From an uncultured Erysipelotrichaceae bacterium (GTDB taxonomy: Bacteria; Bacillota_I; Bacilli_A; Erysipelotrichales; Erysipelotrichaceae), in NCBI GenBank assembly GCA_944326825.1, contig CALVFL010000020.1, positions 1-32,258 on the forward strand: a DNA stretch of 32,258 nucleotides, written 5' to 3'. The position numbers were made by a program, and so were the translations under genes. The notes under the pieces are model-generated. The model was given only the letters and a program-made list of their open reading frames with translations, did no database searches and had not been told where the DNA came from. Of this stretch, positions 1 through 32,258 are shown piece after piece (position 1 is the first letter of the stretch; every line of letters begins with the position of its first letter).

Positions 1-2
1 AC

Positions 3-458
3 ATACGTCTTGGTAAGCGCGGTGCCAGTGATGAAGAAGTTCTTGCGGCTGCCAAAGCGGCTAACTGTGATGAGTTTGTCAATCTTTTGCCTCAAGGTTA
101 TGCCACGCCGATTGGTGAAAACGGGGCGAAACTGTCTGGTGGAGAAAGGCAACGTATTTCAATTGCCCGTGCTCTTTTAAAGGATGCGCCTATCGTACTA
201 TTGGATGAGGCGACCGCATCACTAGATGTAGAGAACGAAACAAAAGTGCAGGCAGCATTATCACGCTTATTGGTAGGTAAAACGGTACTTGTTATTGCAC
301 ATAGGATGCGCACGGTAGCCGGAGCAGATCATATCGTAGTATTGGATAACGGCCGTGTAGTCGAACAAGGATCTCCAACGCAGCTTATGGATAATCATGG
401 CATCTATCGAAGGATGGTTGATTTGCAAAGTGAAAGTGCACAGTGGAAAATGAACTAA
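3..458 (+). CDS. ABC exporter ATP-binding domain, 3' end only
   Basis: This gene enters from the left edge; the reading frame is open from base 3, so no start is visible and about 150 C-terminal residues remain. They form the second half of an ABC nucleotide-binding domain: signature [15 protein letters not shown], Walker [15 protein letters not shown]-loop, and H-loop VLVIAHR. The Walker A and membrane part lie outside the window. The ending ([11 protein letters not shown]) is typical of half-size exporters of the ABCB type, in which permease and ATPase are fused and which often work as heterodimers. The substrate cannot be told. A strong hairpin terminator follows directly, so this is the last gene of its operon. 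Confidence 0.85.
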
Positions 459-484
459 CTCTTGAAATATAAGCGATATTAATG

Positions 485-530
485 AAAAAAAGATGGTTGA
501 AATCGATAATGCAAGCAACCATCTTTTAGT
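485..530 (+). terminator. Rho-independent terminator after the ABC gene
   Basis: Perfect 12-bp stem AAAAGATGGTTG (488-499) / CAACCATCTTTT (516-527) with a 16-nt loop and a T-rich 3' flank. Its A-rich left side would also serve transcription from the minus strand. Confidence 0.8.
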
Positions 531-537
531 TTGCTGA

Positions 538-1054
538 TTACTTTGGATTCGCAAACACCACGCCTTTATAGATGCTGTTGAGCTGTGCCAGGGTATAGGT
601 CTTAGTTTGCCAGTCTGTTTTAGCTTCTTAGAAGGTATTGGTTTTATAGTCAATGTTGCCTTCTTGAACAGTTATATTGGTACCATCCCAGGCGATCATA
701 ATACCAACATGATTATGTCTGGCACCAAAGAAGACAGCGCCTGCCTTTGGAGTGTTGGATTTTTCAAATTTATCAGGATGTGCTGCGACAAGCTGATCCA
801 CGCATTGATTGCCGTTTTTCGGTAAATCCAGGGCTGTATCCATAGAGCTCATAAAATCTCCCCCAGGCTTTCATGTTTTCAAAGTTTGAATCTTTTCGAA
901 TATTGCCAAATCCTAAATCAACATAGCACATGACATGATCTACAGAATCTGGATCTCCATAACCGCTGATTCCCGATTCTTCGCATTTCATGTTAGAAAA
1001 GACTTTGCTGTTTCCTTGTTTTTCATATGGCCATGGGATGATTTTGAATTCTAT
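538..1054 (-). pseudogene. Broken CHAP-domain (amidase/endopeptidase) protein
   Basis: Three minus-strand pieces join into one CHAP-type protein. From about 1054 to 860 the frame reads IEFKIIPWPYEKQGN... to ...NMKAWG. At a run of five G (near 858-863) one extra base shifts the frame; removing it continues as DFMSSMDTALDLPKNGNQCVDQL. The CHAP signature is clear: catalytic Cys in GNQCVDQL and His in GARHNHVGIMIAWDG. An in-frame TAA at 628-630 then interrupts the protein, yet the same frame continues sensibly (EAKTDWQTKTYTLAQLNSIY...) to a real stop at 538-540. Upstream, another frame break near 1055 separates a possible N-terminal relic (KQKKYIPELLYDGDELN), open to about 1143 with no start codon. 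Such proteins cut peptidoglycan, often in phages or conjugative elements. At least two lesions make it a pseudogene; a sequencing error could explain the G-run but not the stop. Confidence 0.75.
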
Positions 1055-1230
1055 TTAATTCATCGCCGTCATAAAGCAGTTCAGGAATATATTTCTTTTG
1101 TTTAAACCCTTTAAATAGTAAGGTTAATATGTATAATTTTAACTATATTCATATTGAGCTCACAGGATAACCTGTTGTTCCTCTTTTCCATAGTTTTGAT
1201 ATGATCCTGATTCTTAGACTCCTTTATATA

Positions 1231-1503
1231 TCAGCATCCCTGACTTTTATGTTTATTGTCTTCTGCTTTTCCGATGATTCTGAAACGGTCTTCGCCGGGA
1301 ATCAATCCAAGACCTGATCCGCTCTCCCAGGACACATGAATTGTACCGGCATCGTCAACGTGATCGACTGTGCCGATGGAGCCCGGGGCAACGGCATGAT
1401 AAGGATCGTTCATTTGGATGCACTCGATCTTTGTTCCCGGAGGATATTTCTCTTTTAATCTTTCTGTTTGTCTCAATTCATCGTAAATTGCATATCTGTT
1501 CAT
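1231..1503 (-). CDS. DUF4314 domain protein
   Basis: A 90-residue soluble protein whose core (KYPPGTKIECIQMNDPYHAVAPGSIGTVDHVDDAGTIHV, about residues 19-57, then WESGSGLGLIPGEDRFRII) matches the DUF4314 pattern I know: an SH3-like small beta domain with PGT, DDxGxIHV and LIPGxDxFR. The function is unknown. A good ribosome site (AAGGAGA) lies about 10 bases before the ATG. DUF4314 genes are usually found in conjugative transposons, plasmids and phages of Bacillota, so together with the broken CHAP gene downstream this suggests an old mobile-element remnant. Identification is from motif memory. Confidence 0.7.
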   Translation of the reverse strand: MNRYAIYDELRQTERLKEKYPPGTKIECIQMNDPYHAVAPGSIGTVDHVDDAGTIHVSWESGSGLGLIPGEDRFRIIGKAEDNKHKSQGC

Positions 1504-1878
1504 ATTCTAAAATCTCCTTCATATATTTATAGTTTTGAAAATAGAAAAATCCTGAAATTATTTAAGATTTTTAAGCGATCATTGACATCTTTTCATTTTG
1601 GGTTCAGATTGATCGCTATCGCTGGCTCCAGATAATAAAGAATTAATGGTCATGTGAAAATTAATATGGATTCATTTTTTAAAACTGATAAACTTCAAAG
1701 GGGTTAATACTGGAAGTACAAGATATAAATACATATCATCTATTGATTCGTATATTCTTGGTTTTTGCAACAATGCATGGTTATCATTTCATAGATTACA
1801 TTGGAATAGATAAACATATACATAAATATATGAACAGACATGGCGAATGATTTAGTTCACTTTTGATGAGAGATATAA
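1504..1878. other. Gene-less stretch upstream of the bgl control region
   Basis: About 375 bases with no gene that I can support. It is AT-rich. The plus strand holds one open stretch from about 1698 to a stop at 1848-1850 (including ATMHGYHFIDYIGIDKH) with no proper start or ribosome site and no recognisable family. It may be the tail of a decayed gene. Confidence 0.5.
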
Positions 1879-1892
1879 AGAAAACGCTTGCA
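1879..1892 (+). promoter_or_regulatory. cre box (CcpA binding site) of the bgl operon
   Basis: AGAAAACGCTTGCA matches the catabolite-responsive element consensus TGWAANCGNTNWCA at all but the first base. It lies immediately upstream of a TATAAT at 1914-1919, overlapping the expected -35 area, the classic place for CcpA repression when glucose is present. This fits a beta-glucoside operon. Confidence 0.7.
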
Positions 1893-1919
1893 TTTATTTC
1901 AAGAAGATATTATTATAAT
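1888..1919 (+). promoter_or_regulatory. Probable bgl operon promoter
   Basis: The -10 box is TATAAT (1914-1919). The best -35 candidate, TTGCAT (1888-1893), lies 20 bases away, which is long, or 14 bases from an alternative TATTAT at 1908-1913, which is short. The start of transcription is expected near 1926, just before the antiterminator hairpin. The -35 assignment is uncertain; the overlap with the cre box would let CcpA block it. Confidence 0.5.
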
Positions 1920-1935
1920 TTGTGTAAAGATATTA

Positions 1936-1965
1936 GGATTGTTACTCTTCTTTAGAGGCATTACT
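1936..1965 (+). promoter_or_regulatory. RAT (ribonucleic antiterminator) for BglG/LicT-type protein
   Basis: The 30 bases begin GGATTGTTACT, identical to the 5' half of classic bgl RAT sequences, and fold into the RAT shape: apical stem CTCT/AGAG around TCTTT, then GCA-TTA-CT. In the E. coli bgl RAT the apical stem is CTGC/GCAG, so both sides have changed together, which supports a real structure. It overlaps the 5' arm of the following terminator, so binding of the antiterminator protein would prevent terminator folding. Confidence 0.85.
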
Positions 1966-2013
1966 TAAAACTTACGTTTAAGTTTTGTAGTGGCTTTAAG
2001 GAAGAGTTTTTCT
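1944..2013 (+). terminator. Conditional leader terminator of the bgl operon
   Basis: The outer stem ACTCTTC (1944-1950) / GAAGAGT (2001-2007) is followed by TTTTTC. The interior contains a second perfect hairpin AAAACTTA/TAAGTTTT (1967-1986). The 5' arm is shared with the RAT, giving a mutually exclusive on/off switch in front of bglG. Confidence 0.75.
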
Positions 2014-2032
2014 TTGGAAAGGAGGAATGAAG

Positions 2033-2860
2033 ATGCTGGTGATCAAAAAGCTCAACAACAACGCTGCCTTATGTGTTGATGATAACGGGAATCAGCTTAT
2101 TGCACTTGGCAAAGGGATCGGTTTTCCCAAGACCCCCTATGAATTAAAAGATCTGAGTCTTGTTGATAAGACATTTTACGGCGTAAATGCCAAATACTAT
2201 GGTCTGATCGATGAGATACCGGAAGATATCATGTTCATTTCTTCTCATATCGTTGATGAGGCCAAAATGACTATCGATAAAGAACTCAATCCTAATATCG
2301 TCTTTACACTGGCGGATCATATTAAATTCGCCTATGAACGCTATAAGAAGAATATTCTGATCAAATTGCCTTTTGATTATGATATTCGTCAGCGCTATCC
2401 CGAAGAGATGAAGATAGCTCAAGAAGCGATCACCTACATCAACGAGAAGTTAAAGATCACTCTTGATCCCAAAGAATCATACGGCATCGCTCTTCATCTG
2501 GTCATGTCGCAAAACTTCACTGATGAAGAAGTCATCAATGAATCAAACGTCATAAATAAAGTGACTCAGATCATTGAAGACTGTTTCGCCATTTCGATCG
2601 ACAAGAGCGGTTTTAATTATTCCCGTTTTGCTTCCCATTTATCTTTTCTTTTGAAAAGGCAGACCAAAAACGAGATGATCAGCAGTGAAAACGGCCTCTT
2701 ATTCGCTTCGGTGATCAAAGAATATCCTGATACTTATGAATGTGTTAAGAAGATCGATGAATATTTAAGAAAGAATCTTGGCTGGGGATTGGATGAAGAA
2801 GAACAGTTATATCTCATTTTGCATATCAATCGTTTAAAATCCCGCGAGATATCCCAATAG
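2033..2860 (+). CDS. bglG: BglG/LicT-family transcription antiterminator
   Basis: An RNA-binding antiterminator that opens the bgl operon when its sugar is present. The N-terminal RNA-binding (CAT) domain covers about residues 1-58 (MLVIKKLNNN, then GKGIGF). Two PTS regulation domains follow, with the four expected phosphorylation histidines: H96 and H155 in PRD1, H202 and H264 in PRD2, almost the same spacing as in LicT. By family knowledge, EIIB phosphorylates PRD1 to inactivate, while HPr phosphorylates PRD2 to activate. An ATG at 2027 touches the ribosome site AAAGGAGG (2018-2025), so the second ATG at 2033 (7-base spacing) is preferred; it also gives the ten-residue N-terminus up to NNN usual for LicT. 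The RAT just upstream is its obvious target, so it controls its own operon. Confidence 0.92.
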   Translation: MLVIKKLNNNAALCVDDNGNQLIALGKGIGFPKTPYELKDLSLVDKTFYGVNAKYYGLIDEIPEDIMFISSHIVDEAKMTIDKELNPNIVFTLADHIKFAYERYKKNILIKLPFDYDIRQRYPEEMKIAQEAITYINEKLKITLDPKESYGIALHLVMSQNFTDEEVINESNVINKVTQIIEDCFAISIDKSGFNYSRFASHLSFLLKRQTKNEMISSENGLLFASVIKEYPDTYECVKKIDEYLRKNLGWGLDEEEQLYLILHINRLKSREISQ

Positions 2861-2912
2861 GCTTAAACGCATCAGCGTAAGCATAGATTATTAAAGAAGG
2901 AGTTAGAAATTT

Positions 2913-5719
<2,807 letters not shown>

Positions 5720-5721
5720 TT

Positions 5722-6210
5722 ATGGGACTTTTTGATAAGTTTAAGAAAAATGATCCATCTTATGATGACAAAGATATTGTTGCTGTTTGTGATGGTGAAT
5801 TAGTCAGTCATGAAAACATCAGTGATATGACTTTTGCCAAGGAACTCTTAGGCCAAACGATCGCCATCAAACCGAGCAGTTCAAAGATGGTATCGCCTGC
5901 CAATGGTACACTTGAGGTCTTGTTTCCTACCAAACATGCTTATGCAATACGCCGCAATGACGGCATGGGCATTCTCGTTCATATCGGTATCGATACGGTA
6001 TCGCTTAACGGCAAGGGGTTTAAGGCTTTGCACAAACAAGGCGATAAAGTCAATGCCGGCGATGTGATCATCGAGGCGGATCTGAAGGCTATTAAAGAAG
6101 CCGGATATGACCCGATCACAATGATCATCATCACGGAACCGATAAACGATCAAAAGATCTCTTATATCGATCCTGCAAGCGTAACTGAAGGTCAAAAAAT
6201 AAATAAATAA
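5722..6210 (+). CDS. PTS EIIA component, glucose/glucoside type
   Basis: A 162-residue cytoplasmic phosphocarrier of the EIIA-Glc superfamily that passes phosphate from HPr to the EIIB domain of the permease. The two active-site histidines are visible: H72 in FPTKHAYAI and H87 in GILVHIGIDTVSL, followed by GKGF, GDKV and the DPITMI(I/V)ITEP end motif. A ribosome site (GGAAAGGA) overlaps the end of the glucosidase gene, and the ATG lies two bases after its stop. It supplies the domain missing from the EIIBC permease. A hairpin terminator follows, so it is the last gene of the bgl operon. It could also serve other EIIBC proteins of the cell. Confidence 0.9.
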   Translation: MGLFDKFKKNDPSYDDKDIVAVCDGELVSHENISDMTFAKELLGQTIAIKPSSSKMVSPANGTLEVLFPTKHAYAIRRNDGMGILVHIGIDTVSLNGKGFKALHKQGDKVNAGDVIIEADLKAIKEAGYDPITMIIITEPINDQKISYIDPASVTEGQKINK

Positions 6211-6215
6211 TGTTT

Positions 6216-6260
6216 AAAGGTACGAATGTATGTCTTAAAGATCATGTTCGTATCTTTTTC
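6216..6260 (+). terminator. Terminator of the bgl operon
   Basis: Stem AGGTACGAA (6218-6226) / TTCGTATCT (6247-6255), nine pairs with one G-T, then a T-run. Confidence 0.7.
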
Positions 6261-6311
6261 TTACACATTTTTTATTTATCGCTATATAATTTTGACAAAG
6301 GAGTCTTGGTT

Positions 6312-6731
6312 ATGAATGATACAGTACTAGATAAAGAGATAGATGAAGCTATAAGTGCGGCAGATTATGCCTTGGAATGTCTGCATAACGCTGATGATTA
6401 TTTGAATTCAGCCTCTAATTGGGGCTTGGTCGATCTGTTTGGCGGTGGTCTTTTGACAACGCTGTTTAAACATTCCAAGATCAATGATGCTCATGAAGAA
6501 CTGATGGAAGCCAAGTGGGCCTTGAAAGAATTCAGCAAAGAATTAGCTGATGTGGATAAAAGAATCGATTTGAATATCGACATCGGCAGTTTTTTGACTT
6601 TTGCCGATTATCTTTTTGACGGTCTGATTGCCGATATGATGGTGCAAAGCCGGATAAGCGAAGCTAAAAGACAGGTCGCCAGAGCCATTAAGCAGGTTGA
6701 AGAGATCAAAGAGATCTTAGAAGAGATGTAG
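6312..6731 (+). CDS. Conserved small protein, function unknown
   Basis: A 139-residue protein. I chose the ATG at 6312 because AAAGGAG lies 8 bases before it and a TATAAT (6285-6290) just upstream leaves no room for an earlier start. It is predicted nearly all helical: amphipathic helices at about 5-35 and 55-80, a central glycine-rich turn SNWGLVDLFGGGLLTTLFKH (about 34-53), and a C-terminal helix rich in E and K. I recall similar uncharacterised proteins in Bacillota with the same NWG...GGG...KHSKI core but know no function. No signal peptide or convincing membrane helix. It stands alone between a terminator and ald. Confidence 0.75.
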   Translation: MNDTVLDKEIDEAISAADYALECLHNADDYLNSASNWGLVDLFGGGLLTTLFKHSKINDAHEELMEAKWALKEFSKELADVDKRIDLNIDIGSFLTFADYLFDGLIADMMVQSRISEAKRQVARAIKQVEEIKEILEEM

Positions 6732-6783
6732 ATAACTTGTTTTTGAAGTACAATTACAGGTATGTGATAAAGGAGAATCGAAT

Positions 6784-7893
6784 ATGATCATTGGAATTCC
6801 AAAAGAGATTAAGAATAATGAAAACCGGGTTTCTATGACGCCATCTGGCGCTTACAGTCTTATCAAAGCCGGTCACAGTGTACTTGTGGAGAAAAGTGCT
6901 GGCGAAGGAAGCGGCTTCAGCGATGAAGAATATTTAGAAGTCGGAGCGAAGATCTTGAGCAAAGATGAAGTGTTTGCCAAAGCTGATCTGATCGTCAAAG
7001 TAAAAGAATACCTGCCGTCAGAATATCATTATTTAAGAAAAGATCAGCTGGTCTTTACTTATCTGCATATTGCCGCCAATAAAGAGTTCGCTGATGCTTT
7101 GATCGCATCAAAGACGACATCTATCGCTTATGAAACGGTTACTGACAATAAAGGCAATCTGCCTCTATTGACACCGATGTCGCAAGTCGCCGGCAGAATG
7201 GCTGTGCAGGTCGGAGCCTGGATCTTGCAGAAAGCCAACGGCGGAAGCGGCATCCTTTTAGGCGGGGTGCCAGGCGTTCACAAAGCTAATGTTACAGTTT
7301 TGGGCGGCGGAGTCGTCGGTTTTGAAGCAGCCAGAATGGCCAACGGCTTAGGAGCTAATGTCGAAGTTTTTGAACTTGATCAAAGAAGGATGGCCGAGAT
7401 CGATGAGATCACCAACGGTCAGATCCACACTGTTTTCAGCAATGAATACAATATTAAAAATTCGATCAGAAATGCTGATCTTGTCATTGGAGCTGTTCTT
7501 GTGCCAGGCGGCAAAACTCCGATCTTGGTAACTGAAGAGATGGTCAAGACGATGAAAAAGGGCAGCGCTATCGTCGATGTCGCCATCGATCAGGGCGGCT
7601 GCATTGAAACCTGCGATCATACTACTTCGCATGATGAGCCGACCTTTGAAAGATACGGCGTCAACCATTATTCTGTCGCCAATATGCCAGGAGCAGTGCC
7701 ACGCACTTCTACTATCGCTTTATCCAATGCCACATTACCTTATATCTTAAAGCTTGCCAATAAGGGTCTTGAAGCTTTAAAAGAAGATGACGGCTTTATG
7801 AAGGGCCTTAATACTTATGATGGCCATTACACATATAAAGCGGTAGCCGAAGCATTGAATGGCGAATATACAGATCCTTTTGATCTGATATAA
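6784..7893 (+). CDS. ald: Alanine dehydrogenase
   Basis: NAD-dependent enzyme that converts L-alanine to pyruvate and ammonia, reversibly. The 369-residue length is standard. Key residues fit the characterised enzymes: R15 (NNENRV), K74 (VKVKEY) and H95 (YLHIAA) for substrate binding and catalysis, and the Rossmann loop [22 protein letters not shown] for NAD. The ending [13 protein letters not shown] is typical. AAAGGAG lies 8 bases before the ATG. The gene stands alone and runs toward the anion permease gene with one base between their stop codons, so no room exists for a separate terminator. Confidence 0.95.
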
Positions 7894-7894
7894 A

Positions 7895-8992
7895 CTAGTT
7901 TAAAAGATAGGCTAAAACAAGCAGTATCAAAAGAAAAACAACATTATAAAGGGTAAAGTTCTTAATGAACCTGCCCTTTTCTTTTGGACAAGCGCTGCCA
8001 TAGAATTTAAAAGAGATCAAAGAAGCTAAAGAGGCAATGATCGTGCCCAGACCGCCAATATTGACTCCTACCAAAAGAGCAGTGTAGTTTTCAGTAAATC
8101 CGCTAAGCAGGATCGCTGCTGGAACATTGGAAATGATCTGGCTTAACAAAGCACCGACCATGATTTCATGATTGCTGACCAGGCTGTTCAACACAAAACT
8201 TATTTCCGACATTCTTTTAATATTGCCGACAAAGATGAAAAAACAAACGAAAGTAGCGATAAGATAGTAATCTGCTTCTTTAAACAAACACCGATCGATC
8301 AATAGAGTTCCTAAGATAACAGCGATAAGCATAATATAGTAAGGAATTATCTTAAAGACTGTCAAAATGCACATACAAAGCAAAATCAAAGCTATTAAAA
8401 GGCGGTGATCACAGTTAATATTGACATTGCCGACAATCGTATTTCGGATCTTTTCTTTGGGTATGCTCAAAGTAAAAAGACAAAGCAAGACCAAAGATAT
8501 TAAAACATAAGGAGCGATCATTAAAAAGAATTCTTCCATCCTTAAGGAAGCTACTGAAGTCAGATAGATATTTTGAGGATTGCCGATAGGGGTAGCCATG
8601 CTGCCAAGGTTGGCGGCGATAGTTTCTAAAACGATCACTTTCACTAATTGTTTTTGATTGCTTGATCTTAAAAGATAGATCGTAAAGGGAACAAAAGTGA
8701 TAAGAGCCACATCGTTGGTAATTATCATGCTGGCAAAAAAACAGGTCATGATCAGGACCAAAGCCAATGATCGGAGGTCTGAAGCCTTAAAGATCAGATA
8801 GTTTCTCAGTTTGTCAAAGATACCGATTTTTTTGAAAGCTGCAACGATGATCATAAGACAAAAGAGCAAAGCCAGAGTCTTATAATCGGGATAATTGAAA
8901 TAAGCAGCATCAGGAAGAGCGATAAACATTGAAAACAATGCAGCTAAAACGGATATGCAGAAGACCGTTTCATTCTTGAATAGATTTTTCAT
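7895..8992 (-). CDS. SLC13/ArsB-type anion permease
   Basis: A membrane protein of about 365 residues with roughly ten hydrophobic helices. It belongs to the ion transporter superfamily (CitMHS/ArsB/NhaD/SLC13), shown by IITNDVALITFVPF and the hairpin motif NLGSMATPIGNPQN, and by the second half-repeat SNVPAAILL. Members move citrate, dicarboxylates, arsenite or sodium; the substrate is not readable here. Two starts are possible: ATG at 9019 or at 8992; neither has a ribosome site. I prefer 8992 (MKNLFKNETVF) because it sits just before the first helix, as usual in the family, and a weak promoter-like TATGTG overlaps the 9019 start. It converges on ald. Confidence 0.8.
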   Translation of the reverse strand: MKNLFKNETVFCISVLAALFSMFIALPDAAYFNYPDYKTLALLFCLMIIVAAFKKIGIFDKLRNYLIFKASDLRSLALVLIMTCFFASMIITNDVALITFVPFTIYLLRSSNQKQLVKVIVLETIAANLGSMATPIGNPQNIYLTSVASLRMEEFFLMIAPYVLISLVLLCLFTLSIPKEKIRNTIVGNVNINCDHRLLIALILLCMCILTVFKIIPYYIMLIAVILGTLLIDRCLFKEADYYLIATFVCFFIFVGNIKRMSEISFVLNSLVSNHEIMVGALLSQIISNVPAAILLSGFTENYTALLVGVNIGGLGTIIASLASLISFKFYGSACPKEKGRFIKNFTLYNVVFLLILLVLAYLLN

Positions 8993-9073
8993 GCGAGAAT
9001 AGTTTAGCACAAGGCACATAAAATAGCATCAGTTTCGGACAAAAGATATTGTTTGTTCAAAATCGTGTTATGA

Positions 9074-9370
9074 TTAAGAAAAAGAAAGAAGGCGGCTTTG
9101 CTTGCAAAAGACAGCGCTATGAATCATACTGTGGTCTTAAGCAGTATAAATCTTTTATTTGGAAACAGCACAAAACAGAAGACCAAGAATTCCTGGGGCG
9201 AAGAAAAGGCTTATAAAGATTATTACGCAGCTTCTGATAGCTGGTTTGACCGTCATGTCTATCAAGCTGTTGTCGATAAGAAATATCTTGATGAGGAAGC
9301 CTAAAAAACTTTGGAAAGCGAAGATGTCAAATTGGATTCATGAGATCCGATGGGAACTTTGGCATTATAA
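9074..9370 (+). pseudogene. pepC: C-terminal remnant of aminopeptidase C (bleomycin hydrolase family)
   Basis: The frame encodes the last quarter of a PepC-type cysteine aminopeptidase: MNHTVVL with the catalytic His, KNSWGEEKAYKDYYAASDSW with the catalytic Asn, WFDRHVYQAVV and KKYLDEE. The catalytic Cys half is absent; an in-frame TGA at 9071-9073 closes the frame upstream. There are two nonsense changes inside: TAA at 9302-9304 and TGA at 9341-9343, the second exactly where the family has Trp in its WDPMGTLA ending. After both, the frame still reads KTLESEDVKLDS and DPMGTLAL to a true stop at 9368-9370. It is therefore a decaying 5'-deleted gene, not a functional short protein. Confidence 0.8.
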
Positions 9371-9421
9371 ATAATATTAAAATGATGTATCATTAAAGAA
9401 GATAGACTAAGAGGTACGAAT

Positions 9422-10516
9422 ATGAAGTATAAGGATTTTAAAGGATTAAAATTATCAAGACTCGGTATGGGCAATATGCGCTTACCGGAAACTGACGGCA
9501 AAATCGATTATGATAAAGCAGAAGCGATCATCGATCTGGCGATGAGCGGGGGCATCAATTATTATGATACGGCTTATGTATATCATCATGGTACTTCAGA
9601 ATCATTTTTAGGCAAAGTTTTAAAGAAGTATCCCCGTGATTCTTATTATTTAGCTACCAAGTTCAATGTCTTGGCATCCAAGGATATTGAAAAGGTCTTT
9701 AATGAACAGTTAGAGCGTTTAGCTACCGATCATATCGACTTCTATCTTTTGCATTCAGTAACAGAAACTACTGCCAAAGAGTATATGAACGAAGACTACA
9801 TCAATTTCTTGAAAAAAGAAAAGGCCAAGGGAAGGATCAGACATATCGGTTTTTCTTCACATGCTAAACTGCCTACACTTAAAAAGATGCTGGAGTATTC
9901 AGACATCTTTGAATTCGTCCAGATCCAGCTCAATTATTTAGACTGGACTTTGCAGGATGCCAAAGGTCAATATGAAATGATCAAAGAATACGGTCTGCCA
10001 GTCTGGGTAATGGAACCGGTCAGAGGCGGACGTTTGGCAAAGCTAGATGACAGATACGAAAAGATCTTAAAAGATCATCTGCCGGAGGCTTCGATCTCTT
10101 CCTGGGCTTTCAGATATCTTTTCGGTCTGGATGATGTGGGCGTTATCTTAAGCGGCATGAGCAATCTTGAACAGTTAAGAGATAACCTTAAGACTTTTGA
10201 TGAAGTCAAGACTCTGGATGAAAAAGAAAATGAACTTCTGATGGAAGTCAAAAAGACGATCCTGGAAGAATTGACAGTACCATGTACGGCTTGCCATTAT
10301 TGTACGGATGGCTGTCCGATGCAGATTGATATTCCTAAATGGATGGATCTTTATAACCGGGTATCATTAAATAAAAACCGTGAACTGTATCTCAAAAGCA
10401 AACAAGAACCAAACGGTCCTGACACGTGTATCAACTGCGGTCAATGCAAGAGTCAATGTCCGCAAAATATCGACATTCCTGCAGTATTAAAGAAATATAA
10501 TGAAATGAAATTATAA
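9422..10516 (+). CDS. Aldo/keto reductase with C-terminal ferredoxin domain
   Basis: A 364-residue oxidoreductase. The first ~280 residues form an AKR barrel with the catalytic tetrad D49, Y54 (DTAYVYH), K80 (YLATKF) and H111 (DFYLLHS). The C-terminal ~80 residues carry two cysteine clusters of 4Fe-4S type: C288/C291/C294/C298 (CTACHYCTDGCP) and C336/C339/C342/C346 (CINCGQCKSQCP). This fusion is common in anaerobes and suggests electron exchange with ferredoxin; the natural substrate is unknown. A ribosome site AGAGG precedes the ATG. It is a single gene ending in a bidirectional terminator. Confidence 0.9.
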   Translation: MKYKDFKGLKLSRLGMGNMRLPETDGKIDYDKAEAIIDLAMSGGINYYDTAYVYHHGTSESFLGKVLKKYPRDSYYLATKFNVLASKDIEKVFNEQLERLATDHIDFYLLHSVTETTAKEYMNEDYINFLKKEKAKGRIRHIGFSSHAKLPTLKKMLEYSDIFEFVQIQLNYLDWTLQDAKGQYEMIKEYGLPVWVMEPVRGGRLAKLDDRYEKILKDHLPEASISSWAFRYLFGLDDVGVILSGMSNLEQLRDNLKTFDEVKTLDEKENELLMEVKKTILEELTVPCTACHYCTDGCPMQIDIPKWMDLYNRVSLNKNRELYLKSKQEPNGPDTCINCGQCKSQCPQNIDIPAVLKKYNEMKL

Positions 10517-10544
10517 AAGACAGTTTCGGCTGTCTTTTAAAAAC
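10515..10544. terminator. Bidirectional terminator between the reductase and helicase genes
   Basis: Perfect stem AAAAGACAG (10515-10523) / CTGTCTTTT (10530-10538) with loop TTTCGG. T-tracts occur on both strands; it serves the two convergent genes and overlaps the helicase stop codon. Confidence 0.8.
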
Positions 10545-13500
10545 GATCAAAGAGGGCCATTATATCATCTTTAGACATAGTGGCCAAAAAGCCGTCATTT
10601 CCTTTGATAAAGGAATCAGACAACTCTTCTTTATGTTTCTGCAAAGTTTCGATCTTTTCTTCGATCGAGTCTTTCATGATCAGACGATAAACCTGTACAT
10701 TGGCATTCTGGCCGATGCGATGGGCTCTGTCGCTGGCCTGGTTTTGAGCGGAGAGATTCCACCAGGGATCAAGATGGATGACCGCTTCGGCAGCCGTCAG
10801 ATTAAGGCCGCTGCCGCCGGCTTTCAAAGAGATCAAAAAGACCGGTGTATCATCATTTTGGAAAGCATTTACTCTTTGATGTCTTTCTTCTTTAGGAGTC
10901 GAGCCGACAAGTTTGTAATAACTTATGCCGTTTGCTTCTAATTCCTTGGCCAATAAGTCTAAAAGCGACACAAAGGCAGAAAAGACCAGCACCTTCTTGC
11001 CGTTTTCAAAGTAAAGTTTTATCAGATCAAGGCAAGCTTCCAGCTTGGAAGATGGTTCTTCGATATCATCGTAGATGAGCCGAGGGTCTAAACAAAGCTG
11101 TCTTAATCTTGTCAAAAGGGCAAGGATGCCGATGTGATCGATATTGGCTGCTGACAGTTTCTTTTTGGCATCATTATAGGCACTATGCAGACTGGCATCA
11201 TAGAGCTTCTTTTCTTCATCTTTGAAGGTGATGAGATAACGATGATCGACCTTGTCGGGAAGTTGTTTCAAGACATCTTTTTTCATACGCCGCAAGATAA
11301 AAGGCGAGATCAGCGACTTCAATTCTCGGGTGGCAGTCTTATCCTTTTGGGCAACGATCGGCAGTTCGTAGTTTTTTCTGAAATCCTGATAGCTTGAAAG
11401 ATAGCCCGGCATCAAAAAATCAAAGATCGACCACAGTTCTGCTAAAGAGTTCTCGATCGGAGTACCGCTTAAAGCCAGACGGTGAATACTTTTTAATCTT
11501 TTGGTGCATTGAGCATTTTTGGTGTTATAGTTTTTGATGTTTTGGGCCTCATCGATGATCACATAGTCAAAATCACAATTTTCATAACAGTCTATATCTC
11601 TTCTCAAATAATCATAGGAAGTGATGAGCAGATCATATTGCAGATATCTTTTGATGCATATTTCTCTTTTGACCTTATCGCCGCTGACACAGAGATAGCT
11701 TAACTTTATCCCGAATCTTTTTATTTCATCTTCCCAGTTATAGATCAAAGAGGACGGACAGACCACTAAATGATGTTTTTCACCCCAAAAGGAGCTGTGT
11801 TCCTTGATGGTTTCTAAAAGGGCAATGATCTGGATCGTTTTGCCAAGCCCCATCTCGTCAGCCAAAAGACCGCTGAAGTTATAGGCATCCAGCATGCTTA
11901 GCCATTCAAAGCCTTTCTTTTGATAATTGCGCAGGATCTTACGATATTTAGGCAAGAGATTCATTTTAGGATCGGCATTCTTGATGTCAAGAAGAAGTCT
12001 TTCAAAAGACATCTCTTTATCCACGGCGATCTTTTTTAATTTCCTCAGCTTTTCATTGACTTTAAAAGTCATGAGCGGATCAAGTTCTATCTCTCCTTCA
12101 TGGATGTCATCCACGTCTGCTTTTAAAGTCTTTAAAAGATCATCTATTTCTGAGAGTTCATCCGAGCGAAGATTGAGGACTTCACCGCTTTTTAAAAGGT
12201 AGTAGCGCTTTTTCAAACGGTAAGCTTTTAAAATATCCTTCAATTCTCTATAGTCAAAGTCAGATGTGCTGAATTCTAATGCCAAACGGCCGCTTACAAC
12301 TCTTTTAGCAGCGGCTTTGATGGTATATTTGACTTTTTTATTGAGTTTTCTGATCGCTTCAGAGATATAGACATCGGCATAATTAGACAGCTTGTTTAGA
12401 TCCTTTTCAATAAAGTCATAAGTGTCATCATCTTTAAGACTCATGTAAAACAGGTGATTTTCATTGTCGATCGAAGCTGGCGAGTCATTTAAGATCGTCA
12501 TGATCATTTCGGCTTCATAGCTGTTTAAATAATCATCATTGCCAACCAGATCAAAAGGCTGGCCTTTTTCATCATTGGCCCTGATGCTTAAAAGCAGATC
12601 ATCTTTTTGTATGTCACCATAGATGCTGATCCGGCTGCTTATCTTTGTTTTGGGCGAAGGTCTTAATCCGCTTGCATCATCGATCTCAATCTCATCTTCA
12701 CATTCCTTTAAAATATCTTCGTAAAATGTTTCATAGCTTTTCTTGTCGATATAAAGGGGATCTTTGCTTAAAAGAGCGACAAGTTCGATGAGGATCGGAT
12801 TATTGGTGACATGATGACCGATGAGCAAAGGTTCTTCTTCGATGATGAAAAGATGGTTTTCACCGGCCAGATAATTTTCTTTGCCTTTGATCAAAGCGAT
12901 CAGATAGTGGTCATGACGGTCTTCGATATGCAGTCTGATCTTAAAATTGAGATCAGCGATCCTGATCTCGTCATCTTTAAAGAAGTGATTTAAAAGATCA
13001 AGACTGTTTCGATCTAAAAGCGCATATCTTTTATAACTTTGATCTTCTGAAGAAGTCCTTTTTTGCCTTATCCCAAGCCAAGCCATCAGTCCCAGATATT
13101 TTTGCGATCTTTCATCAAATGAGCGCCTGTCACTTACAAATTCGATATATTTACCGATACTGACTATCTTTTCATTGCCAAGATCATTTATGAACTCCCG
13201 ATAGTTCTTGATGACATAGCGATGAGTGCCGTCACCGACATAAAAGTTAAGATAGAGCTTTGCATTCATGTATCTAAATTCCGGTATGATCTGATATTTA
13301 TTATCATTCAAAGCCAGTCTTTGTGCGCTTTCTTTCTTTAAAGCTGCTTTTTTAAGAAGTTCATTTAACTGATATTTGGGATCTTCATCATACTTGTGCT
13401 TCTTAAAAGTTTCATAATACTCAAGATAGTCATTTTCGAGCTCATAATGCCAGGGGAAATAGGCGAGGTCATGATCTAAAAGAAAAAGACTGACTATCGC

Positions 13501-13761
13501 TATATGCAAACAGGGCCGTTTTTCTTCAAAAGGGCAGTCGCACTTATGATCGAAGATGCTTTCTTCATAATAATTGATCTTAAATTGACAATCATGTTCG
13601 CTGTAGCTGGTCTTGATCTTGGCTTCAATCGAAAAGATGCCGTCATTTTCCCGCATAACGCCGATCTTTTTGATACAGCCGCTGTCATAGTAATCTTTGG
13701 CTATGTCAATATCTTCTTTGGTAAAGTAATAGTTTAAACAATCATTAGTCAAAAGATGCAT
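10537..13761 (-). CDS. SNF2-family helicase with SWIM zinc finger
   Basis: A 1074-residue DNA-translocating ATPase. The N-terminus has a SWIM finger, C74-x-C76...C84-x-H86 (CDCPFEEKRPCLH). The middle (about 100-600) matches the bacterial SNF2 helicase-associated region. The motor follows: Walker A ADEMGLGKT (about 633-641), DEAQ box VIIDEAQNIKN (about 734-744), LALSGTPIENS, and the C-terminal lobe GGSGLNLTAAEAVIHLDPWW with QASDRAHRIGQ (about 1008-1018). I chose the ATG at 13761 because AGAGG lies eight bases before it; the ATG 30 bases earlier has none. Family members are widespread in Bacillota; their task (chromatin-like remodelling, repair, defence) is unsettled. It follows the DUF3800 gene by 44 bases on the same strand. 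Confidence 0.9.
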   Translation of the reverse strand: MHLLTNDCLNYYFTKEDIDIAKDYYDSGCIKKIGVMRENDGIFSIEAKIKTSYSEHDCQFKINYYEESIFDHKCDCPFEEKRPCLHIAIVSLFLLDHDLAYFPWHYELENDYLEYYETFKKHKYDEDPKYQLNELLKKAALKKESAQRLALNDNKYQIIPEFRYMNAKLYLNFYVGDGTHRYVIKNYREFINDLGNEKIVSIGKYIEFVSDRRSFDERSQKYLGLMAWLGIRQKRTSSEDQSYKRYALLDRNSLDLLNHFFKDDEIRIADLNFKIRLHIEDRHDHYLIALIKGKENYLAGENHLFIIEEEPLLIGHHVTNNPILIELVALLSKDPLYIDKKSYETFYEDILKECEDEIEIDDASGLRPSPKTKISSRISIYGDIQKDDLLLSIRANDEKGQPFDLVGNDDYLNSYEAEMIMTILNDSPASIDNENHLFYMSLKDDDTYDFIEKDLNKLSNYADVYISEAIRKLNKKVKYTIKAAAKRVVSGRLALEFSTSDFDYRELKDILKAYRLKKRYYLLKSGEVLNLRSDELSEIDDLLKTLKADVDDIHEGEIELDPLMTFKVNEKLRKLKKIAVDKEMSFERLLLDIKNADPKMNLLPKYRKILRNYQKKGFEWLSMLDAYNFSGLLADEMGLGKTIQIIALLETIKEHSSFWGEKHHLVVCPSSLIYNWEDEIKRFGIKLSYLCVSGDKVKREICIKRYLQYDLLITSYDYLRRDIDCYENCDFDYVIIDEAQNIKNYNTKNAQCTKRLKSIHRLALSGTPIENSLAELWSIFDFLMPGYLSSYQDFRKNYELPIVAQKDKTATRELKSLISPFILRRMKKDVLKQLPDKVDHRYLITFKDEEKKLYDASLHSAYNDAKKKLSAANIDHIGILALLTRLRQLCLDPRLIYDDIEEPSSKLEACLDLIKLYFENGKKVLVFSAFVSLLDLLAKELEANGISYYKLVGSTPKEERHQRVNAFQNDDTPVFLISLKAGGSGLNLTAAEAVIHLDPWWNLSAQNQASDRAHRIGQNANVQVYRLIMKDSIEEKIETLQKHKEELSDSFIKGNDGFLATMSKDDIMALFDRF

Positions 13762-13805
13762 GGTTTGACCTCTATTCCTTAATTTTACCATGTTTTTAAG
13801 AGTTT

Positions 13806-14537
13806 TTATCTAAAAGATAAATATCGGCAGAATCCCGGAAAGCAGGTAACAAAGATCTTGTGCAGGTCGATATGGGGTATTACTTCGCTGATGATCGTCT
13901 TGTCTTTAAAATACATATAGATGGTATTGGCAATGAGGTCAGAGGCTTGAATCCTGAAATCATGGCTGGAATTGCGGTAGAGCGTACTGAAATGAAAATT
14001 TGACATAGCGAAATCGGAATTGAGATAATCTTCAAGGCCTTTTAGATGTTCGATCGAAGTATTGCGGTTATCTAAATACATCTCGATATAGATCTCATCT
14101 TTTGGATAGATAAAGTTAAGATCGGGGATGATGACATCATTTAACAGCTGCTTGATAAAATAGTTATAGAAGATGCTTTCCTTGCTGATCTTTCTTTTCA
14201 AGCGGCTTTTGTCGATAACGATGGCAAAACCTTTAAATCCCTCGCTTTCCTGCAAGACTTTCAAGAGCTTGATCTTTTCTTCCTGTTCCATATCACGAGT
14301 CTTTAATTCTTCGCTTTTGATCATCTTGCGTTTCATCTTGATCCTTTTTAAAGCTCTTTTAAAATAAAGAGCGATCAGCTGGCTGTCGCTTTTAAGACAA
14401 TAATAACCGCCGATCACAAAATATCTTTTTTGACTGTTTACATGTAACTGGCCGCTTTCATCAGCGAAGAAATTGATCTCTACGAACTTTTGATCCATCA
14501 TACAGTTATAGTCACTGAAACACTTTTTCCCTGACAT
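13806..14537 (-). CDS. DUF3800 domain protein
   Basis: A 243-residue soluble protein. It has the DUF3800 hallmarks: INFFADESGQLH near the N-terminus (DESG motif), YLDNRNTSIEHLKGL in the middle, and the C-terminal IQASDLIANTIY (Q-x-x-D-L-I/V-A). The family is predicted to have an RNase H-like fold with these acidic residues at the active site, so a nuclease is possible, but the function is not established. The best start is ATG 14537, with only a weak GAAAG ahead; a later ATG at 14498 would still keep the DESG motif. It shares a 48-base divergent promoter region with the GNAT gene and is probably co-transcribed with the SNF2 helicase downstream. Confidence 0.8.
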   Translation of the reverse strand: MSGKKCFSDYNCMMDQKFVEINFFADESGQLHVNSQKRYFVIGGYYCLKSDSQLIALYFKRALKRIKMKRKMIKSEELKTRDMEQEEKIKLLKVLQESEGFKGFAIVIDKSRLKRKISKESIFYNYFIKQLLNDVIIPDLNFIYPKDEIYIEMYLDNRNTSIEHLKGLEDYLNSDFAMSNFHFSTLYRNSSHDFRIQASDLIANTIYMYFKDKTIISEVIPHIDLHKIFVTCFPGFCRYLSFR

Positions 14538-14585
14538 AACTTTCTATATAATGGTCATATAGAATATTGAAAAGAGGATAAGATT

Positions 14586-15113
14586 ATGACATTGAAACTG
14601 GTTAAAGCATCCTATGAGCATCAAGAGCAGATCGTTGATATGCTAAAAGAGTGGATCGCTTATAATAACGCCCATCCTGAAGCCAACACTTCGCCATGGT
14701 CTATTTTTAAAAATGATTATCATGATTTTGATAACTATATCAATAATATCGATTACAAGAAACCAAAAGAGGGCAAGGTACCTTCTTCGACTTTCTTTTG
14801 TCTGGATGAAGAAAGGAACATCATGGTCGGAGCGATCAATATCCGTCATTATTTGAATGATCATCTTTTAAAATACGGCGGACATATCGGTGATGGCATC
14901 AGACCAAGCGAAAGAAGAAAGGGCTATGCAACGAAGATGATCGCTTTAGGGCTTGCGGAATGTAAAAAGCTTGGCATCGATAGAGTTTTGCTGGTCTGTG
15001 ATAAAGACAATATCGGTTCTAAACGTTCGATCATCAAAAATGGCGGTATTTTAGAAAATGAACTTTTAGAAGACGGCAAAATAGTAGAACGCTATTGGAT
15101 AGATGTAAAATAA
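14586..15113 (+). CDS. GNAT-family N-acetyltransferase
   Basis: A 175-residue acetyltransferase. The acetyl-CoA pyrophosphate loop is RPSERRKGYATKMI (about residues 109-122), preceded by the GGHIGDGI strand and followed by LVCDKDNIGSKRSIIKNGG, the usual C-terminal pattern of this family. The acceptor substrate cannot be predicted. It starts at an ATG behind AAGAGG, with a TATAAT at 14547-14552 in the region shared with the divergent DUF3800 gene. It ends in a bidirectional terminator. Confidence 0.88.
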   Translation: MTLKLVKASYEHQEQIVDMLKEWIAYNNAHPEANTSPWSIFKNDYHDFDNYINNIDYKKPKEGKVPSSTFFCLDEERNIMVGAINIRHYLNDHLLKYGGHIGDGIRPSERRKGYATKMIALGLAECKKLGIDRVLLVCDKDNIGSKRSIIKNGGILENELLEDGKIVERYWIDVK

Positions 15114-15138
15114 AAAAAGGCACTCGATGCCTTTTTTA
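15112..15138. terminator. Bidirectional terminator between GNAT and tRNA-Arg/dut
   Basis: Stem AAAAAAGGCA (15113-15122) / TGCCTTTTTT (15128-15137) with loop CTCGA; T-tracts on both strands serve the GNAT gene and the minus-strand dut/tRNA-Arg unit. Confidence 0.8.
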
Positions 15139-15147
15139 AGTAATGAA

Positions 15148-15223
15148 TGGCGTGCCTGACAGGACTCGAACCCGCAGTCTTTTGAATCGGAATCAAATGC
15201 TTTATCCATTAAGCTACAGGCAC
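15148..15223 (-). tRNA. tRNA-Arg (anticodon CCG)
   Basis: A full cloverleaf on the minus strand: acceptor GTGCCTG/CAGGCAC, discriminator G and encoded CCA, D-arm AGCTTAATGGATAAAGC, anticodon stem-loop TTTGA-TTCCGAT-TCAAA with anticodon CCG, and T-arm with GGTTCGAGTCC. It decodes CGG. Its first base is directly next to the dut stop codon, so it is probably cut from the dut transcript. Confidence 0.93.
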
Positions 15224-15727
15224 TTATTTATCGGTGCTTCCAAAACCGCCTTCTCTTACGAGGTCTATTTCTTCTTCTTTGGCTAAAAAGTAAGGTAAAA
15301 AGATACCTTGAGCAAAACGGTCGCCTTTATTTAAAGTTAGAGTCTTTTCACCATAATTGCCGATCGCAATAATGATGTGGCCTTCGTTTTTAGCGCCATA
15401 GTAGTCAGAGTCAATAATGCCGACAGTATTTAATAAGGCCATGTGGTATTTAAACCCTAAAGATGAGCGGGGATAAAGATGCAGTACATATCCCTCAAGC
15501 ATCTTTACTCTGATACCGGTAGGCATTTTGATCTCTTTTGAACTTTCCAAAGTCAGATTAAAAGGTGTGACAAAGTCATAACCGGCACTGCCTTTAGTGG
15601 CCCGTTTGGGTAAAACGATATTCTGATAAGCTTCTTTGATGATCTTTTTATCGGCGATATCAAGAAGACTCAGACAATCGTTTTCAAACTGTTCATAGGA
15701 TACTTTTTCAAACTCAGCTACTATCAT
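15224..15727 (-). CDS. dut: Deoxyuridine triphosphate nucleotidohydrolase (dUTPase)
   Basis: Trimeric enzyme that hydrolyses dUTP to dUMP and pyrophosphate, keeping uracil out of DNA and feeding thymidylate synthesis. All five motifs are present in order: KGSAGYDF, PRSSLGFKYHM, VGIIDSDYYGAKNEGHI, GDRFAQGIFLPY, and the C-terminal GGFGSTDK that closes over the nucleotide. At 167 residues it is slightly longer than the minimal ~145, through an N-terminal extension of about 30 residues as seen in some Lactobacillales and phage forms. AAGAGG precedes the ATG and a TATAAT lies about 20 bases upstream. The stop codon abuts tRNA-Arg. Confidence 0.95.
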   Translation of the reverse strand: MIVAEFEKVSYEQFENDCLSLLDIADKKIIKEAYQNIVLPKRATKGSAGYDFVTPFNLTLESSKEIKMPTGIRVKMLEGYVLHLYPRSSLGFKYHMALLNTVGIIDSDYYGAKNEGHIIIAIGNYGEKTLTLNKGDRFAQGIFLPYFLAKEEEIDLVREGGFGSTDK

Positions 15728-15760
15728 TTTTTGACCTCTTAAAAATTATAACATTTATTA

Positions 15761-15789
15761 TTGCAAATTAAAAACTCTTATGATAATAT
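15761..15789 (+). promoter_or_regulatory. Promoter of the tRNA-Ser/Asp/Gly cluster
   Basis: TTGCAA (15761-15766), 17 bases, TAATAT (15784-15789). A small hairpin AGCACT/AGTGCT (15795-15816) lies between it and tRNA-Ser. Confidence 0.6.
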
Positions 15790-15821
15790 TAGAAAGCACT
15801 AAGCGGAATAAGTGCTAGAGT

Positions 15822-15912
15822 GAAGAAGTACTCAAGAGGCCGAAGAGGTGCCCCTGCTAAGGGCATAGGTCGGGAAACCGGCGCGAGGGTTCAAATCCCT
15901 CCTTCTTCGCCA
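15822..15912 (+). tRNA. tRNA-Ser (anticodon GCT)
   Basis: A class II tRNA with a long variable arm. Acceptor GAAGAAG/CTTCTTC, anticodon loop CTGCTAA on stem TGCCC/GGGCA, T-arm GAGGGTTCAAATCCCTC, and encoded GCCA end. It reads AGC/AGT codons. First gene of a three-tRNA cluster. Confidence 0.95.
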
Positions 15913-15919
15913 GTTAGAA

Positions 15920-15995
15920 GGTCCGGTGGTGTAGCGGTTAACATGCCTCCCTGTCACGGAGGAGATCGCGGGTTCGATTCCCGTCCGGACCGCCA
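15920..15995 (+). tRNA. tRNA-Asp (anticodon GTC)
   Basis: Acceptor GGTCCGG/CCGGACC, anticodon stem-loop CCTCC-CTGTCAC-GGAGG, T-arm CGGGTTCGATTCCCG, encoded GCCA. It begins 7 bases after tRNA-Ser. Confidence 0.96.
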
Positions 15996-15998
15996 TGT

Positions 15999-16072
15999 GC
16001 AGATGTAGTTCAATGGTAGAACGCGACCTTGCCAAGGTCGACACGAGGGTTCGATTCCCTTCATCTGCTCCA
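15999..16072 (+). tRNA. tRNA-Gly (anticodon GCC)
   Basis: Acceptor GCAGATG/CATCTGC, anticodon stem-loop CGACC-TTGCCAA-GGTCG, T-arm AGGGTTCGATTCCCT, encoded TCCA. It begins 3 bases after tRNA-Asp and is the last gene of the cluster. Confidence 0.96.
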
Positions 16073-16082
16073 GTAGTTAGTT

Positions 16083-16107
16083 AAGCCCTGAATAAAGGGC
16101 TTTTTTA
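16083..16107 (+). terminator. Terminator of the tRNA cluster
   Basis: Stem AAGCCCT (16083-16089) / AGGGCTT (16096-16102) followed by a T-run. Confidence 0.85.
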
Positions 16108-16286
16108 ATACTTTACCCCCATAATTCATTGATTTAACCACCATTATCAATATTAAAAAAAGATTACCAGGATTTTTAAAGAATGTTTCTGCCAGGCGGC
16201 AATAAAAAAACTATTGCCAATATTTCCATCTGATACCTGCTAAGATGTAAATAAATCTTATAATTAAAATCTTTGCTTTAATATTG

Positions 16287-16295
16287 TGATATAAT
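16287..16295 (+). promoter_or_regulatory. Extended -10 promoter of the ecf operon
   Basis: TGATATAAT is a perfect TGnTATAAT extended -10. The expected transcript start falls at about 16302, only a few bases before the ATG at 16305, so the mRNA is probably leaderless. A separate perfect hairpin GGCAATA/TATTGCC (16198-16218) lies further upstream without a T-tract. Confidence 0.65.
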
Positions 16296-16304
16296 ATTTT
16301 GGCT

Positions 16305-17132
16305 ATGAGTATTATTGAAGTTAAAGATCTGTCTTTTTCATATACCAAAGAGATCGAAGCACTTAAAAAAGTGTCTTTTAAGATCGAAAAGGGTTCCTAT
16401 ACGACGATCATCGGTCATAACGGCAGCGGTAAGAGTACTATCGCTAAACTTTTAGCAGGACTTTTAGTGCCTAATGGCGGTGAGATCTATATCGATGGAG
16501 CAAAGCTTGAAGAAAAAACTTTATCTAACATCAGAAACAAGCTAGGCATCGTCTTTCAAAATCCTGACAACCAGTTTATCGGATCAACGGTAAGAGATGA
16601 CATCGCTTTTGGTTTAGAGAATCATAATGTTGATCCAGCCAAGATGGATGAGATCATCGATCGTTTTGCCGATGTGGTCAATATGAGTTCATTTTTGGAC
16701 AAAGAGCCTAACAATCTTTCCGGCGGTCAGAAACAAAGAGTGGCCATTGCCGGAGTTTTAGCGATGGGCCCCAAGATCATCATCTTTGATGAATCGACCA
16801 GCATGCTTGATCCCAAAGGTAAAGATGAGATCAAAAAAGTCATCTATGAATTGCATGGCGATAAAGAACTGACGATCATTTCGATCACTCATGACATCGA
16901 AGAAGCTTTAAAGAGCGATCATACGATCGTTATGAATCAGGGTGAAGTGTTTATGGATGGTATAGCTGAAGAAATCTTTAAGCATGATGATAAGCTTTTA
17001 TCTATCGGTCTTGATATACCTTTTACTTATAAAGTGTGCAACGAAATAAGAAAAAGAGGTCATAAGATCGGTTATTATACCGATATGGATGAATTAGCGG
17101 AGGGTATATGCCAATTAAGTTCAAGAAAATAA
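16305..17132 (+). CDS. ecfA1: ECF transporter ATPase EcfA1
   Basis: One of two ATPases of the energy-coupling factor module that powers vitamin and metal uptake with interchangeable S-components. Motifs in order: Walker A IGHNGSGKST (about 38-47), Q-loop VFQNPDNQF, signature NLSGGQKQRVAIA, Walker B IIIFDESTSMLDP, H-loop ISITHD. The 275-residue length is standard. The ATG at 16305 is chosen over a TTG six bases before because the promoter leaves no leader; neither has a ribosome site. Its last 25 bases overlap ecfA2. Confidence 0.93.
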   Translation: MSIIEVKDLSFSYTKEIEALKKVSFKIEKGSYTTIIGHNGSGKSTIAKLLAGLLVPNGGEIYIDGAKLEEKTLSNIRNKLGIVFQNPDNQFIGSTVRDDIAFGLENHNVDPAKMDEIIDRFADVVNMSSFLDKEPNNLSGGQKQRVAIAGVLAMGPKIIIFDESTSMLDPKGKDEIKKVIYELHGDKELTIISITHDIEEALKSDHTIVMNQGEVFMDGIAEEIFKHDDKLLSIGLDIPFTYKVCNEIRKRGHKIGYYTDMDELAEGICQLSSRK

Positions 17133-17956
17133 ATTATGTCTATGACAAAGATATGCCCTATGCCTTTACAGCTTTGCATGATATCGATCTTGACATCAAA
17201 GAAGGCAAGATAACTGCCATCATCGGCAAGACCGGCAGCGGCAAATCGACGCTGATCCAGCACTTGAATGCCCTGCTTTTGCCAAGCAGCGGAGAGCTTG
17301 AGATCGAAAATTATGTAATAAAAGCCAGCGAAAAGACTAAAGGACTTAAGATGTTAAGAAAAAAAGTCGGTCTGGTCTTTCAGTTCAGTGAATATCAGTT
17401 ATTTGAAGAAACGATCCTCAAAGATGTCGCTTTTGGACCGAAGAATTTCGGCATCAGTGAAAGCGAGGCTGTCATTAAAGCCAAGGAAGCTTTAAAGCTA
17501 GTGGGCATCGATGAGTCTTATTATGAAAGAAGTCCGCTTGATCTAAGCGGCGGCCAAAAAAGAAGAGTGGCGATCGCCGGTATTTTAGCCATGGAACCAA
17601 ATGTCATCGTTTTGGATGAACCGACAGCAGGACTTGATCCTAAAGGTGCCAAAGAGATGATCGAACTTTTCTATGATCTCAACAAAAAACTTCATAAAAC
17701 GATCATTTTAGTATCACATGATAACGAAGTCGTTTACAGTTTTGCCGATGAAGTGGTATTGCTTGAGGAGGGAAGAGTCAAGATCCATTTGGAAGCGAAA
17801 GAGTTTTTTGATGATGCAGAACTTTTAAAGGAACATCATATCTTAAAACCGCAGATCGTCGATCTAAGAGAAAGATTAAACAAGAAAGGTTTTAACCTTT
17901 CTTTGAAAGCCAATACTATTGAAAAACTGGTCAGCGAGGTATTTAAAGATGAATAA
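17108..17956 (+). CDS. ecfA2: ECF transporter ATPase EcfA2
   Basis: The second ATPase of the same module, 282 residues. Walker A IGKTGSGKST (about 39-48), Q-loop VFQFSEYQLF, signature DLSGGQKRRVAIA, Walker B VIVLDEPTAGLDP, H-loop LVSHDN. The FQFSEYQLFE stretch is typical of EcfA2 rather than EcfA1. A strong ribosome site (GCGGAGGG) sits inside the end of ecfA1, and the 3' end overlaps ecfT by 8 bases, so the three proteins are made in a coupled way. Confidence 0.93.
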   Translation: MPIKFKKINYVYDKDMPYAFTALHDIDLDIKEGKITAIIGKTGSGKSTLIQHLNALLLPSSGELEIENYVIKASEKTKGLKMLRKKVGLVFQFSEYQLFEETILKDVAFGPKNFGISESEAVIKAKEALKLVGIDESYYERSPLDLSGGQKRRVAIAGILAMEPNVIVLDEPTAGLDPKGAKEMIELFYDLNKKLHKTIILVSHDNEVVYSFADEVVLLEEGRVKIHLEAKEFFDDAELLKEHHILKPQIVDLRERLNKKGFNLSLKANTIEKLVSEVFKDE

Positions 17957-18749
17957 TATCGTTTTTGGTAAATATCTGCCTTTAGATACTCCGATCCATC
18001 GTTTAGACCCTCGAGCCAAGATCATTGCGATGATGTTTACGCTGGTGGCAGTCTTTATGCCCGCCGGTTTTATCGGCTATGGGATCATCGCTCTTGCCTT
18101 GATAGCGGTCTTGTTTCTGGCAAAGATCAATCTGAAGTTTATCTATAAATCTTTTAAGCCGATGATGTTTATGGTGATCTTTTTACTTTTGATAAACATC
18201 TTCAGCTATAAAGAAGGCACTTTACTTTTAGATCTGGGTTTTATCAGCATCTATTCAAGTGCGATCATTCAGACTCTTTATATCGCCTTAAGACTGATCC
18301 TCATGATCATGACGACGACGATTTTGACTTTTACGACTAAACCTTTAGAGCTTACTTTAGGTATCGAATATCTTTTAAGTCCGTTTAAAAGATTTAACTT
18401 TCCTGCCCATGAGATAGCAATGATCATCTCGATCGCATTAAGGTTTATTCCGACGATCATTGAAGAAACGACAAGGATCATGAACTCGCAGAAATCACGG
18501 GGAGTTGATTTTGAAGAGGGTAAGCTTAAAGAAAAAGTCATGGCGATCGTATCTTTGATCGTTCCGCTTTTTTCGGTGGCTTTCCAAAGAGCTGAAGATC
18601 TGGCCAATGCCATGGAAGCCAGAGGCTATGTGCCAGGTGCTCCAAGGACCCGTTATAAGCAGCTTAAATATGGTTTGAGTGATTATCTTTTACTGCTGTT
18701 TAGTTTTATTTTGATGGCCTCTCTTGGCGTTTTGGCTTTCGTTTTATGA
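17949..18749 (+). CDS. ecfT: ECF transporter transmembrane protein EcfT
   Basis: Membrane scaffold that joins the two ATPases to substrate-binding S-components. It begins MNNIVFGKYLPLDTPIHRLDPRAK, the family's standard opening, so the start at 17949 (behind GAGG inside ecfA2) is preferred to earlier in-frame starts. It has about five hydrophobic helices and coupling helices with the Ala-Arg-Gly motifs: MNSQKSRGVDFE and MEARGYVPGAPRTRY. It ends with TGA inside ATGA, which also starts truA. No S-component gene is in the window, as usual for a shared (group II) module. Confidence 0.93.
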   Translation: MNNIVFGKYLPLDTPIHRLDPRAKIIAMMFTLVAVFMPAGFIGYGIIALALIAVLFLAKINLKFIYKSFKPMMFMVIFLLLINIFSYKEGTLLLDLGFISIYSSAIIQTLYIALRLILMIMTTTILTFTTKPLELTLGIEYLLSPFKRFNFPAHEIAMIISIALRFIPTIIEETTRIMNSQKSRGVDFEEGKLKEKVMAIVSLIVPLFSVAFQRAEDLANAMEARGYVPGAPRTRYKQLKYGLSDYLLLLFSFILMASLGVLAFVL

Positions 18750-19477
18750 GATATATGTGCATCGTCGCCTATGATGGCGCCAACTATGTCGGTTTTCAAT
18801 CCCAGATCAACGGCATAGCGATCCAGGATGTGATCGAAGCTAAACTGGAAATGGTCTTTTCGGATAAGATCAAGATCGTGATGTCTTCAAGAACGGACAG
18901 CGGTGTTCATGCCTTGGGGCAGGTCTTTCATTTTGACAGCCCTAAGACGATCGATACCTATAAGCTGAAAGGATCGCTCAATTCCCTGCTTCCTAAAGAC
19001 ATCTATATCAAAGATGTCAAAATCGTAAGCGAGGACTTTCATTCCCGCTTCAGCACCAAAAAGAAAGAATATCGTTATGTGATCAATTTAGGAGAAAGAG
19101 ATGTCTTTTTAAATAAACGGGTCTATGACTGCTTTTATAAGCTAGACCTCGATCTGTTTAAAAAGACAGCCGCATTGTTTATCGGCCGGCATGATTTTAC
19201 TTCTTTCAACACTTCCACTTTTGAAGAAGCCCAAGATCAGACAAGAGTGATCGAAGATATTAAGATCATATCCAAAGATGATCTTCTGATCGTTGAAATA
19301 GTCGGTGAAGGTTTTTTAAGACACATGGTAAGAATGCTTGTGGGAACGATGATCGATGTGGCTAGAGGTCAGAAGAGTTTAAGGGATGTTGAAAAGATGC
19401 TCGCTGAACCATCCAAGGATTATCATGTCTATAATGTCAGCCCTTATGGCTTATATTTAGTCAAGATCTATTATTAA
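18746..19477 (+). CDS. truA: tRNA pseudouridine synthase A
   Basis: Makes pseudouridine at positions 38-40 of tRNA anticodon arms. The 243-residue length is normal. The catalytic aspartate is D51 in SSRTDSGVHALGQVFHFD; RYVINLG, GRHDFTSFN and GEGFLRHMVRMLVGTMIDV are further family motifs. The ATG overlaps the ecfT stop (ATGA), so it is the last gene of the ecf operon. The ecfA1-ecfA2-ecfT-truA order is the conserved one in Bacillota, where rplM and rpsI usually come next; here a terminator and a lipoprotein gene follow instead. Confidence 0.95.
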   Translation: MRYMCIVAYDGANYVGFQSQINGIAIQDVIEAKLEMVFSDKIKIVMSSRTDSGVHALGQVFHFDSPKTIDTYKLKGSLNSLLPKDIYIKDVKIVSEDFHSRFSTKKKEYRYVINLGERDVFLNKRVYDCFYKLDLDLFKKTAALFIGRHDFTSFNTSTFEEAQDQTRVIEDIKIISKDDLLIVEIVGEGFLRHMVRMLVGTMIDVARGQKSLRDVEKMLAEPSKDYHVYNVSPYGLYLVKIYY

Positions 19478-19487
19478 GGTATTATAA

Positions 19488-19516
19488 AAGCATCGCTCTT
19501 GGGCGATGCTTAAATA
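19488..19516. terminator. Terminator between truA and the lipoprotein gene
   Basis: Perfect stem AAGCATCGC (19488-19496) / GCGATGCTT (19503-19511), loop TCTTGG. The T-tract is better on the minus-strand side (TTTTATAAT), but it probably stops both convergent units. Confidence 0.7.
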
Positions 19517-19518
19517 TT

Positions 19519-19992
19519 TTATTCGCAGGTATAACCGATAGCTTCAAAGTTGCCGATGCTTAATTCAAGCGAGATATAGTCTGGTATTTCATCGCTTTCT
19601 TCGATGATGCCGGCATCCATGAAATCTTCAAAGTTGCCGTTTTCATAGTCGATGACAAAGGTTTCATACAAAGCACCATCTTCGATCTTGGCAGAATAAG
19701 TAACGCCTTCAATGCTGCCATAGATCACTTTAAGATTATCTATTGAAGTATTAAGCTCTTCTTCGCTCATGCCAAGTGCAGCAATATCCGATACAGTTTC
19801 ATTGGTCTGTTTCAGCAAGACATCGCTTTTAGATTCCAAAGTGACAGTTTGATTTGAACCCTCTGTTACCTCGATCGTACAGACGGTCGTCGTGACTGCA
19901 ACATCATCGCCTGAAGCATCATCTTTATCCCCACAGGCACTTAAAGTAAATAATGTTAAGACACATAATAAAGCAATGATCATCTTTTTCAT
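19519..19992 (-). CDS. DUF1307 / YehR-like lipoprotein
   Basis: A 157-residue surface lipoprotein. The signal peptide MKKMIIALLCVLTLFTLSAC ends in lipobox LSAC with Cys20 as lipid anchor, followed by an acidic linker. The mature part (VLLKQTNETVSDIAALGMSE, then Y-x-x-I-x-G-V-x-Y) resembles the DUF1307/YehR pattern, whose function is unknown. A strong ribosome site (GGGGAGG) precedes the ATG, and a TATAAT (complement of 20019-20024) gives it its own promoter. Family assignment is moderate. Confidence 0.75.
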   Translation of the reverse strand: MKKMIIALLCVLTLFTLSACGDKDDASGDDVAVTTTVCTIEVTEGSNQTVTLESKSDVLLKQTNETVSDIAALGMSEEELNTSIDNLKVIYGSIEGVTYSAKIEDGALYETFVIDYENGNFEDFMDAGIIEESDEIPDYISLELSIGNFEAIGYTCE

Positions 19993-20028
19993 AAAGATAC
20001 CTCCCCTTTTATAGCTACATTATACACT

Positions 20029-21258
20029 TTAAATGCGGTTTGTCTTAACAAAAATCACAAGTCCTGCCGCAAACATGATCGCTATGGCGCCAATACCCAG
20101 ATTCATGGAATCGGTGAGCTGCGAGATAAAGGATACGATGAAAGTGCCAAGGAAAGCTGCTCCCTTGCCACAGATGTCATAGATACCGAAATATTCGCCG
20201 CTTTTTTCATGGGGGATGATCTTGGCAAAATAAGATCTTGACAGTGACTGGATAGCCCCTTGAAACAAGCCGACAAAGAAAGCCAGAACCCAGAATTCAT
20301 ACTGTTTATCAAGGAAGATGGCATAGACAGCTATACATAGATAGGCAAAGATGCAGATATACATCAGTTTATAGTTTTCATATTTAGTTGATAACTTGCC
20401 AAAGAAGATAGCAGCCGGGAAAGCAACGATCTGTGTCAGCAGCAAGGCCAGAAGCAGACTGGTTGTATCAAAACCCAAGGCACTGCCATAGGCGGTAGCC
20501 ATATCGATGATAGTATAGACACCATCGATATAAAAGAAGAAAGCGATCAAAAAGAAGAGAGCTTTTTTATTGAGCTTCAGTTCTTTAAAGATACCGGAAA
20601 GACGATGCCAGCCGGAGGCGATCGCTCCATGTTTTACTTCAACATAGTGGACCTGTTTATAGCTTCTTAAAAGCGGAACAGTCAAGATAAGCCACCACAA
20701 AGCGATCAGAATAAATGCCAGAAGCATGGCCGTACTTTGTGAGATGCCCAAAGAATCATAAAGCAGCACGAGCACAAGCGACAAGATGAAAGGAACACAT
20801 GAGCCGATATAACCCCAGGCATAACCTTGCGATGATACCTGATCCATTCTTTCATCGCTGGTAATATCTGGAAGCATAGCGTCATAAAAGACCAAGCTTA
20901 ACTGATAAGCCGACTTGGCAATGATAAACAACAGTAAGAACCATAGCCATGACTGCATGATGCCCAAAAAGATACAGCCGATCGCTCCGATCAAAACCGA
21001 AACCATAAAAAAGATCTTCTTGCGGCCCTTGTTGTCAGAAAGAGTGCCTAAAGTCGGACCTAAAAAGGCCACGATCAATGTTGAAGCCGAAGTGGCATAT
21101 CCCCAATAAGCCAAATAATCGACTTCACTGATGCTGGCGGCATCGGCTAAAGAATTGAAGTAGATCGGCATGATGGTCGATACCAGCAGGGTAAAAGCGG
21201 AATTGGCCACATCATAGAGAACCCACTTCTTTTCTAAAGATGTCATTTTAAACTTCAT
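20029..21258 (-). CDS. UMF1-type MFS transporter
   Basis: A 409-residue membrane protein with about twelve hydrophobic helices. It has MFS features: the loop 2-3 motif GTLSDNKGRKKIFF and the N-terminal EKKWVLYDVANSAFTLLVST, which is the hallmark of the Atg22/UMF1 branch (YDxANSAF). The substrate is unknown; amino acid efflux has been proposed for relatives. GAGGAGT precedes the ATG, and the first 11 bases overlap the end of the phospholipase-like gene, so the two are co-expressed. Confidence 0.85.
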   Translation of the reverse strand: MKFKMTSLEKKWVLYDVANSAFTLLVSTIMPIYFNSLADAASISEVDYLAYWGYATSASTLIVAFLGPTLGTLSDNKGRKKIFFMVSVLIGAIGCIFLGIMQSWLWFLLLFIIAKSAYQLSLVFYDAMLPDITSDERMDQVSSQGYAWGYIGSCVPFILSLVLVLLYDSLGISQSTAMLLAFILIALWWLILTVPLLRSYKQVHYVEVKHGAIASGWHRLSGIFKELKLNKKALFFLIAFFFYIDGVYTIIDMATAYGSALGFDTTSLLLALLLTQIVAFPAAIFFGKLSTKYENYKLMYICIFAYLCIAVYAIFLDKQYEFWVLAFFVGLFQGAIQSLSRSYFAKIIPHEKSGEYFGIYDICGKGAAFLGTFIVSFISQLTDSMNLGIGAIAIMFAAGLVIFVKTNRI

Positions 21259-22105
21259 ATTCTAACTCCTCATCATATTCTAATACCGGAATATTCTCAT
21301 ATCCGTCCTGATATTCAAATGTCTTGTCAAACTTAGGACTCAGATCACTTTGACCGTTTAAATACCCGAATAGATTATCGGCTAACTCTACATATAAAGG
21401 TTTGGCCTTATCTTTGAGTTTAGTCAGTCTTAGATCAGAGTCTTTTAATTTATCGTTCTGTTTTAAAGGGATGAGCTGATCTTTTAAAGAATTATAGACC
21501 CCTGCCATCTTCATCACATTTAAAAGCGAGTTTCTTTTAAGCGGATTAGGTGCAATCAAAAGCCGCAAGTAAAAGACCTGCGATTTCAACACTTTATGCA
21601 TCATATTCTTTTTGATGCTTGGGAAAAAGCGAGCTACGATCTTAGCATTATATAAGGTAGGTTTTAAATGCTTGGCCGTATCGTTAGACAAAGGATCAAG
21701 TCCGTCCAAGATCATCAAATGACGATCAAAAGATGTTTCAATGGCAGTATGCGATACTTTCGAATGTTTGATCTTGGCTTCAACATAGCTGTGGCACATA
21801 TAATCTAAAGCGAAGTGAGAAGCAAAACCCAAAAGATATGCCAACATCGCTTCTTTATTATCGAAGTTTTCAGCGTAGATCAGCCGGGCTTTTTTAAAGA
21901 ACTCGGCAGCCGTTTCATTATGCATGGCATAACCTAAGCGGTTGATCGGCACTTTATGATAGGGCTGATAATAAAATAAAATATCCGGGCCATGCAAGCC
22001 GATATCATATAATTCCCGATTATTCTGAATGATCGTCTGCATACCTTGAGGCAAAAGATCGATCACTTCTTTACCGAATTTATAGTGAGCATAGGTAGCT
22101 GGCAA
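21248..22105 (-). CDS. Zinc-dependent phospholipase C-like protein
   Basis: A 285-residue protein of the zinc-dependent phospholipase C family (S1/P1-like helical fold). Metal-binding candidates: H in MPATYAHYKFG, GLHGPDI, MHNE, and the cluster SHFALDYMCHSYVE, then HTAIE. No signal peptide is seen, so it is likely cytoplasmic, unlike secreted clostridial toxins; the substrate is unknown. I set the start at TTG 22105: it lies behind GAGGTGATC, a near-perfect Shine-Dalgarno, and gives the family's usual opening MPATYAHY. An ATG 24 bases earlier overlaps a TATAAT (complement of 22128-22133) and so would not be in the mRNA. It heads an operon with the MFS gene. Confidence 0.85.
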   Translation of the reverse strand: MPATYAHYKFGKEVIDLLPQGMQTIIQNNRELYDIGLHGPDILFYYQPYHKVPINRLGYAMHNETAAEFFKKARLIYAENFDNKEAMLAYLLGFASHFALDYMCHSYVEAKIKHSKVSHTAIETSFDRHLMILDGLDPLSNDTAKHLKPTLYNAKIVARFFPSIKKNMMHKVLKSQVFYLRLLIAPNPLKRNSLLNVMKMAGVYNSLKDQLIPLKQNDKLKDSDLRLTKLKDKAKPLYVELADNLFGYLNGQSDLSPKFDKTFEYQDGYENIPVLEYDEELEYEV

Positions 22106-22208
22106 AAAGATCACCTCATTTCTGAACATTATAATTTTAACACGGCTTTAAGCTATCTATATAAAGATAAATTTAAAAATGAGGTTAAATGATTGTTAAA
22201 CGATGGGT

Positions 22209-22336
22209 TTAATCAACATAGGGTCTAATCCCTCGCAACTTGCTGCGTAAGGCTTAATTTAGAATACCCAGCTTGCAAAGCAAGTGAAACAGGCATCGAA
22301 GTAACCTGTTTCAGGTCTTGACCCCGGGATAGTTTA
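22209..22336. repeat. Hairpin-rich block at the left edge of the island
   Basis: Within the roughly 400 gene-less bases (22134-22541) this part has two tight inverted repeats: CTTGC-AAA-GCAAG (22272-22284) and GAAACAGG / CCTGTTTC (22286-22312, 11-base loop). Its base composition is higher in GC than the DNA to its right. The minus strand has a short open stretch (GQDLKQVTSMPVSLALQAGY) ending at 22225, without a start. It may be a fragment of a mobile element or a structured RNA; I cannot assign it. Confidence 0.45.
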
Positions 22337-22451
22337 TTGTGTTTGTATATTAATATATTTGTATTTTATAATGTCATGGACTTTAGCGTATTAAGTTTAT
22401 TCAAAACTTATCTTTTGAAATATTATGCATTTTTAATTACATCATTAATCT

Positions 22452-22489
22452 TTTAATTTAGTCATTTTATAAAAAATGACTAAATTAAA
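22452..22489. promoter_or_regulatory. Perfect palindromic operator upstream of fic
   Basis: Two 17-bp arms, TTTAATTTAGTCATTTT (22452-22468) and its exact complement (22473-22489), around a 4-base centre. A third copy of the half-site AAAATGACTAAATT lies at 22494-22507, starting exactly 21 bases (two DNA turns) after the second and sitting between the -35 and -10 boxes of the fic promoter. A repressor of this promoter is the natural reading. Confidence 0.75.
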
Positions 22490-22518
22490 TTGAAAAATGA
22501 CTAAATTGAATTTATAAT
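22490..22518 (+). promoter_or_regulatory. Promoter of the fic-hsd operon
   Basis: TTGAAA (22490-22495), 17-base spacer, TATAAT (22513-22518): nearly ideal for the housekeeping sigma factor. The predicted start near 22525 leaves a short leader with GGAGG at 22532-22536. Confidence 0.8.
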
Positions 22519-22541
22519 GATGTCAAAGGATGGAGGGTGCA

Positions 22542-23597
22542 ATGAGACAATTTGAATACAAAGAAAGTTGGAAGAAATTATTAACTCCGAATATAGTTTC
22601 GCTTTTAACTTCTATTCATGAATATAAAGGGGAACAAAATTTATTTATTGAGTCTAATTCTGACAAATTGACTGAATTATTAGAGATAGCTAAAATTCAG
22701 AGCACTGAAGCTTCAAACAAGATCGAAGGAATTATTACTACAAATGAACGTTTGAAGAAACTAGTCATGGATAAGACAATGCCTAGAAGTAGAAATGAGA
22801 AAGAAATAGCTGGCTATCGTGATGTGTTAAATACAATTCATGAAAGTTATGAATATATTCCCATTAATGCTAATTATTTTCTTCAATTACACGGGGATTT
22901 ATATAAATATAATAGTTCAGGGTTTGGAGGAAAATTTAAATCTTCTGATAATATAATTGCAGAAATTGATCCTTTTGGAAATAAGATAATTAGATTTCAG
23001 CCTGTTGAAGCTTGGGCTACCCCCGAAGCTATGGCTAATATGTGTTATGCATATAATGATGCAATTAATAATGATATTGATCCATTGATACTAATGCCAT
23101 TGTTTATACTAGATTTCTTATGCATTCATCCTTTTAATGATGGCAATGGAAGAATGAGTAGACTTCTTACTTTGCTTCTGTTATATAAGTCTGGATATAT
23201 CGTTGGTAAATACATAAGTATAGAAAAGCTTATTGAGCAATCTAAAGACACCTATTATGAAGCGTTACAAGCAAGTTCTTATGAATGGCATGATAATAAA
23301 AATAATTATGAACCGTTTGTAGAATATTATCTTGGCGTAATCATCGCAGCGTACAAAGAGTTTTCTAGTCGAGTACAGACACTGATTGATTCTGGAATGA
23401 GCAAACCAGAAAGAATTCGTGAAGTTATAAGAAAACATTTAGGAAAAATTACTAAAGGACAAATCATAGAGAAATGTCCTGATATAAGCGAAACTACAAT
23501 TCAAAGAACTCTAGCGGAGTTATTAAAAAATAAAGAAATTATTAAATTGAATGGTGGAAGATATACTTCATATGTATGGAATGAGGAGAAAGAATAA
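22542..23597 (+). CDS. Fic-family protein (AMPylase-type) with winged-helix domain
   Basis: A 351-residue three-part protein. Residues about 1-95 are a Fic_N-like helical region with the inhibitory motif S58-N-K-I-E62-G63 (SxxxEG), placing it in class II, where the inhibitory helix is in the same protein. The Fic core has the complete active motif HPFNDGNGRMSR (196-207), so transfer of AMP (or a related group) to a target is expected. The last ~70 residues form a winged helix (ITKGQIIEKCPDISETTIQRTL) suited to DNA binding. The ATG 22542 is chosen over 22530, since GGAGG lies 5 bases before it. Its stop shares one base with the hsdM start (TAATG). It may regulate this operon through the palindrome upstream; the target is unknown. 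Confidence 0.9.
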   Translation: MRQFEYKESWKKLLTPNIVSLLTSIHEYKGEQNLFIESNSDKLTELLEIAKIQSTEASNKIEGIITTNERLKKLVMDKTMPRSRNEKEIAGYRDVLNTIHESYEYIPINANYFLQLHGDLYKYNSSGFGGKFKSSDNIIAEIDPFGNKIIRFQPVEAWATPEAMANMCYAYNDAINNDIDPLILMPLFILDFLCIHPFNDGNGRMSRLLTLLLLYKSGYIVGKYISIEKLIEQSKDTYYEALQASSYEWHDNKNNYEPFVEYYLGVIIAAYKEFSSRVQTLIDSGMSKPERIREVIRKHLGKITKGQIIEKCPDISETTIQRTLAELLKNKEIIKLNGGRYTSYVWNEEKE

Positions 23598-25099
23598 TGA
23601 TTACAGGTGAATTGAAAAATAAAATTGATGCTTTGTGGGATGTGTTCGCAGCAGGTGGACTAACAAATCCTCTTGAAGTAATTGAACAAATTACTTATTT
23701 AATGTTTATTCATGATTTGGACGACACAGATAATAAAAATGCAAAAGAATGCGCGATGTTAGGTTTACCATTCAAAAGTATTTTTTCTGATCGAATTAAG
23801 ATAGGTGAAAGGACGATCGACGGACAACAATTAAAATGGTCAACTTTTAGAGATTTACCAGCAAACAAAATGTATGAAACAGTTCAAGAATGGGTCTTTC
23901 CATTTATTAAAGATCTACATTCCGACAAGAATAGTGCATATTCTAAATATATGGATGATGCAATATTTAAATTACCTACGCCATTAGTATTATCTAAAGT
24001 TGTTGACTCGCTAGATGATATTTATTCATTAATGGGCAAATCAACAGAAATTGATATTCGTGGCGATGTATATGAATATCTATTATCCAAGATTTCTACC
24101 GCAGGAAGAAACGGACAGTTTAGAACTCCTAGACACATTATTCGTATGATGGTTGAATTGATGAAACCAACACCAGAGGAAATTATATGCGATCCAGCAT
24201 GCGGCACAGGTGGTTTCTTAGTAGGAGCGAGCGATTATTTAAGAGAGACATATCGTAATGATATTTTAATGAATAAAGAAAATAGAGATCATTATATGAA
24301 TCGCATGTTCTATGGATTTGACATGGATAGAACTATGCTTCGCATTGGCGCCATGAATATGATGACTCATGGTGTAGAATCTCCATTCATTGAATATAGA
24401 GATAGTTTATCTGATCAAAATATTGATACAGATAAATATTCTTTAATTCTTGCCAATCCTCCTTTTAAGGGAACCTTGGATGCTGATTCGGTATCAGCTA
24501 ATTTATTGAAAGTAGCCAAAACAAAGAAAACGGAACTATTATTTTTGGCTTTATTTATAAGAATGTTAAAGATTGGCGGACGATGCGCTTGTATTGTTCC
24601 AGATGGCGTATTATTTGGATCAAGTAAAGCTCATAAGCAAATAAGAAAAGCGATTATTGAAGATAATAGATTAGAAGCGGTTATTTCAATGCCATCAGGT
24701 GTATTTAAACCTTATGCCGGTGTATCTACAGGAATATTAATATTTACTAAAACCGGACATGGTGGAACCGATAAAGTTTGGTTCTATGACATGAAAGCTG
24801 ATGGTTATTCATTAGATGATAAGAGATCGCCAGTTAAAGAAAATGATATTCCAGATATTATTGAAAGATTTAATCATTTAGATAAAGAGACAGAACGTAA
24901 GAGAACAGAACAAAGCTTCTTGGTAGATAAGAAAGAAATAGTAGATAATGATTATGATCTTTCGATTAATAAATATAAAGAAATAATTTATGAGAAAGTA
25001 GAATATCCACCTACAAGTGAAATACTTGCTGATATTGAAGAATTAAATAAAGAAATTGATAAGAATTTAGAAGAACTGAAAGCTCTTCTAAAAGGATAG
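23597..25099 (+). CDS. hsdM: Type I restriction-modification methyltransferase subunit HsdM
   Basis: N6-adenine DNA methyltransferase of a type I system; two copies join one HsdS to form the modification enzyme. The N-terminal helical HsdM_N region (about 1-130) is followed by the SAM-binding motif CDPACGTGGFLVGA (198-211) and the catalytic motif ILANPPF (284-290, NPPF). Length 500 is normal. Start ATG overlaps the fic stop, with GAGGAG inside the end of fic. An hsdS gene follows. The base composition is clearly more AT-rich than the genes left of 22 kb. Confidence 0.95.
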   Translation: MITGELKNKIDALWDVFAAGGLTNPLEVIEQITYLMFIHDLDDTDNKNAKECAMLGLPFKSIFSDRIKIGERTIDGQQLKWSTFRDLPANKMYETVQEWVFPFIKDLHSDKNSAYSKYMDDAIFKLPTPLVLSKVVDSLDDIYSLMGKSTEIDIRGDVYEYLLSKISTAGRNGQFRTPRHIIRMMVELMKPTPEEIICDPACGTGGFLVGASDYLRETYRNDILMNKENRDHYMNRMFYGFDMDRTMLRIGAMNMMTHGVESPFIEYRDSLSDQNIDTDKYSLILANPPFKGTLDADSVSANLLKVAKTKKTELLFLALFIRMLKIGGRCACIVPDGVLFGSSKAHKQIRKAIIEDNRLEAVISMPSGVFKPYAGVSTGILIFTKTGHGGTDKVWFYDMKADGYSLDDKRSPVKENDIPDIIERFNHLDKETERKRTEQSFLVDKKEIVDNDYDLSINKYKEIIYEKVEYPPTSEILADIEELNKEIDKNLEELKALLKG

Positions 25100-25117
25100 A
25101 AAGGAGGAAGAATCTGA

Positions 25118-25153
25118 ATGGTAAATTCGGATTTGTGGGGCGATGGAATATAA
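25118..25153 (+). CDS. Possible 11-residue leader peptide before hsdS1
   Basis: The only strong ribosome site between hsdM and hsdS1, AAAGGAGG (25100-25107), is placed 10 bases before an ATG at 25118. That frame reads MVNSDLWGDGI and stops at 25151-25153, just past the out-of-frame hsdS1 ATG (25143), which itself has only a weak GTGGGG. Translation of the mini-ORF could couple to hsdS1 by re-initiation. Alternatively it is chance, a scar of recombination at this repeat. Confidence 0.35.
   Translation: MVNSDLWGDGI
25123..25152 (+). repeat. Direct repeat A, copy 1 (hsdS1 start)
   Basis: AAATTCGGATTTGT (25123-25136), then a few variable bases and ATGGAATATA (25143-25152). The same arrangement occurs at 27594-27623 before hsdS2. 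The identity reaches outside the coding sequence, so it is not explained by protein conservation. Confidence 0.8.
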
Positions 25154-26228
25154 GCGATTAGGTGATATATGTAATCCTAAGCAGTGGAAAACAATTTCTA
25201 CTAGTGATTTAACAGATACGGGGTATCCTGTTTATGGTGCAAATGGGATAATAGGTAATTATAAAGAGTATAATCATAAAAATGAAACAATACTTGTGAC
25301 TTGTAGAGGAGCGACGTGTGGAAGCGTAAATATTACACAGCCATATTCTTATGTGAATGGAAATGCAATGGCACTGGATAATTTGGATAAAAATATAGAT
25401 ATTAATTATTTGTATTTTTATCTAACATATAGGGGTTTTAATGATGTTATAAGTGGATCTGCTCAACCGCAAATTATTAGATCCGCAATAGAAAAAGTTT
25501 TAGTTCCTGTACACCCTATTGAATGGCAAAATAGATTATCTACGTTGCTTCAAAATATCAGCAAGATTAGGGAATTGTACCAAAAAGAAATTGAAAGACT
25601 TGATGAACTCATCAAAGCCCGATTTATCGAGATGTTTGGCAATCTTGAAAGCAACACAAAAAAATTTCCGGTCAAATTATTGAAAGATATATCTGAATAC
25701 TGGAATGGTTTAACATATAAACCTAATAATGTTGTAGAATCTGGAGACAAAGGAATTTTAGTGTTGCGATCCAGCAACATTCAAAGCGGCGAGTTATCTT
25801 TCAGTGATAATGTATATGTTGATTGTGCCATTAAAGACAAGCATTATGTTAAAGAAAACGATATTTTAATGTGTTCAAGGAACGGAAGTGCCAGATTAGT
25901 AGGTAAAGTAGCTTTAATTAAAGGGCTAGAAAAACCCACTTCTTTCGGGGCGTTTATGATGATTATAAGAAGCAAATACTATCCGTTTTTGAAAGTATAC
26001 TTTGAGATGCCAGAATTCAGAAAGCAGCTTGCAACAGGGACATCAACAATTAACCAAATCACTGCAGGAATGTTGAATAGTGTAAAGGTTCTAGCTCCTG
26101 ATATGACATTGGTCGAAGAGTATAAAAACTTTTGTAATCAGATAGATAAATCAAAATTAGCAGTACAGAAATCTTTAGAAAAAACACAACAACTGTTTGA
26201 TAGTTTAATGCAAGAATATTTTGGATAA
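25143..26228 (+). CDS. hsdS: Type I specificity subunit HsdS, first copy
   Basis: DNA-recognition subunit that decides the methylated and cut sequence. The 361-residue protein has the two-half design: target recognition domain 1 (about 1-145), central conserved helix with RLDELIKARFIEMFG (152-166), domain 2 (about 170-330), and distal conserved helix IDKSKLAVQKSLEKTQQLF, ending DSLMQEYFG. It is full-length and follows hsdM, so it is most likely the expressed copy. The start ATG lies in repeat A. Domain 1 begins MEYKRLGDICNPKQW and differs entirely from that of hsdS2. Repeats A, B (25616-25636) and C (26141-26157) are shared with hsdS2. Confidence 0.92.
   Translation: MEYKRLGDICNPKQWKTISTSDLTDTGYPVYGANGIIGNYKEYNHKNETILVTCRGATCGSVNITQPYSYVNGNAMALDNLDKNIDINYLYFYLTYRGFNDVISGSAQPQIIRSAIEKVLVPVHPIEWQNRLSTLLQNISKIRELYQKEIERLDELIKARFIEMFGNLESNTKKFPVKLLKDISEYWNGLTYKPNNVVESGDKGILVLRSSNIQSGELSFSDNVYVDCAIKDKHYVKENDILMCSRNGSARLVGKVALIKGLEKPTSFGAFMMIIRSKYYPFLKVYFEMPEFRKQLATGTSTINQITAGMLNSVKVLAPDMTLVEEYKNFCNQIDKSKLAVQKSLEKTQQLFDSLMQEYFG
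25616..25636 (+). repeat. Direct repeat B, copy 1 (hsdS1 centre)
   Basis: A 21-bp sequence beginning AGCCCGATTTATCGAG and ending ATGTT, identical to 28147-28167 in hsdS2 although flanking codons differ. It includes the small palindrome CGAT-TT-ATCG. It encodes ARFIEM. Confidence 0.85.
26141..26157 (+). repeat. Direct repeat C, copy 1 (hsdS1 distal)
   Basis: GATAGATAAATCAAAAT, identical to 28657-28673 in hsdS2; encodes (Q/L)IDKSK. Downstream sequences of the two genes are unrelated. Confidence 0.7.
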
Positions 26229-26270
26229 ATAATAATGGATGTAGGGATGTTGGTAATGGAGGTTACTAAC

Positions 26271-27260
26271 ATGAAAACAGAAATTATTACTGAAATTGAA
26301 CAATCGTTATTGAATTATTTGGATAATGCACAGATGGAAGTATTACATAGAGTTTTGAATCGTTGCTTTGAAGGTGTTGAAATCTGTTCAAAAGAGAATG
26401 TTGAAATATGTGAATTTACCAATGAAGAATTAATCAAAAAATTCATTTCAGCTAAAGAAATTGAAGGATGCAGTGGTAGAACTACAAAATATTATGAATC
26501 TACTTTGATAAAAATGAATTCTAAAATGGATAAAGGAATTACACATATGACAACAGATGATTTGAGAACATATTTAACAGATTACCAGAAAATTAATAAT
26601 TGTTCTAAAGCAAGCGTTGATAACATCAGGCGTAACTTAAGTAGTTTCTTTTCTTGGCTCGAGGAGGAAAATTATATTTTAAAAAGTCCAATGAAAAGAA
26701 TTCATAAGATTAAGACTGACAAAGTTATAAAAGATACGTACTCTGATGAAACATTAGAATTGTTAAGGGATAATTGTAATTGTTTAAGAGACTTAGCAAT
26801 TATCGACATATTAGCTTCCACTGGAATGAGAGTTGGAGAACTAGTTAAGTTAAATATTAATGATATTGACTTCGAAAATAGGGAATGTGTTGTGTTTGGT
26901 AAAGGGAATAAAGAAAGACCAGTTTATTTTGACGCAAGAACTAAGATTCATCTAAAGAATTATTTGAATTCTAGAAACGATTCAAACAAGGCTCTGTTTG
27001 TTTCGCTGGATAAACCTTATAACAGATTAAATATCAGTGGGATTGAAATAAGGCTAAGACAGCTAGGCAGAAGATTAGGGATTTCTAAAGTTCATCCACA
27101 CAAATTTAGGAGGACCGTAGCAACAAAAGCTATTGATAAAGGGATGCCAATAGAACAGGTTCAAAGTTTGTTAGGACATTCTCAAATTGATACGACCATG
27201 CATTATGCAATGGTAAATCAAAATAATGTTAAGGAATCTCATAGAAGATATATTTCATAG
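26271..27260 (+). CDS. XerC/D-like tyrosine recombinase of the hsd locus
   Basis: A 329-residue site-specific recombinase. The N-terminal SAM-like core-binding domain covers about 50-140 (STLIKMNSKMD, SVDNIRRNLSSFFSWLEEEN). The catalytic domain has every expected residue: R187 (TGMRVGEL), K211 (GKGNKER), H277 and R280 (HPHKFRRT), H303 (LLGHSQ) and the nucleophile Y312 (TMHYA). I chose the ATG at 26271, which has GGAGG eight bases ahead; earlier in-frame ATGs have no ribosome site. It sits between two hsdS genes on the same strand. Such recombinases shuffle hsdS in other bacteria, so the direct repeats A-C are its probable substrates. This is inference from arrangement. Confidence 0.92.
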   Translation: MKTEIITEIEQSLLNYLDNAQMEVLHRVLNRCFEGVEICSKENVEICEFTNEELIKKFISAKEIEGCSGRTTKYYESTLIKMNSKMDKGITHMTTDDLRTYLTDYQKINNCSKASVDNIRRNLSSFFSWLEEENYILKSPMKRIHKIKTDKVIKDTYSDETLELLRDNCNCLRDLAIIDILASTGMRVGELVKLNINDIDFENRECVVFGKGNKERPVYFDARTKIHLKNYLNSRNDSNKALFVSLDKPYNRLNISGIEIRLRQLGRRLGISKVHPHKFRRTVATKAIDKGMPIEQVQSLLGHSQIDTTMHYAMVNQNNVKESHRRYIS

Positions 27261-27270
27261 GAGAAAAGCT

Positions 27271-27588
27271 ATGTACGAAGTAAAAGAATCAGATTGGAAG
27301 ATTTTTAGAAAAAGAGTGCCTCAATGGCAAGAAGATTACATGAAAAAACTAAATAAAGAATACATCGAAATATTGAGCAGGGATGGATCTGCGGCTAAAA
27401 ATTTTTGGGATCTTGAAAACAGAGTTTTTAAAGATAAAAGAAGAGTTGGTGTTGTGATAGACATGAGAAGATCAAGAATGCTCATAAATTTATTGGATTT
27501 ATTAGAAGATCATGTAATAAGTCTAGAAGATTTAAATGAATTTAGTGAAGAATTAAGAAAAATGATAATTCAAATAACAGAAAGATAA
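27271..27588 (+). CDS. Unknown 105-residue protein between recombinase and hsdS2
   Basis: A small, charged, probably helical soluble protein (MYEVKESDWKIFRKRVPQWQ..., GVVIDMRRSRMLINLLDLLE, then VISLEDLNEFSEELR). I recall close relatives in Clostridia and Erysipelotrichia near type I restriction genes, sometimes mislabelled 'multidrug transporter'; it has no membrane helix. The ATG 27271 follows AGGAGA and lies 10 bases after the recombinase stop, so the two are co-translated. It may assist recombination or regulate HsdS supply; there is no direct evidence. Confidence 0.75.
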   Translation: MYEVKESDWKIFRKRVPQWQEDYMKKLNKEYIEILSRDGSAAKNFWDLENRVFKDKRRVGVVIDMRRSRMLINLLDLLEDHVISLEDLNEFSEELRKMIIQITER

Positions 27589-27593
27589 AATCC

Positions 27594-27623
27594 AAATTCG
27601 GATTTGTAGGTGTATGGAATATA
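27594..27623 (+). repeat. Direct repeat A, copy 2 (hsdS2 start)
   Basis: AAATTCGGATTTGT (27594-27607), variable bases, ATGGAATATA (27614-27623), matching 25123-25152. Unlike copy 1 it has no strong ribosome site upstream. Confidence 0.8.
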
Positions 27624-28693
27624 CAACAATAGGCGAATCATGTTCAGTAGTATCAGGAGGAACTCCTTCAAGGTCTAAAGATGAATATTGGCAAAATGGA
27701 ACCATTCCTTGGATAAAGATTGGAAATATTAAATCCAAATATGTAAATGAATACGATGAATTAATAACTGAACAAGGATTAAACAATTCTTCTGCAAAGT
27801 TATTGAAAAAAGGCACAATTCTTTACACTATATTTGCCACACTTGGAGAAGTTGGAATACTTGATACCGAGGCTTGTACAAATCAGGCAATTGCAGGAAT
27901 CACCATTAATGATTCAAGGATAACGACAGATTATTTATATTATTATTTAAAATCAAAAAAGGATTATGTTAACAATATTGGAAGAGGTGTTGCTCAAAAT
28001 AATATCAATTTAACAACTTTGAAAAAATTTGAAATTCCGTTAATCGACGTCAATAAACAATTAAACATTGTTAATACTCTTGAAAAAGCAGAGAGAATAA
28101 TAGTTTTAAAAAAGAAAGAAATTGAGTATTTAGATTTATTAATTAGAGCCCGATTTATCGAGATGTTATTAACAGGCAATTATGATGAAATACCTATTAA
28201 AGATTTAGTTGATTTAAACATCGTGTCAGCAAAAAAGACTTTTTCTTCTAACGATCTGATTCATTATATAGATATCTCATCTATTGATAATGAATCGAAT
28301 GTAATTACCTCTTATAAACATTATGCGATGAAAGATGCTCCTTCAAGAGCTCAACAATTAATTGTTTATGACGATATTCTTATATCTACTGTGAGACCTA
28401 ATTTAAGAAATATTGCACAAAATAAGGATAAAGATAGTAATTTGGTCGCCTCAAGTGGTTTTTGTATTCTGAGAGCTTCAAAATGCAATGCTCAATTTTT
28501 GTTATATTCTGTATTAACAGATGATTTCACCAATGCGATGGTTAGTAAAACTACTGGGGCTAGTTATCCAGCGATTAAAGACGACGATATTTTGAAGTAT
28601 AAAATTGCTTTACCACCAATAGAGCTCCAAAACGAATTTGCTGACTTTGTTAAACTGATAGATAAATCAAAATATGGCGGTATGTTCATATAA
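27614..28693 (+). CDS. hsdS: Type I specificity subunit HsdS, second copy, truncated tail
   Basis: A 359-residue HsdS with domain 1 (about 1-165, GGTPSRSKDEYWQNGTIPWI, typical TRD opening), the central region EYLDLLIRARFIEML (171-185), and domain 2 (about 190-340). After FVKLIDKSK the protein ends in an unrelated YGGMFI, missing the distal conserved helix of about 20 residues that hsdS1 keeps. The break coincides with repeat C. It has only a weak ribosome site (TAGG, 3-4 bases before ATG). I read it as a reserve cassette that supplies recognition domains by recombination; it could still be made at low level. No frameshifts are seen. Confidence 0.85.
   Translation: MEYTTIGESCSVVSGGTPSRSKDEYWQNGTIPWIKIGNIKSKYVNEYDELITEQGLNNSSAKLLKKGTILYTIFATLGEVGILDTEACTNQAIAGITINDSRITTDYLYYYLKSKKDYVNNIGRGVAQNNINLTTLKKFEIPLIDVNKQLNIVNTLEKAERIIVLKKKEIEYLDLLIRARFIEMLLTGNYDEIPIKDLVDLNIVSAKKTFSSNDLIHYIDISSIDNESNVITSYKHYAMKDAPSRAQQLIVYDDILISTVRPNLRNIAQNKDKDSNLVASSGFCILRASKCNAQFLLYSVLTDDFTNAMVSKTTGASYPAIKDDDILKYKIALPPIELQNEFADFVKLIDKSKYGGMFI
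28147..28167 (+). repeat. Direct repeat B, copy 2 (hsdS2 centre)
   Basis: Identical over 21 bp to 25616-25636, in the same orientation; sequences on either side diverge. Confidence 0.85.
28657..28673 (+). repeat. Direct repeat C, copy 2 (hsdS2 distal)
   Basis: GATAGATAAATCAAAAT as at 26141-26157. Homology to hsdS1 ends here and the hsdS2 frame closes six codons later. Confidence 0.7.
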
Positions 28694-28729
28694 ATGTATT
28701 AGAATATAGATATAAATAGTGAGGTGCCT

Positions 28730-31700
28730 ATGACAAATTTTGATTACTTGAAAAAAGAAAGTGAATTTGAAAGCTTTATCGATATAGCGATTATTGCGGA
28801 AAAAACATATAAAGTTGATAGTAACACTTGTATCATAAATTGTCGTAGGGCGATGGAGGCAGCCATTAAATGGATGTTTTCAGTTGATTGTGAATTAAAA
28901 GCACCTTATAAAGATAATCTTCATACTCTGATGAATTGTGATGCATTTAAGCAAATTATTGGCGATGATTTATGGAAACGTTTGGAATTTATTAGACGTT
29001 ATGGAAATGAAGCAGCTCACAATAGTGGTGAAAAAGCTAAAAATATTGCGGAAATATGTTTGAAGAATCTTTTCTATTTTATGGATTGGATAGCCTATTG
29101 TTATGGTGAAGAATATGAAGAAAGAGAATTTGACGTCTCTCTTTTAGAAAAAGAAGAAGTATCATTAATTCCAGAAGTAAATACAGATATTAATTTAGAA
29201 GCTTTGATCGAAGAGAATAAATCTTTAAAAGAAGAACTAAGCAAGCGCAGGGAACAACAGCAGAACACATATGTTGCAAAACCTTTGGATCTGTCTGAAT
29301 ATAAAACACGTAAGTTATATATTGATGCAATGCTTCTTGATGCTGGATGGGTAGAAGACAAAGACTGGGTTAACGAAGTGGAATTACCAGGTATGCCTAA
29401 TAAATCGGAAGTAGGATATGCTGATTATGTTTTGTATGATGATACGCAAAAACCTTTAGCTGTTATTGAAGCTAAACGAACATGTATAGATGTTTCTAAA
29501 GGTAGACAACAAGGGATCTTATATGCTGATATTTTAGAAAAACAATATGGGCGAAGACCGGTTATCTTCCTTACAAATGGTTTTGAAACAAGAATTATAG
29601 ATAATCAATATCCAGAAAGAAAAGTGTCTTCTATTTACTCTAAGAGAGATTTAGAGAAGTATTTCAATTTAATGAGCACTAGAGCTCATTTGAAATTTAT
29701 CGATATAAACAAAGACATTGCCGGTAGATATTATCAAGAAGAAGCTATTAGAGCTGTTTGCGAAGCTTTTGATCTACGGAATAAAAGGAAAGCATTACTA
29801 GTTATGGCGACCGGTTCTGGCAAGACAAGAACTGTCATTGGACTTGTAGATGTACTTTTAAATGAAGGCTGGATCAAGAATATATTATTCTTAGCTGACA
29901 GAAATTCACTTGTTACACAAGCAAAAAGAAGTTTTGTGAATATGCTTCCAAACTTATCGGCTACAAACTTAGTGGAAGATAAGTCGAATTATAATGCGCA
30001 TGTGGTCTTTTCAACATATCAGACAATGATTGGATGCATAGATACTGTTAAAGAAAATGATAAAAAGCTATTTACTTGCGGTCATTTTGATCTGATTATT
30101 TGTGATGAAGCGCATAGATCAATTTATAACAAGTACAAAGATATTTTTACTTATTTTGATGCTCATATTATTGGGCTTACAGCTACTCCTAAAGATGAAA
30201 TTGACAAAAATACATATGAGATATTTGAATTAGAAAATGGTGTTCCTACATATGGATATGAACTTTCTCAAGCGGTAAAGGATGGATATTTAGTCGATTT
30301 TCTTTCAGTAGAGACAGAATTAAAATTTATATCTGAAGGTATTGCGTGGGATCAGTTGTCTGATGAAGAAAAGGAAGAATATGAAGATACATTTGCAAAT
30401 GAAAATGGGTATGTACCAGAACGCATCGATTCTTCTGCATTAAATTCGTGGGTATTTAACGAGGATACAATACGAAAAGTATTAAAGACTTTATTTAATT
30501 ATGGTATTACGGTTGATTATGGTCAAAAAATCGGAAAGACGATTATCTTTGCAAAGAATCATAAACATGCAGAAACAATATATGAAGTATTTAATAAAGA
30601 GTATCCAGATTTGAATGGTTATGCAAAAGTTATTGATAATACAATCAATTATGTCCAAAGTGCGATAGATGAATTTTCGGATGCTAATAAACTTCCACAG
30701 ATTGCAATTTCAGTAGATATGCTTGATACGGGAATCGATGTTCCTGAAGTAGTTAATCTTGTTTTCTTTAAAAAAGTGATGAGTAAGGCAAAATTCTGGC
30801 AAATGATCGGAAGAGGAACTAGGTTGTGCCCAGGATTATTAGATGGAAACGATAAAAAAGAATTTTATATTTTTGACTTCTGTGGAAACTTTGAATTTTT
30901 TAGAATGAATAAGGGCAAAGCTTCTGCAAATGCCATAGCTGTACATGGAGCGATCTTTAATTTGAAGTTCCAAATCGCATATAAATTACAGGATCTGACT
31001 TATCAAACAGAGGAACTGAAAGAATGGCGAAAACAACTAGTTGAAGAAATGGTTAGTAAGGTGAAGGAATTGGATCGTAATAAGTTTGATGTTCGGCAAC
31101 ATATTAAATATGTAGATTTATATTCTAATCCTGACAATTATACTTCTTTGACATATGAAAATTGTCTGGATGTGAAAGATGAACTTGTACCATTAATTAA
31201 ACCAGATGATGATGAGATTAGTGCAGTTCGTTTTGATGCATTGATGCATGGGATTGAATTAGCGCATCTGGCACAGAAAAAATATCCTAAGTATAAAAAA
31301 GATCTTCTAAAGAAGGTTAAGGGCGTATCAAGTGTTGCGAATATTCCCGAAATACAAGTCCAGTCTGAACTTTTAGATAAAATTCTGCATACTAATTATT
31401 TAGAAGAATGTGATATTGATGATTTTGAAATAATCAGAAAGAATCTTCGAGATCTGATTAAATATATTCCTAAAAAAGGAAAAGTTTATATGACAGATTT
31501 TGAGGATGATATTTTGTCTGTTAATTGGAATGAATCCGATTTGGAAAATGATGATTTACAAAATTATAAAGATAAGCTTGAATATTATATTAAACAACAT
31601 CAAGAAGATAATCCAGTAATCATGAAATTAAAAGAAAATAAACCTTTAAATAAAAATGATGTGGATGAGTTAGAAAAAATCATATGGAATCAGCTTGGAA

Positions 31701-32026
31701 CTAAACAAGATTATTATTCTGAAGTTGGCGAAAAACCGCTTGGTGAATTTGTACGCGAAATAGTTGGTCTGGATATGAATGCTGCCAAAGAAGCTTTCTC
31801 TAAATATTTGGACGAAAGAGAAATGAACAGGAATCAGATCTATTTTGTAAATCAAATTGTTGAATATATTGTTCGTAATGGAGTGATGAAAGATTTGTCT
31901 GTTCTGCAAGAATCACCATTTATTGATAAAGGAAATGTTGTTGAACTGTTTGGTGATAACATTAAATTGTGGAGTGGTATTCAAAGCGTTATAAATAGCA
32001 TCAACAAGAACGCAATTTATTCTTAA
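28730..32026 (+). CDS. hsdR: Type I restriction subunit HsdR
   Basis: The motor and nuclease subunit that pulls DNA through the complex and cuts unmodified DNA. The 1098-residue protein has: an N-terminal DUF4145-like helical domain (about 1-125, RRAMEAAIKWMF, NEAAHN); a PD-(D/E)xK nuclease with D232 and E247-A-K249 (ADYVLYDD...LAVIEAKR); Walker A LVMATGSGKTRT (357-368); DEAH box IICDEAHRS (456-464); GLTATPKDE; and motif VI FWQMIGRGTRLCPG. A C-terminal helical region follows. The ATG 28730 lies behind GAGGTG; a GTG two codons earlier overlaps that site. It is the last gene of the operon, after hsdS2, and appears intact. Confidence 0.94.
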   Translation: MTNFDYLKKESEFESFIDIAIIAEKTYKVDSNTCIINCRRAMEAAIKWMFSVDCELKAPYKDNLHTLMNCDAFKQIIGDDLWKRLEFIRRYGNEAAHNSGEKAKNIAEICLKNLFYFMDWIAYCYGEEYEEREFDVSLLEKEEVSLIPEVNTDINLEALIEENKSLKEELSKRREQQQNTYVAKPLDLSEYKTRKLYIDAMLLDAGWVEDKDWVNEVELPGMPNKSEVGYADYVLYDDTQKPLAVIEAKRTCIDVSKGRQQGILYADILEKQYGRRPVIFLTNGFETRIIDNQYPERKVSSIYSKRDLEKYFNLMSTRAHLKFIDINKDIAGRYYQEEAIRAVCEAFDLRNKRKALLVMATGSGKTRTVIGLVDVLLNEGWIKNILFLADRNSLVTQAKRSFVNMLPNLSATNLVEDKSNYNAHVVFSTYQTMIGCIDTVKENDKKLFTCGHFDLIICDEAHRSIYNKYKDIFTYFDAHIIGLTATPKDEIDKNTYEIFELENGVPTYGYELSQAVKDGYLVDFLSVETELKFISEGIAWDQLSDEEKEEYEDTFANENGYVPERIDSSALNSWVFNEDTIRKVLKTLFNYGITVDYGQKIGKTIIFAKNHKHAETIYEVFNKEYPDLNGYAKVIDNTINYVQSAIDEFSDANKLPQIAISVDMLDTGIDVPEVVNLVFFKKVMSKAKFWQMIGRGTRLCPGLLDGNDKKEFYIFDFCGNFEFFRMNKGKASANAIAVHGAIFNLKFQIAYKLQDLTYQTEELKEWRKQLVEEMVSKVKELDRNKFDVRQHIKYVDLYSNPDNYTSLTYENCLDVKDELVPLIKPDDDEISAVRFDALMHGIELAHLAQKKYPKYKKDLLKKVKGVSSVANIPEIQVQSELLDKILHTNYLEECDIDDFEIIRKNLRDLIKYIPKKGKVYMTDFEDDILSVNWNESDLENDDLQNYKDKLEYYIKQHQEDNPVIMKLKENKPLNKNDVDELEKIIWNQLGTKQDYYSEVGEKPLGEFVREIVGLDMNAAKEAFSKYLDEREMNRNQIYFVNQIVEYIVRNGVMKDLSVLQESPFIDKGNVVELFGDNIKLWSGIQSVINSINKNAIYS

Positions 32027-32258
32027 CAGATGCATATCGATGTTTAGGTTATACATTGATTATGCCAGAATGTAAGTACTATATAGACTCCAAACTTTCA
32101 ATAACTTTAGGAATTTAGATACTTCTTCCATCCTCGTATATTAAGTTCGACAGATATATCACCTTATCTGTCATAAGGTCTAAGTCCTATGTTATATAAT
32201 CCTCTTGTAGGATTATATGCAGGCAAGCTCTTTTCCCTCCTGTAGCTCCGAAAGGATG
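32027..32258. other. Gene-less, hairpin-rich end of the window
   Basis: There is no supported gene after hsdR. Two strong inverted repeats occur: GACAGATA / TATCTGTC (32149-32172) and ATATAATCCT / AGGATTATAT (32194-32218, loop CTTGT). Neither is followed by a T-run, so they are not ordinary terminators. The minus strand holds short open stretches without good starts. This may be the edge of another mobile element or a structured RNA cut by the window end. Confidence 0.45.

Follow-up and report, generated by a model that had tools for sequence, protein, structure and literature searches.

A type I restriction-modification locus with paired hsdS genes, a tyrosine recombinase and three direct repeat pairs as a probable tvr-type phase-variable system

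Based on the analysis of the window (the whole 32,258-nt stretch of DNA), it was concluded that its type I restriction-modification (R-M) locus is best explained as a tvr-type translocating phase-variable locus, a reading to which we assigned a probability of about 85%. As far as can be read from DNA, the evidence consisted of the locus anatomy, a core shared by its repeats, the boundaries of its modules, the reassortment of target recognition domains (TRDs) among relatives, and a relative of apparently excised form with an assembly branch at site A.

HsdM, HsdS and HsdR were encoded together, as is required of a type I R-M system (Pfam, PADLOC). The genes hsdM, hsdS1, tyrosine recombinase, a 105-aa ORF, hsdS2 and hsdR followed each other on one strand (23597-32026). 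The first-pass annotation had described two same-strand hsdS genes around a complete recombinase, which agreed with the ORF coordinates, the plus strand and the intact recombinase gene. The genes were as follows:

22439..22523, no strand, repeated AAATGACTAAATT motifs, inverted and direct, directly 5' of fic, operator-like
22530..23597, plus strand, fic (Fic family, SoFic-like; PF02661, E=3e-15), first gene of the conserved block
23597..25099, plus strand, hsdM, type I methyltransferase, 500 aa (PF02384, PF12161; PADLOC MTase_I)
25143..26228, plus strand, hsdS1, full-length specificity subunit, 361 aa (PF01420)
26235..27260, plus strand, tyrosine recombinase, XerA/TvrR-like, 341 aa (PF00589, E=7.5e-37; NCBIfam XerA)
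27271..27588, plus strand, 105-aa ORF between the recombinase and hsdS2, directly 5' of site A2
27614..28693, plus strand, hsdS2, 359 aa, probable silent donor (PF01420), with neither a strong Shine-Dalgarno sequence nor the 25-codon tail
28724..32026, plus strand, hsdR, type I restriction subunit, 1100 aa (PF04851, PF08463, PF04313; PADLOC REase_I)

The 105-aa ORF gave no matches in Pfam, NCBIfam or PADLOC, and its homologues were present in loci L032, L034, L042 and L044. The fic and hsdM genes were kept together in L032, L112, L034 and L052. Sequence of the AAATGACTAAATT region also preceded fic in a commensal relative, Faecalicoccus acidiformans DSM 26963 (F. acidiformans below). Neither the 105-aa ORF (27271-27588) nor the short 3' end of hsdS2 relative to the hsdS1 tail had been mentioned in the first-pass annotation.

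Further, the two hsdS genes were found to share three blocks in the same order and orientation; exact matches bore out this earlier claim. The six sites were:

25123..25136, plus strand, site A1, AAATTCGGATTTGT, at the hsdS1 start
27594..27607, plus strand, site A2, AAATTCGGATTTGT, at the hsdS2 start
25614..25636, plus strand, site B1, AAAGCCCGATTTATCGAGATGTT, in the central conserved region of hsdS1
28145..28167, plus strand, site B2, AGAGCCCGATTTATCGAGATGTT, in hsdS2
26141..26157, plus strand, site C1, GATAGATAAATCAAAAT, followed by the fixed 25-codon hsdS1 tail
28657..28673, plus strand, site C2, GATAGATAAATCAAAAT, in hsdS2, 8 codons before the stop

The A pair (25123 and 27594) was identical over 14 nt and matched at 37 of 50 positions over a longer block, the B pair (25616 and 28147) was identical over 21 nt and the C pair (26141 and 28657) over 17 nt. 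The shortness of the A pair was counted against the main reading. These were the only exact matches of at least 12 nt between the two hsdS gene regions. Dinucleotide shuffling (1000 rounds) gave a longest match of at least 14 nt in 26 rounds, of at least 17 nt in 2 and of at least 21 nt in 0; a match of at least 14 nt at the observed spacing occurred in 2 of 1000. The recognition domains had been said to differ, and indeed the TRDs between the repeats were about 40% identical in nucleotides, which is the background level.

All three sites had a 12-bp core in common, AAA[TG]YNNRATTT. A and B matched it in full except for one mismatch in B2 (AGAGCCCGATTT), and in C1 and C2 one or two bases at the 3' end deviated. 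Hence, the direct repeats, of two or more types, had a core in common and ran in one orientation, the pattern that characterizes tvr loci. The mark of ivr loci, hsdS genes in opposite orientation with inverted repeats between them, was not found in the window, nor was any inverted A, B or C pair.

It was considered whether the locus is static, its duplicated hsdS genes carrying repeats that reflect HsdS coding conservation only, with TRDs diversifying slowly by homologous recombination and horizontal transfer. Sites B and C do fall in conserved HsdS helices, and such a locus would also accommodate the TRD reassortment of related loci over evolutionary time and the single arrangement in the window's assembly. 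However, most of site A lay 5' of the start codon, and the site was conserved as DNA. The B-site DNA motif was recorded in 65 of 95 recombinase-linked hsdS genes and in 0 of 22 controls, the latter taken from family loci of genomes lacking the recombinase, except for two loci (L175 and L181) of genome G170, which has a recombinase elsewhere. At site B, the Phe codon was TTT in 77 of 77 cases (78% elsewhere within the same genes) and the Arg codon was CGA in 49 of 63 (14% elsewhere within the same genes). Such fixed codon choice indicated that the DNA itself was conserved, not the protein alone. In addition, RecA acts poorly on repeats as short as 14-21 nt. Together with the module boundaries and the branch at the A core described below, these observations made a static locus quite unlikely.

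The module boundaries were located by comparison with relatives. The window and F. acidiformans were 89-90% identical in the segments fic-hsdM-A1, C1-recombinase-ORF-A2 and C2-hsdR, whereas the only homology between their TRDs was a 127-nt stretch of 71% identity at the start of one TRD1. Homology to F. acidiformans ended at 25154, just past A1, and began again at 28620, before C2; homology to relatives resumed at 26137/26138, at C1, and the constant module shared with L034 ended at 27610, at A2. The boundaries of TRD1 and TRD2 lay no more than a few nucleotides from the sites.

A comparison of hsdS domain order in related genomes, which the first-pass annotation had proposed as a check, was carried out and the TRDs were found to be reassorted. 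The same TRD occurred on opposite sides of the recombinase in L038 and L039 (TRD 97.7%, recombinase 96.8% identical), a group in which L043 was also counted, and in L064 and L066 (98.8% and 94.6%). In L067 and L107, a TRD1 was joined to different partners and lay on both recombinase sides. Within single loci, TRD2 of L042 was identical in both hsdS genes over 561 nt from B to C, and TRD1 of L065 was about 97% identical in both from A to B.

The recombinase of the window aligned with PDB 4a8e, contained the R-K-H-R-H-Y motifs and was 95% identical to that of F. acidiformans. Its placement in the TvrR family was judged through the streptococcal locus L111, which has the tvr layout and whose recombinase was 61% identical to that of the window. 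The L111 recombinase fell in the same tree branch, and in that locus a Fic/DOC gene sits between hsdS and the recombinase.

These features also bear on the proposal that the locus was once a shuffler but is now frozen, with an intact recombinase that is inactive or unexpressed in this lineage. None of the delimitable TRD modules of the window clustered at 75% identity with the modules of the relatives compared, so that exchange of these very domains was not observed, no second arrangement was found in the window's own assembly (a MAG, 83% complete, viewed as assembled sequence), and the C-site cores deviate at their last bases. The first two points also weighed against the main reading. The intact reading frame, the catalytic motifs and the near-identity to the F. 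acidiformans enzyme spoke against a frozen locus, and the site copies in each pair have stayed identical over 14-21 nt despite diverged flanks. We therefore regarded the frozen state as unlikely.

An inversion switch of the ivr/SpnIII kind, of which the same-strand layout would be one state, was also weighed. Related recombinases accompany inverted hsdS genes with inverted cores in Streptococcus, Lactococcus and Ligilactobacillus, and the core is partly palindromic, which makes inversion conceivable. Against this, the window had direct pairs only, the same-strand layout was seen in 57 of the 59 members of the window recombinase's tree branch, and the layout labels clustered on the tree (7 changes versus 26 in shuffles), the clade support being moderate. 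Inversion was accordingly judged to be highly improbable.

The form that excision predicts was represented by the related genome G195, which had a single hsdS and no recombinase. L204 resembled the window with 93% identity in the leader and 87.5% in hsdR, and carried a single tail-less hsdS without a recombinase. Contigs C49 and C74 of G195 had an overlap of exactly 77 nt, the last bases of which were AAATTCGGATTT; this places a branch of the assembly at A1, precisely where the A core ends. Contig ends lay at most 10 nt from a site in 6 of the 19 examined, versus 1.2% expected. The branch could derive from co-occurring strains instead of switching in one clone, and binning of short contigs could account for the missing recombinase.

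Two other single-hsdS loci, L200 and L201, were rejected as excision products, since they kept the full tail and had other genes before hsdR; L205 was set aside because of unread bases at the hsdS end. Virome contigs of 5-6 kb with the recombinase were recorded as linear and were not used as sequenced circles.

Two features stood 5' of or at site A1:

25102..25107, plus strand, strong Shine-Dalgarno sequence AGGAGG, fixed 5' of A1 and absent at A2
25118..25153, plus strand, leader mini-ORF (MVNSDLWGDGI, then stop), overlapping A1 and the hsdS1 start

The nearest relatives showed the same Shine-Dalgarno contrast between A1 and A2, but the Lachnospiraceae loci did not, which counted against the main reading. 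The leader mini-ORF possibly couples translation to hsdS1; analogous MINSDL-type mini-ORFs were present in L032, L033 and L052. After repeat C, hsdS2 stopped within 8 codons, whereas hsdS1 continued into the 25-codon tail; across loci, the tail was about 25 codons in the upstream hsdS and 2-37 in the downstream one. As the strong Shine-Dalgarno sequence and the 25-aa C-terminal tail occur at the first position only, hsdS2 is probably a silent donor, or store.

We proposed that in the window's organism, a gut bacterium, the TvrR-like recombinase would act on the six sites as three homotypic direct-repeat pairs. Recombination within one pair would release a circle carrying the recombinase, the 105-aa ORF and TRD modules. 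Excision at A with reinsertion at B would exchange TRD1, excision at B with reinsertion at C would exchange TRD2, and excision at A with reinsertion at C would exchange both. The four TRDs would then yield four possible HsdS1 proteins and four methylation and restriction specificities, with the recombinase and all modules kept. The Shine-Dalgarno sequence and leader 5' of A1 and the tail 3' of C1 would stay in place in the intact locus, so that full-length HsdS would be made from the first gene only.

Excision or cassette exchange giving chimeric HsdS proteins, as had been predicted earlier, remained the best explanation in view of the site-bounded modules, the moved TRDs and the recombinase-less relative polymorphic at A. 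If excision at A, B or C were all that happened, the gene left behind would have the short 3' end of hsdS2; hence, the productive outcome would be excision followed by reintegration at a different site, which would restore the tail and retain the recombinase. Loss of the circle would lock the locus with one tail-less hsdS. With somewhat less than even confidence, it was suggested that this is a two-dimensional tvr switch, in which, owing to the third repeat at the start codon, each recognition half can be exchanged on its own between a silent donor and a fixed platform for expression, formed by the leader 5' of A1 and the tail 3' of C1. The excised state would then be a separate form with a tail-less protein as its sole HsdS, and excision itself may inactivate or change the enzyme for as long as the circle is out.

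The excision-reintegration principle is not new, its precedent being the pneumococcal tvr/SpnIV locus, where it was shown experimentally (Kwun et al. 2018; PMC6265443). Both loci have the order hsdM-hsdS-recombinase-hsdS-hsdR on a single strand, direct repeats that all run the same way and have a core in common (about 11 bp in tvr), a tyrosine recombinase of the same family (judged via the L111 recombinase), TRD modules that change recombinase side (here seen in relatives, but not for the window's own TRDs) and a shortened recombinase-less form (here in a relative). However, the repeats of tvr are of two types, and the first TRD there cannot move because no repeat lies 5' of it, whereas in the window site A precedes both genes, so that TRD1 should be exchangeable too. 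The tvr locus contains tvrAT (Phd-Doc homologues) and an attenuator; the window has the 105-aa ORF beside the recombinase and fic 5' of hsdM. Since tvrAT was not found in the mobile part of the window, where only the 105-aa ORF lay, the locus was classed as working like tvr rather than as tvr itself. tvrAT is a regulatory accessory of the pneumococcal example, outside the recombination mechanism.

The ivr/SpnIII systems (S. pneumoniae, S. suis, L. monocytogenes; L. cremoris plasmids L128-L131) likewise have a tyrosine recombinase and a silent donor hsdS, and exchange TRDs as half-genes at conserved positions of HsdS. They use inverted repeats and inversion, whereas the direct repeats of the window would need a deletion-reinsertion cycle. 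No dedicated recombinase is known at the locus in Helicobacter pylori hsdS domain movement, which resembles the present case in that TRD-encoding sequences move between hsdS positions. That movement was cited as a precedent in PMC6265443.

Within the literature found, excision-reintegration of HsdS domains was demonstrated experimentally at the pneumococcal tvr locus only. A REBASE survey of switching type I systems looked for inverted repeats (PMC7394358), so the direct-repeat class is probably under-recognised, and methylome switches may have been overlooked in many commensals. With the core defined and the three-site layout established, exact junctions can be searched for in existing long-read data.

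The layout expected of the extended, three-site form of the tvr-like mechanism was seen across many bacterial groups. The order hsdM-hsdS-recombinase-hsdS-hsdR on one strand, with repeats at the A, B and C positions, was found in dozens of loci; some methylases were labelled hsdS in this survey, while the hsdS and recombinase genes behind the argument had the right length and position. The architecture and core were seen in gut and rumen Bacillota and in Bacteroidota, Fibrobacterota, Synergistota and other genomes, in collections holding one genome per species. Two Methanosphaera plasmid versions, without hsdM and hsdR, had identical gene annotation around the recombinase. Plasmids carried several near-identical loci and IMG/VR contained five, in both cases chiefly of the inverting type.

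The window, contig C20 of a metagenome-assembled genome (1.38 Mb, 83% complete) whose family also holds Holdemania, Holdemanella and Faecalicoccus, carried the following genes:

From 22530, + strand: fic, hsdM, hsdS1, tyrosine recombinase, a 105-aa ORF, hsdS2 and hsdR
27271-27588, + strand: the 105-aa ORF

No family match was found for the 105-aa ORF (27271-27588). Homologues adjoined this recombinase in L032 and L034 too; that of L042 was flanked by hsdM and hsdS1, and that of L044 was close to the locus start. The fic gene was the first of a block conserved in five loci, and repeated AAATGACTAAATT motifs upstream of it resembled an autoregulated operator (motifs and gene together, 22439-23597). 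No further hsdS was found in the 83% complete genome, and no alternative arrangement of the locus was seen in its own assembly.

The first-pass annotation had claimed three pairs of direct repeats and different recognition domains in the two hsdS genes, and both claims held. The exact repeats A (start, 14 nt), B (centre, 21 nt) and C (distal, 17 nt) were found in the same order and at corresponding positions of hsdS1 and hsdS2, and were the sole exact matches of at least 12 nt between the two regions. Among 1000 trials with shuffled sequence, 26 gave a longest match of at least 14 nt, two gave one of at least 17 nt and none reached 21 nt. The domains between the repeats, TRD1 (A to B) and TRD2 (B to C), were unrelated in hsdS1 and hsdS2.

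The same repeat positions and one common 12-bp core of a single orientation (consensus AAA[TG]YNNRATTT) were found in ~35 related same-strand loci. The core was represented by AAATTSRGATTTGTAGGG at A, immediately 5' of the start codon, by AAAKCCCGATTTRTCGAGATGTT at B and by GACAAATCAAAATTTG at C. The B motif was present in 65 of 95 hsdS genes adjoining this recombinase vs 0 of 22 control hsdS genes. At B, the Phe codon was TTT in 77/77 sites and the Arg codon was CGA in 49/63; the remainder of these genes used TTT for 78% of Phe and CGA for 14% of Arg. In the control gene L176 the peptide KSRFVEMF was identical, yet the core was broken. As judged from sequence comparison, site B is constrained as DNA, beyond protein conservation.

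The layout and the direct repeats were like those of the pneumococcal tvr/SpnIV locus, in which the common core is ~11 bp and circular intermediates, reintegration and recombinase dependence were shown experimentally (Kwun et al. 2018, PMC6265443). A streptococcal locus (L111) had the tvr layout with a Fic/DOC gene beside the recombinase, which was 61% identical to that of the window and fell in the same tree branch. Homologous recombinases elsewhere in the tree served inverted-hsdS loci. The layout tracked the recombinase tree (7 changes vs 26 when shuffled); within the inverting part, incomplete loci accounted for some of the same-strand labels. There was a strong case that the window locus works like tvr.

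We proposed that one crossover within any of the three homotypic direct pairs would excise a circle carrying the recombinase. The original locus would be restored if the circle went back in at the pair it had left, whereas reinsertion at a different pair would swap TRD1, TRD2 or both between hsdS1 and hsdS2, so that four TRDs would yield four HsdS1 forms. Expression would be bound to the first position by the leader 5' of A1 and the tail 3' of C1, both of which would stay in place through each complete exchange. An AGGAGG and a leader mini-ORF were found upstream of A1; in the closest relatives, A2 lacked an element of this kind. The tail after C was ~25 codons in nearly all upstream hsdS and 2-37 codons in downstream hsdS. 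Presumably, hsdS2 is silent and a tail-less HsdS is inactive; switching in the window's organism was inferred.

The main difference from tvr concerned the 5' repeat. The first TRD of tvr is immobile, which its authors attributed to the lack of such a repeat (PMC6265443), whereas both hsdS genes of the window and of ~15 relatives carried it, and TRD1 modules occurred on both recombinase sides among relatives. Further, the mobile part of the window locus was without TvrAT, the Phd-Doc homologues of tvr. TvrT belongs to the Fic/Doc family and represses shuffling in the pneumococcal locus; therefore, the window's Fic is a candidate for a regulatory role.

Several comparisons pointed to recombination at the sites. 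Reassortment was visible among the relatives, compared as one genome per species. Both hsdS genes of L042 had the same TRD2 (a 561-nt identity spanning B to C) and unrelated TRD1s, and those of L065 had the same TRD1 (~97% from A to B) and unrelated TRD2s. Modules on opposite recombinase sides were 97.7% identical in L038 and L039 (recombinases 96.8%) and 98.8% in L064 and L066 (recombinases 94.6%). One TRD1 module lay 5' of the recombinase in L067 and 3' of it in L107, and a single TRD2 module was paired with several different TRD1 modules.

The window was 89-90% identical in nucleotides to Faecalicoccus acidiformans over 22452-25154, 26138-27643 and 28620-32030, with block edges at or near A1, C1, A2 and C2. 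Between the blocks, only the B matches and a 127-nt stretch (71%) at one TRD1 start were found. The edges were the same in L034, L052, L033 and L112, for whatever parts each contained. The recombinase was 95% and fic-to-A1 89% identical, when TruA of the same contig was just 39% identical. Because of this disparity, ~90% for the block vs 39% for TruA, 22452-32030 looks to have been transferred horizontally as one unit, apparently recently.

A locus (L204) of the relative G195 was 93% identical to the window in the hsdM end and leader and 87.5% in hsdR. Between leader and hsdR it had a single hsdS with A, B, C and a short hsdS2-type end, and the C1-recombinase-A2 module was not found in this 99% complete genome. 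On the aligned sequences, such a layout is the expected outcome of A-A, B-B or C-C excision, whichever pair would recombine. The hsdM contig of G195 (C49) terminated on AAATTCGGATTT and overlapped contig C74 by exactly 77 nt; the opposite end of C74 had a ~77-nt stretch common to other contigs. The overlap was read as a de Bruijn graph branch signature, and therefore the sampled population probably carried more than one sequence 3' of the A core, which may reflect a difference between strains. In such loci, 6 of 19 contig ends examined lay within 10 nt of a site, vs 1.2% of random points.

Some copies of the system (L112, L123, L124) are decayed or error-prone, the recombinase being in two ORFs in G094 and the R-M genes fragmented in G002. 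The archaeon Methanosphaera sp. ISO3-F5 carried a homologous recombinase (56%) on its 174-kb plasmid (L132/L133), with neither hsdM nor hsdR beside it. A same-strand hsdM-hsdS-recombinase-hsdS locus (L057) occurred in a metagenome-assembled genome labelled Candidatus Bathycorpusculum, an archaeal assignment that may stem from faulty binning. Pieces of such bacterial R-M loci also occurred in contigs from human faecal viromes that bear the label Bacteriophage sp. (L141-L144), possibly as cellular contamination or packaged DNA. Near-identical dairy Lactococcus plasmids (L128-L131) with the same recombinase family and inverted hsdS halves were distinguished by inversions, which is strain-level evidence of plasmid-borne switching.

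Follow-up and report, generated by a model that had tools for sequence, protein, structure and literature searches.

Recombination that shuffles TRDs between hsdS genes is a known mechanism class, represented in the available text of the reports cited below by tvr, with direct midpoint repeats and circles, and by cod/ivr, with inversions. For the S. pneumoniae tvr locus (SpnIV, recombinase TvrR), the available text of Kwun et al. 2018 (PMC6265443) reports that shuffling via circle excision and reintegration has been shown, and describes direct repeats of ~18 bp at the hsdS midpoint together with a second repeat type that shares a core of ~11 bp. In S. suis SsuCC20p, the xerD recombinase is needed for TRD shuffling, and this system is a reported exception to the rule that the hsdM-adjacent hsdS is the expressed one (PMC10790761, available text). 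In the S. pneumoniae cod/ivr locus (SpnIII; PsrA/CreX), the bases flanking the repeat matter (PMC4948785, PMC7096588 and PMC6620402, available text).

We analysed a locus from an uncultured Erysipelotrichaceae bacterium. The window, by which we mean the whole stretch of 32,258 nucleotides that was analysed, carries hsdM, hsdS1, a recombinase gene, a 105-aa ORF, hsdS2 and hsdR in this order, with both hsdS genes in the same orientation. The features are as follows, the limits of spacers and arms being putative:

23597-25099, + strand: hsdM (Pfam N6_Mtase and HsdM_N)
25123-25140, + strand: 5' site 1, non-coding, before the hsdS1 ATG at 25143; AAA-TTCGGA-TTTGTGGGG
25143-26228, + strand: hsdS1 (Pfam Methylase_S)
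25614-25636, + strand: midpoint site 1; AAA 25614-25616, spacer GCCCGA 25617-25622, right arm TTTATCGAG 25623-25631, then ATGTT
26142-26156, - strand: candidate 3' site 1, inverted, in DKSK codons; spacer TTTTGA (- strand)
26271-27260, + strand: tyrosine recombinase P0003, XerA-like (Pfam Phage_integrase, NCBIfam XerA, XerA alignment)
27271-27588: 105-aa ORF in the interval between recombinase and hsdS2
27594-27611, + strand: 5' site 2, before the hsdS2 ATG at 27614; AAA-TTCGGA-TTTGTAGGT
27614-28693, + strand: hsdS2 (Pfam Methylase_S)
28145-28167, + strand: midpoint site 2; AGA 28145-28147, spacer GCCCGA 28148-28153, right arm TTTATCGAG 28154-28162, then ATGTT
28658-28672, - strand: candidate 3' site 2, inverted, in DKSK codons; same TTTTGA spacer
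28724-32026, + strand: hsdR (Pfam ResIII, HSDR_N and EcoEI_R_C)

The layout resembles that of tvr as described in the available text of PMC6265443: the recombinase gene lies among direct hsdS genes inside the hsdM-hsdR interval, and a midpoint direct repeat is accompanied by a second repeat type that shares its core. However, the second type in the window lies 5' of the gene and is not a 70-bp tail repeat, and the second and third site types, one preceding the start codon and the other inverted at the 3' end, have differing spacers. The phd-doc pair (tvrAT) is absent beside the window recombinase, and a Fic gene is found upstream of hsdM instead. The comparison with tvr covers locus layout and repeats; circles, which were shown in tvr, would be predicted for the window. 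With the phd-doc pair absent, we do not call the locus a tvr member. With SsuCC20p (PMC10790761, available text) the window shares sites built as AAA-n6-TTT, and the sites of one S. suis locus in our set (L098) are the SsuCC20p 14-bp sites. SsuCC20p differs from the window in that its 14-bp sites are inverted, carry one spacer, lie at both C-TRD ends and fall in INDNL linker codons. Inverted repeats with the same core, the SsuCC20p/PsrA type, were not found: the window copies are direct, and the inverted 3' site has another spacer. The short hsdS repeat and linked tyrosine recombinase also recall cod/ivr, which however has inverted hsdS copies, inversions and the core ATTATGGGAA, while the window hsdS genes are direct (PMC4948785, PMC7096588 and PMC6620402, available text).

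P0003 scores 243.6 bits against XerA_Arch, above the NCBIfam cut-off of 220, and falls below the cut-offs of the XerC and XerD models. It can be aligned with the solved XerA and XerD structures, and by eye the XerA alignment contains R-K-H-x-x-R-H-Y residues, which we take to be catalytic. With a Phage_integrase domain, these residues and a score above the XerA cut-off, P0003 classes as a Xer-type tyrosine recombinase; its homologues extend over several bacterial phyla and one archaeal MAG. The 105-aa ORF has no match in Pfam or NCBIfam, its homologues are confined to a few loci (L034, L036, L044 and L047), and it is a possible regulator of P0003.

An earlier note on this DNA had drawn attention to an exact repeat of 25616-25636 at 28147-28167 amid differing codons, and we confirm this in the window. 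The identical 21 bp form the end of a 53-bp direct repeat (77% identity) and sit at the junction of the two TRDs in each of the two directly repeated hsdS genes. CGATTTATCG occurs at just these two places, where 0.11 occurrences are expected from dinucleotide shuffles. The block reads in frame as GCC CGA TTT ATC GAG ATG TT, encoding ARFIEM followed by F or L. Given A-R-F-I-E in both genes, window codon usage (CGA 5.7% of Arg, GAG 17.6% of Glu) yields a probability of 0.013, or ~1 in 75, that the same codons are used, and of 0.001 that both genes use these particular codons; in the upstream flank, 4 of 8 shared residues have the same codon. Within the window alone, the identity is suggestive of a DNA-level site. 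The decisive evidence for such a site is the comparison across loci.

Scanning for the recombinase gave 80 loci in genomes and 5 on viral contigs, usually ordered hsdM, hsdS, recombinase, hsdS (or a C-terminal hsdS half), hsdR, with mainly direct hsdS copies. Of 86 loci, 62 matched a protein regex (123 sites, a few of them chance matches on other frames) and 60 a DNA regex (119 sites); adding seven loci and filtering left 66 loci with 131 sites, and 57 of these loci hold at least two copies. The site-identity set omits duplicate contexts and sites <75 bases from one locus end or <110 from the other, and several positions of the site regex allow little variation. The loci are related, so that counts are not independent, which weighs against our reading.

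In all 57 loci with at least two copies, the hexamer at positions 0 to 5 is single: dipeptide-preserving shuffles give a mean of 29.1 such loci and a maximum of 37 (2000 shuffles), and 4.9 are predicted from the codon bias of each locus. Twelve kinds of hexamer are found over the 66 loci, and a thirteenth, equal in both copies, in a locus found later (G570). The 73 within-locus pairs all agree at positions 0 to 8 (consensus TCnCRRTTT). Pairs from different loci have identities of 0.53, 0.40, 0.63 and 0.66 at positions 0, 2, 4 and 5, several other block positions being fixed by the regex. Within loci, identity falls at positions 9, 11 and 14 (0.93, 0.88 and 0.93). Codons for the same residue are identical within loci in 352/361 cases in the block, 140/224 upstream and 150/246 downstream. 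By this comparison the block is constrained as DNA beyond protein conservation, as the earlier note had proposed, and the GCCCGA-type hexamer seems to be an address, equal within a locus and differing between loci.

Two of the note's more specific expectations fared differently. Third codon positions are not invariant among relatives: between-locus pairs have an identical codon 0 in 42% and an identical codon 1 in 58%. Frequent synonymous changes had been named as evidence against a DNA site, and taken literally they are that; yet this yardstick would mislead, because the changes are frequent between loci but common to all copies of each locus, and such sharing is a stronger sign of a recombination site than invariance. 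The palindrome CGAT-TT-ATCG, proposed as recombinase arms, was rejected, as it is not kept among loci: in a 14-mer table of 60 loci, CGATTTATCG appears in just 8, and relatives carry CGGTTTGTGG, CAATTTATCG or others. AAA-[GCCCGA]-TTT is the better-supported core.

Nine more copies (L046, L057, L061, L069, L070, L073, L080, L087 and L094) carry their own locus's spacer, although the search that yielded them itself favoured such copies. A peptide pattern open to any codon spelling gave 22 matches in 15 of 395 genomes, 15 in hsdS and 7 without an hsdS hit; 14 of the 15 adjoin the recombinase and one lies on a 4.7-kb contig, and no clear recombinase-free hsdS with the same peptide was seen among the 22. 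A second draw, overlapping the first, covered 245 genomes and returned 21 matches in 15 of them, with three new places, two of them without an hsdS hit. The third, G570, looked like a recombinase-free case but was discarded as one: a 54% homologue lies beyond hsdR, and its inverted C-half has the identical site. Two viral contigs count against the linkage: in the 9.96 kb of L194 examined there is one site and no recombinase was found, and L191 has two sites and none found in the stretch examined; L192 and L193 are incomplete stretches. A contig classed as viral (L118, IMG/VR, 114 kb) carries a complete hsdM-hsdS-recombinase locus of the same class. In L127 (919-1901, G033) the recombinase frame is split into two overlapping pieces and both midpoint sites are still identical; this is possibly a locked locus.

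The tie to the recombinase and to exchange junctions at the block, also put forward earlier, is borne out by linkage, half-genes and TRD mosaics that break there. An in-frame stop lies within 25 codons upstream in 31 of 131 copies, many directly behind the recombinase gene; in many loci, among them L041 (9004), L048 (9005) and L063 (8992), a C-terminal hsdS half starts precisely with the block, a few bases past the recombinase stop. Protein conservation cannot set the left edge in these half-genes because no reading frame lies upstream. Among mosaics with at least 90% identity, ten pairs share the N-side, are identical through +10 and then lose identity, and seven share the C-side, identical from +1 and in 6/7 from 0. 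Two right-shared pairs (L107/L108 and L040/L046) differ inside or just past the right arm, which counts against exchange at this point. The C-TRD at 8992-9482 behind the recombinase of Segatella L067, where it is silent, matches at 98.8%, starting at the block, the C-half at 5277-5767 of a Prevotellaceae MAG (L071), where it sits in the hsdS upstream of the recombinase; L041 and L040 repeat this pattern at 97.7%. Compared with its nearest relative, Faecalicoccus acidiformans (L034), the window has 89-90% identity in two stretches, one reaching 25154, a little beyond the 5' site, and the other running from 26138, where the 3' site lies, to 27643; in between the TRDs are replaced, save ~79 bp around the midpoint site. 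No switching inside one species was seen for the window's site class, which we count against our reading, and TRD exchange in this class would rest on the cross-species mosaics. In L080 (6108) and L087 (1417), N-terminal hsdS halves enter the site and end a few codons later, making them possible silent N-TRD cassettes, the complement to the silent C-halves. In L068, L072, L074, L078, L096 and L108, the right edge reads GAGATG in one hsdS copy and GAGCTC in the other, changing Met to Leu.

Related sites flank the TRDs on their outer sides. The 5' core AAA-TTCGGA-TTTGT is common to both window genes. An equal 5' spacer was found in 14 of 33 loci with two N-halves, against a control mean of 1.08 and a maximum of 4 in 300; that such pairs are limited to 14 of the 33 eligible loci weighs against the model, and in 14/14 the 5' spacer is unlike that of the midpoint. 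At the other end, the tails of the window genes diverge directly after the 3' site. Its hexamer is equal within 37/38 loci and 0.34 between loci, and AAG replaces AAA in 0/96; these figures come from a replacement test, an earlier 5-residue motif having given too few pairs. The 3' site, which appears partly explained by protein conservation, remains a candidate and the weakest of the three types. By eye, midpoint and 3' spacers show no consistent co-variation. Since the 5' and 3' sites carry other hexamers, each TRD would lie between two sites with different addresses.

In a quick tree of 107 homologues, which omits duplicates, proteins <290 aa, L137-L158 and loci with numbers below L034, one change separates 65 recombinases with the window's site class from 28 with TAAA-n6-TTTA sites (support 95), where shuffles average 24 changes; the 14 with neither class stayed outside this group test. 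The sister class also has one spacer per locus, except in L132 and for stray matches in L088 and L169. S. suis L098, the SsuCC20p locus, falls in this sister clade, its recombinase 63% identical to P0003. Lactococcus plasmids that carry the same recombinase protein as one another have the sister class of site: between pJM2A and pJM1A a 663-bp C-TRD is inverted, with ends exactly at sites, and in pUCCL627F two C-TRDs, 100% identical, have traded places. As judged from these plasmids, recombination at AAA-n6-TTT sites of the P0003 family does exchange TRD cassettes in the sister class. Neither regex matched in L. salivarius L195-L198, in which AAA-TACTAA-TTT is present, and neither site class was found in Fusobacterium L202.

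Could the block be conserved for its protein alone, ARFIEMF being a structural motif of the HsdS linker and the DNA identity a coincidence of codon bias? It is coding in both window genes, the residues are shared, and 0.013 is the probability from the window only. This explanation is nevertheless largely refuted by identity within loci and variation between them, and we consider it highly improbable: codon bias accounts for few of the 57 single-spacer loci, some copies start at the block with no frame upstream, the rare codons CGA and GAG are used, and related 5' sites lie outside genes. Homologous recombination or gene conversion between hsdS copies, homogenising the block without a recombinase, would likewise predict within-locus identity and TRD mosaics at conserved hsdS regions. 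It is a poor fit, and improbable, given that identity covers only ~15-25 bp before dropping sharply to divergent flanks, that homology to the left is lacking in the half-genes behind the recombinase, and that the sites are linked to one recombinase family with site class matching recombinase clade; rearrangement in the sister class, moreover, needs the recombinase (PMC10790761, available text).

A closer contender keeps recombinase and site but places the spacer at ATTTRT (+5 to +10). The hexamer GCCCGA is flanked by AAA and TTTRT, as expected for a Xer-like core spacer, and it is the spacer around which the arms, CTCATCAAA and TTTRTCGAG, pair best in genic copies (5.30 of 9), with the +5 spacer second (4.94). 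Where a stop lies upstream (31 copies), however, the +5 spacer is best (4.77 vs 3.29), which counts against GCCCGA, as does a poorly conserved left arm, and ATTTRT would account for the retained CGAGATGTT. On the other side, +9 and +11 vary within loci while 0 to +5 never do, AAA-n6-TTT is common to the 5' sites and the sister class, and two copies beside the recombinase (L046 8992 and L069 1116) keep just 0 to +8. We regard the shifted spacer as unlikely, though a serious option.

The best explanation as a whole, to which we assign a probability of about 0.85, is that the block is the midpoint site of the neighbouring recombinase, used in site-specific TRD shuffling by a mechanism like that of pneumococcal tvr. 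Sites, spacers, linkage and mosaics are seen in the sequences; from them we infer binding, cleavage, where exactly arms and spacer end, and active switching in this organism. The recombinase would bind arms around the 6-bp spacer GCCCGA and exchange strands in or beside it, with cuts at the spacer borders, and partners would be limited to sites with the same spacer. Spacer identity between partners is required at Xer, Cre and Flp sites: XerCD/dif and heterospecific lox/FRT have two arms and a 6-8 bp spacer that must be identical between partners, dif serving to resolve chromosome dimers and heterospecific lox/FRT pairs being engineered. Exchange between the two midpoint sites, as direct repeats, would excise a circle with C-TRD1, the recombinase and N-TRD2 and leave an N-TRD1-C-TRD2 fusion, and reintegration could restore or rearrange the original order; 5' x 5' exchange would also excise a circle. 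Because the 5' (TTCGGA) and 3' (TTTTGA) spacers differ from that of the midpoint, excision at one site type and reinsertion at the other could trade TRDs (N-TRDs) between genes unscrambled. Such trading would change the methylated and restricted sequence. The expressed gene would be hsdS1, beside hsdM, by analogy with tvr (PMC6265443, available text). That this amounts to natural cassette exchange, with one recombinase acting on three site types with shared arms, spacers that keep N- and C-modules from mis-joining, and a spacer that drifts between lineages, is locked per locus and constrains HsdS linker codons (perhaps residues), is an idea for which we see an even chance.

In the open-licence literature searched, we did not find this site class, the one-spacer-per-locus rule or distinct 5', midpoint and 3' spacers, and six site strings of 11-14 bases matched ten open-licence papers, all with unrelated titles. 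A search for AAA-n6-TTT with one spacer per locus could reveal phase-variable type I systems that repeat-based surveys miss because their repeats are too short. The rule would also make a testable mechanistic claim, that the hexamer decides which TRD modules join, and provide a case in which a DNA recombination site shapes coding sequence. The results suggest a family of small recombinases whose sites exclude one another, and the address code could permit natural cassette exchange.

A Fic/Doc gene (22530-23597) adjoins hsdM in the window, as in several relatives, and 5' of it, at 22439-22523, lie an AT-rich 30-nt inverted repeat (83%) and a 21-nt tandem repeat. In L054 (6861-7874) and L202 (7192-7953), a Fic/Doc gene lies between hsdS and the recombinase, like the Doc-like pneumococcal tvrT.
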